Origin: Chitinophagaceae bacterium
GTDB taxonomy: Bacteria; Bacteroidota; Bacteroidia; Chitinophagales; Chitinophagaceae
Direction of reading: 5' to 3'
Assembly (NCBI GenBank): GCA_019638595.1
Contig: JAHBTJ010000005.1
Location: forward strand, 186,001 to 250,000
Length of the DNA stretch: 64,000 nucleotides
Under the pieces are notes generated by a model. It did not search any database. It saw only the letters and a program-made list of their open reading frames with translations, and was not told the origin of the DNA. The first letter of the stretch is position 1. Each line of letters opens with the position of its first letter. Of this stretch, positions 1 to 64,000 are shown piece by piece. A program made the translations under genes and the position numbers.

Positions 1-967
1 CGGACGAAAACAGCAGGAAATTCCCATCGGTAGTAACAAAAGGTTGCGTGCTGTTGGAGCCGGGCATATTAATAGGTTCGCCAAGCTTTACAGGTTTCGA
101 CCACCCGGTATCTGTTTTTTCTGAGCTGAATATGGCAGATACGGAAGCCCCGTTTTCTACGGCCCACCTGGTGAAAAACATTTTTTTGCCTTTTGGAGCA
201 AATGTTGCCAACCCAATATGCGATCCTTCTTCTCCCGGGATATTTACTTTTTCGGGGTTTGCGGTGATATTGTCGTCATAGCCTGCAGACTTATACAATC
301 TTGCAACAAAATAATCCTTCCCTTGTTTTTCCGCTGTATCATCTTTATAGATAGAAGTAAAATATACACTGTCGCCGCCAATATTAGCCGCATAGGTTGA
401 AGTATTTGCAGCGCCCTGTTGTTTGGTAACAAAGAAGCCGTCTTTTAATTTCGTCTTTTCTTCCTGCAAAAATTGAAGGTTGGCCAGTTCTTTATCTGCG
501 CCAACGAGCAGCTCATCCATTGTATGATAGTTTTCCTGGAAGATGGTAAAAGCTTCGAGCGCTTCTTCGGGTTTGTTATTAGCCCTTAAGCTTACACCAT
601 ACCAGTATTGGCTTGCAGGATAGGCTTTTGGGGAAAAGCCTGTTGCTTCCTTGTACCATTTCTCCGCCTTGGCAAAATCGTTCATATGCCGGTAACTTTC
701 TGCCAGGTTGTACACAGCTTCGTTATGCATGCTCAGGTTCGATTTGCCTGCTGTTTTTTTTCTTACGGCAAATGGAGTGGATCGTGCCGAGATGCTGTTT
801 TCCGTGCTTAAATATTTTTCATAATGCTGTATGGCTTCGTAGTATTTTTTTTCGCTGAAAAGCTTTTCCGCCTGGATAAAGTATCCGGCTTTTCCTCCCT
901 GTGCCCGGAGGGAAGTGGCAGATACCAAAAGCAAAAACGAAAGCAACACTGAAGCAAGCCTCAGCAT
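1..967 (-). CDS. TPR/PD40 outer-membrane protein (PorE/OmpA-like), 3' part missing
   Basis: This reading frame is open from an ATG at 967 to the window edge (322 codons visible). A Sec signal peptide ending in SLRAQ is followed by TPR-like helices (AEKLFSEKKYYEAIQHYEKY, then further repeats to about residue 170). WD40/PD40-type blades follow, with phrases such as TFAPKGKKMFFTRW and TDGNFLLFSS. Proteins with this order usually end in a peptidoglycan-binding OmpA domain, which would lie outside the window. It is the last visible gene of the T9SS adhesin operon, 65 bp after the PorP/SprF gene. An in-frame ATG at 1009 is possible, but it would put 14 polar residues before the signal peptide. The family call is by pattern; the OmpA end is inferred. 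Confidence 0.75.
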   Translation of the reverse strand, partial: MLRLASVLLSFLLLVSATSLRAQGGKAGYFIQAEKLFSEKKYYEAIQHYEKYLSTENSISARSTPFAVRKKTAGKSNLSMHNEAVYNLAESYRHMNDFAKAEKWYKEATGFSPKAYPASQYWYGVSLRANNKPEEALEAFTIFQENYHTMDELLVGADKELANLQFLQEEKTKLKDGFFVTKQQGAANTSTYAANIGGDSVYFTSIYKDDTAEKQGKDYFVARLYKSAGYDDNITANPEKVNIPGEEGSHIGLATFAPKGKKMFFTRWAVENGASVSAIFSSEKTDTGWSKPVKLGEPINMPGSNSTQPFVTTDGNFLLFSS

Positions 968-1031
968 ATTATATTCCTGTATGTTGTTCCACCGTATATT
1001 CTTGCACATAGGTAATTATTTTAAGCCGCTT

Positions 1032-2027
1032 TTAAAAGCGGGGACAGTAGAATGGTTTGGTTGGTATTGAATTTTTCTTCCACCAGGTATACGATACCGA
1101 TAGTTCAAGGCTATTGCGGTTAATGGCCATTGAATTTTTGGTAGAAGCCGTAACATCGTAACTGAGCCCGAACGTTAGTCCTTTGTGATAAAATCCCGCG
1201 AAAGGAGAGAGCGCATCGTTTAAACGAAGATTGGCTCCCAGCATAATATCTGTTTTTTCACTGGCATTGATCTGCAGGTAGGCACCCACCATCTTTTCAT
1301 CCACATTTCCCTGTCGCATATACAAAACGTTGGGTACAATATTAAAAAAGTCGTTCACCATAATCCTGGCCCCTGCATGTGCGCTGTAGCGCATGGGTAA
1401 AGCAGATTTATTTTCTTTTGAAATAAAAGCCCCGTCAGGTTTGGTAAGATGAAAGGCCGATACGCCTGCAAATACATTTACTTTTTTATCGGGCGTGGCA
1501 TCGTAATAGGCAAGCCCGGCACTGATGTCTACAGATGATACAGATGGCTTGTAAAATACTTCTGTTGTTTGAGCGGAAGGGTCGTAACCCACACCGGAAA
1601 CCCATTGATCGCCAAACTGCAGCTTGCTTACATTAAACCTCCGGTTGATCATGCCTGCCTGCATTCCCATTACCAGGTAATGGTCTTTAAACCGTACTCC
1701 TGTATACGCCATACTGATATACCCGTTGGTATAGCTGTAGGCGCCGTCGGTAGACGACTGGTTGAAAATGTTCAATCCGAAGTTCATGTTTTTGGTGGTA
1801 GGCATTTCCGCCGAAATACCTTTGGTGGAAAATGTATTGGCATACTGTGTGCGCCATACTGCCGATACCCTGTAATCTCCTTCAATAGCGCCGGTAAGGG
1901 CGGGGTTCAGCGACATGGGCTGTATGAAATATTGAGAAAAATGCGGATCTACCTGCGCGTACAGGGATTGATCCCAGCCCCCAGCCAGCAGCACCGCAAA
2001 AATGATATGTAGAATTTTATTTTTCAT
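1032..2027 (-). CDS. PorP/SprF family type IX secretion outer-membrane protein
   Basis: The 331-residue protein has a signal peptide ending LYAQ and then the family hallmark VDPHFSQYFIQPMSLNPALTG. The rest is beta-rich with alternating aromatic residues, as expected of an outer-membrane barrel, and the length is normal for PorP/SprF. In Flavobacterium gliding systems SprF is needed for export of its partner adhesin SprB, which carries a type B sorting domain. Here the two upstream genes encode proteins with that domain, so this copy is probably their dedicated partner. It lies 39 bp downstream of the nearer adhesin gene, on the same strand. Partner specificity is inferred from gene order. Confidence 0.92.
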   Translation of the reverse strand: MKNKILHIIFAVLLAGGWDQSLYAQVDPHFSQYFIQPMSLNPALTGAIEGDYRVSAVWRTQYANTFSTKGISAEMPTTKNMNFGLNIFNQSSTDGAYSYTNGYISMAYTGVRFKDHYLVMGMQAGMINRRFNVSKLQFGDQWVSGVGYDPSAQTTEVFYKPSVSSVDISAGLAYYDATPDKKVNVFAGVSAFHLTKPDGAFISKENKSALPMRYSAHAGARIMVNDFFNIVPNVLYMRQGNVDEKMVGAYLQINASEKTDIMLGANLRLNDALSPFAGFYHKGLTFGLSYDVTASTKNSMAINRNSLELSVSYTWWKKNSIPTKPFYCPRF

Positions 2028-2066
2028 TCCGAGTTATTTTTCACTCTTTAAAGAGCAGTGAGACTA

Positions 2067-3569
2067 TTACCTGATCAGGTGAACATTCCCTTTCCTGATA
2101 AAACTATCTTCATTGATCAATCGTATTTTTATAACGTACATGTATACCCCCGAAGGTTGCGGCTTGCCGCTATAAGAGCCGTCCCAGCCGGTTGAGTTGT
2201 TATTGGTTTCATGAATGGCTCTTCCCCACTGATCAAAAATTTTCATTTCAATATTTTTAATGGACGATCCATACACTTTGAAAATATCATTTTTGCCATC
2301 GTTGTTAGGAGTGAACGCGTTGGGAACAAATACATCTGTTGTGTTTACGTCTATGTTCACATTCACGCTCGCGGTATCAAGGCAGCCGTCTTCCGAACGC
2401 CCGATCACCGAAAAAGTGCGGGTGGCATCGTTAATGGTAAAGGATTGTGTTGCCGCGGTTTGATCGGGAAACAGGGTTTCAGGCAGCCAGCCATTCACGG
2501 TAAAGCTGGTGGCGCTGCCGGGAGTTAATGTTACCGGGTTGCCCGCAATTACGGGTTGCGGGTTAGCGGTCAGGGTCATGGAAAACTCCCTGACATCTAC
2601 CGTTACAGGTACCACCCGCTGACAACCGGTGCCGCCCATGGTGGCTACTACTGTATAGGTAGTAGTTGCTGAGGGATAAACCATTACCATGGGCCCCGGG
2701 CCTATATTTAGCCATTCTGTTGTTGATCCAATATCTGTGGAGAGCGCAGCCAGCGGAACTGTCGAATATTTACAAACAGGACCAACGGGGGCCGAAATAA
2801 TAGAGACTGTAGGCTGTTTATTAATAACAACACGCACTGGTTTTATAACGGCTGTTTGACAACCGTTGGTCGCTTTTATATAATAGTCTTTATTAAGACT
2901 TGTGGCAGTACTGATTGAATTTGGATTTGCTAATACTGCACCACCCGTTGATGTAGTGTGATAAGTAAGCGTTAATCCCGGTGTGCTGCCGGCAGTAATA
3001 GCAGGAACGGTGATGTTCACCGGCTGGGGCGCGCAGACAGGATCGGGATTGGTAATAATTAGGTCAATAGCTGATGGCTTCACCGTGATCTGTACTGTGG
3101 CAGAAGTATCGCTTTCTGCACCGGAAACAACCACCCTGCGGAACCATGTTGTTGCTGTTAATGCCGGCGGTGCATAATGCTGATTGGTGGCCAGCGATAT
3201 GTCTGAAAACCCGTTGGTTGCCGAAGTAGTGCTGCTTTGCCATTGATAGCCGAACGTTCCGGTACCGCCTGTGGGTAAACTGCCCGTTAAGCTGCCGGGT
3301 ATGGCGTTCTCGCAAATGGTTTGATCGCTGATGATAAGATTACTCCCGATTGCCCAACCTGTTGATGCTTCGGGGTTTTCAAAGCCTGCTTCAGGAAATG
3401 AAGAGTTATTTTTTGAAAAAGATATGATGTGTGCAATAGAAGCTTCTGGAGATACTATACTAACAGACTCAGATACTGTAGTAAATTGCCGAAAGTCCTG
3501 GCCTCTGCTCACTGTAATACCTACCAGCATACAGCACAGCCAACAAATAAAGTGGTAGCGGTTCTTCAT
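2067..3569 (-). CDS. T9SS type B secreted protein with gliding-motility C-terminal domain
   Basis: The 500-residue protein begins with a signal peptide (about residues 1-23) and has Ig/PKD-like beta modules in the middle (repeated phrases such as PDPVCAPQPVNITVPAITAG). It ends with a CHU_C/gliding-motility C-terminal domain over roughly the last 85 residues: FVPNAFTPNNDGKNDIFKVYG, DQWGRAIHETNN, GWDGSYSGKPQPSGVYMY. That domain is the type B signal for type IX secretion, so the protein is expected at the cell surface or outside. It shares its C-terminal half with the larger upstream protein, which suggests duplication followed by loss of modules. Binding target unknown. Confidence 0.9.
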   Translation of the reverse strand: MKNRYHFICWLCCMLVGITVSRGQDFRQFTTVSESVSIVSPEASIAHIISFSKNNSSFPEAGFENPEASTGWAIGSNLIISDQTICENAIPGSLTGSLPTGGTGTFGYQWQSSTTSATNGFSDISLATNQHYAPPALTATTWFRRVVVSGAESDTSATVQITVKPSAIDLIITNPDPVCAPQPVNITVPAITAGSTPGLTLTYHTTSTGGAVLANPNSISTATSLNKDYYIKATNGCQTAVIKPVRVVINKQPTVSIISAPVGPVCKYSTVPLAALSTDIGSTTEWLNIGPGPMVMVYPSATTTYTVVATMGGTGCQRVVPVTVDVREFSMTLTANPQPVIAGNPVTLTPGSATSFTVNGWLPETLFPDQTAATQSFTINDATRTFSVIGRSEDGCLDTASVNVNIDVNTTDVFVPNAFTPNNDGKNDIFKVYGSSIKNIEMKIFDQWGRAIHETNNNSTGWDGSYSGKPQPSGVYMYVIKIRLINEDSFIRKGNVHLIR

Positions 3570-3785
3570 GATATCAGGATAGGTAGGGTTTGGTATATTG
3601 GTTTATTAAATACGGATTATCAAATGTCAATTGTATTCGCTCCTCTGCTCAATATCACTGTTTTCTGCCGGTATGTACATTAACTTATTATAACCGAATT
3701 TATTGTATGGTAAATGCCCTTTTCCGCCATCCCTGCACCATCTCTTACACAAATAATGTTATACCGTTAATTTGGTTGATATATG

Positions 3786-6700
3786 TTAACGTAACAGGTG
3801 CACATTCCCTTTTTTGATAATTGTATCGTTGTTATATAACCGTACTCTTACAACATATAGATACATACCCACAGGTTGTGCTTTACCGTTATGTGTTCCG
3901 TTCCAGCCCGCATTATTGTCTTTTGTTTCAAATATCAGGTTGCCCCATTGAGTGTAGATCTGCATTTCCACCGACTGTACCGATGATCCGAATACTTTAA
4001 ATACATCGTTCCTGCCATCGCCATTAGGGGTAAATGCATTGGGGATAAATACATCGCTGGTGTTGGCTTCTATATTAATTTTCAGGCTGGCGGTATCCAC
4101 GCAACCCCCGGCAGATCTGCCGGTTACATACAGTGTTTTAGCGGTATCGCTGATGGTGATGGTTTGAGATGTACCTGTTTGAGCATTGAAGAGCTGCTGG
4201 GGCATCCAGGCTGTTACTTCAAAACTTTCATTGGCATTTGCCTGCAGGGTTACGTTCGTTCCCGCCAGTACGGAATTTCGGTTAGCCAGCAGCGTTATGG
4301 AAAAATCACTGACCTCAATGTTGCTGGTAACTGTGGTGCTGCAACCTTCAGCATTGGTTGCAATAGCAGTATAGGTTGTGTTGCTGTAAGGTTGTACCGT
4401 AATAGCGCTACCCCCCTCGCCGTACTGCCACGATACATTATTACCCGGCGAAGAGGCGGTAAGGGTTACAGCAGCGCCTTTACAAACTTTACCGGCCGGC
4501 GCAGTAATATCAATAACCGGCTGATCGTGTATTGTCACCTGCACCGGTTGCAGATCACTACTGCATCCATTTGCATAGGCGCCTTTTATATAATAGGTTC
4601 CGCTTACGGCAACAGCAGTTGGATTGGATAATACGGACGTTCCTGCAGCGTCATTAAAATAAGCATAGGAAATTCCTGTTCCGTTCCCTGCTGTTATATC
4701 GTTGTTCGTTATGTCTATTGTTGAAGGAGCGCATACAGGGTTGGGATAGGTAATGGTAAGTACAGGATCGGCGATCGTAATGATAGTGCTGGTACTGCCG
4801 CTGCATGCTCCATTGCTGTATTGATAATGAACCGTATAGTTGCCGGGCGTACTTGCCGCAAGGTTTATAGTACCAGATGCGCCATCAATCGCCAGGCCAG
4901 CAGCAGATGTAAAGCTGCCGCCTGTTTGCCCGTTTATAGAAACGGTTGCAGTGCCATACGTACAATAAGTGCTATTGGGATAGGCAATGCCGGTAACAGG
5001 CAATTGTTGTATGCTTACGGTAACGGGCGCTGTTGCGCTGCAGGTATTTCCATCTGTCCCCTTAATATAGTACCCGCCTGTTGTTACAACAGATGTTGGA
5101 TCGTTAAGAACTATTGAGGCTGTTGCATCGGTATAATAACTGAAGGTCAACGCAGCGCTGCTGCCGGCAGTAACAGCAGCTCCGGTAAGGTCTACACCTG
5201 CGGGAGCACAAACGGCTGCGGGAGAGTGAACAGATAAAATTGGGTTGGCATATACTCTTATAGTTGCAGTAGCGGTATTATGGCAGTTGCCATCATCGGA
5301 TGTATACGTAATGGTATAGTCACCTGCTGCACTATTCGCCAGGTCAATTTCACCGGTGTTGTTATTGATAGATAGTCCTGCCCCGGCACTGAACATGCCT
5401 CCTGTTTGCCCGGTTATAGTTACTGTAGCAGTACCTGCCTGGCAAAAGGGTGTACCCGGATACAAGATCGTTGCCGATGGAAGCGGGTTCACTGTAATGG
5501 TATGTGTAGCGGTAACTGTTCCGTTGCAACCTGTTGCGGAAGCTGTAATTGTTGCTGAGCCGCTGAAAGCCGCATTCCAGGTTATTTCGCCGGTGGCCGT
5601 ATTGATGGTTCCCGCAGTAGCCGGAGCCAGGCTATAGCTCATGCCCGATGAGTGATCAGCGGTTGCGTTGATGATATCTGCCCCCACTGCCTGGCAACGG
5701 ACAGTAATGGCGTCATCGGAAAATACGGGTGTTGTGGCAGCCGCTGTTACAGTTACAGTGTGGGTAGCTGCTGAGGGACCGTTCACCCCCTCGGCTCCGG
5801 CGGTGATGGTGGCATTGCCGCTGAATGAAGCCGACCATGCTACTTCTCCCGTAGTGCTGTTAATGCTTCCCGCCTCTATGGGCAAAAGCGTGTAGGTAAT
5901 ACCGGTAGTATTGCTCGCTGTTGCGGAATACGTACCTGTTCCTGCTGCCTGGCACCTGGCTGAAGCAGCGCCTGCGGCAAATACGGGTGTACCAACTGCA
6001 GGCGTTACTTCCGCAGTATCAATATTATTCGATAAATCCGGATCTGCTGTAGTGCTGCTTACTTCTGCCGTATTTATATAAGAGCCTGTTGGGTTTACGG
6101 CAGCAGTAACCGTCAGTATCCTGCCTGCCCCTGTTGACAATGCGCCTATATTCCATATGCCGGTTGTACTGTTGTAGCTGGTACCGGCAGCGGCAGACGA
6201 AGATAAATATGTATATCCCGAAGGTAATAGATCGGCTACGGTAACTCCTGCAGCGTTGCTGGGCCCGTTGTTGGTTGCCGTAATAGTAAAGATCACATTC
6301 GTTCCGGCGGGCGCTGTATTGTTATCTACGGTTTTGGTTACCTGCAGATCGCCTGAAGCCGCTACAGGCACAGGTGTTATGCTGGCTGTATTATTACCGC
6401 CTACAGGGTCAAACAATGTTCCGCTTATGCTGGCAGTATTAGTGTAAACGCCCGTAGCATTCACCAGGGCGGTAATGGTTAAAACCGTGCTTGAGCCATT
6501 GTTCAAATTTCCCAGCGTCCATACGCCTGTGGTATTGTTATACGATCCTGCACTGGCGTTAGCGGACACAAAAGTATAACCGTTGGGCAAAGCATCATCT
6601 ATCCGTACACCAAAGGCGTTGTTAGCTCCATTGTTGGCGGCAGTAATAGTGAATGTTATATAACTTGATAATGGCGGAGCATTGTTGCTTACCGATTGTG

Positions 6701-7913
6701 TTATACTCAGGTCGGCGTTTCCTACGTTCACTGTAACTTCCGCATCATCGCATTGAGGTGTAGTAGCATTATCGTTGCATATCCTGTAGGTAAAATGATC
6801 TGTTCCGCTATAACCTGCTGCAGGAGTGTAGGTAATAATACCGGTTGTGTTGTTAACCACGGTACTGCCATGCGTGGAACCTGAAATTACCTGTAAAGAC
6901 GATTTATCGAGCGCTGCGGCCGGTTGGTCATTGTTCAGCACAGGTATATGAACCGGTGCGTCTACGGGTGTGTTTATAATATCGTCGTTGGCGCTGGTAA
7001 CCGTTATTACATTGCTGTTAAATGCAAGAAAGGCGGGATCGCTGCTTCCATTCAGCTTATACCGTAATGTAAGGGCAGGAGAGTAGTTGCTGCCGTTGAT
7101 CCCAAACGCGCTGATATCGGCAGCCCAAATACGTATGGTTCTTTCCGTTTTGGTATACCCGCCCGATAAAGTGCCATTGGCATTGTAAAAATCAGCAATC
7201 CATCTGCCTACTGCAGGTATAGTGGAAGACATATGGTTGATGGCTATTTTATTCCCTACCAGGTTGCCGCTGCCATCGGTAAAATATACGGAGTCGAGCA
7301 CAGTACTGGGGTCAGCGATCTGGCTTACCAGAATGTCGGGCAGCCCATCCCCGATCTGTGAGGGGTCAATAATTCCTCCAAAGTCAAAAATCAAAGTACC
7401 TGTGGGTATATTAGCCACCCCTGTTCCTAGGTCAAGTCCCTGAATACCATCGGTTAAAAAAGTGGAAATATTGGGAGGCTGTGTAAAAGGCGCAGGAACA
7501 GAAGATCCGTTGTCAACCCCGTCCTTTAACTGACCTAAAGCCGGTAAAGCGCTCGTGCCGGACAATGTTATGTTACGTACAGGAAATGCCTGGAAGCGCA
7601 TAGGCGTAAAAGTTACCCCCTGTGCGGTGAGTATAGCGTCGTTTACTCCTGTAGAATAGGTTTGGCCATTCCAGGTGAACCCTAAAACATTGTGACTGTT
7701 ATCGGGCCGGATGGGGCTGATGGCTGTAGATGAAGATGTCCAGTAGCCGTTAAAGTCTGTGTATATCCGCGTAATACCCGTTTGCTGTGCCGTGGCAATA
7801 TTTAGTTGTATATGAAAGAGTACAAGTATAAAAGCGGCTTTTGATACCACATTTATGCCTGGTTTTCCGGAGATCCCGCAAAATTCAAAAACCACGGACA
7901 TCCAATTCTTCAT
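3786..7913 (-). CDS. Giant T9SS type B adhesin with cadherin-like and DUF11 repeats
   Basis: The 1375-residue secreted protein has a long N-terminal region and then a hydrophobic signal around residues 25-43. About 260 residues of beta-rich unknown domain follow. Next come a cadherin-like/Big module (VPVLNNDQPAAALDKSSLQV near 330), two DUF11 repeats (FTITAANNGANNAFGV and FTITATNNGPSNAAGV, about 400-640) and a series of Ig-like modules beginning PVF.. or containing C..A.... It ends in a CHU_C domain (FIPNAFTPNGDGRNDVFKVFG, then GWNGTHNGKAQPVG). This is the first gene of the operon that also holds the smaller adhesin, PorP/SprF and the TPR/PD40 protein. It most likely works as a surface adhesin or filament; the ligand is not apparent. 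Confidence 0.9.
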   Translation of the reverse strand: MKNWMSVVFEFCGISGKPGINVVSKAAFILVLFHIQLNIATAQQTGITRIYTDFNGYWTSSSTAISPIRPDNSHNVLGFTWNGQTYSTGVNDAILTAQGVTFTPMRFQAFPVRNITLSGTSALPALGQLKDGVDNGSSVPAPFTQPPNISTFLTDGIQGLDLGTGVANIPTGTLIFDFGGIIDPSQIGDGLPDILVSQIADPSTVLDSVYFTDGSGNLVGNKIAINHMSSTIPAVGRWIADFYNANGTLSGGYTKTERTIRIWAADISAFGINGSNYSPALTLRYKLNGSSDPAFLAFNSNVITVTSANDDIINTPVDAPVHIPVLNNDQPAAALDKSSLQVISGSTHGSTVVNNTTGIITYTPAAGYSGTDHFTYRICNDNATTPQCDDAEVTVNVGNADLSITQSVSNNAPPLSSYITFTITAANNGANNAFGVRIDDALPNGYTFVSANASAGSYNNTTGVWTLGNLNNGSSTVLTITALVNATGVYTNTASISGTLFDPVGGNNTASITPVPVAASGDLQVTKTVDNNTAPAGTNVIFTITATNNGPSNAAGVTVADLLPSGYTYLSSSAAAGTSYNSTTGIWNIGALSTGAGRILTVTAAVNPTGSYINTAEVSSTTADPDLSNNIDTAEVTPAVGTPVFAAGAASARCQAAGTGTYSATASNTTGITYTLLPIEAGSINSTTGEVAWSASFSGNATITAGAEGVNGPSAATHTVTVTAAATTPVFSDDAITVRCQAVGADIINATADHSSGMSYSLAPATAGTINTATGEITWNAAFSGSATITASATGCNGTVTATHTITVNPLPSATILYPGTPFCQAGTATVTITGQTGGMFSAGAGLSINNNTGEIDLANSAAGDYTITYTSDDGNCHNTATATIRVYANPILSVHSPAAVCAPAGVDLTGAAVTAGSSAALTFSYYTDATASIVLNDPTSVVTTGGYYIKGTDGNTCSATAPVTVSIQQLPVTGIAYPNSTYCTYGTATVSINGQTGGSFTSAAGLAIDGASGTINLAASTPGNYTVHYQYSNGACSGSTSTIITIADPVLTITYPNPVCAPSTIDITNNDITAGNGTGISYAYFNDAAGTSVLSNPTAVAVSGTYYIKGAYANGCSSDLQPVQVTIHDQPVIDITAPAGKVCKGAAVTLTASSPGNNVSWQYGEGGSAITVQPYSNTTYTAIATNAEGCSTTVTSNIEVSDFSITLLANRNSVLAGTNVTLQANANESFEVTAWMPQQLFNAQTGTSQTITISDTAKTLYVTGRSAGGCVDTASLKINIEANTSDVFIPNAFTPNGDGRNDVFKVFGSSVQSVEMQIYTQWGNLIFETKDNNAGWNGTHNGKAQPVGMYLYVVRVRLYNNDTIIKKGNVHLLR

Positions 7914-8299
7914 TGGGTTTATTGGGTTGAATGAAACATGAGTTTGCCGGGTTTAAACCCGTATGATGTGTAGTTCAAAGGAGCAACGGCGGCTTGTAAG
8001 CATTTACAATTCCACATACAAACAATAAGTGTTTATATGTATAGGTATAATAACTTAATGAAGGACAGGTTATTGCTTTTTCAGTTTATTTTTTAGATGT
8101 ATTCGTTCTTCCAGCCTTCAGGAAGTCGTTCATCGCTTAAAAGGTTCGTTCGGCGATGTTCATCAGGGAGCTGCTGTTGGCATCGGGGGCAGTGTAAAAC
8201 TTTTGGAGATATTTTTAGTGATATTGGTTGATTTATCGTAACTTTTAACATGTAAAAAATCCTGATCTGTCATTAATTATTCCACTAAAACTAAGAAAA
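7914..8299. other. Divergent intergenic region
   Basis: This 386-bp region separates the leftward adhesin operon from the rightward CBS-domain gene and must hold both promoters. I saw no RNA gene, repeat or convincing hairpin. The segment at about 8240-8262, with TAACTTTT, could be a weak -7 element for the CBS gene, but I could not find a matching -33 element. Confidence 0.4.
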
Positions 8300-8737
8300 A
8301 TGAGAACGGTTGCTCACATCTTTCAACGCAAAGGGCGTCACAACATTACTATTACGCCCGATGTTACAGTGCTGGAAGCGCTGAAGATCATGTCTGAAAA
8401 GAATATCGGCTCGGTAATAGTAGTAGATGATGACGGAAAGTACTGCGGGCTGGCGACAGAAAGGGATTACGCCCGTAAGGTGATCCTGCTGGGCAGATCG
8501 TCGGGCGCAACCCCGGTAAGTGAAATTATGCTGGAGCATTTGCCCAGGGTTACACCGGAACATACCCTGGAAGAATGCATGACCATTATGACCGCGCATA
8601 ACATTCGTTACCTCCCCGTTTTTACCGGTAATGATTTTTATGGCGTAATATCAGTGCTGGACATAGTAAAGGAAACCATCCTGGCCCAGCAGGAAACCAT
8701 TGAGCAGTTGCAAAACTATATACATTCTACCGTGTAA
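8300..8737 (+). CDS. Two-CBS-domain protein
   Basis: The 145-residue protein is almost entirely a pair of CBS motifs. The first (about 15-70) contains VTVLEALKIMSEKNIGSVIVVDDDGKYCGLATERDYARKV. The second (about 80-140) has EHTLEECMTIMTAHNIRYLPVF and GVISVLDIVK. Stand-alone CBS pairs bind adenosyl nucleotides such as AMP, ATP or NADH and act as small energy sensors in the cytoplasm. No fused effector domain is present and no co-directional neighbour suggests a partner. Product type is secure; its target is unknown. Confidence 0.93.
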   Translation: MRTVAHIFQRKGRHNITITPDVTVLEALKIMSEKNIGSVIVVDDDGKYCGLATERDYARKVILLGRSSGATPVSEIMLEHLPRVTPEHTLEECMTIMTAHNIRYLPVFTGNDFYGVISVLDIVKETILAQQETIEQLQNYIHSTV

Positions 8738-8808
8738 GGCATCAGTATATAATTAATATAGCTTGATACCGATACCGTAGTTTCTGAACTGCGTTCTGCC
8801 TGGTTTTG

Positions 8809-11800
8809 CTACTTCCCTGCCTTCATCAAATACGAGAGCAGATCAGTTACTTCCTTGTCATTTAAGGTACTCAGTAACCCCTGTGGCATCATGGAAGTGG
8901 CAGTGGTTTCACGCGATTGTATAGTTGACTTGTTCAGCACCACATCGTTTTGGCCCACCACCCGCAGTGTAATCTGCCGGTCGTTTTCAGACACCAGGTT
9001 GCCGGAAAAGGTCCTGCCATCGCGGGTGGTGATCACCACCATCTTATAGGCGTCCTGTATTTCTTCGCTGGGGCTTAAAATATTAAACAGCAGGTAATCA
9101 ATATTGGAGCGATTGGATCCTGTAAGATCGGGACCAATATTACCACCATTGCCGAATAATTTGTGACAGGCGCCGCAGGTTCTCGCAAAAAGCTTTTCGC
9201 CGTTTACCAGGTCGGGCGTCCCGGCGTCTTTTCCTGTTACCAGGTTTTTATAACGGGCGAATTCTTTGCTGTCGGCAGGCTGATCATCTATCGGGCCCCA
9301 AATTTCAACAAAGCCACTGCCTACCACCCTGCGCAATTGCCGGGCTACCGTAGCGGGTACCTGGTTTTTAGGCATGGTTTTATTTTTGATCGCATCTGCC
9401 AGCAGCCAGCCGTAAACCGGGCGGGAGCTGAGTGTATTCATAGCCTGCAGCTTTTCAGCTTCATTCATGGCCGGATACATTTTCAACAGCAATACTCCCA
9501 GCTCCCGGTTGTTGAACGCGGCTATTGATTTAACCGCTTCTAATCTCAAGGGAGCTTCTTCGAGCAACTGCGGCAAAAGCGGTACCAGTTCTTTGCGTTG
9601 TTGCGCCGATAAAGCCTGCAATGCTTTTATCCGCTGATCGTGCGGTAATTTTTTATCAGCAACCATTGCAAGAGAACGTTGTGCCGAGGCAGCGTCTCCA
9701 AATAACGCGCCGATGTCTTCTGCCAGTTGCGAAGCCTGATCGTTTCTCTTTTTTAATACAACCAGTGTATTGTTCCAGTTGGAAGGCGGTTTCAGATCCA
9801 CCCTTCCTTCCATTCCTGCCAGCATGCCCGATAAAAGCTGCATCAGGGTTGCAGGTTGCGTTCCTATCACATCTGTTAGTTCAGCTATGGCGCCGCCGTC
9901 CACCGCCCGGCGGGCTGTGAAGGAAGAGATCAGCGACAATTTGGAAGATGACGCGATACTTAAAGCCTTTTTAGGATCTTCTTTTACCAGCTTTTCAAAC
10001 CCGAACCATATCATTTTAGGCAGGTTATGATCATTTTCGTCTTCCGCGTGCCGGCTTAACGCTTCTGCTAGTTGCCAGGCAGTTGCCGTATCAACACGTT
10101 GCATGGCCGAAGCCAGGTACAAACGTACTACCGGAGAAGGATCCTGCTGCGCCAGGGTTACCAGCTTTGCTGCTATGTTTCCCGGTGGCGGCGCATCTTC
10201 GCAAAGAAGCTGGATCGCCCATGCCCTTATGTATTCATCCTTGTCGTTCAGCGAGGCATCAAGCATATCTTTTGAAAGACTGTTTGTTACATATAAAGCC
10301 CACATTGCCTTCAGCCGGTGATCCGCGTTGGCAGATGAACGGAAGAGGCCAGACAGTACCGTATATGCGCCGGGATCTAATTTATTTTTTACCGTGCGTC
10401 CCTGCAATATTACCCTGGCCCTGCGTGCATGCCAGTCGCTGCTGCTGGTTTGGAATTCAGCCAGTTGTTGATCGGTCAGCTTATTCAGGTCGCCATATCT
10501 TCCGTCAAAATTCACGGCTTCCGATTTTACCGGCATGATCCGGAAAATACGTCCTGTTTCACTATTGCGCACTGTTTGCCCGCATATATCCGCATCGTGC
10601 CAGTCAAGCGCGTATAACCCGCCGTCAGGTCCAACTTCCATACTAAAGCCAACCCACTGGCCGTTATTTGCCAGCATAAAATCATCGCCGTGCTGTGCTA
10701 TAAAACCAGATCCCTTTCTTTGCAAAATATCCGATAACACAGCGTGCTCATGAATATTGCACATAAATATCCTGCCTCTTTCGACTGCCGGGAATGCATC
10801 TGACTGGTAAATACGGGCGCCGCCATGTGCAGATCTGTGACTGTGATTAGTGATGGTTTTGATATCATCGTATACATAGGGATTGAAGTGCTGGCCGCCC
10901 TGCCGGTGATAAATGCCTCCCGGTATTACATGCCACATGTGCGGTATTACGCAGGCGCTGATAAAAAGTTGTCCTTTGGCATCGTAATCAATACCCCAGG
11001 GATTGCTGAATCCATGAGCTACTACTTCAAACTTATCTTTTACAGGATGGTAACGCCACACCCCCCCGTTGATATCCACGCCATCGCCTTCCAGTATGTT
11101 TTCAGGAAACGGATCTTTGTGTTTATACAATTTTCCTTTTCCCTTCGGCTTTCTTACTTTAGAGGGAGTAGCGAAGCCCTGGCATCCGTACAGCCATCCA
11201 TCGGGACCCCAGTGAAAGCTGTTCAGTGTTTCATGCCGGTCGCGTATACCCCATCCCGTTAGCCTTACTTCTATATCTTTTACTTCCGCCACATCATCGT
11301 GATCGCGGTCGGGTACAAACAATAAGTTAGGCGGCGCCCCTACAAATACGCCGTCGAAACCTACCGCCAGCGCTGCAGGAAAGGCGATCCCTTCCATAAA
11401 TACTTTTCGTTTATCCGCAACGCCGTCGTGGTTGGTATCTTCCAGTATCACAATACGGCTGTCGCCCGCGTTGGAAAAACCATGCCCGCGCGATTCATAA
11501 TCTTTGTTTTCGGCTATCCATAACCGTCCGCGATCGTCCCAGCAAAAAGCCATTGGCTGGGTCATCATAGGTTCCGCGGCCCAAACATTTACCTTATTGC
11601 CTTCTTTCAATGTCATGGCGGCAACAGCTTCTCCGGGTGTCAGGAATTTTGCTTCCAGCGCTTCCTGTTGCGCCATGGCCCATAGTTCGGTTGTATTGTA
11701 TAAGGAGGTTTTGCCGGTATACAATGCCCATTGATCAGACACTTCTTTATCGTTGAACCCGCCGGTATATACCATTAAGCGATGTTTGAACACTTCCGTA

Positions 11801-12597
11801 TCTCCTTTTTTAATGCTCCAGCTTGTATCACGCGCAGGAGCCGGACCAACACCCAGTTGCCCGTCTACCCTCCAATGCTGCGGGTAACCCTTGTTCTCGG
11901 GATGATCGAATATAGCGATGTGTGCAAGATCGTCCCTGCCTTCAACCTGCATGCCCACATCCACCCACATGGCACGCTGCCCCTCCGCTTTTTCATTTTT
12001 TTGCCGGGCCGCGTTTATTACTTCTCCGTTAATCCCTTCTTTCCACGGCATTCTTAAAAACAATCCGCCATAATCGTATTTGCCAATGGTGATATCCGTT
12101 TGCGCTTCGCCCTTCCATTCCAGCGTAATAAAATACCTGCCGCTGTCCTGCGTCATGCTCCATGTTTGTGTTTGGGTCATAACTGCCGCACCTGTGGAAT
12201 CCAGCAGGTTGTATACGGTTTGCCATTTTACCTGTTCGCCTTCCGCGTCTATTATGCTGGCAGAAACCCGTTTCCAGTAGCCATCACCGGGATGGTGAAA
12301 ATAATCCCTTCCGTTCACCCTTGTAAAACCCCAGTACAACCCGTTTTGGTGTTTGTGATGGCCGGGACTGTTTTCTGTTAATATGCCCTTGCCATCAGGC
12401 GCCGCAACAGGATGAATGAATGGCCGGAAGCCGGGTTGGGCATGCTGGATCAGCACCGGATCTCCGGAGCGGTAGCTGTATACAGCAATCGTTCCTTCTT
12501 TTTCGTCCTGTACTAACTTTAAATTTTTTACGCGATGATTGTCGGCAGTATTACATCCAATCAGCACCATCAGGGAAACGAGCGTTATCAACTTCAT
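8809..12597 (-). CDS. DUF6807 / membrane-bound dehydrogenase / HEAT / cytochrome c fusion lipoprotein
   Basis: This 1262-residue lipoprotein (lipobox LIGC near residue 15) joins four parts. Residues about 25-290 match the PmoA-like DUF6807 family (HHKHQNGLYWGFTRVNGRDY). Residues about 325-690 form a beta-propeller of the Pirellula/Verrucomicrobium-type membrane-bound dehydrogenase family (MAFCWDDRGRLWIAENKDYE, HGFSNPWGIDYDAKGQLF). Residues about 690-1090 are HEAT-like helices. The last 135 residues are a c-type heme domain with one CGACH motif near residue 1139 and NIGPDLTGSNRSNIDYLL. Such proteins are thought to oxidise sugar-derived substrates in the periplasm, passing electrons to the attached heme. 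It faces a GH127-like glycosidase across a 352-bp divergent region. Substrate unknown. Confidence 0.85.
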   Translation of the reverse strand: MKLITLVSLMVLIGCNTADNHRVKNLKLVQDEKEGTIAVYSYRSGDPVLIQHAQPGFRPFIHPVAAPDGKGILTENSPGHHKHQNGLYWGFTRVNGRDYFHHPGDGYWKRVSASIIDAEGEQVKWQTVYNLLDSTGAAVMTQTQTWSMTQDSGRYFITLEWKGEAQTDITIGKYDYGGLFLRMPWKEGINGEVINAARQKNEKAEGQRAMWVDVGMQVEGRDDLAHIAIFDHPENKGYPQHWRVDGQLGVGPAPARDTSWSIKKGDTEVFKHRLMVYTGGFNDKEVSDQWALYTGKTSLYNTTELWAMAQQEALEAKFLTPGEAVAAMTLKEGNKVNVWAAEPMMTQPMAFCWDDRGRLWIAENKDYESRGHGFSNAGDSRIVILEDTNHDGVADKRKVFMEGIAFPAALAVGFDGVFVGAPPNLLFVPDRDHDDVAEVKDIEVRLTGWGIRDRHETLNSFHWGPDGWLYGCQGFATPSKVRKPKGKGKLYKHKDPFPENILEGDGVDINGGVWRYHPVKDKFEVVAHGFSNPWGIDYDAKGQLFISACVIPHMWHVIPGGIYHRQGGQHFNPYVYDDIKTITNHSHRSAHGGARIYQSDAFPAVERGRIFMCNIHEHAVLSDILQRKGSGFIAQHGDDFMLANNGQWVGFSMEVGPDGGLYALDWHDADICGQTVRNSETGRIFRIMPVKSEAVNFDGRYGDLNKLTDQQLAEFQTSSSDWHARRARVILQGRTVKNKLDPGAYTVLSGLFRSSANADHRLKAMWALYVTNSLSKDMLDASLNDKDEYIRAWAIQLLCEDAPPPGNIAAKLVTLAQQDPSPVVRLYLASAMQRVDTATAWQLAEALSRHAEDENDHNLPKMIWFGFEKLVKEDPKKALSIASSSKLSLISSFTARRAVDGGAIAELTDVIGTQPATLMQLLSGMLAGMEGRVDLKPPSNWNNTLVVLKKRNDQASQLAEDIGALFGDAASAQRSLAMVADKKLPHDQRIKALQALSAQQRKELVPLLPQLLEEAPLRLEAVKSIAAFNNRELGVLLLKMYPAMNEAEKLQAMNTLSSRPVYGWLLADAIKNKTMPKNQVPATVARQLRRVVGSGFVEIWGPIDDQPADSKEFARYKNLVTGKDAGTPDLVNGEKLFARTCGACHKLFGNGGNIGPDLTGSNRSNIDYLLFNILSPSEEIQDAYKMVVITTRDGRTFSGNLVSENDRQITLRVVGQNDVVLNKSTIQSRETTATSMMPQGLLSTLNDKEVTDLLSYLMKAGK

Positions 12598-12949
12598 GTG
12601 TGCAAGCTGTTTTTAAAATAAGCAATGAAAATACGAATCCGGCCCGAAGTTTTCCCGCATAAAAATGAATTGAAAGATATTTTTTATTTGTTGAGTGTTT
12701 TCACCAACAAAACGAAAGCTTGATTACAAACAGGTTGCATTATAGTACAAAAGGTAAGCTGTTATTATAACTCAAAGAAGTTACCCCTTGTGCACAATAG
12801 GTGTTATCCTTTCATGGGAGAACAAAAGGTATGACATCTTCCGAAACCTTAAAAACCTGATATCCTGTTTTTTTCACTGACAGGTAATACTGTTTGCCGG
12901 TATTTACAGCAACAGAACTGTATATTCGTATATTCTTCAAAAATAAACT
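12598..12949. other. Divergent intergenic region with short hairpin
   Basis: This region separates the dehydrogenase fusion gene from the GH127-like gene and should contain both promoters. One inverted repeat is visible: TTTGTTG at 12687-12693 and CAACAAA at 12705-12711, with an 11-bp spacer. Otherwise the sequence is A+T-rich and I see no gene or RNA. Confidence 0.4.
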
Positions 12950-15046
12950 ATGCATCTATTCCGGTATTTGTTTTTGCTGATATTAATAGTAAGCTGTTGC
13001 CAGGTGGTTGCTCAAACGCCTGCTCCCTTTTACCAGGGCAACAGGGCGCCACTTGTCGTAAATCCCTATACTCCCCTGCCGTTGGGTACTATAGAAGCAA
13101 GGGGCTGGCTGCAAGAACAACTGGAGAGAATGAAAGCAGGGTTGACGGGCAACCTTGATACTTATTATCCATTGGTGATGGGACCGCGAAATGCCTGGCT
13201 GGGAGGAGATGGCGATGCCTGGGAACGCGGACCTTACTGGATAGACGGGCTGCTGCCGTTAGCATATATATTAAAGGATGAGCAACTGATCGCCAAAGTA
13301 CAGCCCTGGATAGAATGGACCTTACGGAACCAGCGACAGGATGGATATATGGGGCCGGGAATATTGAAAGAAAGACCTCTGGCGGAGCCCGGTTTGCAGA
13401 AAGAACCCAGGGAAGACTGGTGGCCGAGAATGGTAATGTTGAAAGTATTGCAGCAGTACTACCAGGCCACCGGGGATGGAAGAGTCATTTCTTTTCTTAC
13501 CCGTTATTTTCGCTACCAGTTGCAGCAATTGCCTCAAACGCCGGTTGATCACTGGTCGTTCTGGGGCAACAAAAGAGCCGCCGATAATATGATGGTGGTA
13601 TACTGGTTGTATAATATTACGGGTGAGTCTTTTTTGCTGGACTTGGGAACACTGCTTTATAAACAGACCTTCCCATTTACGAAAGTGTTTATGAATCCAT
13701 ACCCTGAAAGATCAAACCGGACCGACCATCTGTACCCGGAAAGTGCTGCTAATAAATACCCCTACAAAGAAGAATTGATCAACCGGCTGCATGTGGGATT
13801 ATGGCAGAGCTTTCATTGCGTAAACCTGGCACAGGGCATCAAAACGCCGGTAATTTATTTTCAGCAGGATCCGAACCCTCTTTACCCGGAAGCGGTAAGG
13901 AAGGCTTTGGCAGACATAGAACGTTATCACGGGCAGGCGCAGGGTATGTTTGGAGGAGATGAGCCCATGCATGGCAACGATCCCACGCAGGGTGTAGAGT
14001 TGTGCTCGGTGGTAGAAATGATGTTTTCGCTGGAAAGCATGCTACCTGTTACGGCAGATGTTTCTCTGGCCGATCAGTTGGAGAAAATAGCTTATAATGC
14101 CCTTCCGGCCCAGGTAACGGATAACTACATGCACCGGCAATATTTTCAGTCGGCAAACCAGGTACTGATCACAAGAGCCACGCGTAATTTTTTTGAGGAA
14201 GAATATCATGGCGGTACGGATCTCTGTTTCGGATTATTGACCGGGTATCCCTGTTGCACTTCCAATATGCACCAGGGATGGCCGAAATTTGTGCAGAACC
14301 TTTGGTACAGTACGCCTGATAATGGCGTGGCGGCGCTTGTTTACGGGCCGTCGGCAGTTCGTTTAAAAGCAGGGAATGGTGTTGACATCCGTATAACGGA
14401 AGACACCGGCTATCCATTCAATGAAAATATACGCTTTACAATTGAAACGCCGCAAAAGACCATATTTCCCTTCCATCTTCGTATCCCGGAATGGGCGGAG
14501 CATGCAGCTATCAAAATAAATGGTAAGGTCTGGCAACAGGATGTCAGGCGCAATACGATCGTGCAGATAAAAAGGGAATGGCGTAACGGTGATGTGGTGG
14601 AATTGATCTTACCGATGAAAGTGAAGATCAGCCGGTGGGCCGCTACCTCTGCCGCAGTAGAAAGAGGCCCCCTGGTATATGCGTTGAAAATAGGGGAAGA
14701 ATGGAAAAAAGCAGCAGCAACAGATCATTATGGACCTTACTATGAAGTATACCCTAAGTCTGGCTGGAATTATGGACTTTTAAGGGAACATATCCTGAAC
14801 CCCGAAGCAGGATTTAAAGTGGTAACGCAACAGCACTGGTTGGGCTATCCCTGGAACCCCGAAAATGTGCCTGTAAAAATAGAAACGACCGGCCGGCAAA
14901 TACCTTTCTGGCAACTATATAATCATATGCCGGGGCCGCTGCCCAATCCGCAGGTGCCATTGCAGGTAAAAGAAACCACTCGCCTTACACTGATACCGTA
15001 TGGCAGCACTACGTTGCGTATCACGCAGTTCCCGGTAGTGAAATAG
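12950..15046 (+). CDS. GH127-like (DUF1680) secreted glycosidase, putative beta-L-arabinofuranosidase
   Basis: The 698-residue protein has a signal peptide (hydrophobic to about residue 22, ending VVAQ). An (alpha/alpha)6-type catalytic region follows, with the phrases GDAWERGPYWIDGLLPLAY, GVELCSVVEMMFSLE and GYPCCTSNMHQGWPKFVQNLW, and then a beta-sandwich C-terminal part. In the characterised GH127 enzyme a glutamate/cysteine pair and a CC motif hold zinc and form the active site. The E..C and CC positions are visible here. Subfamilies of DUF1680 differ in substrate, so arabinofuranoside is only the likeliest choice. It probably acts in the periplasm or outside the cell. Confidence 0.85.
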   Translation: MHLFRYLFLLILIVSCCQVVAQTPAPFYQGNRAPLVVNPYTPLPLGTIEARGWLQEQLERMKAGLTGNLDTYYPLVMGPRNAWLGGDGDAWERGPYWIDGLLPLAYILKDEQLIAKVQPWIEWTLRNQRQDGYMGPGILKERPLAEPGLQKEPREDWWPRMVMLKVLQQYYQATGDGRVISFLTRYFRYQLQQLPQTPVDHWSFWGNKRAADNMMVVYWLYNITGESFLLDLGTLLYKQTFPFTKVFMNPYPERSNRTDHLYPESAANKYPYKEELINRLHVGLWQSFHCVNLAQGIKTPVIYFQQDPNPLYPEAVRKALADIERYHGQAQGMFGGDEPMHGNDPTQGVELCSVVEMMFSLESMLPVTADVSLADQLEKIAYNALPAQVTDNYMHRQYFQSANQVLITRATRNFFEEEYHGGTDLCFGLLTGYPCCTSNMHQGWPKFVQNLWYSTPDNGVAALVYGPSAVRLKAGNGVDIRITEDTGYPFNENIRFTIETPQKTIFPFHLRIPEWAEHAAIKINGKVWQQDVRRNTIVQIKREWRNGDVVELILPMKVKISRWAATSAAVERGPLVYALKIGEEWKKAAATDHYGPYYEVYPKSGWNYGLLREHILNPEAGFKVVTQQHWLGYPWNPENVPVKIETTGRQIPFWQLYNHMPGPLPNPQVPLQVKETTRLTLIPYGSTTLRITQFPVVK

Positions 15047-15091
15047 TACCGTTCATCTGCCGGATATCAGGATCGTTTGAGCGCTGTAAAA

Positions 15092-15107
15092 CATGATAAT
15101 AATCATG
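15092..15107. promoter_or_regulatory. CRP/FNR-type palindrome upstream of the nirK operon
   Basis: CATGATAATAATCATG is a perfect 6-4-6 palindrome whose core TGAT-N4-ATCA matches the half-sites of FNR/DNR-type operators. It lies 75 bp before the first gene of the denitrification operon. Binding by an oxygen- or NO-responsive Crp/Fnr-family regulator is inferred. Confidence 0.6.
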
Positions 15108-15117
15108 AGCACAATTG

Positions 15118-15133
15118 AGGACAGATATGTCCT
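15118..15133. promoter_or_regulatory. Second 6-4-6 palindrome upstream of the nirK operon
   Basis: AGGACAGATATGTCCT is a perfect 6-bp inverted repeat with a 4-bp spacer. Its centre is 26 bp from the centre of the neighbouring palindrome. A possible Bacteroidota -7 element (TAATTTTG, 15150-15157) follows. That would place this site close to -41, the classical activator position. The spacing argument is inference. Confidence 0.5.
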
Positions 15134-15181
15134 TTATTATTATGCTGTCTAATTTTGCATTATAATTAATACGTGTCGGTT

Positions 15182-16534
15182 ATGGACACATTTCCTCTTT
15201 TTCGCAATGTATTTACAGTGGTTGCTTTAAGTGTTACTGTTGCCAATGCAACATTTGCGCAAAATAACCCCGATACTTCCAGTCAGCTTACAGTTACAGC
15301 CCAGGTACGGCCGCGGTCCGAATTAAGGCATGGCGCTTTTCAGCCGTTGGCTACCGGAGAAAAGCCTGCTTTTTTGATCAGCCAGCGCAGCAGGATCACA
15401 TTAAATTACCGGCATAAAAATGTACTGTCGTTGCAGCTTTCTCCCCAGATCGTAAATATCTGGGGACAGGAGGCGCTTACACAGGGTGCAGGTACTAATA
15501 ACGGGCTGGCTTTTTTTGAGGCCTGGGCAAAGCTTCGCATCAGTTCTTCCGCATTGCTGCAAATAGGCCGCCAGGTCATTTCTTTGGATGATGAGCGTTT
15601 TTTCGGGGCGTTAGACTGGGCGCAGGGTGGCCGGGCACATGATGCCGTTTCTTTCCAGCTTCAAAAAAACAAGCTGGAGCTGAAAGCGCATGCTGCCTTC
15701 AATCAAAATTATGCGGCGTTGTATGGCAATAACGTGAGTAATGTATCCGGGTCGCTGTTTTCATCAAAAGATGCAGCCAATTATAAATGGATGCAAAATA
15801 CGTGGCTGAAATATAACCTGGATAAGCAAAGCAGCTTTAGTTTTTTAATCAATAACCTCGGCTTTCAGAACGCACAAAGCAATGCTGATAACAGTGCTCC
15901 AACTTATTTTACCCAAACTGTTGGCGCTAATTATTTTCATTTGGGCAGTAGGTGGAAGTACAATGTTTCTGCTTATTACCAGGCAGGTAAAAACCAGCAG
16001 GGCGTAAAAACCAATGCATACCTGGTGGCAGCAAACGTGGAGCAAATGTTGAATACCCGCTGGAGCCTTACATTGGGCGGCGACCTGTTGAGCGGTAACA
16101 ACGCGGATGGTGTTTTGCAAAAAAGCAATCATGCATTTGTTCCTTACTTTGGCACCAACCACAAGTTTTACGGCAGTATGGATTATTACTATGCCGGTAA
16201 CGGTCATAAAAATACCGGGCTTGGCGATGCTTATGTAAAGGCGCGCTATAAGCCGGATGCGAAGTGGACGCTCGCACTGGCAACACACCAGTTTGTTTCG
16301 CCGGTTGCATTAAAAGAAGGAACCAACGAATTATCTGCCAACCTGGGGCAGGAATTTGATCTGGATGTTCATTGCAACATTCATCCTTATATCAGCCTGG
16401 TGGGTGGTTATTCAGTATATGCAGTTACGCCTTCCGCCCGTTTTATAAAATCGGTGGCATCCTCTAATACTTTACAGCATTGGGTTTGGTGTATGCTGAA
16501 TGTAAATGCGGAAATCCTGAAGCTAAAATTTTAA
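15182..16534 (+). CDS. Alginate-export-family outer-membrane porin
   Basis: The 450-residue protein has a signal peptide ending FAQ. It then shows the family pattern of amphipathic strands found in the alginate_exp family: [61 protein letters not shown]. It probably forms an outer-membrane barrel. It sits 31 bp before nirK, and in Bacteroidota such barrels often precede nirK, so a role in passage of nitrite or another small anion is more likely here than alginate export. I chose the ATG at 15182 over the GTG at 15173 because it directly precedes the signal peptide. Confidence 0.85.
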
Positions 16535-16565
16535 ACAATATATTTTCAACCAAATACCAAATGTT

Positions 16566-17606
16566 ATGACAAGCAAACTGATGTTATTAATGCTGGCTGC
16601 CATGTTTTTCTTAGGGGCCTGTAAAAGCAGTACCGAACAGGCAAATGCTTCCGGGGCAAAGTCATCGGCTGCAGCAATGGAAGAAGCTAAAGGACAGCCC
16701 GAAGAGGCCGAAATTACGGCAGCTCCCCGTGTGCCTGCACCAATAGGTAACAGGGGACCTAAAAAACTGATCGTAAAATTGCTCACCACCGAAATAGAAG
16801 GCGAGATCGCCGATGGAAAAAAATATACTTTCTGGACCTTTAACAACATTGTGCCGGGCAGCTTTATCCGTGTACGCGAAGGAGACGAAGTAGAAGTGCG
16901 CCTGAGAAACGATGCCAACAGCGTATTGCCACATAACATTGACCTGCATGCTGTAAACGGTCCCGGTGGCGGCGCTGAGGCAACTTCTGCCGTAGCCGGA
17001 AAGGAAGAGGCATTCACCTTTAAAGCTATGAATCCCGGCTTGTATGTTTACCACTGCGCCGCGCCGCCTGTGCCTATGCACATCGGGAATGGTATGTATG
17101 GGTTGATTTTGGTAGAACCTGCAGGTGGTTTGAAACCTGTGGACAGGGAGTACTACATTATGCAGGGAGAATTTTATACCAAAGCCCGTGAAAGCGGCTT
17201 GTTGGAGTTTGACAATGATAAGGCTGTTTCCGAAAACCCCGACTATGTATTGTTTAACGGTAAAAAAGGTTCCCTGTTGGGTACCGGGATGATTGAGGCT
17301 AAGGTAGGGGAAACAGTTCGTCTTTTTGTTGGAAATGGCGGACCTAACCTGGTTTCTTCTTTCCACGTTATTGGTGAAATTTTTGACAATGTTTACCAGG
17401 AAGGTGGTACTGCCGTTACACATAATGTACAAACAACTATCATTCCTGCAGGTGGCTCTGCTATTGTAGAATTTAAGGTGGATGTTCCGGGAGAGTATGT
17501 GCTGGTTGATCACTCTCTTTCCAGGGCGTTCAACAAGGGAGCTATTGGCAAGCTGAAAGTGACCGGTGAAAAAAATCCGAAAGTTTTCAAAAAAGGCGGG
17601 TTGTAA
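16566..17606 (+). CDS. nirK: Copper-containing nitrite reductase (NO-forming), lipoprotein
   Basis: The 346-residue two-cupredoxin enzyme reduces nitrite to nitric oxide in denitrification. Copper ligands are visible. H123 and H128 lie in LPHNIDLHA, with D126 the catalytic aspartate. H163 and C164 lie in [16 protein letters not shown], with H172 and M177. Later histidines occur in SSFHVIG and [11 protein letters not shown]123/C164/H172/M177 form the type 1 site; H128, H163 and a later histidine form the type 2 site. A lipobox (FLGAC, C19) means it is anchored rather than freely periplasmic. It is second in an operon with a porin, a formylglycine-enzyme-like protein and a SCO copper chaperone, which could supply copper. 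Confidence 0.97.
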
Positions 17607-17620
17607 ATCCCGGGTAATAA

Positions 17621-18502
17621 ATGAAAATCCACTTCATTCATATCATTGCATTTTCGGTAGTTGTATGGTGCGCTTCCTGTAACCGTCAGGAGGCGCCACC
17701 GGATGCCGGGTCTCATACATTACAGCCGGAACAACTCTCATCACAGGCAGAAATGGTATTGATACCCGGCGGAGCATACAAACCTTTTTATGGCTCCGAT
17801 ACCGCAATGGTAAAAGTAAAGCCATTTTTAATAGATGAAAGACCCGTTACCAACGGCGAATTCCTGGAGTTTGTAAAAGCCAACCCGCAATGGCAACGTT
17901 CGCAGGTAAAACGCCTGTATGCCGATACGAATTACCTGCATAACTGGGTGGGAGATACGATTTTGCCCAAAGGCATAAATAAGGATGCCCCTGTTACGCA
18001 ACTGTCGTGGTATGCAGCCAAAGCTTATGCGATGGCTGTGGGTAAACGCTTACCATTATTGGATGAATGGGAGTTAGTGGCCATGGCGGATGAAACTGTT
18101 GCCAATGCACGGCAGAAGAAATCGTATTCAGACAGGATTGTAAATCTTTACCTGGTAAAAAACAGGCAGTATAATGCTGTAAAGCAATCGCCGCCCAACT
18201 ATTGGGGAGTGTATAACCTTTTTGACCTGGTGTGGGAGTGGACGGATGATTTTAATTCTGTACTGGTAACGGGTGATGCCCGTTCGGGCGACTACAGTGA
18301 CAACAATCTTTTTTGTGCAGGCAGCGCTACCAGCGCTACGGATGTGCTGAACTATGCGGCCTTTATGCGGTTCAGTATGCGGGCAGGGCTGAAAGCGCAT
18401 TATACGGTGGGCAATCTTGGATTCCGTTGCGCAAAAGATGCCGATGAGCAGTCTCTCTTAACTGCTCCGAAGAAAAGAGATTTACTTCGTGCGGAAGATT
18501 AA
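17621..18502 (+). CDS. Formylglycine-generating-enzyme-like (SUMF1 fold) lipoprotein
   Basis: The 293-residue protein has a lipobox (WCASC near residue 20) and then the FGE-sulfatase fold: MVLIPGGAYKPFYGSD, FLIDERPVTNGEFLEFVKANP, VTQLSWYAAKAYAMAVGKRLPLLDEWE, WEWTDDFNS and LGFRCAKD at the end. The typical FGE active-site cysteine pair is not obvious, and there is no sulfatase nearby. It is therefore more likely a structural or non-catalytic member, like GldJ/GldK-type proteins. It starts 14 bp after nirK and is followed 34 bp later by a SCO gene, so a role in assembly or docking of the nitrite reductase is plausible but unproven. Confidence 0.82.
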   Translation: MKIHFIHIIAFSVVVWCASCNRQEAPPDAGSHTLQPEQLSSQAEMVLIPGGAYKPFYGSDTAMVKVKPFLIDERPVTNGEFLEFVKANPQWQRSQVKRLYADTNYLHNWVGDTILPKGINKDAPVTQLSWYAAKAYAMAVGKRLPLLDEWELVAMADETVANARQKKSYSDRIVNLYLVKNRQYNAVKQSPPNYWGVYNLFDLVWEWTDDFNSVLVTGDARSGDYSDNNLFCAGSATSATDVLNYAAFMRFSMRAGLKAHYTVGNLGFRCAKDADEQSLLTAPKKRDLLRAED

Positions 18503-18536
18503 AAGATCAGGCCATGGCAAAACAAAAACAACAACA

Positions 18537-19112
18537 ATGAAACAACTTTTTTTTATACTGGCAGCAGGCTTTTTATTCTTTTCCTGTAAAGAGAATACGG
18601 CAAAAAAAGAGCTGCCGTCCGACTCCATATTTCATCTTACAACCCAGTGGCAGGATCAGCGCAGCCAGTCGTACCGCTTAGATGCGCTGAGAGGGAAAAC
18701 GCTGGTAGTGGTGATGATCTATACCTCCTGCAAGGCCACCTGCCCGTTATTGGTAGCCGATATGAAAAAAATAGAAAAGCAGATAAAGCCGGACTATCTT
18801 AATAAAACATCTTTGGTACTGGTAACTATTGATCCTGAAACAGACACACCTGAACATCTTGCCGAGTTTGCCAAAACCGGAGGAATGGATGCCTCTCACT
18901 GGGTGTTTTTGCGCAGTAATGAAGCTGCCACACAGGAATTCGCCAATGTGCTTTCGATGAAGTATAAAAAAATATCACCTATAGACTTTTCGCATTCCAA
19001 TATCATCAGTGTTTTTAATCCTGATGGAGAATTGATACTTCAGGAAGAAGGGACCGGCATTAATGCAGAAAAAGTAGCCGGTACAGTAAATGAAACAGTG
19101 AAAGACAGTTAA
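18537..19112 (+). CDS. SCO1/SenC family copper chaperone lipoprotein
   Basis: The 191-residue thioredoxin-fold protein has a lipobox (FLFFSC, C17). The SCO copper ligands are present: C65 and C69 in TSCKATCP and H153 in DFSHSN. The redox fold is seen in VLVTIDPETDTPEHLAEFA. SCO proteins carry Cu(I) to cytochrome oxidase or other copper enzymes in the periplasm. Being the last gene of the nirK operon, its likely client is NirK. The upstream in-frame ATG at 18489 would add 16 lysine/threonine-rich residues before the signal peptide, so 18537 is the better start. Confidence 0.92.
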   Translation: MKQLFFILAAGFLFFSCKENTAKKELPSDSIFHLTTQWQDQRSQSYRLDALRGKTLVVVMIYTSCKATCPLLVADMKKIEKQIKPDYLNKTSLVLVTIDPETDTPEHLAEFAKTGGMDASHWVFLRSNEAATQEFANVLSMKYKKISPIDFSHSNIISVFNPDGELILQEEGTGINAEKVAGTVNETVKDS

Positions 19113-19283
19113 ATACTTTTTTGCCGGTTAAAAGTTTCGGGCTTATAGTTACGGGTGGCAAGTTACCACAGGTTTCGGGTTTGTAGTTTAGGGTTTTGGG
19201 TTGCTCTCAACTATAAACAAAAAGCATAAACCATAAATTGCTGCTCATTTCAAAACAACAATAATTGAGAAGGCAGCTATATC

Positions 19284-20630
19284 TTAGTTACCAATCGCTT
19301 CTACGGCAGTTATTTTCCATATTATATTACTCACATCATCCGTTAGCAACATAGATCCATCGTGCAGGATTGCCAGGCCTACCGGTCTTCCTCTTACTTC
19401 ATTTTTTGCCGGATCAACAATGAACCCGGTAAGAAATTCCTGCGGTTGTCCCGACGGTGATCCGTTTTTGAAGGGCACAAACAGTACGCAGTAGCCTGCC
19501 AGCGCAGACCGGTTCCATGATCCATGTTGCGCTATAAATGCCCCGCCCCGGTATTTTGCGGGGATTTTTTTTTGCCTGTAAAATACCAGTCCTAAGGAAG
19601 CGGTATGAGCGCCTAACGGAACATCCGGTACAATAGCTCTTCTAATCAATATGCTATCCTGTTCTTCTTTTTTTATCCTGGGGTCTATATGCTGTCCGTA
19701 ATAGCTAAATGGCCATCCATAAAATCCTCCTTCTTTTACGGAGGTTAAGTAATCCGGTACAAGGTCATCACCCAGCTCATCTCTTTCATTAACGGTTACC
19801 CAAAGGGATTGGGTGGCGGGTTCCCAATCCATTCCTACAGGATTTCTCAGCCCGGATGCATATATTTTCAAATCGCTGCCGTCTGGATTAATTTCCCATA
19901 TTCCTGCCCTGTCTTTTTCTTCCTCCAACCCGTTTTCCGCAACATTGCTGCCAGAGCCGATAGCTATGTATATTTTCGTTCCCTTTTTGTTGGCTGTAAT
20001 ATTCCTGGTCCAATGCCTGTTATGCTTACCGGCAGGCAGATCTGTAATTTTTTTTCCTTCTGAAGCAATGCTCGTTTGGCCTTTCTTATACGGATACATC
20101 CAAAGCCCGTCGGTATTGGCAACGTACAATTTATCTTTCAGTAAAAGCATCCCAAAAGGCAGGTTGAGGTCTTTTAAAAATGTAGTACGTATATCCGGCT
20201 TGCCATCCTTATCCGTATCACGTAACAACGTTACCCTGTTTGCACTCTTGCGCATATCGTTCGATTTGCTGGCGCCTATAATTGCTGCTCCCACTTTTTC
20301 AAAAAAGCTGTGTGGGGTATTAGACTCAGCCACTAATACATCCCCATTCGGAAGTACGTACATCCACCGTGGGTTTTGAAAGCTGTCGGCGTATTTAGTT
20401 ACACTAAATCCCTCCGGTGCTACAGGAGCTTCGCCTTCTTTCCAGCCAATTACATTGCTGAAATTCATAACCGAAGAAGTGGCATAAGGTGGCGGAAGTG
20501 TATCTTCTTTAAAATCTATAGGCCCGGGCTTCTTTTGAGCAAAAGAAACCCGGGCTGTCAGCACACTTATTAGTATTATATAAATACACTTATACACTGC
20601 TTTTAAATTTAACAGACTAAAGAATAGCAT
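19284..20630 (-). CDS. PQQ-type sorbosone/glucose dehydrogenase family protein
   Basis: The 448-residue protein has a signal peptide (ends VSFAQ) and a six-bladed beta-propeller of the sorbosone dehydrogenase family. Visible phrases are MYVLPNGDVLVAESNTP, YIAIGSGSNVAENG, YASGLRNPVGMDWEP, FYGWPFSYYGQHIDPR, FIAQHGSWNR and GRPVGLAILHDGSMLLTDD. These enzymes oxidise aldoses or sorbosone in the periplasm using PQQ. No PQQ synthesis gene and no attached heme domain are seen here. It converges on the nirK operon; the 171 bp between them hold only low-complexity G/T-rich stretches. Confidence 0.88.
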   Translation of the reverse strand: MLFFSLLNLKAVYKCIYIILISVLTARVSFAQKKPGPIDFKEDTLPPPYATSSVMNFSNVIGWKEGEAPVAPEGFSVTKYADSFQNPRWMYVLPNGDVLVAESNTPHSFFEKVGAAIIGASKSNDMRKSANRVTLLRDTDKDGKPDIRTTFLKDLNLPFGMLLLKDKLYVANTDGLWMYPYKKGQTSIASEGKKITDLPAGKHNRHWTRNITANKKGTKIYIAIGSGSNVAENGLEEEKDRAGIWEINPDGSDLKIYASGLRNPVGMDWEPATQSLWVTVNERDELGDDLVPDYLTSVKEGGFYGWPFSYYGQHIDPRIKKEEQDSILIRRAIVPDVPLGAHTASLGLVFYRQKKIPAKYRGGAFIAQHGSWNRSALAGYCVLFVPFKNGSPSGQPQEFLTGFIVDPAKNEVRGRPVGLAILHDGSMLLTDDVSNIIWKITAVEAIGN

Positions 20631-20877
20631 AAAATTTTATGCCTGTTTTACAAGGGGGTGATTTTCCCTTGTAGTGGAATACGCACTATAGGCTCTTTAT
20701 TTGTAATGAATCGCCAAAGTGTAATTTTTTCCCCATTGAGGTATATAGGCAGCCATATCTCCAGTAAAATTTCCGGCAGGATATTTTCATACACATATTT
20801 ACAGGTCATTAATGGATTATCTGAACAACATCCTGATAAGAGATATAATTATTTTTGATCACTCAAGCTATAATTTT

Positions 20878-21093
20878 ATGAGTAAAACTGCATTGGATTT
20901 ACAACAACCCTGGGAAGTTGTAAAAGAGCTGTTGAAAGAAAATGATCACCGGCTTACTGATGAAGATCTTTCCTATGATCCGGGAAATGGGGAAAAGCTA
21001 TTAGAGTATTTGTCAAAAAAATTAAACAGAACCAAAGATGAAGTGAGGATTTTGATAGAAAGTATCTCTGCAAATACGGGCAAAGCATCATGA
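20878..21093 (+). CDS. CsbD-like small stress protein
   Basis: The 71-residue acidic and basic helical protein has the CsbD-like order PWEVVKELLKENDHRLTDEDL, a short turn (SYDPGNGEKL) and LLEYLSKKLNRTKDEVRILIE. CsbD-family proteins are abundant in stationary phase and under general stress; their biochemical role is unknown. The reading frame extends to an ATG at 20812, but that extension is hydrophobic and unlike the family, so I use 20878. Confidence 0.65.
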   Translation: MSKTALDLQQPWEVVKELLKENDHRLTDEDLSYDPGNGEKLLEYLSKKLNRTKDEVRILIESISANTGKAS

Positions 21094-21265
21094 CCCGCGC
21101 TGCGTTGCTTTAGAGGATCAAACAATGCTCAATCTTTGTTATATATTGACAGTATTATAGCAAAGTTTCCGCCATATTTATGCTAACTGTAATGTTCGGA
21201 GATAATAAATACAATTATGCCCGGCTGGCGGGCATGCTGTTTGTTCCTTTAAAAGAAAAAAGATT

Positions 21266-21448
21266 ATGAGCAAGTCACAATTAAGAGAAGTAGAAGTGCC
21301 TGTAAACAAGTCCGGGGCTCCGGAAAACAAGGATGATATAGATAGCCGTAAGCGGGAAGAATTTGAGATAAAAGGAGATGATGTAACGCACAATAAAAAA
21401 GAAGGAAGGCGTGACAGGTCTAAGGTAAAGAACAATATGGCCAAATGA
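21266..21448 (+). CDS. Small highly charged protein of unknown function
   Basis: The 60-residue open frame is extremely hydrophilic (many K, E, D, R; no Cys or Trp), for example REVEVPVNKSGAPENKDDID. An A-rich start region (GAAAAAAGATT) precedes the ATG. It resembles the small disordered stress-associated proteins often found beside CsbD and ferritin-like genes, but I recognise no family. Confidence 0.5.
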   Translation: MSKSQLREVEVPVNKSGAPENKDDIDSRKREEFEIKGDDVTHNKKEGRRDRSKVKNNMAK

Positions 21449-21608
21449 CGGTTTGATCATTGGAAAAATTTCCCGGTGTGGTATTATTTCCCGGGGAGCA
21501 ATGTTCACTATAGTTATGTTCAATTCGATCCCGCTGTTTTTATGAGGGATTATAAAAGTAAATGCACCGTTTTAAAACTGGCATTGTTTTTACAGTATAA
21601 GTAATGTA

Positions 21609-21697
21609 GTTTCATACGTAGGGGTGGTTTTTCAAAAAATCTGAGAATATACTCTCTAACCTGATCTGGATAATACCAGCGTAGGAAACCATGAAAC
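21609..21697 (+). ncRNA. TPP (thi-box) riboswitch aptamer, apparently orphan
   Basis: All conserved parts of the thiamine pyrophosphate aptamer are present in order. A closing helix P1 pairs GTTTCAT (21609-21615) with ATGAAAC (21691-21697). Next come the AGGGGTG strand and CTGAGA (21641-21646), and then the diagnostic CTGATCTGGATAATACCAGC followed by GTAGGA. A terminator hairpin starts 7 bases later. No thiamine gene follows on the plus strand: the next annotated gene is convergent (copper storage protein), and the next plus-strand gene, 1.06 kb away, is unrelated. Confidence 0.92.
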
Positions 21698-21703
21698 GAC
21701 AAG

Positions 21704-21730
21704 AGCTTCGGGTAAAACCGAAGCTTTTTT
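21704..21730 (+). terminator. Intrinsic terminator of the TPP riboswitch
   Basis: A perfect 8-bp stem AGCTTCGG/CCGAAGCT with loop GTAAAA is followed by a run of T residues (to 21730). Its position directly after the TPP aptamer fits the expression platform of a transcription-attenuating riboswitch. Confidence 0.88.
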
Positions 21731-21777
21731 ATATCGTGGGTATTCCTGCTTTTTATGTATGCTGCAGAACTTATACA

Positions 21778-22113
21778 TTATACATGCTCCATTTGCTGAC
21801 AGGCCCGGGCGCATTGCCTGCATACTTCTGCGCATATACGGCAATGTTCCATGTGATGATGTTTTTCACATTCTTCGGCACATTGATTACAGATCACGGC
21901 ACAGGCAGGCAGGATAATGTCCAGGCTTTCTGAACTGCGTTCGGCCAGCACGGCCGCGGCTTTACATATTTCCGCACAATCCATATCCAGCTTTATACAT
22001 TGCAATAGATTGTTTACATTTTTTTCGTTCATGCATGCTGTTGAACAAAAGTTGCATGCACCGGCGCATTTATTAAGCAATTCCGTCAATCGCTGGTTGT
22101 TTTCCTGTTTCAT
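21778..22113 (-). CDS. Four-helix-bundle copper storage protein (Csp/DUF326 type)
   Basis: The 111-residue protein is rich in cysteines spaced as CxxxC/CxxC along predicted helices: NKCAGACNFCSTAC, DMDCAEICKAAA, CAVICNQCAEECEKHHHMEHC, CAEVCRQCARAC. This is the pattern of the Csp proteins, in which cysteines line the core of a four-helix bundle and store Cu(I). There is no signal peptide, so it is cytosolic like Csp3. It may buffer copper in an organism that also has a copper nitrite reductase a few kilobases away. It is convergent with the orphan riboswitch terminator. Confidence 0.93.
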   Translation of the reverse strand: MKQENNQRLTELLNKCAGACNFCSTACMNEKNVNNLLQCIKLDMDCAEICKAAAVLAERSSESLDIILPACAVICNQCAEECEKHHHMEHCRICAEVCRQCARACQQMEHV

Positions 22114-22264
22114 ATAGTTACTTTCAAAAAAATGATACTAAAACCCTGCCATTTCATCGCTAAAACAGATATCTGTTTTCACTATACCGTTGCTGCATGC
22201 CGGGCAGCAACGGGCTTTTAGGATGCTGTGCTTTTGTTCTCCCTTATGTATATGCCACGGGTTT

Positions 22265-22396
22265 CTACCTATAAAACGGCCCATCTGGATAGCTACCTGC
22301 GCAACGTCCGGATGTTCTTACTTCTCCGTCGGTTTTATGAAGGGTATAATCCATGCATTCAGAAGGCTCGTCTGTTACGCCGCTTAATTTTGCCAT
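22265..22396 (-). CDS. Possible 43-residue protein
   Basis: This short open frame reads like coding sequence (SGVTDEPSECMDYTLHKTDG ... SYPDGPFYR) with two cysteines and a mixed polar composition. It overlaps the end of the next small frame. The same frame stays open about 100 bp further upstream of its ATG without a start, so it may be the tail of a broken gene. No family recognised. Confidence 0.25.
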   Translation of the reverse strand: MAKLSGVTDEPSECMDYTLHKTDGEVRTSGRCAGSYPDGPFYR

Positions 22397-22422
22397 TCCC
22401 TTTTCCAGCGGTGCATCAAATA

Positions 22423-22569
22423 CTATTTGTAACCCTGTGCTCGCCCATTTGCCTGTTTCCTTTCTCTTTTAGTGAGGCTTTTTCTTCCGGGGGGCATTTT
22501 GGATACCCGGTAGTAGGCATATACTGCTGCGGCTGCTATCAATAAACCGAATACATTTTTGTTTTGCAT
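22423..22569 (-). CDS. Small single-span membrane protein
   Basis: The 48-residue frame starts MQNKNVF, has one hydrophobic segment (GLLIAAAAVYAYY) and a strongly basic tail (PPGRKSLTKRERKQANGR). This N-out/C-in small membrane protein design is common near stress genes in this phylum. Its start is preceded by AAAAGATCTTT. The function is unknown and the call rests on composition only. Confidence 0.45.
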   Translation of the reverse strand: MQNKNVFGLLIAAAAVYAYYRVSKMPPGRKSLTKRERKQANGRAQGYK

Positions 22570-22794
22570 AAAGATCTTTTTTAGTGAATAAGCTGTGTTT
22601 CTTACAAAGCAAAAGATGAGCTAAGGGCTGTTTTTGGAAAGAAAAGAAATACATAATATAAATATAACATCGCCCTTATCGGTTTAAGTGCCGAATGGCA
22701 TAATTAATGCGCCTTTGTATAACTGTTATCACAAACCTATATAAACTGTTATTATGACAACATCAAAAAAGCAAAGTCCCCAATTATTTAGTAT

Positions 22795-23469
22795 ATGAAC
22801 AATATGTTAAGTTTTCACGGAAAGGCGGAAGTAAAAGAATTTTATTTGGAAAAAGTAAAAGCGTACCTGGCGGCGGGTGAAATTGCTGAAGAAGCCTGTT
22901 GGAGAAATGGAAAAGGCGTCGTTATTGATTACGATACACACAGTGTTGATCATTCAGCTTTTGAGCAGGAAATATGTATTCCTGAAATAATAGTCCAGAT
23001 AGAGAAAAGGATATTTGAAGGGTTACCTCCTTCGGAAGCCAGGAGGTTTCCCTTGCAGTTTTTGCAGGCAATTCCTGTAGGCAAAAATCTTGACGCGGTT
23101 TGGAAATTTTTTTTTGTGTGGTTATTGACTGACGAAAAGGAAGGGATGATCAATTACGCTAAAAAGGATGAAGTGAAACAGGCGATTGTAGATATAGCGG
23201 AGGCCTTAAACAATTCCGTAACAGGTCGTGCATCTGCATTGGTTTTCAAAAAATTGAAATCTACTGCTGCTTATGTGTACATGTACGCTGCCGCCAGTGA
23301 TGATGGTTCTGCCGCTGCTGCTGCATACGTTTACGCCGCTGTAAATGATGCTACGGCAGCAGCGTATGCTGTTGGGGCCTGTGCTTACGCAGCCGGCGAC
23401 GAAGATGCCAGGGAAAATAAATACTGCGCAATGCGCGACCAGCTATTGCGCCTGCTGGCTGCAGCATGA
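22795..23469 (+). CDS. Conserved hypothetical protein with Ala/Tyr-rich C-terminal half
   Basis: The 224-residue protein has an N-terminal half of a type I have seen in many bacterial and phage hypothetical proteins: KEFYLEKVKAYLAAGE, CWRNGKGVVIDYDTHSVDHSAFEQE, IPEIIVQIEKRIFEGLP, FPLQFLQAIPVGKNLDAVW. The C-terminal half changes to repeats of alanine, tyrosine and valine (AAYVYMYAAASDDGSAAAAA and similar), probably a helical repeat. No signal peptide or membrane segment is clear. Function unknown. It is the first plus-strand gene after the orphan riboswitch, but 1.06 kb away, with minus-strand genes between. Confidence 0.75.
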   Translation: MNNMLSFHGKAEVKEFYLEKVKAYLAAGEIAEEACWRNGKGVVIDYDTHSVDHSAFEQEICIPEIIVQIEKRIFEGLPPSEARRFPLQFLQAIPVGKNLDAVWKFFFVWLLTDEKEGMINYAKKDEVKQAIVDIAEALNNSVTGRASALVFKKLKSTAAYVYMYAAASDDGSAAAAAYVYAAVNDATAAAYAVGACAYAAGDEDARENKYCAMRDQLLRLLAAA

Positions 23470-23611
23470 TGAAAAGAAATGGACTTAAACACATGTTTGC
23501 CGCTAACGATGAGTATCTCATTCTTCTTTTTCCATTTTTAAAATTTACAGCTTCACTTTCTTGTTTTCACATTCTTCACTTCCACATTCCCGCATTTTAA
23601 AATCTTCAAAT

Positions 23612-24070
23612 TCATTCTATATGCTTTTCTTCTAACTCGTCCAGCGAGTGAGAAGTATGCAGGTCATTGTTTTTTAAAGATTTTTCAGACAGCTTTACAT
23701 AAAATTTTTTGAGCAATAAAAGCTCTTCTTCTGTGAGGTCTTCACTGTCTATCAAACGATTACTTGCCAGCTCCGCACTTGCTATCAGCTCGTTTAACTT
23801 CAGGTGTATTGCCGCTGTATCTTTATTTTGCGATTGTTGGATAATAAAAACCATTAAAAACGTAATAATAGTGGTAGATGTATTGATAACCAGTTGCCAG
23901 GTATCGGAAAAATGGAAGAAAGGACCGCAGATGCCCCAAATGATCACCAGGCTTGCTGCAATAATAAATGCGGCGGGGCTGCCTGTTTTATGCGTGATCC
24001 AGGTAGCGATCCGGTTAAAAAGCGAACCTGTTTTTTTTGACTGGGCAGCCTGATCATTTTTCTTTGTCAT
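23612..24070 (-). CDS. Low-affinity iron permease family membrane protein
   Basis: The 152-residue protein has the bacterial low-affinity iron permease fold (PF04120 type): FNRIATWITHKTGSPAAF, then two transmembrane helices (FIIAASLVIIWGICGPFF and TIITFLMVFIIQQ) and QNKDTAAIHLKLNELI. A charged cytoplasmic tail follows. Iron transport by bacterial members is not well established. It is probably cotranscribed with the ferritin-like gene upstream (50 bp gap containing a strong hairpin). Confidence 0.9.
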   Translation of the reverse strand: MTKKNDQAAQSKKTGSLFNRIATWITHKTGSPAAFIIAASLVIIWGICGPFFHFSDTWQLVINTSTTIITFLMVFIIQQSQNKDTAAIHLKLNELIASAELASNRLIDSEDLTEEELLLLKKFYVKLSEKSLKNNDLHTSHSLDELEEKHIE

Positions 24071-24086
24071 AAACAGACAGATTTTA

Positions 24087-24112
24087 GGAAGCCGGCATTA
24101 TTGCCGGCTTCC
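24087..24112 (-). other. Strong hairpin between two minus-strand genes
   Basis: A perfect 11-bp stem, GGAAGCCGGCA/TGCCGGCTTCC, with loop TTAT, lies between the ferritin-like gene and the iron-permease-like gene. There is no T-run after it, so it is more likely an mRNA stability or processing element, or a partial terminator. Confidence 0.55.
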
Positions 24113-24120
24113 CGGTAAAC

Positions 24121-24687
24121 TTACGCTTCAGTGCCTTCCTGCTCTGCTTCCCAGTTGATTTTGTTTTCAGCAATATCAGTGAGATGGTGATCGGTCTGTT
24201 TTTCTTCTTCCAGTGTTTTCGAAAAAATATCGGTGGCAGCATCCAATCCCAATATCTGCGCAAGAGATACCAGGCCTCCGTAGGTAGCAATTTCATAGTG
24301 TTCAACCTTTTGAGCTGCCATGATTATGCCTACATCGCGCGTCATGCTGCCATCCTGGGTCTCTTCAACGATCGTTTCCCCTTCTTTGGTAATACCTTCC
24401 ATTGCCTCACATTTTTTAGCCTGCGCTTTCTTGCCCATCATTTCAAACACTTCTTCGATCCGGGAAACATGTTCCTCAGTTTGCGCAAGGTGTTCTTCAA
24501 TGGCGGTTTGCAATTCTTCCGTGGTGGCAGCCTTTTTCATTTTGGGAAGCGTCTTGGTGAGATGTTTTTCGGCCCAATAAATGTCTTTCAGCGCGTCCTC
24601 AAAGTACTTTTCCAACTGGGTGTTATTTTGCCCCGCACCGGCTTTTTTTGAAACCTGTTTGTTTGTTGTGGATCTTGTAGTGGTCAT
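24121..24687 (-). CDS. YciE/YciF ferritin-like (DUF892) protein
   Basis: The 188-residue protein has the DUF892 pattern: LEKYFEDALKDIYWAEKHLTK, HLAQTEEHVSRIEEVFEMMGKKAQAKKCEAMEGI, DVGIIMAAQKVEHYEIATYGGL, EEEKQTDHHLTDIAEN. The E/H residues of a di-iron site in a four-helix bundle are visible. The N-terminal 20 residues are a basic tail (TTTRSTTNKQVSKKAG), as in other members. Such proteins are expressed in stress and stationary phase; exact activity unknown. It sits in a small group of stress-type genes. Confidence 0.93.
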   Translation of the reverse strand: MTTTRSTTNKQVSKKAGAGQNNTQLEKYFEDALKDIYWAEKHLTKTLPKMKKAATTEELQTAIEEHLAQTEEHVSRIEEVFEMMGKKAQAKKCEAMEGITKEGETIVEETQDGSMTRDVGIIMAAQKVEHYEIATYGGLVSLAQILGLDAATDIFSKTLEEEKQTDHHLTDIAENKINWEAEQEGTEA

Positions 24688-25195
24688 AAAATTTAATTTA
24701 TACTATTGGAGATAAAAAACAGTGCCAGCATTAAAATGTCTTGTTAAGAACCTGAGTGTAAAAGTTTTTGCCAGGCAACAGTCTGTTTCTTTAATGCTGG
24801 TAATATTCCGGAACAGGATGATCCTTTGCCGGCTTAACAGGATATGTACATTGGGGCAGCACAGCAGGAGAATGGGGTATATAATTTGAAATACATTTTT
24901 TTATTTCATTGGTCAGCCTAGGCAGGAAGTGAGTTGAATGAGCTTGTTGCCGGATGGCGCTACATCCGGAAAGTATCTCTGCCTGGTCTGGGAGTTTTCT
25001 TTCCCGAAATGAGTAAATATTTTGATAACCGGGCGCAAAAATTTAAAATAATCTTTCCTGCTCCCAATGATCAATATCACAGTTTATTCCTGATCCTGCT
25101 GCTATAATAATTGTGCTGCAGTGTGTATTGTAAAACCGGCCGATTATTTGCAACGACTTATTTATATCTATAATCTAAATTAAATTTATCACAAC
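24688..25195. other. 508-bp intergenic region with one hairpin
   Basis: This is the divergent region between the ferritin-like gene and the DUF4142 gene. A perfect 7-bp hairpin CCGGATG/CATCCGG with loop GCGCTA is present at 24950-24969, without a T-run. I found no credible open frame or known RNA. The large size leaves room for an unrecognised small RNA. Confidence 0.4.
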
Positions 25196-25762
25196 ATGAA
25201 AACGTATATCATTACCGGAATGATCGCAGGGCTTATAGCTTGTAACAGCAGTAATACATCTGATCCTGTTGAAAAAGCAGACTCAATAAATGATGCCAAA
25301 CAGGAAATTGTTTCTGATGTTTCAAGAACAAGAGAAAATACAAGCGATTTTCTTGTAAAAGCCGCTGACGGAGGATTGGCCGAAGTAGCAGCAGGGAAAA
25401 TAGGAGAAGAAAAAGCTGTAAGTAAAGCGGTGAAAGAATTTGCAAGCCAGATGGTAAAAGATCATGATGCTGTTAATAACGAAGTGAAATCACTTGCATC
25501 GAAGCTTAATATTACTTTGCCCGAGACTGCTGGAGAAGAGCATCAAAAGAGGATAGCCGATCTGGGAGGTAAGGAAACAAAGAGTTTTGACAAAGACTTT
25601 ATTGACATGATGATTTCCGATCACAAAAAAACGATTGACCTTTTCAAAGATGCGAGTGATGACGCTTTAGATCCTGATGTTAAAGCCTTTATTATTGCCA
25701 CTATTCCGTCGCTTGAAGCGCATCTTTCAAAAGCAGAGGCAATTCAAAAAACTTTTAAATAA
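25196..25762 (+). CDS. DUF4142 lipoprotein
   Basis: The 188-residue protein has a lipobox (LIAC near residue 16) and the DUF4142 helical bundle: DFLVKAADGGLAEVAAGKIG, VKEFASQMVKDHDAVNNEVK, DKDFIDMMISDHKKTIDLFK, IPSLEAHLSKAEAI. The family resembles a ferritin-type bundle and is very common in Bacteroidota, in the periplasm. Its function is unknown; the gene neighbourhood suggests stress physiology. Confidence 0.93.
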   Translation: MKTYIITGMIAGLIACNSSNTSDPVEKADSINDAKQEIVSDVSRTRENTSDFLVKAADGGLAEVAAGKIGEEKAVSKAVKEFASQMVKDHDAVNNEVKSLASKLNITLPETAGEEHQKRIADLGGKETKSFDKDFIDMMISDHKKTIDLFKDASDDALDPDVKAFIIATIPSLEAHLSKAEAIQKTFK

Positions 25763-25816
25763 CCTGTTGGATATATATAAAATCCTTACTTAAAGCGGAA
25801 ACCGTTTATAATAATT

Positions 25817-26059
25817 ATGATTGCTCCTTATTATCTGAACTTTACTTTTCGGGGAATGGATATTTCTGCAAAAGCAAGGATGCTTCATGCTGATGGCACT
25901 AAAATTTATGAAATCATTTTTTCCACAGATGAAAAGGTTACGCTTCGCCCTGTAACTGGCAGAGGTGGAAGCCGGGTATGGAAGGACCTTAAAGGAAATG
26001 TTAACGAGTTTTATCAATCATTGGGTGAGGCAATAGAGCAACAGGATGAGTTGCCTTAG
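25817..26059 (+). CDS. Small conserved-looking protein of unknown function
   Basis: The 80-residue protein reads as a compact alpha/beta domain (YYLNFTFRGMDISAKARM, TRPV-like TLRPVTGRGG, FYQSLGEAIEQQD) with no signal peptide or membrane segment. Codon use and amino acid balance look genuine. It is 54 bp after the DUF4142 gene on the same strand and may be cotranscribed. No family recognised. Confidence 0.6.
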   Translation: MIAPYYLNFTFRGMDISAKARMLHADGTKIYEIIFSTDEKVTLRPVTGRGGSRVWKDLKGNVNEFYQSLGEAIEQQDELP

Positions 26060-26094
26060 CAAAACGCTATTACAATTAGAAGCAAAAGTATAAT

Positions 26095-26358
26095 ATGTTA
26101 AACAGTACAGTTAATGCAGTGCTATGGCATGAATCATCTCATGCGGCTGCGGGAGTAAGAAAGTTGTTACTGTTACCTTATCCGTTTCATTTGCTGGATG
26201 TGGAATCTCCGGTTGATGTTAAAGGAGCCGGTAAAGAGGTAAAAGAAATTAATACCAATATATTTTCTGCAGTGAAAGAAATAAAATATTTTCCTTACAC
26301 GCCTATGCCGCCTGAACCACAAGGGTATATCAAAGCTAATAAGTGCGATCACTACTAA
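26095..26358 (+). CDS. Doubtful 87-residue open frame
   Basis: The frame follows the previous gene by 35 bp on the same strand and contains LLLLPYPFHLLDVESP and YFPYTPMPPEPQGY. The proline-rich end and uneven composition are not typical of a folded protein. It may be real or may be a chance frame in the leader of the MFS gene. Confidence 0.25.
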   Translation: MLNSTVNAVLWHESSHAAAGVRKLLLLPYPFHLLDVESPVDVKGAGKEVKEINTNIFSAVKEIKYFPYTPMPPEPQGYIKANKCDHY

Positions 26359-26421
26359 TGAAAGCATGAAAAGCATAAAAAATATTTCTTTGGAAAAGGA
26401 AAAGATCAAAGTTCTGAAAAA

Positions 26422-27876
26422 ATGAACTGGAGGCCAAAGCCGGTATTAAGCGAAACGGAAGTTGAGAGCGGAATGAAGGTAATGATCGTTGACGGACTTG
26501 CATCTGAAACAATGACAACACTTACCGGCGGGACTTTCCTTGTTGCAATGGCATTGCTTGCCGGCGCTAACAACTTTGAAATCGGGTTGCTTGCCGGGCT
26601 TCCGACAGCCACGAATATATTGCAACTGACATCCATCTGGCTGTGCAGGAGAATACAAAGTAAAAAGTTGCTTTGTGTAAGCTTATCTGTCTCAGCCCGT
26701 ATCCCTCTTATCATTATCGGGCTGCTGGCGCTCACGCTGGAGCATTTTTCTTTCAGCATCATGATCTCCATGTTGTTCTTTTATTATGCTTTTGGCTCCA
26801 TATCCGGGCCTATATGGAATGCATGGGTCAAAGACCTGGTTCCGGCTTCCAGGCTTGGGGCCTATTTTTCCAAACGAAGCAGGTACATGCAGATGCTGAA
26901 TGTTATACTTGGACTTAGCGTAGCCTTCCTGCTTGATCATGTTAAAGCATACTATACATACTTTGAGCAAAAAACGTATGGATGGATGTTCATTGTTGCC
27001 GGCATAGCAGGCATTGCCGGTGCAATATATATGGGCAGGTCGCCTGAGCCTGCAGCAGCGGTTTCAACCGGAAATATGTTTGCATTGCTCCGGAAACCGC
27101 TAAAAGATATTAATTTCAGGCGCCTGCTTTCTTTTAATTCTCTCTGGCTTTTTGCTGTGAATATTGCGGCTCCTTTTTTTACGGTTTTTATGTTGAAGTC
27201 AGTGGGTTTGTCGCTTTCTTTTATACTTATATTAGCAACTATAAGCCAGGTGTTCAGTATTCTAACCATACGGGTTTGGGGAAAATATGCCGACCGGTTC
27301 AGCAATAAAAATATCATCGCCCTGGGCGGCCCGTTATATATGCTTTGCCTTATAGCCTGGTGCTTTGTAGGGCTTAATCAAAATGAGCTTATCAATTATT
27401 CACTTCTATTTTTAATTCATGCCTGCATGGGCATGGCAAATGCAGGAATCAATCTTTCCCTTACAAACATCAGCTTAAAACTTTCTCCTTCCAGTGAGGC
27501 CGTAATATACCTGTCTGCCCGGAATATTATAACTTCTGTATTTTCTGCGGTTGCTCCTATTGTAGGTGGATTGCTGGTTGATTTTTTTTCAAACCGCTCT
27601 TTGAATGTAAGGATACAGTGGGCAGGGCCTGCCACTGAGAAAAACATCTACCTGGTTCATCTCCACCAATGGAATTTTCTTTTCATGATCGGGGCTATCA
27701 TAGCGCTTATATCGCTGGAAATGCTGATTGGAGTTAAAGAGAAAGGTGAAGTGAAAAAAGACCAGGTGGTGCGCATACTCCGCGGCAATATTAAAAACAC
27801 TATCAAGGATTATTTCATCATCAGCCAGATATTAAGCTTTCATGAAAGCATTATTGAAAAGATCCGCAAGCGGTGA
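26422..27876 (+). CDS. MFS transporter
   Basis: The 484-residue protein has about 12 hydrophobic segments and an MFS layout: VDGLASETMTTLTGGTFLVAMALLAG in TM1, then GLLAGLPTATNILQL in the position of the TM2-3 loop, and a long central loop. The substrate cannot be read from the sequence. Members with this opening (MxVDGxxSE) are usually annotated only as MFS transporters. The ATG at 26422 is preceded by an A-rich stretch. It is probably independent of the carbohydrate genes downstream (432-bp gap). Confidence 0.85.
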   Translation: MNWRPKPVLSETEVESGMKVMIVDGLASETMTTLTGGTFLVAMALLAGANNFEIGLLAGLPTATNILQLTSIWLCRRIQSKKLLCVSLSVSARIPLIIIGLLALTLEHFSFSIMISMLFFYYAFGSISGPIWNAWVKDLVPASRLGAYFSKRSRYMQMLNVILGLSVAFLLDHVKAYYTYFEQKTYGWMFIVAGIAGIAGAIYMGRSPEPAAAVSTGNMFALLRKPLKDINFRRLLSFNSLWLFAVNIAAPFFTVFMLKSVGLSLSFILILATISQVFSILTIRVWGKYADRFSNKNIIALGGPLYMLCLIAWCFVGLNQNELINYSLLFLIHACMGMANAGINLSLTNISLKLSPSSEAVIYLSARNIITSVFSAVAPIVGGLLVDFFSNRSLNVRIQWAGPATEKNIYLVHLHQWNFLFMIGAIIALISLEMLIGVKEKGEVKKDQVVRILRGNIKNTIKDYFIISQILSFHESIIEKIRKR

Positions 27877-28308
27877 TGGAGGTAAGTTTGAATATTGCTT
27901 TAATGCTTTGCTTCAACTCAGATTTTGATGTGGGCGGGATCTCTTACCACTTAGTCCTTTCTTTTTTACAATACTATCTCGCCATTTCTTTCAATATAAA
28001 TTTTTTCAAATTGAAAAACATGCAACAACCCGGGTGAGGAAAAAATATCTCACAATGTGATGCGCAGCTTTTCTAAATAACAAAAAAATGAGATACCACG
28101 GGCTTTTCAGAGCCCTTTCGTGGCGCAGGTACAGGAAAACACTGGTAAATTTAGCTTGTTATAATACGGCATTGTTTTTTCATGGTATTTATGGGCATGC
28201 GCACTTTATTGCTATGTCGCTTAACGAAGTATAGTGATGATGGGTAGTGGTATAAGATATGTTTACATAGGATGAGTCAACAATATTGATGAGTTTATCT
28301 TTTAGAAT
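27877..28308. other. Intergenic region with decayed repeat and hairpin
   Basis: Two features are visible. Around 27914-27941 the sequence CAACTCAGATTTTGATGTGG and what follows closely matches part of the 224-bp tandem repeat found at 35428-36350. A hairpin follows at about 28095-28125 (GGGCT/AGCCC, flanked by CCACG/CGTGG), without a T-run. No gene is seen. Confidence 0.5.
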
Positions 28309-29784
28309 ATGAATGTAACCATCTTCCAGTTTTTTCACTGGTACTTTCCTGCCGCACAAAATTTATGGAATCATTCAAAAGAAAAAGCGCAGCACCTGGC
28401 AGACCTGGGTGTTACGCATGTATGGCTGCCGCCGGCGTATAAGTCTGCAAATGGAACAGAAGAGCCTGGCTATGCCGTGTATGATCTGTATGATCTCGGT
28501 GAGTTTGACCAAAAAGGAACCGTAAGAACGAAGTATGGAACAAAGCAGGAGTATATTGATTGCATAAACGTCATACATGAAAAAAAGATGCAGGTGTTGG
28601 CCGACATTGTGCTGAACCACAAATTAGGCGCCGACGAGCAAGAAGAGATACCTGTTATACAGGTAAAGGAAGACAACCGTAATGAGAAAACCGGCGATGA
28701 GAAAAGAATCGTTGCCTATACACGGTTTACTTTCCCGGGACGAAACAACATGTATTCGGATTATGTGTGGGACTGGCACAGCTTTACAGGCGTTCATGGA
28801 AAAGAAGGCATTTATTTAATACTGAACGAACATACCAGTGGGGAGTGGGATAAGGTGATGGAAGAAGAATTTGGGAATTACGATTACCTGATGGGCTGTG
28901 ATATAGAATTTCGTAACCCCGCGGTGCTGGAAGAGCTGAAGAAATGGGGAGAATGGTATATGGAAACCACGGGTATAGATGGCTTCCGTTTGGATGCCCT
29001 TAAGCATATTAATGTTGATTTTTACCCGGGATGGTTGAGTTTTCTCCGGGAAAAATTTCAAAAGGAGATTTTTTGTATGGGGGAGTACTGGAAGTCGGAC
29101 CTGGATACGTTGCTGCGTTATATGGATGCCACTTCGGGCATGATACAGCTTTTTGATGTGCCGCTTCACTTTAATTTTCATAAAGCGGCCCGCGGGGGCA
29201 AGGAATTTGACCTGCGCACCATCTTCGATAACACGTTGGTGAAAGCCCGGCCGGAGCTGGCAATCACTTTTGTTGACAACCATGATACGCAGCCGCTTCA
29301 ATCGCTGGAGTCCTGGGTGGATCCGTGGTTTAAGCCTCATGCATATGCAATGGTGCTGTTGCGGGAGCAGGGAATTCCCTGTGTTTTTTATACTGCATTA
29401 TATGGCGCCTCTTATGCAGATGGTAAGGATGGCAATACCCCCCGCATTGATATTCCGCCAACTGCTGAGTTGGAAACACTGATGAAGGTGCGCAGGGATA
29501 AAGCATATGGCACACAGGCGGATTATTTTGATGACGCACATATTATAGGATGGACGCGTTCGGGTGCTGATGATCCGTATAGCGGTTGCGCCGTACTGAT
29601 CTGTAATGGAGAGGGCGGGGAAAAAACAATGAGCATGGGAGAAAAACATTCCGGTAAAACCATGTTCAATGTGCTGGATGATCAGCCAAATGAAATTGTT
29701 TTGAATGATAAGGGAGAAGGGGTATTTACCGTTGACGGGGGAAAAGTTTCGGTGTGGTTATTGAAAGAATCCAATGAAAAATAA
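28309..29784 (+). CDS. Cytoplasmic alpha-amylase (GH13)
   Basis: The 491-residue protein has no signal peptide and shows the GH13 conserved regions. These are DIVLNH, GFRLDALKH (catalytic aspartate nucleophile), MGEYW (glutamate acid/base) and FVDNHD, plus GVTHVWLPPAYKS near the start. Layout and length match the AmyA/AmyS-type cytoplasmic alpha-amylases that cleave alpha-1,4-glucans such as maltodextrin or glycogen. The next gene overlaps its stop by 11 bp. Confidence 0.95.
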   Translation: MNVTIFQFFHWYFPAAQNLWNHSKEKAQHLADLGVTHVWLPPAYKSANGTEEPGYAVYDLYDLGEFDQKGTVRTKYGTKQEYIDCINVIHEKKMQVLADIVLNHKLGADEQEEIPVIQVKEDNRNEKTGDEKRIVAYTRFTFPGRNNMYSDYVWDWHSFTGVHGKEGIYLILNEHTSGEWDKVMEEEFGNYDYLMGCDIEFRNPAVLEELKKWGEWYMETTGIDGFRLDALKHINVDFYPGWLSFLREKFQKEIFCMGEYWKSDLDTLLRYMDATSGMIQLFDVPLHFNFHKAARGGKEFDLRTIFDNTLVKARPELAITFVDNHDTQPLQSLESWVDPWFKPHAYAMVLLREQGIPCVFYTALYGASYADGKDGNTPRIDIPPTAELETLMKVRRDKAYGTQADYFDDAHIIGWTRSGADDPYSGCAVLICNGEGGEKTMSMGEKHSGKTMFNVLDDQPNEIVLNDKGEGVFTVDGGKVSVWLLKESNEK

Positions 29785-30736
29785 TATGCCTTTAATTTGC
29801 TACCATAGTTCGCATGAACAGTTTTCACCTTCACGTTTATTGAAGCTGGTTCAACTGGCGGAGCAAGCCGGGTTCCGGGGCATTCATTCTTCAGATCATT
29901 TTCATCCCTGGAGCAGGCGGCAGGGGCAAAGTGGTTTTACATTAAGCTGGATCGCGGCGGCCATGCAAGCAACACAGCTTCCGTTCAGCATGGTATGCGC
30001 GCCCGGCCAGCGGTTGCATCCTGCCATTGTTGCCCAGGCAATAGCCACGCTGGCCGAAATGTTCCCCGGACGGTTCAATATAGAGCTCGGGAGCGGTGAA
30101 GCCATCAATGAAAGCATTACCGGCCAACCGTGGTTACCTAAGCCGCAACGCAATGAACGGCTGCTGGAGTGCTATCATATCATTAAAAATTTATTGGGCG
30201 GAGAGGAAGTAAGCTATAAGGGACATGTGCATGTACAAAACGCGAAGCTTTATACATTGCCACAGCAACAGCCATTACTGCTTTGTGCAGCCATAACCGA
30301 TGAAACGACCGCATGGTCGGCAGGCTGGGCCGATGGCTTGCTCACTACCGCTGGTGAAACAGATGCTGTGGCTAAAAAAATTGAGCTGTTCCGTTCACAC
30401 AGTGGTGCAGGTAAACCCGTATATCTGCAATTTGCTTTTTCGTATGCAAGAAATAAAGGAGAGGCGCAGCAGGAGGCGTATGACCAGTGGCGGTCCAATA
30501 CATTGCCTGCGGAGCAACTGGCCGATTTTGCACGGGTGGAACAATTTGATGAGGCATCAGAGCATGTGTCGCCGGAAGAAGTATTGAAGATGATACCTGT
30601 TTATTCAGATATAGGCGCGCTCCTGGAGCGTATTCACCAATATCTTTCGCTGGATATTGACAGGCTGATACTGCATAATGTAAGCCGCCGGCAGGAAATA
30701 TTTATTGAAGATTATGGAAAACGGCATGATCATTAA
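29774..30736 (+). CDS. Luciferase-like FMN-dependent oxidoreductase (TIGR03885 type)
   Basis: The 320-residue flavin monooxygenase-type TIM barrel has RLLKLVQLAEQAGFRGIHSSDHFHPW, then IAAAMQATQLPFSMVCAPGQ, FNIELGSGEAINESITG and FAFSYARNKGEA. It looks like the non-F420 branch of the luciferase-like (LLM) family; substrate unknown. Its ATG overlaps the amylase stop. An in-frame ATG 12 bp later (29786) would remove the overlap, leaving 1 bp between the genes. Translational coupling with the amylase is likely either way, though a functional link is not obvious. Confidence 0.9.
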   Translation: MKNNMPLICYHSSHEQFSPSRLLKLVQLAEQAGFRGIHSSDHFHPWSRRQGQSGFTLSWIAAAMQATQLPFSMVCAPGQRLHPAIVAQAIATLAEMFPGRFNIELGSGEAINESITGQPWLPKPQRNERLLECYHIIKNLLGGEEVSYKGHVHVQNAKLYTLPQQQPLLLCAAITDETTAWSAGWADGLLTTAGETDAVAKKIELFRSHSGAGKPVYLQFAFSYARNKGEAQQEAYDQWRSNTLPAEQLADFARVEQFDEASEHVSPEEVLKMIPVYSDIGALLERIHQYLSLDIDRLILHNVSRRQEIFIEDYGKRHDH

Positions 30737-30841
30737 AATCTCTTCAGCATAAAATCTTACAGAAGTTTTCGGTTATAGTATATTATTTTAGGATATTTAT
30801 TGTGAAATAATCTGCCTGGCAGACGACATTATTTTAATTAA

Positions 30842-32944
30842 ATGAAATACTTCCTGTACACGCTGTTGTTGCTGCATTGTTTCGTGCCGGTATGTGTTCA
30901 GGCCCGGTCAAACTTTAGCAGCCCGGAACATTGGATAGGCGCACGCCGGATAGGGTATGGCTCTATAGGCCGTACCGATACAGCATCGGTTCCGGCGTTG
31001 ATACCTATGCCGCAGCAGGTACGCTGGACGAATACTTTTTTTAATATTGCCGGGTGTAAGGCAATCGAGATCGCGTCAGCAAACATACGCGCAGGAGCTG
31101 TTCAGTTACAGCAGCGATTGAACGATCTTGGTTTCCGGATGAATATAGTGCAACCGGGTACTACCACTGCTCCCCGGATCATTCTCAATATTGGTAAGGT
31201 GAGTGCAGACCGTCACGTGAAAGAAGCGTATCATCTTACTGTTGATAAAGCTGCTATCACAATAACGGCCAATACGCCACACGGAATTTTTAATGCCATA
31301 CAAACTTTGGCACAAATGGTAATGCCCAACCGGCAGGTAAGAGGTTGCAGCATTACTGACTTTCCGGCCTTTGCCTGGCGTGGCTATATGGTAGATGTTG
31401 GGCGTAACTATCAATCGCCCGGGCAATTGAAGGAGCAGATTGATATGATGGCGCGGTATAAGTTGAACATTTTTCATTTCCATTTAACGGAAGACATTGC
31501 CTGGCGGCTGCAAATAAAAAAGTTCCCGCAATTAACCGCACCTGAAATTACTCAAAGGAATAAAGGAAGCTTTTATACGGTGGAGCAGATGCAGGATCTC
31601 ATCCAGTATTGCGCGCAAAGACATATAATACTGGTACCTGAAATTGATGTGCCCGGGCATAGCGGAGCATTTAAAAGAGCAATGGGTGTAGATATGCAAA
31701 GCCGGCAGGGAACTCAATGGGTAAAAGAAATTTTTGAGGAAATAGGAGCTACTTACAATATACCTTACCTGCATATTGGTGCAGACGAGGTAAAGATCAC
31801 CAATCCCACTTTTATTGCAGAAATTTCGGACCTGGTACGAAAGCATAAAAAGGAAGTAATAGCCTGGGCGCCGGGCGCAAAATACGACGATGGAGTAATA
31901 AGGCAATTATGGAAAGACGAAGGAGCAGATGATCTTCACAAGCCAACGACCCGTTATATTGATTCACGTGCGCTGTACATAAGCGATTTTGACCCATTGA
32001 ATAGCGTGGTAACCATTTTTAACCGGCGTATCGGTGGAAAAGCTTACGGAGACAGCGCCTTGCTGGGTGCAGAATTTTGTTTGTGGAACGACCGGAATGT
32101 AAAGAATGAAACGGAGCTTTTAAGCAGGAATGCCGTATATCCGTCAATGCTTGCATTTGCAGAACGGAGCTGGCAGGGGAACGGGTATCCCAACATTGCT
32201 TTCAGTATTGGCGAGCCGGGATCTGCAAGCGCCGCATCTTTTGCCGAATTTGAACAGCGGTTGCTGGAACATAAAAACAAATATTTCAAAAAACTTCCCT
32301 TTACATATGTAGCGCAAATGCATATGCAATGGAAACTGATCGGACCATTTAATAATTACGGAAGTTTTGATTCGGCATATTGGCCCGAGCTTCCGGGCTA
32401 TAGTCTATTGGATTCGGCTGCCATAACAGCTATAGGTGGTACGGTCTGGTTGTGGCATACACATAGTCCTAAAGTAAAGGCCTGGCTTCCTTCGGCAAGG
32501 GAAAACACTACCTGGTATGCCTATACGCAGTTTTGGAGCGATAGCAGCGGAATACTTCCTTTTTGGCTTGGCACCAAGGATCTCTCCAGGTCGGGAGCCG
32601 ATGCTACTCCACCAAAGGGAGCCTGGGATTACACTGGTAGCAGCATCCGGATCAACGGGAACGTGCTGCCTCCACCTGCATGGCAGCTTGCAGATCAGCC
32701 TTCAGGCAGGCTGGATGTTCCTATGACAGACGAAAATTTTTATTATCGTAAACCTGCGCCTGTGCCTGTAAAAAAAGGCTGGAACGAGATATTGGTTAAA
32801 TTACCTATGGGAAAATTTGATCCGCTGGCGGATTGGCAGGTGCCTCCGAAATGGATGTTTACCGTAATTCCTGTACAGGAAGGGAACGGCATGAACCCGG
32901 CATCTGTGCCGCTCCGGTTCCGGGCGGCTTTTGATCCGCATTAA
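30842..32944 (+). CDS. GH20 beta-N-acetylhexosaminidase
   Basis: The 700-residue protein has a signal peptide (ends VQA), the GH20b alpha/beta domain (about 55-165) and the GH20 barrel. Visible marks are FAWRGYMVDVGRNYQSP, FHFHLTEDIAWRL, VPEIDVPGHSG and the catalytic pair in HIGADEVKI (D and E). The C-terminal 200 residues form a beta-sandwich (IGPFNNYGSFD onward). Such enzymes remove terminal GlcNAc or GalNAc from glycans or chitin oligomers in the periplasm. It starts a group with GH31 and BNR-4 genes. Confidence 0.93.
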   Translation: MKYFLYTLLLLHCFVPVCVQARSNFSSPEHWIGARRIGYGSIGRTDTASVPALIPMPQQVRWTNTFFNIAGCKAIEIASANIRAGAVQLQQRLNDLGFRMNIVQPGTTTAPRIILNIGKVSADRHVKEAYHLTVDKAAITITANTPHGIFNAIQTLAQMVMPNRQVRGCSITDFPAFAWRGYMVDVGRNYQSPGQLKEQIDMMARYKLNIFHFHLTEDIAWRLQIKKFPQLTAPEITQRNKGSFYTVEQMQDLIQYCAQRHIILVPEIDVPGHSGAFKRAMGVDMQSRQGTQWVKEIFEEIGATYNIPYLHIGADEVKITNPTFIAEISDLVRKHKKEVIAWAPGAKYDDGVIRQLWKDEGADDLHKPTTRYIDSRALYISDFDPLNSVVTIFNRRIGGKAYGDSALLGAEFCLWNDRNVKNETELLSRNAVYPSMLAFAERSWQGNGYPNIAFSIGEPGSASAASFAEFEQRLLEHKNKYFKKLPFTYVAQMHMQWKLIGPFNNYGSFDSAYWPELPGYSLLDSAAITAIGGTVWLWHTHSPKVKAWLPSARENTTWYAYTQFWSDSSGILPFWLGTKDLSRSGADATPPKGAWDYTGSSIRINGNVLPPPAWQLADQPSGRLDVPMTDENFYYRKPAPVPVKKGWNEILVKLPMGKFDPLADWQVPPKWMFTVIPVQEGNGMNPASVPLRFRAAFDPH

Positions 32945-33087
32945 AATTCCTTATAGCAGCATTTTTTATTCATTTTTTAGACCCTGTCCCCTGCTTCACC
33001 CTCGCAAATACGTTATTCTTTCTACGAGCAAACAGGACAGTATTTACTATATTGTAGCATTAGTATAAGTTAAAAATGTAAGGATTT

Positions 33088-35424
33088 ATGAAAAGGAATA
33101 TTCGTTATTGGACGCTATGCTGGTTGTTTTTTTCAACGACAGTATTGGCACAGGATAAGAGTAAGAACATAATCGTTGAACATGCATTCAACAAAACATC
33201 GCAGATACGGGTGGAGGCTATATCCGATGCCATCATAAGGATCTCCATTGTGCCGGAAGGAACGGCATTTCAGCACTCCGGACTGAACCGCTATGGATTT
33301 ATTACGCCAGTCGTTCAGGAAGTATCTAAACCGCAGGTGTCCAAAACCGGCCAGGGCGTGACCATAAAAACCGGTAAGCTGGGATTGAAGATCAATTATT
33401 CCACAGGCAGCATTAGGGTTACTGACGGGAATACGGATAAAGTGTTGCTGGACCAGGTGGCCTCCGGTTTTAAAGACGGGGTGACCCAGGCAGTTTTCAA
33501 TGCAGACAAAAACGAAGACTGGATCGGGTTCGGCGACCAGGCGAGAACGCATTTATATCACCGGGGGCGCATAGCGGACTGCGATATCCGCTACAAAACA
33601 TCTACCTATATTCCCGTTCCTTTCTTCATGTCAACCAAAGGAGTGGGCGTAGTGGTAAATACCACCTATCGCACCATCTTCGACATGTGCAAAACCAATC
33701 CCGATACCTATAACTGGATCAATGAAAGCGGCACTGTTGACTACTACCTGTTTGTGGGGAAAGACTATAAACAACTTTTAGATCTATATACCCAACTGAC
33801 CGGCAGGCCGCAATTGCCGCCGCACTGGGCCTTTGGTTTGTGGTTCATTTGTCGTGAACAGGCAACTGATTATGAAGTGATAGACTGCGCTGTCAATTTC
33901 CGGCGGGAGGAAATACCCTGCGATGTGATTGGCCTGGAGCCGGGATGGATGTCAAAAAATTATGACTATTCTGTCAAAAAGCAGTGGCATCCCGAACGCT
34001 TTCCGCACCCCTGGTGGTTTGGAGATGCCCGGCCGCCGTCCTTTGTACCGCCTTTAAAAAATATGGGCTTCAGGCTGAAACTATGGCTTTGCATGAATTA
34101 TGACCTTAGCTATGAAGCGGAGCGGCAGGTAGGAAATGATCCAACGTTGGCTGCACTGGCACCTGCTGATAACGCCAATGCAACGGCTCCCGTATTTTTC
34201 GACCCCAACCTGGGGAGAGTAATGCGTATTGATACTATAACGGTCATTAATGAGCCCTGGTTTAAGCACCTGGAGAAGTTTGTGGACCAGGGGGTGGATA
34301 TGTTCAAAATGGATGGTTCCACGCAAATGGACTTTCATCCTGACCGGTTATGGGGCAACGGGATGAAGGATAAGGAAATGCATAACCTGTATCCATTGCT
34401 GTATTCCCAGCAAATGTATGACGGCTTTAAGAAAAAGACCAACAGGCGGCCTGCTTCGCTCACGCCTGCCGGATGGGTAGGCTACCAGGCTTTTTCTACT
34501 GTATGGACGGGAGATACCGGCGGGGAGCTGACCACGTTGGGGGGTGTTATGAATAATTCTGTTGTCGGGCATAGCTGGTCTACCGTAGACATGGAAGTGT
34601 ATAAAAAAGAAGGCATTCATTACGGGTACCTGTTACCCATCAGCGAGATCTGTAGCTGGGCTTATTTCAAAATGCCCTGGATACAGGGAAAGGAACTAAC
34701 GGATATGCACCGTTATTATGCGCAATTGCGCTCCAGGCTGTTCCCATACCTTTATTCAACAGCGAATGTTGCCACCAAAACCGGCTGGCCCGTATTACAA
34801 CCCCTGACGCTGGCCTATCCCGAAGACAAAAAGAACAGGAATATCCTGCACCAGTATTTGCTGGGGCCGGGGCTGATGGTGGGAATCTATAAAGACAGCA
34901 TCTATTTCCCGGAAGGGCAATGGAAGGATTACTGGACCGGTGAAACCATAGAGGGAGGACAACTAAAAGTGGTTACCTGGCCAAAAGACCGCGGTGGTTC
35001 ATTGTATGTGAAAGCAGGCGCCATTATTCCTATGGGGCCGCTGATGCAATACAGGGGAGAAAAGCCGATGGATGAAATTACATTGTATGTATTCCCGGAT
35101 GAAAAAGAAAGTTCCTTTGACTTGTACGAAGACGACGGCGTAAGCTTTGATCATGAAAAAGGAAGATCCATGTCAACACGCATTTCAACAAAGAAAACAG
35201 GGAATGTAAACACGGTAGAAATTGGTAAAAGCGTAGGCGACTTTGAGGGAGCTGTTAAGCAAAGAACCTGGAAGGTGGTGATGCACCTGGCGGCGAAACC
35301 AACTTCTGTTGCCATGAATGGGGTATCGTTGAATGAAAATGACTACTCTTATGATGTGCAGAGAAAGGAGCTGACCGTTGGCAAGCTATCAGCTTCCGGT
35401 ACTTTAACGGTGCAGGGAGAGTAA
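33088..35424 (+). CDS. GH31 family alpha-glycosidase
   Basis: The 778-residue protein has a signal peptide ending VLAQ, an N-terminal beta-sandwich with GFGDQ-like text and the GH31 barrel. The nucleophile lies in MFKMDGSTQMD and the acid/base in WTGDTGGE. The C-terminal beta domains contain DLYEDDGVSFDHEKG, and the length is typical. Alpha-glucosidase, alpha-xylosidase and sulfoquinovosidase activities all occur in GH31 and cannot be told apart here. Its stop codon lies 4 bp before a 224-bp tandem repeat array. Confidence 0.93.
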   Translation: MKRNIRYWTLCWLFFSTTVLAQDKSKNIIVEHAFNKTSQIRVEAISDAIIRISIVPEGTAFQHSGLNRYGFITPVVQEVSKPQVSKTGQGVTIKTGKLGLKINYSTGSIRVTDGNTDKVLLDQVASGFKDGVTQAVFNADKNEDWIGFGDQARTHLYHRGRIADCDIRYKTSTYIPVPFFMSTKGVGVVVNTTYRTIFDMCKTNPDTYNWINESGTVDYYLFVGKDYKQLLDLYTQLTGRPQLPPHWAFGLWFICREQATDYEVIDCAVNFRREEIPCDVIGLEPGWMSKNYDYSVKKQWHPERFPHPWWFGDARPPSFVPPLKNMGFRLKLWLCMNYDLSYEAERQVGNDPTLAALAPADNANATAPVFFDPNLGRVMRIDTITVINEPWFKHLEKFVDQGVDMFKMDGSTQMDFHPDRLWGNGMKDKEMHNLYPLLYSQQMYDGFKKKTNRRPASLTPAGWVGYQAFSTVWTGDTGGELTTLGGVMNNSVVGHSWSTVDMEVYKKEGIHYGYLLPISEICSWAYFKMPWIQGKELTDMHRYYAQLRSRLFPYLYSTANVATKTGWPVLQPLTLAYPEDKKNRNILHQYLLGPGLMVGIYKDSIYFPEGQWKDYWTGETIEGGQLKVVTWPKDRGGSLYVKAGAIIPMGPLMQYRGEKPMDEITLYVFPDEKESSFDLYEDDGVSFDHEKGRSMSTRISTKKTGNVNTVEIGKSVGDFEGAVKQRTWKVVMHLAAKPTSVAMNGVSLNENDYSYDVQRKELTVGKLSASGTLTVQGE

Positions 35425-35427
35425 GGT

Positions 35428-36350
35428 TGTGGCGGGCGAAGCAGTCCCCGCAGTTTGAAAAGTGCAGACACACGAGGATTGCTTCTTCCTCCCGATCTTT
35501 GATTTAACTCAGATCTTGATGTGGGCGGGATCGCAAAGACAGGGGAGAGGTTGGGCAAAACTTTTCTTTGCTTCAGTGCCGGTTGCAAAACCAAAACACT
35601 TTTACCGTCCCTGCGAGTCCGCCCTCGGATTGTATTGAATTAAAAGCATATTGTGGCGGGCGAAGCAGTCCCCGCAGTTCGAAAGGTGCAGACACACGAG
35701 GATTGCTTCTCCCGCCCGATCTTTGATTTAACTCAGATCTTGATGTGGGCGGGATCGCAAAGACGGGGGAGAGGTTGGGCAAAACTTTTCTTTGCTTCAG
35801 TGCCGGTTGCAAAACCAAAACACTTTTACCGTCACTGCGAGTCCGCCCTCGGATTGTATTGAATTAAAAGCATATTGTGGCGGGCGAAGCAGTCCCCGCA
35901 GTTTGAAAGGTGCAGACACACGAGGATTGCTTCTCCCGCCCGATCTTTGATTTAACTCAGATCTTGATGTGGGCGGGATCGCAAGGACAGGGGAGAGGTT
36001 GGGCAAAACTTTTCTTTGCTTCAGTGCCGGTTGCAAAACCAAAACACTTTTACCGCCACTGCGAGTCCGCCCTCGGATTGTATTGAATTAAAAGCATATT
36101 GTGGCGGGCGAAGCAGTCCCCGCAGTTCGAAAAGTGCAGACACACGAGGATTGCTTCTTCCACCCGATCTTTGATTTAACTCAGATCTTGATGTGGGCGG
36201 GATCGCAAGGACAGGGGAGAGGTTGGGCAAAACTTTTCTTTGCTTCAGTGCCGGTTGCAAAACCAAAACACTTTTACCATCACTGCGAGTCCGCCCTCGG
36301 GTTGTATTGAATTAAAGGTATATTGCGGCGGGCGAAGCAGTCCCCGCAGT
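35428..36350. repeat. 224-bp tandem repeat array, four copies plus a partial fifth
   Basis: Copies begin at 35428, 35652, 35876 and 36100, exactly 224 bp apart, with few differences. A fifth start at 36324 continues only about 27 bp. Each unit opens with GTGGCGGGCGAAGCAGTCCC and contains the inverse-looking element CGAGGATTGCTTC. The segment CAAAACCAAAACACTTTTAC follows later in the unit. The GCGAG...CGAAGCA-style motif resembles dispersed intergenic repeats known in Bacteroidota genomes. Minus-strand 81-codon open frames recur in each unit but look like by-products of the repeat. No RNA structure has been tested. Confidence 0.95.
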
Positions 36351-36456
36351 AGATAGTGTTATTGGGTACGGGGATTTCTTCGGCAGATTGCAATGACGGT
36401 AAGGTTGTTCCACTGTTCTTCTTTTGTATGATCAAATTATAAATTTAACCGGTACG

Positions 36457-37770
36457 ATGATACGAATTTCAATATTATTCCTTTTTTCATTACTGGCTTT
36501 TTCCGGGATCAAAGCGCAGCAACAGCAACTCCTCACGAATGACGGCGCCTGGTGCTGGTTCAGCGACCCCCGCGCTATTTATACCAACACTAAAAAAGCC
36601 ATGATCATCACCGGCTGGATTGATAAAAGCGGGAACGTATACGCGGCATCGTTAGATCCCGGCTCCGGGAAAATTGCCACGAAAAAGCTCTACCCGGAAC
36701 TGGAGATAGACGATCACGATAACCCGGCTTTCCTGGAGCTGGCGGATGGAAATATACTGAGCCAGTACACCTGGCACAACGGCACGGTGAACGGCATGGG
36801 TGTTATTCAAAATACCACGGACCAGCCTTTTGATGTAGCGCATTTTGGATCACCGGTAGTATTTAAACCCTATTCTGAAGCGCTCGTAAAAAAATACCAA
36901 AAGCAAACCTATAGTTATGCCAATCCGTTCATGCTGAAAGCCGAACAAAATAAGCTGTACAGTTTCGGCAGGTGGATCGGTTTTAAACCAAACCTCATCA
37001 CTTCAACAGATAATGGAAAAACCTGGTCGGAACCTAAAGTGGTGATCACCTCCCAAGAGCTGGATATTAATAATCGTCCCTACGTTAAATACCATTCCGA
37101 TGGAAGATCAAAGATACACCTGTTGTTTACCGATGGGCATCCCAACAATGAACCGCTCAACTCCGTGTACTATTGTTATTACGAAAACAATGCTTTCTGG
37201 CGGGCAGACGGTACAAAGATCTGTGCCATGGATGAGCTTCCCTTTCACCCGGAAGACGCTTCCGTTGTATATAAGGCCACGCCGGAAACCGGCAAAGCCT
37301 GGATATTTGATATAGCGATAGACAAAAAGGGACGACCCGTGGTAGTCTATACGCGGTATCCCACCAACAGGGAGCATTTGTATTACTATGCAGTGTACAA
37401 TAAAGGAAAGTGGGAGGACAACCAACTTATCAACTCCGGGACCTGGTTCCCGGAAGATGAAGTGGGTAAAAAACAAAGAGAGGAAAATTACTCAGGTGGC
37501 ATGACCCTCGATCCGCAGGATCCGTCAACCGTATACTTTTCCCACCAGGTGAACGGTGTTTTTGAGCTGTCGAAGGCAACCACCGGCAACTTTGGCAGAA
37601 GCTGGAAAATAACTCCTGTAACACGTAATTCAAAGTTGAATAATGTGCGCCCTGTTATACCGCGTTATAAGAAAAAGTCCGATCCAACGGTATTGCTGTG
37701 GATGCAATGCAGGAAGTACCTGCATTACACAAACTATGATGCGGATATTGTGTACCGGGTGTTGAAATGA
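36457..37770 (+). CDS. BNR-4 repeat secreted protein
   Basis: The 437-residue protein has a clear signal peptide (ISILFLFSLLAFSGIKAQ) and the BNR-4 beta-propeller: LTNDGAWCWFSDPRAIY, DDHDNPAFLELADGNILSQY, STDNGKTWSEPKVVIT, KATTGNFGRSWKI. Members occur in polysaccharide-degradation loci and some are lyases or sialidase-like. No activity can be fixed here. I chose the ATG at 36457 because the frame's first ATG (36424) would put 11 unrelated residues before the signal. It follows the repeat array and the GH31 gene on the same strand. Confidence 0.85.
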   Translation: MIRISILFLFSLLAFSGIKAQQQQLLTNDGAWCWFSDPRAIYTNTKKAMIITGWIDKSGNVYAASLDPGSGKIATKKLYPELEIDDHDNPAFLELADGNILSQYTWHNGTVNGMGVIQNTTDQPFDVAHFGSPVVFKPYSEALVKKYQKQTYSYANPFMLKAEQNKLYSFGRWIGFKPNLITSTDNGKTWSEPKVVITSQELDINNRPYVKYHSDGRSKIHLLFTDGHPNNEPLNSVYYCYYENNAFWRADGTKICAMDELPFHPEDASVVYKATPETGKAWIFDIAIDKKGRPVVVYTRYPTNREHLYYYAVYNKGKWEDNQLINSGTWFPEDEVGKKQREENYSGGMTLDPQDPSTVYFSHQVNGVFELSKATTGNFGRSWKITPVTRNSKLNNVRPVIPRYKKKSDPTVLLWMQCRKYLHYTNYDADIVYRVLK

Positions 37771-37833
37771 ATCTAAAAATAAGTGATAGTGAATCAGAAC
37801 GCTTTGCATGTTTTTCCTGCCAAATATATCGTC

Positions 37834-37865
37834 CATGTGTCATTTATCTGTCAGCGAAGGTGGGA
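37834..37865 (+). repeat. Left copy of a 32-bp imperfect direct repeat bracketing the zinc locus
   Basis: The 32 bp differ from 50563-50594 at only two positions. They begin CATGTGTCATTTATCTGTCA and end GCGAAGGTGGGA. The two copies are 12.7 kb apart and bracket the zinc locus and one extra gene. Confidence 0.7.
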
Positions 37866-37957
37866 GGGATTTTGTGAAAATGAAAATTGATCAGTTACTG
37901 GATGGTTTTAGTTTTTATGAATTTGAGCGGGGTTTGATCATTCCTGTTTGTGTTCGT

Positions 37958-39172
37958 TCAGATATCCTGCGGAAACGGGTCAGCCAGTTTTATCTTTTTA
38001 TCAAATAAATATTGCTCATTGTCCTGCAACAAACATTGCTCTAAATCAGCAATGATTTTTTCTTTATCCATACCCTGCCCGATAAAAACAAGTTCATTTA
38101 TACGGTCGCCCCACTGTTTGCTCCAACGGCTTTCAATGTATTCTTTATTATGAACATAGCCCGCATAGCGTATCCTTTGCGCATAAGGCATACTGCACCA
38201 CCATGCACCTGCTTTCTCTAATCTTGAAGAGCCGCCGGTTTGTGAAAAATTAAAAGCATCATAGGGACGGGATGCGATCCAAAACAAGCCTTTTGCTCTT
38301 ATGATACTGGTTGGATATTCGTTGTTAAGATATACCCAGAAACGCTCAGGATGAAATGGCTTATGGCTGCGGAATACAAATGAACTGATACCATATTCTT
38401 CTGTTTCCGGCGTATGGCTTTCCGCTTCCAGCTCTTTTTGCCAGCCGGCTGAAGTTTGAGCCTCTTCAAAATCGAAAAGCCCCGTATCCAGGATTTCCTT
38501 GGGATCAACTTTACCGAATGAAGACTGGATGATTTTTGCACCCGGATTTAGTTTGTGAATAGCGGCTTTTAACAAGCCTGCTGTTTTAGCGTCTGCCAGG
38601 TCGGTTTTGTTGAGGATTATTACGTTTGCAAATTCCACCTGGTCGGTCAGTAAGTTTACGATGGTGCGTTCATCGCCCTCCATATCGGTAAGCGTACGAT
38701 CTTGCAATAACTCATTACTGCCAAAATCTTTAAAAAAATTAAAACAGTCCACTACTGTTACCATGGTATCAATATAGCTGAATTGGGAAAGGTCAATACC
38801 CATTTCATTATCAACATAAGAAAAGGTTTGGGCTACCGGAACGGGCTCACTGATACCGGTACTTTCAATAAGCAGGTAATCAAAACGGTTCTCTTTTGCC
38901 AGGCGCTCCACTTCTTTCATAAGATCTTCCCGAAGCGTGCAGCAGATGCAGCCATTGCTCATCTCCACAAGTCTTTCTTCTGTTCTGGACAACGTATGTT
39001 GCTCTTTCACCAGCCTGGCATCCACATTTACCTCGCTCATATCGTTAACAATAACCGCAACTTTTAAACCTTCCTTATTGTGCAGCACATAATTGAGAAG
39101 GGTTGTTTTTCCTGCCCCGAGAAAGCCGCTTAAAACGGTTACTGGTAATCTTTTTCTATATTCTTTTTCCAT
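37958..39172 (-). CDS. COG0523/CobW-family zinc chaperone GTPase (ZigA/ZagA type)
   Basis: The 404-residue GTPase has Walker [10 protein letters not shown] (about 16-24), the metal-binding GCICC motif at C75, C77, C78, the G4 motif NKTD and a C-terminal CobW_C domain ([18 protein letters not shown]). This subgroup is induced by zinc lack and passes metal to client proteins. It is divergent from a Fur-family gene. Two TGCAA-type palindromes lie between them, which supports Zur control. Acidic and His-rich tails seen in some members are short here. Confidence 0.93.
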
Positions 39173-39211
39173 TGATTATAACTTTGCAGGATCCTATTAA
39201 TTTGTATTTTT

Positions 39212-39230
39212 AATGCAATTAAGTTGCAAA
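39212..39230. promoter_or_regulatory. Candidate Zur box 1
   Basis: This is a 19-bp site of pattern AATGCAA-N5-TTGCAAA, lying 40 bp before the start of the COG0523 gene. Its core TGCAAT-TAA-GTTGCA is one change from the palindrome TGCAAC-N3-GTTGCA seen at other promoters of this locus. Confidence 0.7.
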
Positions 39231-39247
39231 TGTAGGTAAAACATATT

Positions 39248-39266
39248 AATGCAACTATATTGCATT
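39248..39266. promoter_or_regulatory. Candidate Zur box 2
   Basis: AATGCAA-CTATA-TTGCATT is a perfect 7-5-7 inverted repeat, located 18 bp before the Fur-family gene start. It is probably an operator for autoregulation. Confidence 0.75.
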
Positions 39267-39284
39267 TGTAAAATTTTATTGAAA

Positions 39285-39653
39285 ATGAGAAATACTATTG
39301 CCAGGACGCAGATACTGGATCTGATAACGAACTCCAAAACAGCTTTATCTCATGCTGAAATAGAGCAATTATTGGATGGCCTTTGTAACCGGGTTACTAT
39401 TTACCGGGTATTGGACCGGCTTATAGACGACAAATTGGTTCATAAAATCATCAATGTAGATGGAAGTTTAAAATTTGCAGCTTGCCGCAATTGTTCGGAC
39501 CATCACCATGACAGCCATATACATTTTAGCTGTTTGAATTGCGGATCAGTTACCTGCCTTGAAAGTGTGGAGCCCGTTTTTAAAATACCCAGGAAGTACA
39601 AGGTTCAGGAAGTGAACTTTACGGTATCAGGATTGTGTCCGGATTGTACCTGA
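39285..39653 (+). CDS. Fur-family regulator (probable Zur)
   Basis: The 122-residue protein has the Fur winged helix (RTQILDLITNSKTALSHAEIEQLLDG, VTIYRVLDRLIDDKLVHKI). The metal-binding part follows (CRNCSDHHHDSHIHFSCLNCGSVTC) with a CxxC pair repeated at the end (LCPDC). The CxxC pairs form the structural zinc site. The start at 39285 gives a normal Fur length; the ORF's first ATG at 39249 lies inside the operator and is unlikely. It is divergent from the zinc GTPase gene and autoregulation through the two boxes is likely. Confidence 0.88.
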   Translation: MRNTIARTQILDLITNSKTALSHAEIEQLLDGLCNRVTIYRVLDRLIDDKLVHKIINVDGSLKFAACRNCSDHHHDSHIHFSCLNCGSVTCLESVEPVFKIPRKYKVQEVNFTVSGLCPDCT

Positions 39654-39710
39654 GTAAGAGGTAATAAATGGCTGGGCAGGGCGTCATACAAAAGATAGCA
39701 TGAAATGATT

Positions 39711-40148
39711 TCATTTGTGAATGTCATTTTTTTGACAATTACAGCAGACTCCCTTAACAATAACCTCAATATCCGTTCCTGTAAATCCGTCAGGCAATCG
39801 CACAGACGGTACAGGAACAGTTTCAATACACATGGTTGTGCCGCACTTCCTGCATATAAAATATAGGTGCTTTTTGCAGCGCGCGGATGAATACCCGGTA
39901 TTTTCTTTTGATAAAGCATAATGTAATTGAGGCCTCGTACCCGGCAATGCATGGATAATATTTTTTTGAAGAAACACTTCTACCGTCCTGTAAATAGTTG
40001 CCCTGTCAAACGAAACGCCCAAAATAGCTGATACCTGCTTATAGCTCAGTAATCCCTGATGTTCAAAAAAGGCAAGCAGCAACGCACAGCGGGCGGGCGT
40101 AACGTACATTTTTTTCTGCCTTAAATAACTAACTGTATCAGGGAACAT
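39711..40148 (-). CDS. Second Fur-family regulator
   Basis: The 145-residue protein has the Fur fold: LRQKKMYVTPARCALLLAFFEHQGLLSYKQVSAILG, RATIYRTVEVFLQ, ARCKKHLYFICRKCGTTMC, GVCCNCQK. It is only distantly related to the first Fur-family protein and runs in the opposite direction. The start at 40148 is 17 bp from a perfect TGCAAC-TTA-GTTGCA palindrome, which it shares with the divergent MerC gene. Whether it senses zinc, peroxide or iron cannot be read. The palindrome favours zinc. Confidence 0.88.
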   Translation of the reverse strand: MFPDTVSYLRQKKMYVTPARCALLLAFFEHQGLLSYKQVSAILGVSFDRATIYRTVEVFLQKNIIHALPGTRPQLHYALSKENTGYSSARCKKHLYFICRKCGTTMCIETVPVPSVRLPDGFTGTDIEVIVKGVCCNCQKNDIHK

Positions 40149-40164
40149 AGAATTTTATTTTATT

Positions 40165-40183
40165 AATGCAACTTAGTTGCATT
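40165..40183. promoter_or_regulatory. Candidate Zur box 3
   Basis: AATGCAA-CTTAG-TTGCATT is a perfect 7-5-7 inverted repeat in the 65-bp gap between the divergent second Fur-family gene and the MerC gene. It is well placed to control both. Confidence 0.78.
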
Positions 40184-40213
40184 AATTGTATTTTTGCATT
40201 TTAATTATCAGCC

Positions 40214-40603
40214 ATGTCAACACGATCAAAAATAAATTATGACCGCCTGGGAATTTTTACATCTATCGCCTGCGCCATTCACTGTACGCTTTTACCACTG
40301 TTTATCAGCAGTATTCCTTTTTTAGGAATGGATGTCCTGGAGCATAAGGGCATCGAATGGAGCATGATCCTGCTGGCGCTTCTTTTTGGCGTCTTATCAC
40401 TTTACCACGGTTATAAACAACATCATCATAAGTTATTACCCCTTTTTTTATTTGGTATAGGCTTTATGTTCCTTCTATTAAACCAGCTTATCGCTGAGCG
40501 TTTGGTTTATTTGTTTATACCCGTATCTGTCATCTGCATTATATCGGCGCATTCACTAAACCTGTTTTATAACCGAAAAGCACAAAATAAAATGCAGCAC
40601 TAG
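40214..40603 (+). CDS. MerC-family membrane protein
   Basis: The 129-residue protein has four hydrophobic segments. The MerC signature is in TSIACAIHCTLLPLFISSIPFLG (CxIHC), followed by KQHHHKLLPLFLFGIGFMFLL. In mercury operons MerC moves Hg(II), but Bacteroidota members are frequently linked to zinc regulons. Here it is divergent from a Fur-family gene across a palindromic operator, so a role in divalent metal uptake is inferred. Confidence 0.9.
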   Translation: MSTRSKINYDRLGIFTSIACAIHCTLLPLFISSIPFLGMDVLEHKGIEWSMILLALLFGVLSLYHGYKQHHHKLLPLFLFGIGFMFLLLNQLIAERLVYLFIPVSVICIISAHSLNLFYNRKAQNKMQH

Positions 40604-40626
40604 ATCCTGTTACATCATACGAAATG

Positions 40627-41211
40627 TTATTTTATTACCTCCGCATCACGAAATATGTAAATAAAATCATTCACATTGCTGTCGTTCAGCTCCATAGTAC
40701 CCTTTACAGTCAGGAATTCGTCTGTTTTAAAACGGCGTGGTTTTGTTTTGAACTTAATAGATACAACGGACTCAGGCCCGCTCTGGCCGCAAAAAAAACA
40801 AGCTGCGTAGGGATTACGGGATATAGCATATAAGCCTTCCTTAACATCCAGCGGTATCATATACCCTCTTATGGATAATTCTTTATTATTTAACCGTTTT
40901 ATGCTGTTCCCGAAAACCGGGTAAAGAAAATCCATTTGATAGTCTTTGTTGAATCTTTTAATAAATGTTACATCTTCCAGCATCTGCCATACTATTCTGG
41001 TTACTTCGCCCGGTGCTGCCGGCGCATGAGATTCATCTTCGTTTTTGCTCACAGCATACCGGAACAGGATTTCATCTGCCCGGGGTGGTGAAGGAGTATA
41101 CGCAAAGCCATTTAAGTTGTTGGATCCATGCCGGCATATGGTAGAAAAATCACTGCAGGAAATCACAACAAACAGCAGCCCCCAAAGCATATATCTTCTT
41201 ACCTTATTCAT
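40627..41211 (-). CDS. DUF3299-like lipoprotein in the zinc operon
   Basis: The 194-residue protein has a lipobox (VVISC near residue 19). The region LNNKELSIRGYMIPLDVKEG and then PYAACFFCGQSGPESVV is similar to DUF3299-type periplasmic proteins by my reading. It overlaps the ABC permease gene by 8 bp, which suggests translational coupling. A MacB-like ATPase/permease pair next to such a lipoprotein recalls the zinc-regulated zrg cluster of Vibrio. That comparison is from memory and not tested. Confidence 0.6.
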   Translation of the reverse strand: MNKVRRYMLWGLLFVVISCSDFSTICRHGSNNLNGFAYTPSPPRADEILFRYAVSKNEDESHAPAAPGEVTRIVWQMLEDVTFIKRFNKDYQMDFLYPVFGNSIKRLNNKELSIRGYMIPLDVKEGLYAISRNPYAACFFCGQSGPESVVSIKFKTKPRRFKTDEFLTVKGTMELNDSNVNDFIYIFRDAEVIK

Positions 41212-42430
41212 GCGCCAGTGTTTCTGAAATATTAATGAACCAGGCTTTTACCGCAGGCGCTGCGGCTGCCAGCACACCAAGCAGCAGGGTAAGCCCCAAT
41301 AATTGCATATCACCGGGAGCTTTCAATGTCCACGGTTGTATTTTTAAATGATAGTTGCTTTCAAAGCTGCCTGATAATGCCCATATCGTCAGCCGGCTTA
41401 ATAACAGTCCGGCAATAAATCCTGCGACACATAATACGATGCTTTCCAATACCAGCAGCGTCAGCAGATCAGCACGTCTTGCTCCCATTGTCCGCATCAG
41501 GGCCAATTCATATTTTCGTTCCTTGAGCGAATTGAAAAGAGATATAAATATGCTTAATGCTGAAAGCGCCATAATTCCCCAACTAACATATTGCAAGGTA
41601 TCTACACCAATGCCCATCAGCGAAAACAGGCGGTTCATTTCCATAGCCGGCACTGCTGCCATCATATTGGTCTGCGAATTGATCATCTGGGGAAGCTGTA
41701 CATTGCCCATAGGATTGCGAAGTTTCAACAGTACTGCAGTCAGCTCTTTATCATGATGATCGTCGTCACTATGGTGCGATTCATCATGAGCAGCATTCAC
41801 AGCTTCTTCATCGTCATGATGATGCTCATGTATCTTCCAGACGCTCTCTATATTGCCTATTAAGAGATTATCTATAACAGTGCCCGAGGGTTGCAATATA
41901 CCGGTCACTATATACGCTTTGTCATGTTCTTCCCCGTGTTCGTCTGTGCCATGTGTGCTGTAAAAATGGCTGCCTGTCTGAAGTTGTAGCTTTTTTGCCA
42001 GTGAATAGCCTGCCACCACCTCAAAATCGTTTTTATATAGTTTTCCTGCCTGTATTTCCGCACCATATTTTTCGAGGTAGCCCTTCGTTGTTCCCACTAT
42101 ACTATACCCTTTATAAGAATCGCCATATGCTAACGGGATCGCCTTTTCCACATAAGGATGCTGCATCCATTTTTTTGCTTTCGCATATTTAATATTCCCG
42201 GTAGGAGCATCTATGTGATAAATGGCAGACAGGATCAATTGCAGCGGACTTCCCTTAGCTCCGATCACCATATCTACATCTTTGATATTTCCTGTAAACT
42301 GCTTTTCAAATTGTTCCTGCAGTAATAGCAGCATGGAAATAATTCCTACACTCACGGTAAGCAATACCCAGCTTAATAATGTATTAAGCGGTTTCTGCAG
42401 CAAATTCCGGATAGCCAGTTGTAAGATCAT
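41204..42430 (-). CDS. MacB/LolC-like ABC transporter permease with His-rich loop
   Basis: The 408-residue permease has an N-terminal membrane segment (LSWVLLTVSVGIISMLLLLQ) and a large periplasmic domain. Three C-terminal membrane segments follow, with the FtsX-type motif LKERKYELALMRTMGARRADL. The periplasmic domain carries an unusual run of His and Asp at about residues 196-232 (HEHHHDDEEAV, HDESHHSDDDHHDK), as expected for a zinc-binding loop. The ATPase gene upstream overlaps it by 4 bp. Import or export cannot be decided from sequence; context favours zinc handling. Confidence 0.88.
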   Translation of the reverse strand: MILQLAIRNLLQKPLNTLLSWVLLTVSVGIISMLLLLQEQFEKQFTGNIKDVDMVIGAKGSPLQLILSAIYHIDAPTGNIKYAKAKKWMQHPYVEKAIPLAYGDSYKGYSIVGTTKGYLEKYGAEIQAGKLYKNDFEVVAGYSLAKKLQLQTGSHFYSTHGTDEHGEEHDKAYIVTGILQPSGTVIDNLLIGNIESVWKIHEHHHDDEEAVNAAHDESHHSDDDHHDKELTAVLLKLRNPMGNVQLPQMINSQTNMMAAVPAMEMNRLFSLMGIGVDTLQYVSWGIMALSALSIFISLFNSLKERKYELALMRTMGARRADLLTLLVLESIVLCVAGFIAGLLLSRLTIWALSGSFESNYHLKIQPWTLKAPGDMQLLGLTLLLGVLAAAAPAVKAWFINISETLAHE

Positions 42431-43056
42431 ACCAGTTGAATGCTATGTTGAAAGATATTTTTTAACCGCTGGTCATGTGTTACGATTACCAATGCCGCTT
42501 TAGATCTGGCTGATTGTTCCTGTAACAGCCGGGCTACCTGCATGCAATGTTCATCATCAAGACTGGAAGTAGGCTCATCAGCCAGTATCAGCCGTGGCTC
42601 ATTGATCAATGCCCGGGCAATAGAAACCCGTTGCTGTTGCCCCTGGCTAAGCTTTGTTGTTTTTTTATCAGCCTGACTGGCAATATTTAACTGTTCCAGC
42701 ATAGCTGTTGCTTTTACGCCGTCTCTTTTATTACCGCTCAACCATTGGGCAAGCAGCAAATTTTCCAGTACATTGAACGACTGCACAAAATGAGACTGCT
42801 GAAAAACAATGCCGATATTTTTGCCCCGGAAAGCATCTGATCTTTTCCCGTTCAGTTTTGCAATATTGGTATTGCCAATAACTATTGTTCCCTGCGACGG
42901 CGTAAGAATGCCGGCCAGCAAATGCAGGAGCGTTGTCTTGCCTTTACCGGAGGCGCCGGTGATCAGCAGTACCTCACCCGCATTACAATAAATATCCGGG
43001 AAGTGAAATGACACAACAGGCGAATAGGCAAAACGAAGTTCCCTGGTTTGTAACAT
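42427..43056 (-). CDS. ABC transporter ATPase (LolD/MacB type)
   Basis: The 209-residue ATPase has Walker [10 protein letters not shown], the signature [15 protein letters not shown] and Walker [13 protein letters not shown], with the length usual for LolD-type subunits. Its ATG lies 3 bp after the alkaline phosphatase stop and its stop overlaps the permease start. The pair therefore forms a translationally coupled transporter within the zinc operon. Confidence 0.94.
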
Positions 43057-43059
43057 GGC

Positions 43060-44469
43060 TTATTTTTTTACTTCTACTCCTGCAGCTTCCAGCATGAGAT
43101 AATGCAGATCCGTATTTTTTACAAAAGGTTTTAACAGTCCGCTGCCCGGCCCAAACATAGCCAGCTCCACATAATCTCCTGAATGATCCATTGACCCCCA
43201 ACCAACAGCAGTATAGTTTCTCTGTACATCTGCCAGGTATTTAAAAGGAAGTTTCCGGGGATTGTAAATGCCTGTTTCATCAAGTTGGGTATAATGATTC
43301 AATAGTTCAGTAGCTTCTTCTTTTTTCAATATCATTCCCTGGGCATATTCTATTCTTTCAATAACCTGCCCTACCGTAAAGCTCCTGTTGATCCCGTTCA
43401 GTATCCAGTCGTTGGTATGCCTGAACCGTTGGATGTTATCGAAGTTTTTATCAGCAGTATTTCCATAGAATATTCCCGGGTTGGCATTGCCGTGATCGGT
43501 AGTGATGATCACCAGCGTTTCCCTGTCTTTTTTTGCAAAATCAATAGCAACTTTTACAGCATCGTCAAACGCGACCTGGTCGTACAGCAATGCGCCCACG
43601 TCATTGGCATGCGCAGCCCAGTCTACCTTCCCGCCTTCTACCTGGAGGACAAATCCCCGTTTATTATCATTCAATACTTCAATCGCTTTTTGAGTCATTT
43701 CTGCAAGTGTGGGAACAGCTTCATTCAACGTCTGATCATGCGCCCGGTCGAGGGAATAAGGCAGACCACCATCATAGAACAAGCCCAACAATGGATTACC
43801 GGTGTATTGCTTAATTTGGAGCAGCTCATTCCTGGCAGTGACAACCGTATAATTTGCCTGCCTGTATTCGTTTATCAGGTCACGTTTATCCTTTCTTGTA
43901 GCGGCCATAAAATTATCAATGCCTCCGCCCATCATTACGTCAAACCGCAGCGGCAGGTATTGCATTGCGATTTCGTCCATATCGCCCCGCTTATTATTGG
44001 TGATTGAAAAACCTGCCGGTGTGGCATGAGCGATAGGAACGGTGGTAACACAACCCACTGATTTGCCTTTGTTCTTAAATTTTTGAAGGATAGGAATATT
44101 TATACTACCGTCCGCATTCACATTCAGTGAACCATTTTTCACTCTTACACCGCCTCCCCAGGAAGAGCTGCCGGCAGCAGAATCTGTTACCAGCGAACTG
44201 GCGGAAGCGGTATCCATCAGTGCCCTGCTGATTGTTTGCTCATCGTACAGGCTCAGCCAATTGCTATGTCTGCCTTCTTTACGTTGCAGGAGCAGGTTGG
44301 CCATATTGAGCGTGCCGGTGCTCATTCCATCGCTTACCATAAAGATGATATTGCGGGCGGTTTTTACGTTTTTTTTCGGGCTTTCGAAAGTGGTTGCTGT
44401 ATTACCGCCCGGTAAACCGGTTCCTAAGAGAGCAAAAGAACTGTTTTTAAAAAAGGATCTGCGTTGCAT
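43060..44469 (-). CDS. Alkaline phosphatase
   Basis: The 469-residue protein begins with a twin-arginine-like signal (MQRRSFFKNSSFALLG). It has the alkaline phosphatase core: IFMVSDGMS, the nucleophile serine in TDSAAGSS, VEGGKVDWAAHANDVG, IITTDHGN and MDHSGDYVELAMFGPG. These carry the two-zinc and magnesium ligands. The enzyme hydrolyses phosphate monoesters in the periplasm and depends on zinc. Its place inside a zinc-type operon suggests it is made when the zinc supply is managed by this system. Confidence 0.93.
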   Translation of the reverse strand: MQRRSFFKNSSFALLGTGLPGGNTATTFESPKKNVKTARNIIFMVSDGMSTGTLNMANLLLQRKEGRHSNWLSLYDEQTISRALMDTASASSLVTDSAAGSSSWGGGVRVKNGSLNVNADGSINIPILQKFKNKGKSVGCVTTVPIAHATPAGFSITNNKRGDMDEIAMQYLPLRFDVMMGGGIDNFMAATRKDKRDLINEYRQANYTVVTARNELLQIKQYTGNPLLGLFYDGGLPYSLDRAHDQTLNEAVPTLAEMTQKAIEVLNDNKRGFVLQVEGGKVDWAAHANDVGALLYDQVAFDDAVKVAIDFAKKDRETLVIITTDHGNANPGIFYGNTADKNFDNIQRFRHTNDWILNGINRSFTVGQVIERIEYAQGMILKKEEATELLNHYTQLDETGIYNPRKLPFKYLADVQRNYTAVGWGSMDHSGDYVELAMFGPGSGLLKPFVKNTDLHYLMLEAAGVEVKK

Positions 44470-44619
44470 TGAAGCAGGATTAAATTATTTTATAAAGACT
44501 GACATCAACAAGTATGCTGTCATGCAGTTATTTTTCGCTGGGTTCAGTTAACCCGGCAGGCAATAACACTTTTGCAGGGCGCTACCATCTGCCAGGCTAA
44601 CCAAATGCAGCCTGTTATT

Positions 44620-45633
44620 TTAGTGGTCATGCTCTTCCTCTGCATGGATTTCGAACTTTAGCTCCAGTTCATTTGTTCCTGCAAAGGCAGTGGCATAATC
44701 TGCGCGGTTCCAGTCGGTTCGGGTAATTGTGGATTTAACCCCGGTATTCAGTTTGCGCATAATGAAAGTGACTTCTTTTTCGCCTTCATTGTCATCACCC
44801 ACTCTGAAGTAAGAGGTAACACCGGTAGTATTGACAGCGCCGGAAACAGCCGTTCCGTCAGCATACTGGGTTTCGCGGGTTTGGAAGATAGCTCCCTTTC
44901 CGTTGGTAGAGTGGATGTTTAAAATAAAGCTGCCGCCGGCCAGGAAGGCTTTATAATTAGCCGCAGCGATTGCATCAGCAATATACTGGTTCTGTGTTTC
45001 GGTTCCGTTTGCATTGTAGGTTTTAAGTGATATTTTGTAAATGCCATCGGGGTCTAAATGCAGGTGGCCGTTGGATATGGCATTGCCATCCTCATCAAAT
45101 GTAACAGTAACAGGTGTGCCTTCTACCGCACCTCCCAATCCATCAAAATGATCGTTGTGAGGTTCTATGCCCGAGCCGGTTATGGGGGTAAACACCAACG
45201 CAGCCCTGGGGTCTTTTTGTTCTATCTTTAATTCAGCCTCTGCTGTTGTGGTGTTTCCTTTTTGATCTGTAATGATAATATGCACGTGGTAATCTCCAAC
45301 GGCTGCATTAGCGGGAATATCAATATGCTCGTGGAACTCCGCATTTTTTGCACCGGCATAGCCTTCGGTATAGGTTTTGTCGAACTCCCAGCCCGACCCG
45401 CTTTCGGGATGAATGGTTACTTTAATGCTGGCGATAGTGCCGGGCGCTATTATTTCTCCTTCAATATGTATATCCGAGCCCGGATAACCGGTTTTATTGT
45501 TGTCCAGCCCTATTTCCAGGTTATTGATGGATGGTTTGGCAACCGTATCCTTATCTTTCTTACAGGCGCTGAAAGCCAAAATGAAAAGAAATAAACCAAC
45601 ACTTAATTTGCTGAAAATTTGTTTTGTGGTCAT
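44620..45633 (-). CDS. DUF4625-type lipoprotein with His-rich C-terminus
   Basis: The 337-residue lipoprotein (lipobox FSACKKDKD) has an Ig-like DUF4625 region in the first half (EIIAPGTIASIKVTIHPESG, DIPANAAVGDYHVHIIITDQKGN). The second half is unfamiliar (NGHLHLDPDGIYKISLKTY). It is rich in His near conserved positions and ends EEEHDH. It is probably a surface or periplasmic metal-binding partner of the TonB receptor in the same operon. Separated from its shorter paralogue by 64 bp. Confidence 0.8.
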   Translation of the reverse strand: MTTKQIFSKLSVGLFLFILAFSACKKDKDTVAKPSINNLEIGLDNNKTGYPGSDIHIEGEIIAPGTIASIKVTIHPESGSGWEFDKTYTEGYAGAKNAEFHEHIDIPANAAVGDYHVHIIITDQKGNTTTAEAELKIEQKDPRAALVFTPITGSGIEPHNDHFDGLGGAVEGTPVTVTFDEDGNAISNGHLHLDPDGIYKISLKTYNANGTETQNQYIADAIAAANYKAFLAGGSFILNIHSTNGKGAIFQTRETQYADGTAVSGAVNTTGVTSYFRVGDDNEGEKEVTFIMRKLNTGVKSTITRTDWNRADYATAFAGTNELELKFEIHAEEEHDH

Positions 45634-45697
45634 AACAGTAGATTTTTTAATTGAGTTGTTCGAAAATGTATATGGATGAATAAATTGCCTGGTTCAG

Positions 45698-46180
45698 TTA
45701 CTTTATTTTTATACTTAACCCTTTAATGGTTTGCCAGCCTTCTTTATCGGTTGCCCTTATCATAAAATGATAATCGCCCGGATCTGCATTAGCAGGTATT
45801 TCTATCTCCTGTGTAACGGTGTAGGTTTTATTTCCGGCGGGTATGGGAATTGTTTTTACCAGCGTTAACGGGTTCTCCGGCGTTTTTACAGCATCCAGGT
45901 TGCACTCTTCCACTTCCGTGCTGTGGCTGTGATGGTCAAAATTGTGATGGATGTCAATGCTTACCGACCCCAGTTCCACATTGTCGGCTACCGGTATTGT
46001 AGCCGTGAATATTTGCCCCCGTATCAGCTCGCTGCATTGCCGGGGGAAAGCGCTGGAAGCTGTAACATCGGCGGTAGGATATTCCGTATCGGGAGCATCT
46101 TTATTTTTAGAACAGCCCGCGATGAATACAGCAACACTTATAACGGCGACGGTGATGAGGTTTTTCACTTGTTGTTTCAT
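45698..46180 (-). CDS. Short DUF4625 lipoprotein
   Basis: The 160-residue lipoprotein (lipobox FIAGCSKNKD) consists of one DUF4625 Ig-like domain with a His cluster (DIHHNFDHHSHSTEVEECN) and IPANADPGDYHFMIRATDKEG. It resembles the N-terminal half of the next gene product, a likely duplication. Its ATG overlaps the TonB receptor stop by 4 bp (ATGA), showing translational coupling. Confidence 0.88.
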   Translation of the reverse strand: MKQQVKNLITVAVISVAVFIAGCSKNKDAPDTEYPTADVTASSAFPRQCSELIRGQIFTATIPVADNVELGSVSIDIHHNFDHHSHSTEVEECNLDAVKTPENPLTLVKTIPIPAGNKTYTVTQEIEIPANADPGDYHFMIRATDKEGWQTIKGLSIKIK

Positions 46181-48612
46181 ATCTCTTGTTTATTTTTTAA
46201 AAAATTGAGAAAGATCTTTACGGACAGCACAAGGTTTCTTCCCTGTTCGGGTAAGCCAATGAGGCGATAAAAGCTGGTATGATTCATATACTTCGTATTG
46301 AAAGCATTCTGCACCTGCAGGCTTAGCTGCACCTGTTGCTTTTGTATATTGAGCCTGCTGCCCGCCTGTATATTCATTACGGCATAGCCTGCCGTCTTTT
46401 TTTCAGGAGGAACGATATGGTGCTGTGCGGCAGTTATCCTGTAGTCAACAGAAAAGTAGGTGCGGTGAAAGGGACCGGTATGCACAGGCTCAAATGTGAG
46501 GTTCAGCAGCAGTGATGACGGCGGAGAGAAGGGAAGCGTATAGCCTTTTTTATTTCCCGACAACTGCTCTGCATACAGGTATTCTCCACATACTTCGGCA
46601 CTTACACTTTCCCATGGCTGGTATTTTACCTGCAGCTCACCCCCATACCTTACAACCCGGCTTTGTGTATATTCAAATACCTGGTTGCCTGCACCATACA
46701 GGTAGTCGTGCCCCGCGGTGGGGTTTAAATAGATGTAATTAGGAAAATAATTGAAGAACGGGCTTAGCTGGATACGCCATTTATTTTTATTTAAAACGGC
46801 TGTTGCATCCAACTGGTACGATTCTTCCGGCTTCAGCGCGGTATTTCCGCGTTCATAGCTGAAGTAATGATAGTTCACTCCATTCGCGCCTAACTCTTTG
46901 GCGACAGGTACCCGGTAACTTTTTCCTGCATTGGCTTTTAGCTCAATATGGTACAGGTTGTAATTAACGCCAACAGACCCGGTAATACTGTTAAAGTTTC
47001 TTTGCAGGTTGCCGGCTCTCACAATATGTATTGGTATTGTTTTACCATCCTGTTCAAGCGGAGAGGGGAACCAGTCCGCATAGCTATGAATACGGATATG
47101 GCTATAGTCGTACCGGATAGCGCCATGCAAAAGGGTACTGTCATTTACAGCTATTTTGTCATACAGGAAAGCGCCGATGCTTTTTTGATCAAACGAAGGA
47201 ACAAGGAAGCTCCAGCCGTTGACGGCATTGTTTTGTATTTCGCCGTTAATGCCAAACCGGAGATCGTGCTGGTTGAGTGCCAGGCGATCGTTGATATTTA
47301 ACGAATAAACATTTTTGTTGAATGCCCGCTCCAGGTCAATGGGTATTGTCATGTTACCGGGGTAGATGGCAGGCATGAAGCCGTGGTTTACGTAGCGGTT
47401 GTATTCCTGCCTGAAATTGTTCTGGTAGCCGGCTTCCAGCTCCGCCACATGACGGTTCAGCCTGACGCTGCTGCGGGTGATAAGTTTAAAATGATTCACC
47501 CGCTGATAGGGCATCACAATATCACGGCTGCTGCGGTCGTGTATGGCTGTATCAACCCGTCTTGGTTCCAAACCATGTGCGTTGGCAAAAAAACCGCTTT
47601 TGCTATACGTATTGCTGATATAAAAAACAGATCTGAATATATTACTTACATAGCCGGTGCTGACATGTAAACCGGCTTCTTTTCCTGCCGTATTGCGCAG
47701 GTAGCGGCGATGGAGGTCAACAGGGTAATCGTATATATATAACCGGTCCGTTGGAACGCGATAATCGCTGTAATCCTGCAGGGTTACCCGGGCGGTACCT
47801 ATCCATTTTTGGGTTCTGCCGTACATGTTCAGCGATGTACCATAAAGGGCGTTATTGGTTTTACCGGTAAGATGAATGTCTCCGCCAAATGTGTGAGCTG
47901 CGGGAAGTGCAGGCGGTTTTATACTGATAGCGCCGGCTATGGCATCAGAGCCATAGATAAAAGAGGCAGCGCCTTTTATGATCTCTACTTCTTCTGCGGC
48001 GAACTGATCTATTTCCAGCCCGTGATCGGCGCCCCATTGCTGGCCCACGTGCTTAATGCCCCTGTCAATTACTGCCACCCTGTTAAAGCCCAATCCTCTT
48101 ATTAAGGGTTTTGATTGTCCCGATCCGATGCCGATCGTTTTTATTCCGGGTAATCTTTCGAGGCTCTGCATCAGGCTGCCGCCGAGGTTTCTCTGTATAA
48201 AATCACTTTTTATTATTTCCAGGTTTAGCTGTTCTTCTTTTTTTCTATGGGCGGTAGTGTTGCTTTGTATTATTACTTCCTGCAGAACGTGTACAGCCGG
48301 GTGCAGGATCACCGGCAACGACATATCATGATCCGTAACAGTAACTTTTTTACTGAAAGGTTTATGACCTGCCAGGGCTACACGCAGGCGATAATCGCCC
48401 GGTGCCAGTTCCTTAAAAACATATACACCGTTAGAGCCTGCCGCGGGCGTTATCTCATATTTTTCAAGCCATACACCTGCGCCCGGAACAGGCTTACCGT
48501 TATCGTCTGTAACCGTTACGATAAGCTGGTGTAACTGGGCATTTGCCTGCACCAGCGCGCAGGTAAACAGCATTCCCAAAACCACCCTTATTATGATCAA
48601 TGTCCGGCTCAT
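46177..48612 (-). CDS. TonB-dependent outer-membrane receptor, probable zinc (ZnuD-like)
   Basis: The 811-residue protein has a signal peptide, a carboxypeptidase-like regulatory domain (about 28-110), a plug (LNLEIIKSDFIQRNLGGSLM, SLERLPGIKTIGIGSGQSKP, RGLGFNRVAVIDRGIKHVGQ) and a 22-strand-type barrel. Position in a zinc operon makes a zinc receptor the best guess, though cobalamin or siderophore-type receptors share the fold. It is followed by two DUF4625 lipoproteins. The 297-bp gap upstream contains an 18-bp palindrome. Confidence 0.88.
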   Translation of the reverse strand: MSRTLIIIRVVLGMLFTCALVQANAQLHQLIVTVTDDNGKPVPGAGVWLEKYEITPAAGSNGVYVFKELAPGDYRLRVALAGHKPFSKKVTVTDHDMSLPVILHPAVHVLQEVIIQSNTTAHRKKEEQLNLEIIKSDFIQRNLGGSLMQSLERLPGIKTIGIGSGQSKPLIRGLGFNRVAVIDRGIKHVGQQWGADHGLEIDQFAAEEVEIIKGAASFIYGSDAIAGAISIKPPALPAAHTFGGDIHLTGKTNNALYGTSLNMYGRTQKWIGTARVTLQDYSDYRVPTDRLYIYDYPVDLHRRYLRNTAGKEAGLHVSTGYVSNIFRSVFYISNTYSKSGFFANAHGLEPRRVDTAIHDRSSRDIVMPYQRVNHFKLITRSSVRLNRHVAELEAGYQNNFRQEYNRYVNHGFMPAIYPGNMTIPIDLERAFNKNVYSLNINDRLALNQHDLRFGINGEIQNNAVNGWSFLVPSFDQKSIGAFLYDKIAVNDSTLLHGAIRYDYSHIRIHSYADWFPSPLEQDGKTIPIHIVRAGNLQRNFNSITGSVGVNYNLYHIELKANAGKSYRVPVAKELGANGVNYHYFSYERGNTALKPEESYQLDATAVLNKNKWRIQLSPFFNYFPNYIYLNPTAGHDYLYGAGNQVFEYTQSRVVRYGGELQVKYQPWESVSAEVCGEYLYAEQLSGNKKGYTLPFSPPSSLLLNLTFEPVHTGPFHRTYFSVDYRITAAQHHIVPPEKKTAGYAVMNIQAGSRLNIQKQQVQLSLQVQNAFNTKYMNHTSFYRLIGLPEQGRNLVLSVKIFLNFLKNKQEI

Positions 48613-48909
48613 ATATGTTTTTATTATAGCCTTGGTCAGGTTACTTTCAAAATGATAATGCAGCGATAGCCTGATGCTGCGGGCAGACTGCAGATCGTGG
48701 TAATGAGGAACGGAGGATTCTTATACCCCGTTGGTAAATAAGGATACCTTTATATTGAAAGCCTTACTAGTGTAGCTTTGCATCAGCACTGCTTCCTAAG
48801 CTATACAAGCTGTAACGTAACTACGTTACCGGTTTTGGTAAAAGCGGATAATGATGTCATAGTTGCGCATAACCGGAAACGAAGGCGTTGATTTGCAGCA
48901 AATAAACAA
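48613..48909. other. Gap inside the zinc operon
   Basis: This 297-bp region lies between the TonB receptor and the small His-rich gene, on the same strand. It holds a perfect 18-bp palindrome (48812-48829) and no open frame. It may be a leader or an internal promoter for the receptor. Confidence 0.4.
48812..48829. promoter_or_regulatory. Perfect 18-bp palindrome before the TonB receptor
   Basis: GTAACGTA-AC-TACGTTAC is an 8-2-8 perfect inverted repeat, 200 bp upstream of the receptor start. It is unlike the TGCAAC-type boxes and so suggests a second regulator. No RNA-terminator features follow it. Confidence 0.45.
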
Positions 48910-49257
48910 TTACGCTTTTACCGGTGGGCTTTTATTGGAAAAAAGAAAGCAGGATGGAGAAAGAGGATTTGCTATATAATACCCGTTTTCCGACGGATTG
49001 TAAATGATTACCGTTAATAATTCAGGAATAATGATATCGCCATGGTATGCGGAATATTTATGCGCACAAACAGCGCACCCGGCTTCAGAAAATGCGCCGG
49101 CGCTTTGAGCAATTTCATCTTTGCCTGAATGATTTGTGTGCTGCTTTTCTTCGCTGATATGGTGATGATGCCAGAGCGATACAGGCATGGCGATGAACGC
49201 ATATACTGTAAGCAGTATAGCCGCGATTATTTGCCTGTATTTTTGTTGAATAGTCAA
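48910..49257 (-). CDS. Small secreted-type protein with His-rich segment
   Basis: The 115-residue protein has an N-terminal hydrophobic segment (IIAAILLTVYAFIAMPVSLW). A histidine-rich stretch follows (WHHHHISEEKQHTNHSG) and then a Cys pair region (GCAVCAHKYSAYH). It resembles small periplasmic metal-binding proteins placed before TonB receptors in metal loci. It starts next to a strong promoter with an overlapping Zur-type box, so it is probably the first gene of the zinc operon. Confidence 0.72.
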   Translation of the reverse strand: MTIQQKYRQIIAAILLTVYAFIAMPVSLWHHHHISEEKQHTNHSGKDEIAQSAGAFSEAGCAVCAHKYSAYHGDIIIPELLTVIIYNPSENGYYIANPLSPSCFLFSNKSPPVKA

Positions 49258-49264
49258 TTTTGTT

Positions 49265-49283
49265 TTTGCAGCATTGTTGCAAA
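49265..49283. promoter_or_regulatory. Candidate Zur box 4
   Basis: TTTGCAG-CATTG-TTGCAAA is a 19-bp inverted repeat (one mismatch) with the same TGCA(A/G)C-N3-GTTGCA core as the other boxes. It overlaps the -7 region of a predicted promoter for the His-rich gene, as expected for a repressor site. The identical 19 bp (and 2 more bases) occur at 55278-55296 inside the phage-like region. Confidence 0.7.
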
Positions 49284-49310
49284 TATAAAAATTATGATGA
49301 AACCAACAAA
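49280..49310 (-). promoter_or_regulatory. Bacteroidota-type promoter of the zinc operon
   Basis: On the minus strand a TTTG (-33 element, 49307-49310) is followed after exactly 19 bases by TATATTTG (49280-49287), matching the TTTG-N19-TAnnTTTG promoter form of Bacteroidota. The predicted transcription start falls inside Zur box 4. Confidence 0.75.
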
Positions 49311-49449
49311 AAAAGAATGCATTTGCCGTGCTTGTAATAGTTATAATGCGCTTCTCTTTCGGGAAAAAATTACTGAAGGCTGTAATTGCCTCCTGTAATT
49401 TTTATTTTCCGCCGCTTTTTTAAACCCTGATAATCTGATACACTAACCA

Positions 49450-50037
49450 TTACCGGATTTGATTTGGAAGTTCCAAAATCCTGTATTCTCTTGATTCTTC
49501 TTCTGTCGGAAAAATAAATGTGTAGTAATTTTTATATTCATCACCTCCAATGTCCTTAATCACTTGTTTTCTAACCCAATCTGTAAGATATTGTAAGCTT
49601 CCTGCTTTCCCAGAAAAAAAAGTATATTCAATATGAGTTTTTAAATACTCCAAAAAATGTAGTTCGTCTTTTGCAATGTAGGAAAATGTGTTTTGTTCCT
49701 CGTCAAGCAAAACTATTTTTCCAGTGGATTTTTCCACTCCTATATAAAGGTTGTAGTTACTATCTTGCCCGAAAAGAATAAATCTATCATCTTCAACTAC
49801 ATCACTTAAAAACTTAAAGTTACTTAACACTTGAATTACCTTTCCTAAATTAGTACAATGTAGCATAAATGAAAACAGAGAAGATTTATCCCGGGGTTTT
49901 AGCAAATTTTCATTGAACCGGATTATTGTTTTACCGAAGTCCTCGCCAGGAACAAGTGATCCATAGATGATTCTGACCTGACGGAAAATCGCATATTGAT
50001 AAATAGAAATAAATTCTTTTGCTGGTAACGTATTCAT
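49450..50037 (-). CDS. Hypothetical protein, possibly SUKH-like
   Basis: The 195-residue protein has no signal peptide. It contains the region DVVEDDRFILFGQDSNYNLYIG and then VEKSTGKIVLLDEEQNTFSYIAKDE, which is like SUKH (SMI1/KNR4) immunity-type domains (a hydrophobic strand followed by a DxExxxx pattern). The base composition is A+T-richer than the zinc operon to its left. It lies alone between that operon and the candidate attachment region. Immunity function is only a suggestion. Confidence 0.6.
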   Translation of the reverse strand: MNTLPAKEFISIYQYAIFRQVRIIYGSLVPGEDFGKTIIRFNENLLKPRDKSSLFSFMLHCTNLGKVIQVLSNFKFLSDVVEDDRFILFGQDSNYNLYIGVEKSTGKIVLLDEEQNTFSYIAKDELHFLEYLKTHIEYTFFSGKAGSLQYLTDWVRKQVIKDIGGDEYKNYYTFIFPTEEESREYRILELPNQIR

Positions 50038-50562
50038 TTAATCACTTTTATAAGACAATGAACTGTGAGCTTTTTTACAGGTATTTGTTCTGGCCTGCTT
50101 CTCCGCAGTCTCCTTGTGCAAAGCTTTGTGTGCAAGCAAGGGACGTTGCGAGGGAATTCATGGTCTCTCCTTAGTCAAATCTACATCTTGCAACAACGTG
50201 TAGTTATAAATTTCATAAATTCTTTAGTCACCGGTAATATAATATTTAGCAGAACTAAGTATATAACCTTTCCGTTAAACTAATAGATTCCCCGCCTACC
50301 GTAGCGTCGCCTGTCAACACACACATGGATTCCTTCTGATGATACTCTTTCCCCGATATTCATAGCACAATTTTTAAAATGAATAAAATTAGATGGATAC
50401 ATGGTTGTAATCAATACATGAAGCAATTTGAGCAGGGTAAAATGCTTCACGATGCGTCATTTCTCCATGTGTCACGTCTGGATGAGCTGTGTTGATGCGC
50501 CTTTGAGGCTGTTGCCAGTTCCGACCTGATTTTACCGGAACTGGTACGATGAAAGAAATTTT

Positions 50563-50594
50563 CATGTGTCATTTATGTGTCAGCGAAGGCGGGA
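50563..50594 (+). repeat. Right copy of the 32-bp direct repeat
   Basis: Two mismatches separate it from 37834-37865. The first half contains two TGTGTCA motifs 11 bp apart. The copy belongs to the candidate attachment region. Confidence 0.7.
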
Positions 50595-50635
50595 AAAAGC
50601 GGGAAAAACTGACACCAAAACGACTTGCGGGAAAA

Positions 50636-50667
50636 CAAAAAACCCTGTAAGTCAATGACTACAGGGT
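50636..50667 (-). terminator. Terminator-like palindrome at the end of the early phage operon
   Basis: On the minus strand the stem ACCCTGTA-GTCA pairs with TGAC-(T)-TACAGGGT, with one bulge, and is followed by six T residues. It would end the leftward early transcript from 51024. Such palindromes are also often seen close to integration sites next to tRNA genes in this phylum, so both roles are possible. Confidence 0.6.
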
Positions 50668-50793
50668 GTAAATTGTGCCCAGAACAGGAACTTGATTATG
50701 TGTGATTATCAGTATCTTATGTTAGCTTCCGCCACATCTCCGCCAATGCGAGATTATTTGTTTTGAACATTAATAGGGTAGGATAGCCTATTC

Positions 50794-51024
50794 CTACTCC
50801 GCCGGCGGTCTTTTTGCTTTCTTCAGATACATTTTGCCTTCAGGGCTTAGCTTGCTGATCATTACCACCTCAAAAGACAGGATCCTGTACTCTGTATATT
50901 TTGCCTCTGCTCTCTGTCGGTAAGTCCTATGCACCTGGTCTATGTCTGTGCTGGCTATTTCCCGGATGCCGGAAATGGGTTTCTGCTTGTCGCGAAGTAA
51001 TATAGTGAACCTGTAGATGGGCAT
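50794..51024 (-). CDS. Small phage-type protein of unknown function
   Basis: The 76-residue protein (PIYRFTILLRDKQKPISGIR, RTYRQRAEAKYTEYRILSFE) is basic with no membrane segment. It is last in a leftward series of small genes and 32 bp after the Xre-type gene. No family recognised. Genes of this size and position are common near phage attachment sites. Confidence 0.6.
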   Translation of the reverse strand: MPIYRFTILLRDKQKPISGIREIASTDIDQVHRTYRQRAEAKYTEYRILSFEVVMISKLSPEGKMYLKKAKRPPAE

Positions 51025-51056
51025 TTAATTATCCGTTTAAAAACGCCGGTCTGGCA

Positions 51057-51257
51057 TTATATAAAATCAACCTTTTTGCCAAAGACGGCCGCAATACAAG
51101 AAAGAATGTCCAGGTCAGGAGAATATTTCCCCTTTTCAATTCTATCAATATTAGAAGCCAGCAGTCGGGATTTTTCTGCAAGTTGATTTTGTGTCATGCC
51201 TGCGGATTCTCTCAGCTCCCGGATCCGGGCTCCTATTCTGACACGTTCGTCATTCAT
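51057..51257 (-). CDS. Xre-type HTH regulator
   Basis: The 66-residue protein is one HTH_3/Xre domain: RIRELRESAGMTQNQLAEKS, then RLLASNIDRIEKGKYSPDLDI. It probably binds DNA as a dimer and could be a repressor of the element. Its ATG overlaps the upstream gene stop by 4 bp (ATGA), so it is translated with it. Confidence 0.9.
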   Translation of the reverse strand: MNDERVRIGARIRELRESAGMTQNQLAEKSRLLASNIDRIEKGKYSPDLDILSCIAAVFGKKVDFI

Positions 51258-51853
51258 TGCTTTGTTAATAAAGTTTCTTTTGTATTATTAATTACTGCCG
51301 GAAGCTCCGATGTGTTATCCCTGAAAAATGAAAGGCTGATGGATACAAAAGAGAGATAACCACCGCGATCCATGCCGCCTTTATAAAAACCGCCCGACAT
51401 AACTCCAAAGCCACCATCCAGCACAGCTTCTTCAAACCCTATAAATGCATTTCTCTTGAACAATGCTGTAGCAATGTAGGCGCCACCGACTTTCTTTATA
51501 TCCTTATCAGCCGGCAGGTACAGGTAAACGTACTGTCCGCCTTCTTTAAAACATATACAACCGTATTGAATTGAGACCGGCAGAGAAGAAAGAAAGTTCC
51601 GGAAATGCGAATTCCGGAACGAATCTGAATACTCTATATCGTTGAATCGTTTGTTATTGATCCAATAGTGCGTTGGTTTCTGACCAAAGCTGTTGAGGCT
51701 GGCCATAATCCCGAACATTTCCTGATATCCCTGACAGCCCTCCAGGTACTTCCGTGTTTCGATAGAATCAACCTCGAACGGAAGCTCCTCCGGGGCGCTA
51801 TCTTTATCGTAGGACAGGAAAAGCAGTGATGGGTATGTGTTGTAGGTGATCAT
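51254..51853 (-). CDS. Phage-region hypothetical protein
   Basis: The 199-residue protein has no signal or membrane segment. Strands such as QYGCICFKEGGQYVYLYLPADKD and Gly-rich turns (DGGFGVMSGGFYKGGMDRGG) suggest a compact beta-rich fold. The gene is coupled to the Xre gene downstream. A toxin/antitoxin-like pairing of a hypothetical protein with an Xre regulator is conceivable but not supported by a motif. Confidence 0.6.
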   Translation of the reverse strand: MITYNTYPSLLFLSYDKDSAPEELPFEVDSIETRKYLEGCQGYQEMFGIMASLNSFGQKPTHYWINNKRFNDIEYSDSFRNSHFRNFLSSLPVSIQYGCICFKEGGQYVYLYLPADKDIKKVGGAYIATALFKRNAFIGFEEAVLDGGFGVMSGGFYKGGMDRGGYLSFVSISLSFFRDNTSELPAVINNTKETLLTKQ

Positions 51854-51867
51854 TATTTTTCTAAACG

Positions 51868-52086
51868 TTATTTATGCTCTATTATATTAACATTCCTGTC
51901 TACGGTTGCTACCCACGTGGCGCCATCGTATAGGTGGAATTTGTTTACCAGATTTTCGTCCGATATAGCATTATCGTCTAGCCAATCTGGAGTTATAATT
52001 ATCTCTTTGGATAATGGGGAAATAGCTTTTATCTTTTCAATTTCCAGATCGGAAAATTTCACCTTTTTGTTGTAAATTAAAATCAT
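51868..52086 (-). CDS. Small phage-region protein
   Basis: The 72-residue protein starts at an ATG (MILIYNKKVKFSDLEIEK); the frame extends further with a TTG start only. It is mixed charged (ITPDWLDDNAISDENLV) with no recognised domain. It lies 14 bp upstream of the 199-residue gene in the same direction. Confidence 0.55.
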   Translation of the reverse strand: MILIYNKKVKFSDLEIEKIKAISPLSKEIIITPDWLDDNAISDENLVNKFHLYDGATWVATVDRNVNIIEHK

Positions 52087-52159
52087 ATCTATACCGCCGA
52101 ATTTATACAGTTGCCGCCTGTTTTTGTATATAAACAATTAAATTTTATGGTGCCAAGCT

Positions 52160-52496
52160 CTAATACCTGTCTTCCAAAAGTGATTTATGCCTCCTAATAA
52201 TAGCGCTTCTTGTTTTGCCAAAATGTGCCGCTAGTTCCTCTTTAGTAATATAATTCCAGTTTTTTAACAGATATGTGTCCTCCTTTGCCGTCCAACCTCT
52301 TATCCTTTTTCTCTTTATTGAAAACCTGGTTAAAGCGCCTTTCAAAGCAGATAATGTGCAGCTAAAGTGATAGGCGAGCTCCTTTTGCGTTTTGTTTTCG
52401 TAAAGCTTTTTTAGCTCTTTTATCATCGCCGGCGTCCAATCAACACCCTTTCTACCTCTTCTCCATTTTTTCTCTATATTTGCCATGAACGTAATT
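52160..52496 (-). CDS. Myb/SANT-like HTH DNA-binding protein
   Basis: The 111-residue protein has two tryptophan-containing HTH repeats: VDWTPAMIKELKKLYENKTQ and WTAKEDTYLLKNWNYITKEE, each followed by a helix with sequence-reading character (GKTRSAIIRRHKSL). It is probably a DNA-binding regulator or packaging-related protein of the element. I chose the start at 52496 because its leader (AAAATTACG before the ATG) is shared with the next upstream gene. Confidence 0.7.
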
Positions 52497-52556
52497 TTAT
52501 AAGTGAAAACTTGTGATTTGCTTTCAATTGTTGAAAGGGGTAGCAATACCCCTTTT

Positions 52557-53243
52557 TTACTTTGTAAAATAATAAGTCCTTCCATATCCTGACCTGGTAT
52601 ACTTGTAACCGGTCAAGGGCAGCTCAATATACGAATCTTCCTTTTTTTCAAAAACAAGATTTTTGAAATCGCTGAGATCGGTCAGTGAAATTATTGCAGA
52701 AACAGGCTCACGTGTGCTAATGTCAAAAATAACACTCTTATAGCTTACGCTAAATTTGTTTAGCGAAGATTTTTCAATAGATGTTTTCGGATATGTGTAA
52801 TAATTTTTATTAGGATTATTCTTTTTGTCGGCAACAGCTTTTCTCACCGCTCTCCACATCGTTGAATCACTTACGTCACTATCAAGATAGATAATGTCAG
52901 AATATATTGCAAAACCATGCATTTTATTTTCGGCAATGATCGGTTTCTCATAAGTTAAATAGTTGAATTTGTTTTCATTCCAATACTGCCTAAACTTTCC
53001 TTTTAAATATTGTCTTCTTTCCTCATAATGCATGTCAGCCAACGACTGCATTACATCTTCTATATTATAATAATCGGTTCTATTAAAGAACTTAGACGTA
53101 TGATGCCATTCTGTTGCTGTTGTTACCGCCGCAGGGTCTATTCCGTAGATTTTTCTGAACGCTGTCTTCGGAAATCTTCCTTCATTTTCTGCCTGGGTGG
53201 CTCGTATTGATTTCCCATAATGCCAATAGTGTGCGCTTGCCAT
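52557..53243 (-). CDS. Phage-region hypothetical protein with aromatic-rich N-terminus
   Basis: The 228-residue protein starts MASAHYWHYGKSIRATQAEN and ends LTGYKYTRSGYGRTYYFTK. It has no membrane segment and no motif I can name. The 36 bases upstream of its ATG also read open, but only from a TTG, so 53243 is the better start. It may be an early DNA-metabolism protein, from position only. Confidence 0.55.
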   Translation of the reverse strand: MASAHYWHYGKSIRATQAENEGRFPKTAFRKIYGIDPAAVTTATEWHHTSKFFNRTDYYNIEDVMQSLADMHYEERRQYLKGKFRQYWNENKFNYLTYEKPIIAENKMHGFAIYSDIIYLDSDVSDSTMWRAVRKAVADKKNNPNKNYYTYPKTSIEKSSLNKFSVSYKSVIFDISTREPVSAIISLTDLSDFKNLVFEKKEDSYIELPLTGYKYTRSGYGRTYYFTK

Positions 53244-53296
53244 AATCGTAATTTTTAAAAGTTTGTAATTTTTTTTCAATTGTTACCACAAATATA

Positions 53297-53332
53297 AAAG
53301 AACTAAGCTACATAGCAAAAGAACTAAGCTAC
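53297..53332. repeat. Two 16-bp direct repeats 20 bp apart upstream of the phage early genes
   Basis: The repeat AAAAGAACTAAGCTAC occurs at 53297-53312 and 53317-53332. The 20-bp period is about two helical turns, as expected for side-by-side binding of a regulator. They lie in the 140-bp gap between the upstream Xre gene and the 52557-53243 gene. Confidence 0.65.
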
Positions 53333-53383
53333 TTTTTTTCAATTATTTTTTATCTAAATTTTAAGCGCTTTTTTAGATGATTT

Positions 53384-53584
53384 CTAAAGGCTTTCTTCTT
53401 CGATAACGAAAGCGGTCTTTAGAACAGAAGATAATAACAGCAGATATTCGTAAGAAGGCCACCTTGTTCCAGCCTCTATTCTTTGAAACGACTGAAGGGC
53501 AATTCCTGTAAGATCGGCTACCTGTTGCTGAGTGTAGCCGGACACCTTTCGAGCTTGTTTTATTTGTTCTGAAACACTTTTCAT
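53384..53584 (-). CDS. Xre-type HTH regulator of the phage-like region
   Basis: The 66-residue protein is a single HTH domain: EQIKQARKVSGYTQQQVADLTG, then SFQRIEAGTRWPSYEYLLLL. It starts inside the end of the preceding gene (4-bp overlap). The direct repeats 52 bp downstream of its stop are a candidate operator for it. Confidence 0.88.
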   Translation of the reverse strand: MKSVSEQIKQARKVSGYTQQQVADLTGIALQSFQRIEAGTRWPSYEYLLLLSSVLKTAFVIEEESL

Positions 53585-54135
53585 AAAGAAATTTCAACGA
53601 TAAAAACTAAAAGCCCCTGCAAAAAAAACTCTTTCGTGTCAAATGGGAATGATTCCCGTTTTCCGCGCACCCATTCGTTTATTTTTGCGCCAACCCGATC
53701 ATTTTCGCAAACCTTTTGAACATAAAAATATCTGATGTCTATTATTTTTTTTACCTCTTTTTCTTCTACAACAGACATCCGGGGCAGCTTTTCAATAAAA
53801 GAAATTACTTTTTTTGCGGAGATCCTGATCTCCGACAGCGCCTTTTTGATTGACAGGACTTCTCCTTCGTTAAAAGTATCGCCGCGATGGCTGAAATTCT
53901 CTATTCGTCCCCGTGAAATCTTAGTAAGCCGGCTCAACGTTTCAATATTCAGCTTGTCGCTACTTAATATAGATCTTAGTTTATCCGCTTCTATGTTACC
54001 TCTATTATCTCTGTTGTCATTTTTTTTAAAATAGCTGTCCGGGATTCGCCCCGTAAATCTCCATTTATTTACATACGCTTTTGGGAGATTATTTTTTTCT
54101 ACTATTTCAGCCGCTAATTTTTCATCAAATTGCAT
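53581..54135 (-). CDS. Phage-region protein with HTH-like segment
   Basis: The 184-residue protein opens with AAEIVEKNNLPKAYVNKWRF (helix-turn-helix-like) and contains LNIETLSRLTKISRGRIENF, another HTH-like stretch. It could be a DNA-binding early protein. It overlaps the Xre gene at the end and has no membrane segment. Confidence 0.6.
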   Translation of the reverse strand: MQFDEKLAAEIVEKNNLPKAYVNKWRFTGRIPDSYFKKNDNRDNRGNIEADKLRSILSSDKLNIETLSRLTKISRGRIENFSHRGDTFNEGEVLSIKKALSEIRISAKKVISFIEKLPRMSVVEEKEVKKIIDIRYFYVQKVCENDRVGAKINEWVRGKRESFPFDTKEFFLQGLLVFIVEISL

Positions 54136-54252
54136 ATATTTACCTTTTAATCGAACTAATTTAGAATTGAAAATAACATAAATTATTACATAGTTTACTT
54201 GTAAGTGTTCTGTGTAATTGCCCTCCCGGCTGTAACCAGGAGGGCTTGTCTT

Positions 54253-55173
54253 TTAAAGTTCCTTTAGCATTCTTTGAGTTCCACGCCCAATCAGCTTTGC
54301 TTCTATTTCTGCAAAAAAAGATTTGCTTTTTATCGTCTTATAATCTTCTTCTCTCTCATATTTAATAGCAACCAAAGCCGCGTCTTCGTACTGTTTTTTA
54401 ACAGCAATAAATCCTTTTAATATTTTTTCGGATGGGGTCTTAACTTCGTCTATGTATTCTACAGCATCAGCGCAGGCGCTATACTCTATATCGTATTTGA
54501 TGAAACCGGGATAATTCTTTTTTAAAAATTCGTCATCTACCTGATTAAGAAAATCAAAATCATTTTCGATCAAATTTATTAGATATTCACTTCCGTGCTC
54601 ACGCCCCCAGCTTTCTTTTGCTTTCATTATTACTTTTCGTTCTTCTTCCTGCTTCGCGACATATGCTTTGTTGGTAGCTACTTTTTTTTCTTTTTCAGAA
54701 TCGTGAACATAAACAATGTAATCTATTGTTTCTTTATCGAGATCGTGCTGCGATGTTACCGCGCCTACTGCTGCGGCATAATTCCCTAAAAATTTATCCC
54801 GATTTGCTTTAATTTTTTCGCTTAACTCTTTTTCTTTTTTCGCTAACTTTTCCGCACGAGCTACCGCTACATTTGCAGACTCGGCTATATACTTGTTAAT
54901 TTCTGTTGCTACGTCTACGCTTTCAACATAATAATATTCCCAACCGCCACACTCTTTTTCTAACTTATCTACAATGACCTCCGTAACATCTTTGTTATAA
55001 TTAACGCTCGCGCAGCTTCGTAATAGCTCCTTGCGCATGTCGGATGTTAAACTAACCTTACCTGTTAACTTTCTTTCAACAGGTGTTCCTCTCTCAATAA
55101 ACAATCTTTTTCTAAATTCTTCAGAAAGGTTAAATTCAATAATAGCTTCCTGGCTGTAAGTTGTTTGTGTCAT
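54253..55173 (-). CDS. Long coiled-coil phage early protein
   Basis: The 306-residue protein is highly charged with coiled-coil stretches at about 110-180 (ARAEKLAKKEKELSEKIKAN). No enzyme motif is seen. It is the first gene of the leftward early operon, after a divergent control region containing an operator-like palindrome. Proteins of this kind in phages are often recombination or packaging accessories, but this is not shown. Confidence 0.6.
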   Translation of the reverse strand: MTQTTYSQEAIIEFNLSEEFRKRLFIERGTPVERKLTGKVSLTSDMRKELLRSCASVNYNKDVTEVIVDKLEKECGGWEYYYVESVDVATEINKYIAESANVAVARAEKLAKKEKELSEKIKANRDKFLGNYAAAVGAVTSQHDLDKETIDYIVYVHDSEKEKKVATNKAYVAKQEEERKVIMKAKESWGREHGSEYLINLIENDFDFLNQVDDEFLKKNYPGFIKYDIEYSACADAVEYIDEVKTPSEKILKGFIAVKKQYEDAALVAIKYEREEDYKTIKSKSFFAEIEAKLIGRGTQRMLKEL

Positions 55174-55232
55174 TTTGTAAGTGTTTAAAATTTGCTGCTG
55201 TAACAGCGTTAATAATTAATTACAACACAATA

Positions 55233-55253
55233 TTACAACCATTTTGGTTGTAA
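55233..55253. promoter_or_regulatory. Phage operator-like palindrome in the divergent region
   Basis: TTACAACC-N5-GGTTGTAA is a perfect 8-5-8 inverted repeat, next to TATATTTG on the minus strand (55256-55263), a -7-type element. A repressor there would block the early operon. It is likely bound by one of the Xre proteins. Confidence 0.6.
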
Positions 55254-55277
55254 AACAAATATATTTCAATATTTATT

Positions 55278-55296
55278 TTTGCAGCATTGTTGCAAA
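55278..55296. promoter_or_regulatory. Second copy of Zur box 4 sequence
   Basis: TTTGCAG-CATTG-TTGCAAA is identical to the box at 49265-49283; the identity extends at least two bases further on the left. It lies between the divergent phage genes. It may mean that the element's early genes respond to the host zinc regulator, or it may be chance conservation. Confidence 0.5.
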
Positions 55297-55373
55297 AATT
55301 GAATTAATTTTTATTCAATAAAACGACATTTTTTTAGATAATTTTCAACGATGCAGTTTCGTATTTTCGCTTT

Positions 55374-55586
55374 ATGACAGACGAGCAGATAGCAGATATT
55401 ATAGCTTATTTTGAAAACAAAGAACTGCCGGCAACAATGCAGGTGCAGGATGGGTTAATAACTGATTGCAAGGAGTTTGTAAAAACACAAAAGTACAGGA
55501 TCCGGGAAGGTGTACCGGTGATCGCTCGGGCAAGCTACGACCACCTGGTAGCGTTTAAGGAGGAGTTAGTTAAAGCAGGTTTATAA
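55374..55586 (+). CDS. Small phage-region protein (DUF6965-like)
   Basis: The 70-residue protein (ADIIAYFENKELPATMQVQD, ITDCKEFVKTQKYRI, HLVAFKEELVKAGL) matches the pattern of the small DUF6965-type proteins of Bacteroidota phages and mobile elements by my reading. It is the only plus-strand gene in this block, divergent from the early operon and facing the late operon terminator. The role is unknown; the place is that of a phage regulator. Confidence 0.65.
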   Translation: MTDEQIADIIAYFENKELPATMQVQDGLITDCKEFVKTQKYRIREGVPVIARASYDHLVAFKEELVKAGL

Positions 55587-55611
55587 AGTCTTAAATTGCA
55601 AAAACCCATCT

Positions 55612-55639
55612 AAAAAAGCCCGGCATAGAAATGCCGGGC
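55612..55639 (-). terminator. Intrinsic terminator of the late phage operon
   Basis: On the minus strand a perfect 9-bp stem GCCCGGCAT/ATGCCGGGC with a 4-base loop is followed by six T residues. It lies 28 bp after the last late gene (SGNH hydrolase). Confidence 0.9.
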
Positions 55640-55667
55640 AAAAACTAACTGCTTGTATGAAAAAAGG

Positions 55668-56813
55668 TTACCAGGTTGCCAGGGCTGTTCGAACCCATGT
55701 ATTAGTTGCTGTGCAGACGTACAGATACCCTCCTGCAACCCTCCACGCTCCAAGTGTGCCGGTAGCAGTTGCCGAAGCCGGGGCGGTTCCGGTTAATATA
55801 AATCGAACATCCCCGGGCTGAATTTCAAACCCACGATCTTTGCCTACCCTGAAAGCTCCTGTCTGATTCCTCCCTATTTGTTTTGGGTCTGCTAAAAGTT
55901 TCTCCAGCGCCTCGAAAGTCACATACGCATGACTGTAATCTATATACCTCCTTACATGTGATGCTATGTAATTAGCAGCTAACGTATACCCTGTTGCATT
56001 TAGGTGCAATTGATCGGCACGAAGGCTTGGAGGCGGAACATCGCGACTGAAGGCAATAACATCATCCGGCAGCTCTGGATTATAAGCATTAACTATTACC
56101 TTTCGCACGTCAATGTAGTTTTTCCCATATTGCTGCTGTAAAGCGTTATTGATGGACATTATATTGTTGTACCCCGCCCCTCCTATGCTTTCGCTTGAGT
56201 GATAATCACCGTTAAATACAGAAATCACAGCAAATCTATTGTGTCCGAGCTGGTTAACCATGCCGGCAATATCGCTCAGTACGGTAGATACGTCATTATA
56301 ATTATTTCTCCCGACAAAAAAAATGTTAGTAGCAGAAAGTCTTGTTCCTGATGCTACATCAAATCTCGCTTTGATCTGCGTTGACGTTTCACCGCCCACC
56401 CCTCCATTATACGGAATCTTTTCCCGACCAAAGGCGGCATCCAGGTAATTATATATTTGAGCTGCAAACGAATCGCCCCAGTCGGAAAGAGTACTGGATT
56501 TCATTACGTCAGCAAGCACGGATTCATCACTCATATCGCCCCCGCTGCCGGGGGCATCCTTAAAAAAATTTTCTTTAAACCACTCAAGCGCCTCCTCCGC
56601 TGAATTGAACATCTGTGTGTCGGGTGCTGAAAGAAGGTTGCTGTAGTGTGTTGAAAATTCTTCGTTACTACGCGTAATGCAAATGAGCTGAATGTTATCA
56701 CCAACCTGGTTGACTTTGTAATGCCCGATTGGCAGAACTCTTTTGTATCCCCCGATTATATCCAGCGACAGTGATTTGCCGGGGTCGAGTGTAAGAATAT
56801 ACTTTTGTATCAT
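55668..56813 (-). CDS. SGNH/GDSL hydrolase of the phage late module
   Basis: The 381-residue protein has the SGNH blocks in order: SDWGDSFAAQI (catalytic Ser), YNGGVGGETS (Gly), FFVGRNNYND (Asn) and RADQLHLNATGY (Asp-His). A distinct 100-residue N-terminal part comes first and a beta-rich C-terminal 100 residues (GAFRVGKDRGFEIQPGDVRF) follows, both plausible tail-fibre attachment pieces. It probably removes acetyl groups from a surface polysaccharide. Its ATG overlaps the stop of the alpha/beta hydrolase gene by 4 bp. Confidence 0.85.
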   Translation of the reverse strand: MIQKYILTLDPGKSLSLDIIGGYKRVLPIGHYKVNQVGDNIQLICITRSNEEFSTHYSNLLSAPDTQMFNSAEEALEWFKENFFKDAPGSGGDMSDESVLADVMKSSTLSDWGDSFAAQIYNYLDAAFGREKIPYNGGVGGETSTQIKARFDVASGTRLSATNIFFVGRNNYNDVSTVLSDIAGMVNQLGHNRFAVISVFNGDYHSSESIGGAGYNNIMSINNALQQQYGKNYIDVRKVIVNAYNPELPDDVIAFSRDVPPPSLRADQLHLNATGYTLAANYIASHVRRYIDYSHAYVTFEALEKLLADPKQIGRNQTGAFRVGKDRGFEIQPGDVRFILTGTAPASATATGTLGAWRVAGGYLYVCTATNTWVRTALATW

Positions 56814-57700
56814 AAATTTTCGATTTCGTAATTGATTGTAATATTGCCGGCTTGCAGCGTTGTGCTTTCCGTGATTGCCGGGCCTTTTATGTTTATAATA
56901 ATTTCCGCCTCAACATCGTCTGTATCGCTTTCACCGATCACAACCGGGCTGCTTTTAGGCGGCTCTTTTACGTTTCGTTTCACCTGTGCCAGCATCCATT
57001 CGTACAACTCCATTTTCTTATACTGCTCATGCCATCCCGAATGCCCTGCATTGTACCAGGTTACATTAGCACTCTTTACAAACGCCTCAATTTTTTTATT
57101 AAAATTCAAAAAAGAGGCATCGTCTTTCGTTCCGCAGAACGCCCACACTGGCGTGCCCAGCTCGTTTATTTTATTAAAGCTGTAAGAATCTGTTCCTTTG
57201 TTTTGCGCGCTCATGGGAACAAGGGCTGTTACTTTGCTCAAACAATTATCCGCGTAACTGTCCTCAAAAAAATAACATGTTGCCCGACCGCCCAGGCTCA
57301 AGCCGGTGATGAAAATTGCATCTGTATCCACACGATCTTTCAATAGCGGATCGTTCTCCCATATGTATACTATCTGTTCGGGTGACAATACATACCCTGT
57401 ACTATCCTGCTGCACAGATACAACAATAAACTTTTCAATTTCACTCGTATTTGGATTTCTGATCTGAAATTTATTTCCTTCATTTATAAGTCGTGCAGGG
57501 CCCATCGTCAACAGCGCTTCAGCTCCCTTTCCGCTCCCTACTGTTGTTTCACCGCTTCCGCAATGAAAAACAAGTAATGGATACTTTTTATCGCTCGTTT
57601 CGTAATCGTCCGGCAAGTGAATTAAAGCGTTGCGCGAAGTACTCTTTGTAATGTTCACGCGCTTGCTGTACTGTTTGCCAATGATGGGTAGGTTAATCAT
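56810..57700 (-). CDS. Alpha/beta hydrolase of the phage late module
   Basis: The 296-residue protein has the alpha/beta fold: YPLLVFHCGSGE, the nucleophile elbow ITGLSLGGRATC, an Asp region (AFCGTKDDASF) and His in AGHSGWHEQYKK. There is no signal peptide. A Pro-rich linker follows and then a small beta domain (INIKGPAITESTTLQAGNIT), which could attach it to a tail. It is similar in plan to the other hydrolase at 60165-61301, and the two may be distant relatives. Confidence 0.85.
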   Translation of the reverse strand: MINLPIIGKQYSKRVNITKSTSRNALIHLPDDYETSDKKYPLLVFHCGSGETTVGSGKGAEALLTMGPARLINEGNKFQIRNPNTSEIEKFIVVSVQQDSTGYVLSPEQIVYIWENDPLLKDRVDTDAIFITGLSLGGRATCYFFEDSYADNCLSKVTALVPMSAQNKGTDSYSFNKINELGTPVWAFCGTKDDASFLNFNKKIEAFVKSANVTWYNAGHSGWHEQYKKMELYEWMLAQVKRNVKEPPKSSPVVIGESDTDDVEAEIIINIKGPAITESTTLQAGNITINYEIENL

Positions 57701-57701
57701 G

Positions 57702-58238
57702 CTATTTGTTTTCGATTAATATATAGGGTATCCTTCTTTGCCCTTCTCTATCCATTGCCTTATATACATTCGTAATAAAAGCATCCCATTGGCTCGGGTA
57801 AACAGTCTGACAGCCTTCGCTGGACGTTGTTGTGTAGCCGCCCTTATGAATATTGATAGCAATGCCTTTAAAAATACCTTCCTGCCCATCACGGGCAACC
57901 GGCAATTCTTCTCTTATATTATCCGGTCTCAACGCAGGATAACCTCCCCCCGGTTTAGTAATGCCATGCTTTCCTTTCCTGTAATAATGCAGACCTGGTA
58001 CCAGCGTTGCAATTCCTTTTCTGTATTTTGAAGGATCTGTATTCGCGTTATAAGTCTGGTACAGATTAGGCGCAACCAGGATTATAGCATCGTCATATAT
58101 CCCCCGGTCATTTTCGCCTTCTTTTCCCATGCTGTTTAAGTAATAACCACGTATGCCAACCATGTATACGGATTCCGGAAATGAAAACCCCGATATCTTT
58201 TCTTTCAGCTCCCGCAATGTTATTTTAGGAGGTGTCAT
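57702..58238 (-). CDS. Possible L,D-transpeptidase-like endolysin
   Basis: The 178-residue protein contains INIHKGGYTTTSSEGCQTVY, a His then Ser-x-Gly-Cys pattern that recalls the YkuD active site, though with shorter spacing than usual. Its position in the lysis-like gene group (small membrane proteins on the upstream side) fits a cell-wall enzyme. Family assignment is tentative; it could be another Cys hydrolase. Confidence 0.55.
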   Translation of the reverse strand: MTPPKITLRELKEKISGFSFPESVYMVGIRGYYLNSMGKEGENDRGIYDDAIILVAPNLYQTYNANTDPSKYRKGIATLVPGLHYYRKGKHGITKPGGGYPALRPDNIREELPVARDGQEGIFKGIAINIHKGGYTTTSSEGCQTVYPSQWDAFITNVYKAMDREGQRRIPYILIENK

Positions 58239-58603
58239 TTCTTAAACAGTTTATTGTAAAACAAATTGAAAGTCAGATTCCATGTTGTGCCGAACAATAA
58301 AAGATTTAATGCCACTCCATATATTTTAGTTTCAAATAACCCATTGATCCAAAACCTTATTTCAGTTGAATAATCGGCTGTAGAAATCGCTGTAAGTACA
58401 AAAATTATCATAAGGCTTTTGGCTATATGCCAGGCATCAGCCTTCCATCCAAATATTTTCTTTGCATACTTCCAACTCGTGCGCTTATACCAGAATCTTT
58501 CATTCCAGTTACGGAAAATGCTTTCATAGAAATTTTCATTTTCGATCCTGTCCATAAAAGCATTGAGCATTGCAGCTGTGGCAATCAACAGTAGGCTTGT
58601 CAT
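58235..58603 (-). CDS. Membrane protein of the lysis-like group
   Basis: The 122-residue protein has hydrophobic segments at the start (SLLLIATAAMLNAFM), in the middle (AKSLMIIFVLTAISTA) and near the end (VALNLLLFGTTWNLTFNLF). A holin-type or anchoring role is possible. It overlaps both neighbours by 4 bp. Confidence 0.55.
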   Translation of the reverse strand: MTSLLLIATAAMLNAFMDRIENENFYESIFRNWNERFWYKRTSWKYAKKIFGWKADAWHIAKSLMIIFVLTAISTADYSTEIRFWINGLFETKIYGVALNLLLFGTTWNLTFNLFYNKLFKK

Positions 58604-58902
58604 TCATAAAGTCTTGTAATGATGAATTGAATTATTCCCGTAGCGATATACCAACCCCAAAATGGGTTAAAAACCTTCTTTACTTTATCTTCTTCAACAA
58701 CTTTGTAATAAAGCGATTTAAAGGCATCCCTGATGCTCCAGTTCACAGCCCAGGTAAACAGGAATGCTGTTATAGGAATATGCAGAAAAGCAACCCACTT
58801 TTTTTGCTCTATAATTTCAAAGCCGGCATCAAAAGTTTGAAAGAATAAGAGTGGCACAATGAATGCCAATGCGAATGCTAATATTCTAAATACGATTTTC
58901 AT
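58600..58902 (-). CDS. Membrane protein with two segments, phage lysis group
   Basis: The 100-residue protein has FRILAFALAFIVPLLFFQTF at the start and VAFLHIPITAFLFTWAVNW in the middle, with a charged loop and an end like a membrane re-entry (GWYIATGIIQFII). Possibly related in design to the neighbour at 58235. No family is recognised. It overlaps the upstream gene by 17 bp. Confidence 0.5.
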   Translation of the reverse strand: MKIVFRILAFALAFIVPLLFFQTFDAGFEIIEQKKWVAFLHIPITAFLFTWAVNWSIRDAFKSLYYKVVEEDKVKKVFNPFWGWYIATGIIQFIITRLYE

Positions 58903-59488
58903 TTTTTTTCGGTTTTAAAAAGTTTGGAAAATAAGTTTTGTATAAGTACCAACCTGCGCTGGCTAGTACTACTATTATTATCAGCCAGACGTACCAGGGA
59001 AACAATTTCCAGATAGAAAACTGTTCAGTCTTTTTATGTTCATCCACATGTACTATTTCTTCTTTTGTCCAGGAACTGTCAACATTTTTTGTTGCGGCGC
59101 TATCGGTAATATTTTTTTGCGTTGTGGTTTTGGAATTATCTGTACGTAGCAATTTGCCTTTTATCTTCGCCGATTTAATTCGCGGATTACTTAGCGCTAC
59201 TTCCAACCAGCCAAGAATGTCGCCTGAATCAACAATAGCCGGCTTTATTGGTTCCTCATATGCGGTATCAGTTTCCGGAGCAAATTCAAGATCAACCTCA
59301 ATATATCCCTCATCTACCTTGTCGTTGTTCTGCTCTATTTTTGAAAGATCTTTTCTTACATTAACACTATCGGCAGCAACTACTCTTTCATTATTATACA
59401 CATGCCGATCCTCCGTCCTGTTTTGTTTACTTGCGCGGCAGGAGAAAAGAAAAATGAGTGATAGTATGTAAAATAGTTTAATCATCAC
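58886..59488 (-). CDS. Lipoprotein with C-terminal membrane segment
   Basis: The 200-residue protein has a lipobox (LIFLFSCRASK), a charged middle part (coiled coil-like, Glu/Lys-rich) and a C-terminal hydrophobic segment (VWLIIIVVLASAGWYLY). An outer-membrane lipid anchor together with an inner-membrane segment recalls spanin-type lysis proteins, which join both membranes. That idea is inference from layout. Confidence 0.6.
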   Translation of the reverse strand: MMIKLFYILSLIFLFSCRASKQNRTEDRHVYNNERVVAADSVNVRKDLSKIEQNNDKVDEGYIEVDLEFAPETDTAYEEPIKPAIVDSGDILGWLEVALSNPRIKSAKIKGKLLRTDNSKTTTQKNITDSAATKNVDSSWTKEEIVHVDEHKKTEQFSIWKLFPWYVWLIIIVVLASAGWYLYKTYFPNFLKPKKNENRI

Positions 59489-59858
59489 GCTTTTTTATAT
59501 CGAAAAACGAAAACCTGCTTTTTAATTCTCCAAAAACCTTATCTAACCCAAATGTTAGTGCGGTTCCAACACCCACAGCCCATTCCATACTTAACTCCTT
59601 CGCTATAATTGTGCTTGCAAAGCGGTAAAACAAAAACATAAGGATCATCGAGGCTAGTATCCTCAATGAATTGTCTATGATTGCAAATCTGAAACTCCAT
59701 TTATCTGGAGTTCCTGTAGCGTCTTTGTATTTCAGCCTACTTACAACAATTAGGTTAACTATAATCACAAGGAGGCTGAAAAAAAATGCTGCTGCATAAG
59801 TGCCAACAGAAACTTCCCCCAAAACATTCCTTTTAAAGTCAATTATTATTTGTTCCAT
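59478..59858 (-). CDS. Small membrane protein, holin-like
   Basis: The 126-residue protein has about three hydrophobic segments (YAAAFFFSLLVIIVNLIVV, ILASMILMFLFYRF, AVGVGTALTFGL) and charged ends. Size and place next to a possible lipoprotein spanin fit a holin. Family not recognised. Confidence 0.55.
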   Translation of the reverse strand: MEQIIIDFKRNVLGEVSVGTYAAAFFFSLLVIIVNLIVVSRLKYKDATGTPDKWSFRFAIIDNSLRILASMILMFLFYRFASTIIAKELSMEWAVGVGTALTFGLDKVFGELKSRFSFFDIKKRDD

Positions 59859-59863
59859 TAGAA

Positions 59864-60154
59864 TTATTTTTTAAACTTCTTCTTTACCCATGCGTAACAA
59901 TCCTCCGCAGCTTTTTTCACTATTACCCCCAAAAAGCCGGAAACAAGAATAAAAGGCAGCGCTTTTAATATTTGTGCAGCGGCATCTTTTATAATAGTTA
60001 GATATTCGCCAACATTTATGTGCAACAAAGACGGAAGGTTCCAGCTCCATTCCATATGCAGCTTTGAATACCATTCAATAGTGCCGTATATTGCAGCGCC
60101 AACGAAAGCCGCTATTGTATCTCCAAAATTTTTATGTTCCATTGCTTTGCGCAT
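59864..60154 (-). CDS. Small membrane protein of the late module
   Basis: The 96-residue protein has hydrophobic segments (FVGAAIYGTIEWY and ALPFILVSGFLGVIV) and a basic tail (KKFKK). A second ATG 12 bp after the first (60142) is an equally possible start. It is a candidate second holin or a tail-anchoring protein. Confidence 0.5.
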   Translation of the reverse strand: MRKAMEHKNFGDTIAAFVGAAIYGTIEWYSKLHMEWSWNLPSLLHINVGEYLTIIKDAAAQILKALPFILVSGFLGVIVKKAAEDCYAWVKKKFKK

Positions 60155-60164
60155 AAGGTTTTAA

Positions 60165-61301
60165 TTACTCTTTTACCATATTCACCTTCTGTCCTTTTTT
60201 CCGCGTTGTTATTTTTTTTGCCGGTGGCTTATCGCCGGGCGTTGTTTTAATAATCGTTGTTTCCCAATCGAAATAACTGGCACTGCTTCCGTTGCCGTTC
60301 CTGCTCCTCAGCCTTATTTTGTACGTGCCGTTAACCAGTCCTGATATTGTTGCTGTCGTATCGCTGTTGGGAGTAACAGTAGCCGAGTTCGGGCCGGAGT
60401 TCTGCGCCCACTGTGCTACCGCTACATAGCCGGCTATCTTACCGTGAATTGTTACAGATGTGCCGGTTGTATTTATTGTAGCTTCCGCAAGAGCTTTTGG
60501 ATATTTATCTCTTGTTCCGGCGCTATCATAAACAGCCGGCTGGAAATACCTGTTATTCCAGCAGCAGTGATCCTCTCCAGGGTACTCAGCCGTATACATC
60601 TGCCCCGGATATGCGTTTTTAAGTGAATCCAGCGTTGAGGCTCGAACGTAAGAACCTCCGTCATCCTGGCCTATACCATAGTAATAATACCCTCCTTTAT
60701 CCAGCCAGAAACGTAGATCGCTTACAGTTGCCCCGCTGGTTGGCCCGGGAGTAGAGAATATTAATGCCGCGCTCCACATTGTATAATGATCATATGTTAT
60801 AGTCGGGCTCACGCTGTTGGAATGAGACATTAGCACCTGGTTCCATAGCTGCCCGCCCATGCTCAAGCCGGTCACAACCAATCTCATTGTATCTACTGCA
60901 TAGCGCTTTAATACAGAATCCACATGCCGGGTATAGAGGCGGGAAGTTGTAACTAACCTGGGCTGCATTCCAATAACAATACAGGGCGTATCCACATAGG
61001 AACCATCCAACTGCTGGAACTTAATATACCCATCCCAATAGCCTTGTTTTCTTGCCCGCAAAGGTCCGTTACGGTAGATCCTCGTGCTATCGGTAGAGAA
61101 CGTTCCTGTGCCTATCTCTCCGCTTCCTGGAAAGAACACAAGAGCGGGGTATTTATTAGTACCGTTGTAGCTTGCCGGCAACATCGTCCACGTACCTAGC
61201 GTTCCGTTCGTGTTTGTTATCTCCTCGTAGATGGAGGTTGGCGCCTGACCGATAGCGGCAAACGAGATGAGAAAAAGCGATATGGTTATCAGGTGTCTCA
61301 T
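60165..61301 (-). CDS. Secreted alpha/beta hydrolase (esterase-like) of the phage late module
   Basis: The 378-residue protein starts with a signal peptide (LITISLFLISFAAIGQA), unusual for a phage structural gene. It then has an alpha/beta fold: YPALVFFPGSGE, VVTGLSMGGQLW with the catalytic Ser, GIGQDDGG as a possible Asp site and GEDHCCW as the His site. A fibronectin/PKD-like domain (IRLRSRNGNGSS) follows at the end. It is probably a carbohydrate esterase. It overlaps the beta-helix gene by 4 bp, so both are made together. Confidence 0.82.
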   Translation of the reverse strand: MRHLITISLFLISFAAIGQAPTSIYEEITNTNGTLGTWTMLPASYNGTNKYPALVFFPGSGEIGTGTFSTDSTRIYRNGPLRARKQGYWDGYIKFQQLDGSYVDTPCIVIGMQPRLVTTSRLYTRHVDSVLKRYAVDTMRLVVTGLSMGGQLWNQVLMSHSNSVSPTITYDHYTMWSAALIFSTPGPTSGATVSDLRFWLDKGGYYYYGIGQDDGGSYVRASTLDSLKNAYPGQMYTAEYPGEDHCCWNNRYFQPAVYDSAGTRDKYPKALAEATINTTGTSVTIHGKIAGYVAVAQWAQNSGPNSATVTPNSDTTATISGLVNGTYKIRLRSRNGNGSSASYFDWETTIIKTTPGDKPPAKKITTRKKGQKVNMVKE

Positions 61302-64000
61302 TTTACCTCATATTGAATGCTAAATTGAACCTCCTGTGTATCATCATCCGCGGTATAAAAACTTATATTAATTCTGTTATTAGATGTGTCTGCCCAAACG
61401 TATCCGGTCATCTGTGCTGACGCTGCACCGTCAACACTTATGGTACCGTGAGCGTCATAGCTTGTTGTAAAATTGCTTGTGTTTCCCGGCGGAAGTGTGA
61501 AATAAAATTGCGTTGTTGTTCCGATCGTAGGATCAACTGTAATTATTCCACTAACGGAAACAATGTTGTCAATCCGCTGGTACGAGCAATGCCTAACTGT
61601 TGCTGATGAATAATTTGAAATGCCGCCAACGGTTGGCGTCCATGTACCGGCTGATGAACTTCCGCTAATTACCGGTGCATATACTGCAAACTCCTGCCCG
61701 CTGAAATCAAGCCTTATGCTATCGCCGTCTCTCCAGAATGTAAAGTCTACATCCACATTCGTTTCAAGCGCCGCTATTCTTGCCTTCAGCGCGTTGATCG
61801 TATCCTGCACATTACCGGGCAGACCGGATAAGTATCCCAATTGTGTTGATGTGATAGCAGAATGAATGGGAAGTCCGTTCGCATCGCTGATGAGCGCACG
61901 GTTAGCTGTAATTGCTCCTAGATCATCAACGGTTGTTCCGTTTGACGGATAATAAGCCAGCCTGTTTGATGTTCCGCTGTTAACCGTTCCGGATCCGCCA
62001 CCACCGCCACCACCAGAAGCGGTTGAATAATGCATCCATTCTACATTCCAATAAGTGCCATCATTTAGCAAACGCACTGCGTCTGCAGGAGGAATAACAA
62101 TGCTACTTACTGCTATGCTGTCATGAAAATCATTACCGCCGGAATTGCTGTTGAGCGTTATGTTACCCGTGCCCCTGTTCTTGATGTAGATATAATTCTT
62201 TGTGTTACCAGCAATCGCGAGCATTGTCCACGTGGACGCCCCACCGGTGTGAACGTAGTCCCTGTTTGCGCCTGATACCGTAACAGAACTAAAGCTGTTT
62301 ACGTTTAAGTCTATTAAATTAGAAGGCGTATAAAATTTTTCCCATGCTGTTCCGTTGAATTGGTACATTGTCTTAATGCCGGTTCCGTTGTTGAATCCGA
62401 ACAATCCCTCAGCCGGATTAGAAATAGCATTCATTTGCGAATTGCTCCACCGGTTGGGCAGCCAGCCTTTATTACTACCATTTGACTGTATAGAAGCTGA
62501 AGAATCCCTTACGGAATTGCTGCCAGTTACCAGTCCATCCCTATGATATGCCGATCCGTCAATACGGAAATAATGTATAGTAGTATCTGTGTTTGTTGCG
62601 GTGTCTCCGGGCGCCCTCAAGGCCATGGTAAGAAAACTTTGTTCGCCGCTTCCCCAGCTTTCACGGTCAACGCCCATATAGATCATGCGGAAGGTGTTGC
62701 TGCCTCCTGCCGAAAGGCTTCCTAGCATCTTAAACATTTCATTCCTTCCAGATGTTGCGCCGAAATAACCACGCCACATTGCCATCCTGCTGTTGGCTGT
62801 AGTGTTTTCATCGTAGAACTCAAACCTGTTAAAGTTGCTTTTACGCATAGAAAAGCGTGTGACACCAGGCAGTACTGTTTCAATGCCGCCTGCGGCCGCA
62901 TCCATCTTAATGCCCGCGGCGCTGTTTGACTTGAATGCGATTGAATCCCTTGTCATGGTACCGTCCAGGTCAACCTCAACTCGTGAAGTAGTGTTAAGCT
63001 GTACTTTATTTTCAAAGACACCCGCAATATCGTTTGAGGACACTCTTAAATCACGGCTGGTCGTAGCTCTTATGCCATAGAGGAAGCGGTTATTAATGCT
63101 ATCTTTTATAATGTTGTCTGTTACGATTGCGTTTTGAACATTCAGAAAAGAAATGCCCACGGCGCTATCTATAGCAGGATTGTATATCTTGTTTCCCGTG
63201 AAAGTTATGGATGTGTCTTTGTTGAAATAAATAGGAATAGTACTTGCCAGGTTTGAGAATGTACAGTTTGTTACAGATATGTCATGCACACCGTCATAGC
63301 TTGCCGACTGGGCTATAGCTGCGAAACCACCCTCAAACACGCAGTTATCAATGCTTAAACCCTTCCCCAGCCTTAAAGTAATACCTCTGTTCCTGCTGTT
63401 TGAAAACTTTAAATTCGATACCTTGATAGCGGCATCAAAATCCCACGTGCCCGGGTAATATACAAGCCCTTCTTCAGAAGCATTTACATAGCCACCGGAC
63501 ACGTTTACGTTTCGGGTACCAGCTAAAAAGTAATAGCCGTTGTCTTTTATTGAATCAATTTTATTGCCGATCAGGTCGCCACCATATACGTTTGTAAGGT
63601 TAAACCCTACGCCTACGCTATCAACCTTGTTGTTGTTTGCATTGATATTTCCGCCATTCACAACTTTGAGAAAAGGAGAATGGCTGTTGGCTGTTGTATC
63701 GCTGTTAACGATGTTGCGACCGATACTGTTATTGACATACACATTGTATGCGTCCATGAAGTAAAAGCCACCGTGCAGCCCGTTTCCGCGCTTATATTGA
63801 TTTTCTACAAGGCAGGCATTTACGAAAACGCCATTCACATTGCTGAACCTAAAGCCGTTATCAGCCAGCAGGTTCAGATTGATCTTTAAACCTGTAATAC
63901 TAATGTTTGAAGAGTTGGTTATCCATACGGAAGCATACGATCTTTCAAGGTTCTGAATAGTTGAATTATTGCCGATGATTGTAAACCCACTCCTGTTATC
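61298..64000 (-). CDS. Right-handed beta-helix tail-spike-like protein, 5' end missing
   Basis: The 900 visible residues run open to the window edge. Repeated short strands (NNNKVDSVGVGFNLTNVYGG, VTNCTFSNL, ITFTGNKIYN, IVTDNIIKD) are the pectate-lyase-like coils of a right-handed beta-helix. After about residue 350 come phage tail-like segments with collagen-like Gly runs (SGGGGGGGSGTVNSG) and a C-terminal beta domain ending QFSIQYEV. Such proteins are used by phages to bind or cut surface glycans. A GTG at 63838 is internal, as the frame stays open upstream. Confidence 0.82.
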   Translation of the reverse strand, partial: DNRSGFTIIGNNSTIQNLERSYASVWITNSSNISITGLKINLNLLADNGFRFSNVNGVFVNACLVENQYKRGNGLHGGFYFMDAYNVYVNNSIGRNIVNSDTTANSHSPFLKVVNGGNINANNNKVDSVGVGFNLTNVYGGDLIGNKIDSIKDNGYYFLAGTRNVNVSGGYVNASEEGLVYYPGTWDFDAAIKVSNLKFSNSRNRGITLRLGKGLSIDNCVFEGGFAAIAQSASYDGVHDISVTNCTFSNLASTIPIYFNKDTSITFTGNKIYNPAIDSAVGISFLNVQNAIVTDNIIKDSINNRFLYGIRATTSRDLRVSSNDIAGVFENKVQLNTTSRVEVDLDGTMTRDSIAFKSNSAAGIKMDAAAGGIETVLPGVTRFSMRKSNFNRFEFYDENTTANSRMAMWRGYFGATSGRNEMFKMLGSLSAGGSNTFRMIYMGVDRESWGSGEQSFLTMALRAPGDTATNTDTTIHYFRIDGSAYHRDGLVTGSNSVRDSSASIQSNGSNKGWLPNRWSNSQMNAISNPAEGLFGFNNGTGIKTMYQFNGTAWEKFYTPSNLIDLNVNSFSSVTVSGANRDYVHTGGASTWTMLAIAGNTKNYIYIKNRGTGNITLNSNSGGNDFHDSIAVSSIVIPPADAVRLLNDGTYWNVEWMHYSTASGGGGGGGSGTVNSGTSNRLAYYPSNGTTVDDLGAITANRALISDANGLPIHSAITSTQLGYLSGLPGNVQDTINALKARIAALETNVDVDFTFWRDGDSIRLDFSGQEFAVYAPVISGSSSAGTWTPTVGGISNYSSATVRHCSYQRIDNIVSVSGIITVDPTIGTTTQFYFTLPPGNTSNFTTSYDAHGTISVDGAASAQMTGYVWADTSNNRINISFYTADDDTQEVQFSIQYEVK

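Follow-up and report, generated by a model that had tools for sequence, protein, structure and literature searches.

Why would a TPP aptamer carry its own transcription terminator when no gene follows it? This question is raised by a locus within a 64,000-nucleotide stretch of DNA from a member of the Chitinophagaceae, the whole of which was analysed and is termed the window below. The TPP riboswitch (RF00059) is the sole Rfam match when the entire window is searched with cmscan, and it spans positions 21610-21704 of the plus strand with a score of 57.5 bits (E 1.2e-8), which exceeds the gathering cut-off of 54.3 bits. The region 21600-21740 folds with an energy 5.0 standard deviations below that of shuffled sequences, and none of 200 shuffles is as good. 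Presumably, the sequence on the pyrophosphate side of the aptamer resembles that of E. coli thiM. The following features are relevant.

21579..21594, plus strand: sigma-54-like promoter box of the -24/-12 type, TGGCAT-TGTTT-TTACA (score 19.2, the highest among the window's 23 boxes, with a matrix whose training set contained this locus; shuffled windows hold 8-18 boxes with a mean of 13.4)
21606, plus strand: predicted transcription start, an A at box position 28 (from column counts across loci, with A in 43 of 62)
21606..21730, plus strand: predicted stand-alone RNA of ~125 nt (from the box and the terminator)
21609..21615, plus strand: 5' strand of P1, GUUUCAU, pairing with AUGAAAC at 21691-21697 (from the fold and the covariation of P1; pyrimidine-rich across homologues)
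21610..21704, plus strand: TPP aptamer (Rfam match to RF00059), with CUGAGA at 21641-21646 and AACCUGAUCUGG at 21658-21669
21704..21730, plus strand: terminator hairpin with an 8-bp stem including five G-C pairs, then a T-run (from the fold and terminator scans)
21778..22113, minus strand: convergent DUF326 (Csp-like) gene (PF03860), which lies outside the RNA and is given for context; the minus strand also carries a weaker box of this type, beginning at 22151 (score 10.9)

The first-pass annotation had described a complete aptamer that has its own terminator but is followed by no gene, and each part of this description is borne out. The hairpin AGCTTCGG-GTAAAA-CCGAAGCT occupies 21704-21725, and the T-run starts at 21725. 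Our own terminator scans report 21704-21730 as a plus-strand terminator, whereas a consensus scan lists it on the minus strand only, probably because the T-run of the plus strand is partly counted into the stem. Because of this minus-strand listing, the hairpin could possibly terminate transcription in both directions and so also serve the convergent DUF326 gene, whose product we take to have a role with copper. Downstream of the terminator, the plus strand is simply the antisense of this gene, and the next plausible plus-strand open reading frame (ORF), which encodes 224 amino acids without a Pfam match, begins at 22795, some 1.06 kb away. Shorter mechanical plus-strand ORFs do occur before that position (for example 22228-22545, with a GTG start). 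No thiamine gene is located on the plus strand of the window within 1.06 kb behind the aptamer.

Two other ideas about the locus were discarded. A short peptide might have been initiated at an ATG in P1 (21691), but this ATG is not kept in relatives, as judged by eye from alignments. A phage or plasmid origin found no match among 50,697 phage and 72,556 plasmid records.

The host genome (7.06 Mb in 52 contigs) includes an RpoN gene. The first-pass annotation had also advised establishing where thiC lies and whether it has a riboswitch of its own. There is no ThiC match anywhere in the host genome, and therefore TPP supply would depend on uptake or salvage; the only other TPP match resides upstream of a gene for an 805-amino acid TonB-dependent receptor. 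As a separate observation, positions 20774-28309 of the window hold a stress-type gene cluster that includes DUF326, a low-affinity iron permease, DUF892 and DUF4142, along with an ORF at 28309 that appears by eye, from its translation only, to be alpha-amylase-like. Several promoter boxes of the same type are present in this cluster, the strongest being those at 21579, 28167 and 24727.

Similar loci were sought among relatives. Six of 12 genomes from the genus (G000, G002, G003, G004, G006 and G007) contain an additional RF00059 match followed by a terminator-like hairpin; G004 carries two such orphan loci, and the G002 copy is decayed in its 5' half. A strict terminator scan was positive for 7 of 42 flanked TPP loci, corresponding to 6 of 7 orphans (the second G004 copy was missed) and 1 of 35 ordinary loci (L017). 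The ordinary loci mostly precede TonB receptors or thiamine genes, and names assigned by eye, here as elsewhere, are based solely on translated sequence. Six sequences were then used to build R1, a covariance model that combines the aptamer with the terminator, and this model was run on 394 Chitinophagaceae genomes. Some match at E 1e-5 is found in 181 of these, many of them plain aptamers. The loci taken were the full-length R1 matches down to E 7.3e-9 (one, on contig C36 of G156, was overlooked) plus a locus found earlier in G004, a genome absent from the R1-matching ones. Of the 72 loci collected, four (L137, L142, L143 and L144) were dropped by eye as ordinary-looking and without a GC hairpin and T-run, and L146 was retained despite its very weak hairpin (-1.4 kcal). 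There are thus 68 orphan loci in the final set, from 62 genomes and 27 genera. Because R1 includes both the aptamer and the terminator, the presence of these two parts in its matches is by construction.

A wider R1 search covered 396 genomes from the order and 395 from the phylum. In other families of the order, 15 genomes matched, of which we inspected 7, and of the 23 other matching genomes in the phylum we inspected 9. The promoter-like box is missing from all 16 (the best score being 3.3); 15 have a same-strand ORF next, and at L155 no ORF was called. R1 may be insensitive outside the family. The same search yielded six further loci from within the family; the box is present at five of them, and the remaining one, L164, is located behind a DUF4142-like gene. 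Elsewhere in the phylum, nine loci that combine an aptamer with a terminator (L150-L158) look conventional, with a gene close behind in eight and an antiterminator in seven.

Sequence comparison indicates that selection acts on the aptamer-terminator element across many genera. In 63 aligned matches (62 distinct), 94.2% of pair cells hold standard pairs, and changes on both sides of a pair are seen in 377 cells, versus 84.8 after shuffling and 38-78 in slid versions; these counts are biased towards the structure, because the alignment (A3) was fitted to that of R1 and contains a probably spurious match of 31.6 bits. Two-sided changes affect all seven pairs of P1 and all ten pairs of the terminator. 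Moreover, P1 strands pair with their own partners at -10.1 kcal versus -5.8 kcal with foreign partners, and none of 20,000 permutations is as good (one locus per genus, n=26). The P1 statistics concern the 61 of 68 loci, or 26 of 27 genera, in which the stems could be located by a pattern. Of the 68 loci, 67 retain all four loose core patterns, partly by construction, given that R1 holds the core. The 5' strand of P1 is richer in pyrimidines at the orphan loci (mean fraction 0.70) than at the ordinary ones (0.55), and a UUUCH/UUCUY/UCUCU motif, chosen after looking, is found in this strand at 50 of 61 orphan versus 6 of 33 ordinary loci.

No gene is consistently associated with the element. 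The next ORF of at least 90 amino acids is on the same strand at 40 of the 68 orphan loci, on the opposite strand (convergent) at 27 and absent at one, versus 33, one and one for the 35 ordinary TPP loci; the Fisher p of 3.4e-5 for the same-strand difference is too small, as are the other p-values over these loci, since loci within a genus are related and not independent. The 40 same-strand genes among 67 nevertheless lean towards the plus orientation (binomial p 0.14), and some loci could therefore act in cis. For example, a same-strand ORF starts less than 100 nt past the end of the model match at G013 (DUF892-like) and G184 (erythromycin-esterase-like, by eye). The commonest Pfam family occurs just four times among the 67 downstream proteins. 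No thiamine family, whose presence right behind the site in a close relative the first-pass annotation had named as evidence against its reading, is found among the commonest 25 of the 67 Pfam families of these 67 neighbours. DUF326 is the downstream neighbour at 2 of 67 loci (G000 and G004), which, together with the lack of an antiterminator in the window described below, leaves the suggestion that the aptamer controls an antisense RNA over the csp gene unsupported. Among the upstream neighbours (67 of 68 loci scanned), stress-type families recur, including DUF4142 seven times, KGG four times and DUF2383 three times, and 37 of 68 loci have an ORF of opposite orientation upstream. At G126, G403 and G333 the element lies closely behind a DUF4142-type gene and lacks a box of its own, and a strong box precedes that gene. 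This arrangement is seen in genus g7 (L097, L131, L139 and L164), where the aptamer and terminator are close behind a DUF4142-type gene and thus form a TPP aptamer in a 3' UTR; at L097, L131 and L139 a strong box is located before this gene.

A conventional riboswitch of this architecture would be expected to include an antiterminator. Our measure was the longest complementary run between the 3' side of P1 and the 5' half of the terminator, a test devised after two energy-based versions. The mean longest run at the 68 orphan loci is 3.6 versus 3.3 after shuffling, with p at or below 0.05 for five of 68, which is near chance; these positives include three g102 loci plus G331. The nine conventional loci elsewhere in the phylum average 7.0 versus 4.4 after shuffling, with seven of nine positive, and the test thus separates the two groups. 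At p 0.05, the duplex-energy versions were positive for 2 of 66 orphans (with arms cut short) and 4 of 68 orphans, but they recognized only two of nine controls each and therefore have weak power. The second of these versions gives terminator-aptamer complementarity at p 0.05 or below for G006, G381, G339 and G352. In the window, the antiterminator is no better than shuffles in any version. Because no antiterminator exceeds chance, the terminator is probably constitutive.

The region upstream of the aptamer also distinguishes the orphan loci. The family box reads TGGCA[CT][GA]NTTTTTNNA and is mostly located 24-37 nt before the model match. In the window, GG at -24 is present within a TGGCA context (TGGCAT at 21579), and the GC expected at -12 reads AC. 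The A that is common at box position 28 corresponds roughly to the expected distance of a sigma-54 start, and the predicted start would fall within a few bases of P1. R1 lacks the stretch with the box, and so the collection of the loci did not depend on this feature. When each genus is left out of training in turn, the box (score of at least 9) is found at 58 of 68 loci and in 0.9% of shuffled upstream regions, with at least one match in all 27 genera. The full matrix, trained on the same orphan loci, finds it at 61 of 68 orphans versus none of 35 ordinary loci. TAnnTTTG is a box of the housekeeping type, and it precedes 1 of 68 orphan versus 25 of 35 ordinary loci. The -12 element is weak relative to the sigma-54 consensus, with G at position 14 in 12 of 62 loci and C at position 15 in 24 of 62. 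Within the window, there is no match to a strict sigma-54 pattern, a looser pattern with one mismatch is unenriched (6 found versus 8.3 expected), and a sigma-70-type scan is at chance (7 versus 7.5 expected). Other boxes in the window precede DUF892 (24727, score 17.8), a 93-amino acid ORF (20774, 14.0), csp (22151, 10.9) and the 224-amino acid ORF (22696, 10.0), of which the weaker ones could be due to chance. The sigma-54 consensus given in PMC12316311 is TGGCAC-N5-7-TTGCT. With a spacer of N5 and T or A as the last base, no more than three mismatches to it are found at 57 of 68 orphans, 8% of shuffles and 2 of 35 ordinary loci. RpoN is encoded by all 331 good genomes of the family, and so its co-occurrence with the element is uninformative.

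Comparison of sequences supports the aptamer, the terminator, their conservation and covariation, the promoter-like box, the absence of a consistent gene and the absence of an antiterminator above chance. Our favoured explanation, which we consider likely, is that the locus is a small-RNA gene composed of a sigma-54-type promoter, a TPP aptamer and a non-switching terminator, whose ~125-nt RNA is predicted to bind TPP and to act in trans. The promoter would start transcription a few bases from the aptamer, and the terminator, without an antiterminator, would end the RNA right after P1, leaving aptamer plus terminator and little else. Such an RNA would be produced while the stress-type promoter is active and would report TPP status in trans. 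We infer that the RNA is expressed, depends on sigma-54, binds TPP and acts in trans, and that the P1 strand has a role in this action.

The likeliest route would be that TPP holds P1 closed, which would hide the pyrimidine-rich 5' strand of P1 at the 5' end of the RNA. When TPP is scarce, this strand would be free to pair with mRNAs. Small-RNA seeds are often pyrimidine-rich, and there is no seed outside the structured parts of this RNA. The sole target tried was the mRNA of the thiamine TonB receptor, for which one of ten pairing tests in five species reached 0.05 and the others were not above shuffles. A more far-reaching proposal is that an entire class of aptamers in this family has been freed from cis genes, wherein a sigma-54-controlled small RNA of TPP aptamer and terminator uses the 5' strand of P1 as a seed to couple coenzyme status to the stress programme. 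We put this forward tentatively, at somewhat less than even chances.

The main rival to a trans-acting RNA is a sponge or buffer, in which a stand-alone RNA stores or titrates TPP during stress or stationary phase without pairing to other RNAs. This is unlikely, even though the RNA consists of aptamer plus terminator, begins P1 so near its predicted 5' end that no obvious seed is left once folded, and keeps its core patterns at 67 of 68 loci. A sponge would require a very high copy number, and a pure sponge has no need of the pyrimidine-rich P1 motif found at 50 of 61 loci (a motif chosen after looking). It is improbable that TPP instead controls termination in cis, before whatever downstream gene each lineage has recruited anew. 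The convergent gene at 27 of 68 loci, the lack of any downstream family beyond 4 of 67, the near-chance antiterminator result (versus seven of nine at conventional loci) and the same-strand genes at 33 of 35 ordinary loci speak against it; in its favour are the 40 same-strand ORFs (some, as at G013 and G184, less than 100 nt away) and the few loci with terminator-aptamer complementarity.

The arrangement at G126, G403 and G333, close behind a DUF4142-type gene with a strong box before it, is what would be expected of a 3'-end element that closes upstream stress mRNAs and sets their 3' end or stability. As a general explanation this is quite improbable, as the box precedes the aptamer itself at 58 of 68 loci, and at 37 of 68 the ORF upstream is encoded by the other strand. 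The first-pass annotation had further proposed a remnant left after a thiamine operon moved, and we find this hardly credible. Although the host genome lacks a ThiC match and the copies in G002 and at the second G004 site look decayed, covariation and core conservation over 27 genera contradict a relic. In addition, the ordinary riboswitches of relatives lack a terminator (34 of 35) and a box (35 of 35), and so loss of the gene from a plain riboswitch would not produce this element. The annotation's other guess, a stand-alone RNA, agrees well with the promoter-like box, the lack of an antiterminator above chance or of a common downstream gene, and the covariation over 27 genera.

The putative small RNA shares with the TPP riboswitch (THI element, RF00059) its aptamer fold and core, scoring above the curated cut-off. 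Unlike that riboswitch, it has no regulated gene, no antiterminator above chance, and a stress-type rather than a housekeeping-type box. Among ligand-sensing non-coding RNAs, EutX is a relative of the Rli55 system. The B12-riboswitch RNA Rli55, as described in PMC8079631, likewise places an aptamer inside a non-coding RNA gene, but that aptamer governs the production of a longer RNA that carries protein-binding ANTAR elements, whereas here the terminator is directly behind the aptamer. The Listeria SAM riboswitches SreA and SreB, which act in trans on prfA, are terminator-ended riboswitch RNAs able to act on another mRNA, as we predict for the present RNA; SreA differs in that it also controls its downstream operon in cis, and here there is no consistent downstream gene (PMC8079631 for the Listeria RNAs). 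For the promoter, the closest likeness is motif SM4 of Flavobacterium psychrophilum, representing Bacteroidota sigma-54 promoters, which is a -24/-12-type box associated with stress-related genes; according to PMC9723704, sigma-54-type promoters in this species drive protein-quality and envelope-stress genes. The orphan-locus boxes differ from SM4 in their weak -12 GC, and sigma dependence here is predicted.

Trans-acting riboswitches are called rare in PMC7266159, and Listeria examples are given in PMC8079631. The examples considered here either have an additional cis role or form the front part of a longer RNA. No description of a stand-alone TPP-aptamer RNA in Chitinophagaceae was found in the literature searched, judging from titles and abstract openings among the matches listed. 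If our proposal is true, an aptamer alone can be a complete regulatory gene, consisting of aptamer and terminator under its own stress-type promoter, and thiamine status would be linked to a stress programme. The proposed RNA is readily open to testing in cultured relatives whose copy is intact.

Several individual loci merit mention. The second orphan copy in G004 (L076, C24:77719-77812) has a box scoring 15.6 and a core that reads ACATGCT instead of ACCTGAT, and it is possibly a decaying or changed copy. L041 (G002 C1:282626-282744) has apparently lost the 5' half of its aptamer but retains the 3' core together with the terminator; no box was found there. Two TPP matches only 28 bases apart in G046 (C68:13145-13361) are likely to be a tandem riboswitch. 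On visual inspection, P3 seems enlarged in the orphans of genus g85 (L100, L101, L102, L106 and L120), and as a result the R1 match starts inside the aptamer. Finally, L107 is one of two orphan copies located ~5 kb apart in the same genome (G246 C1:3988300-3996600).
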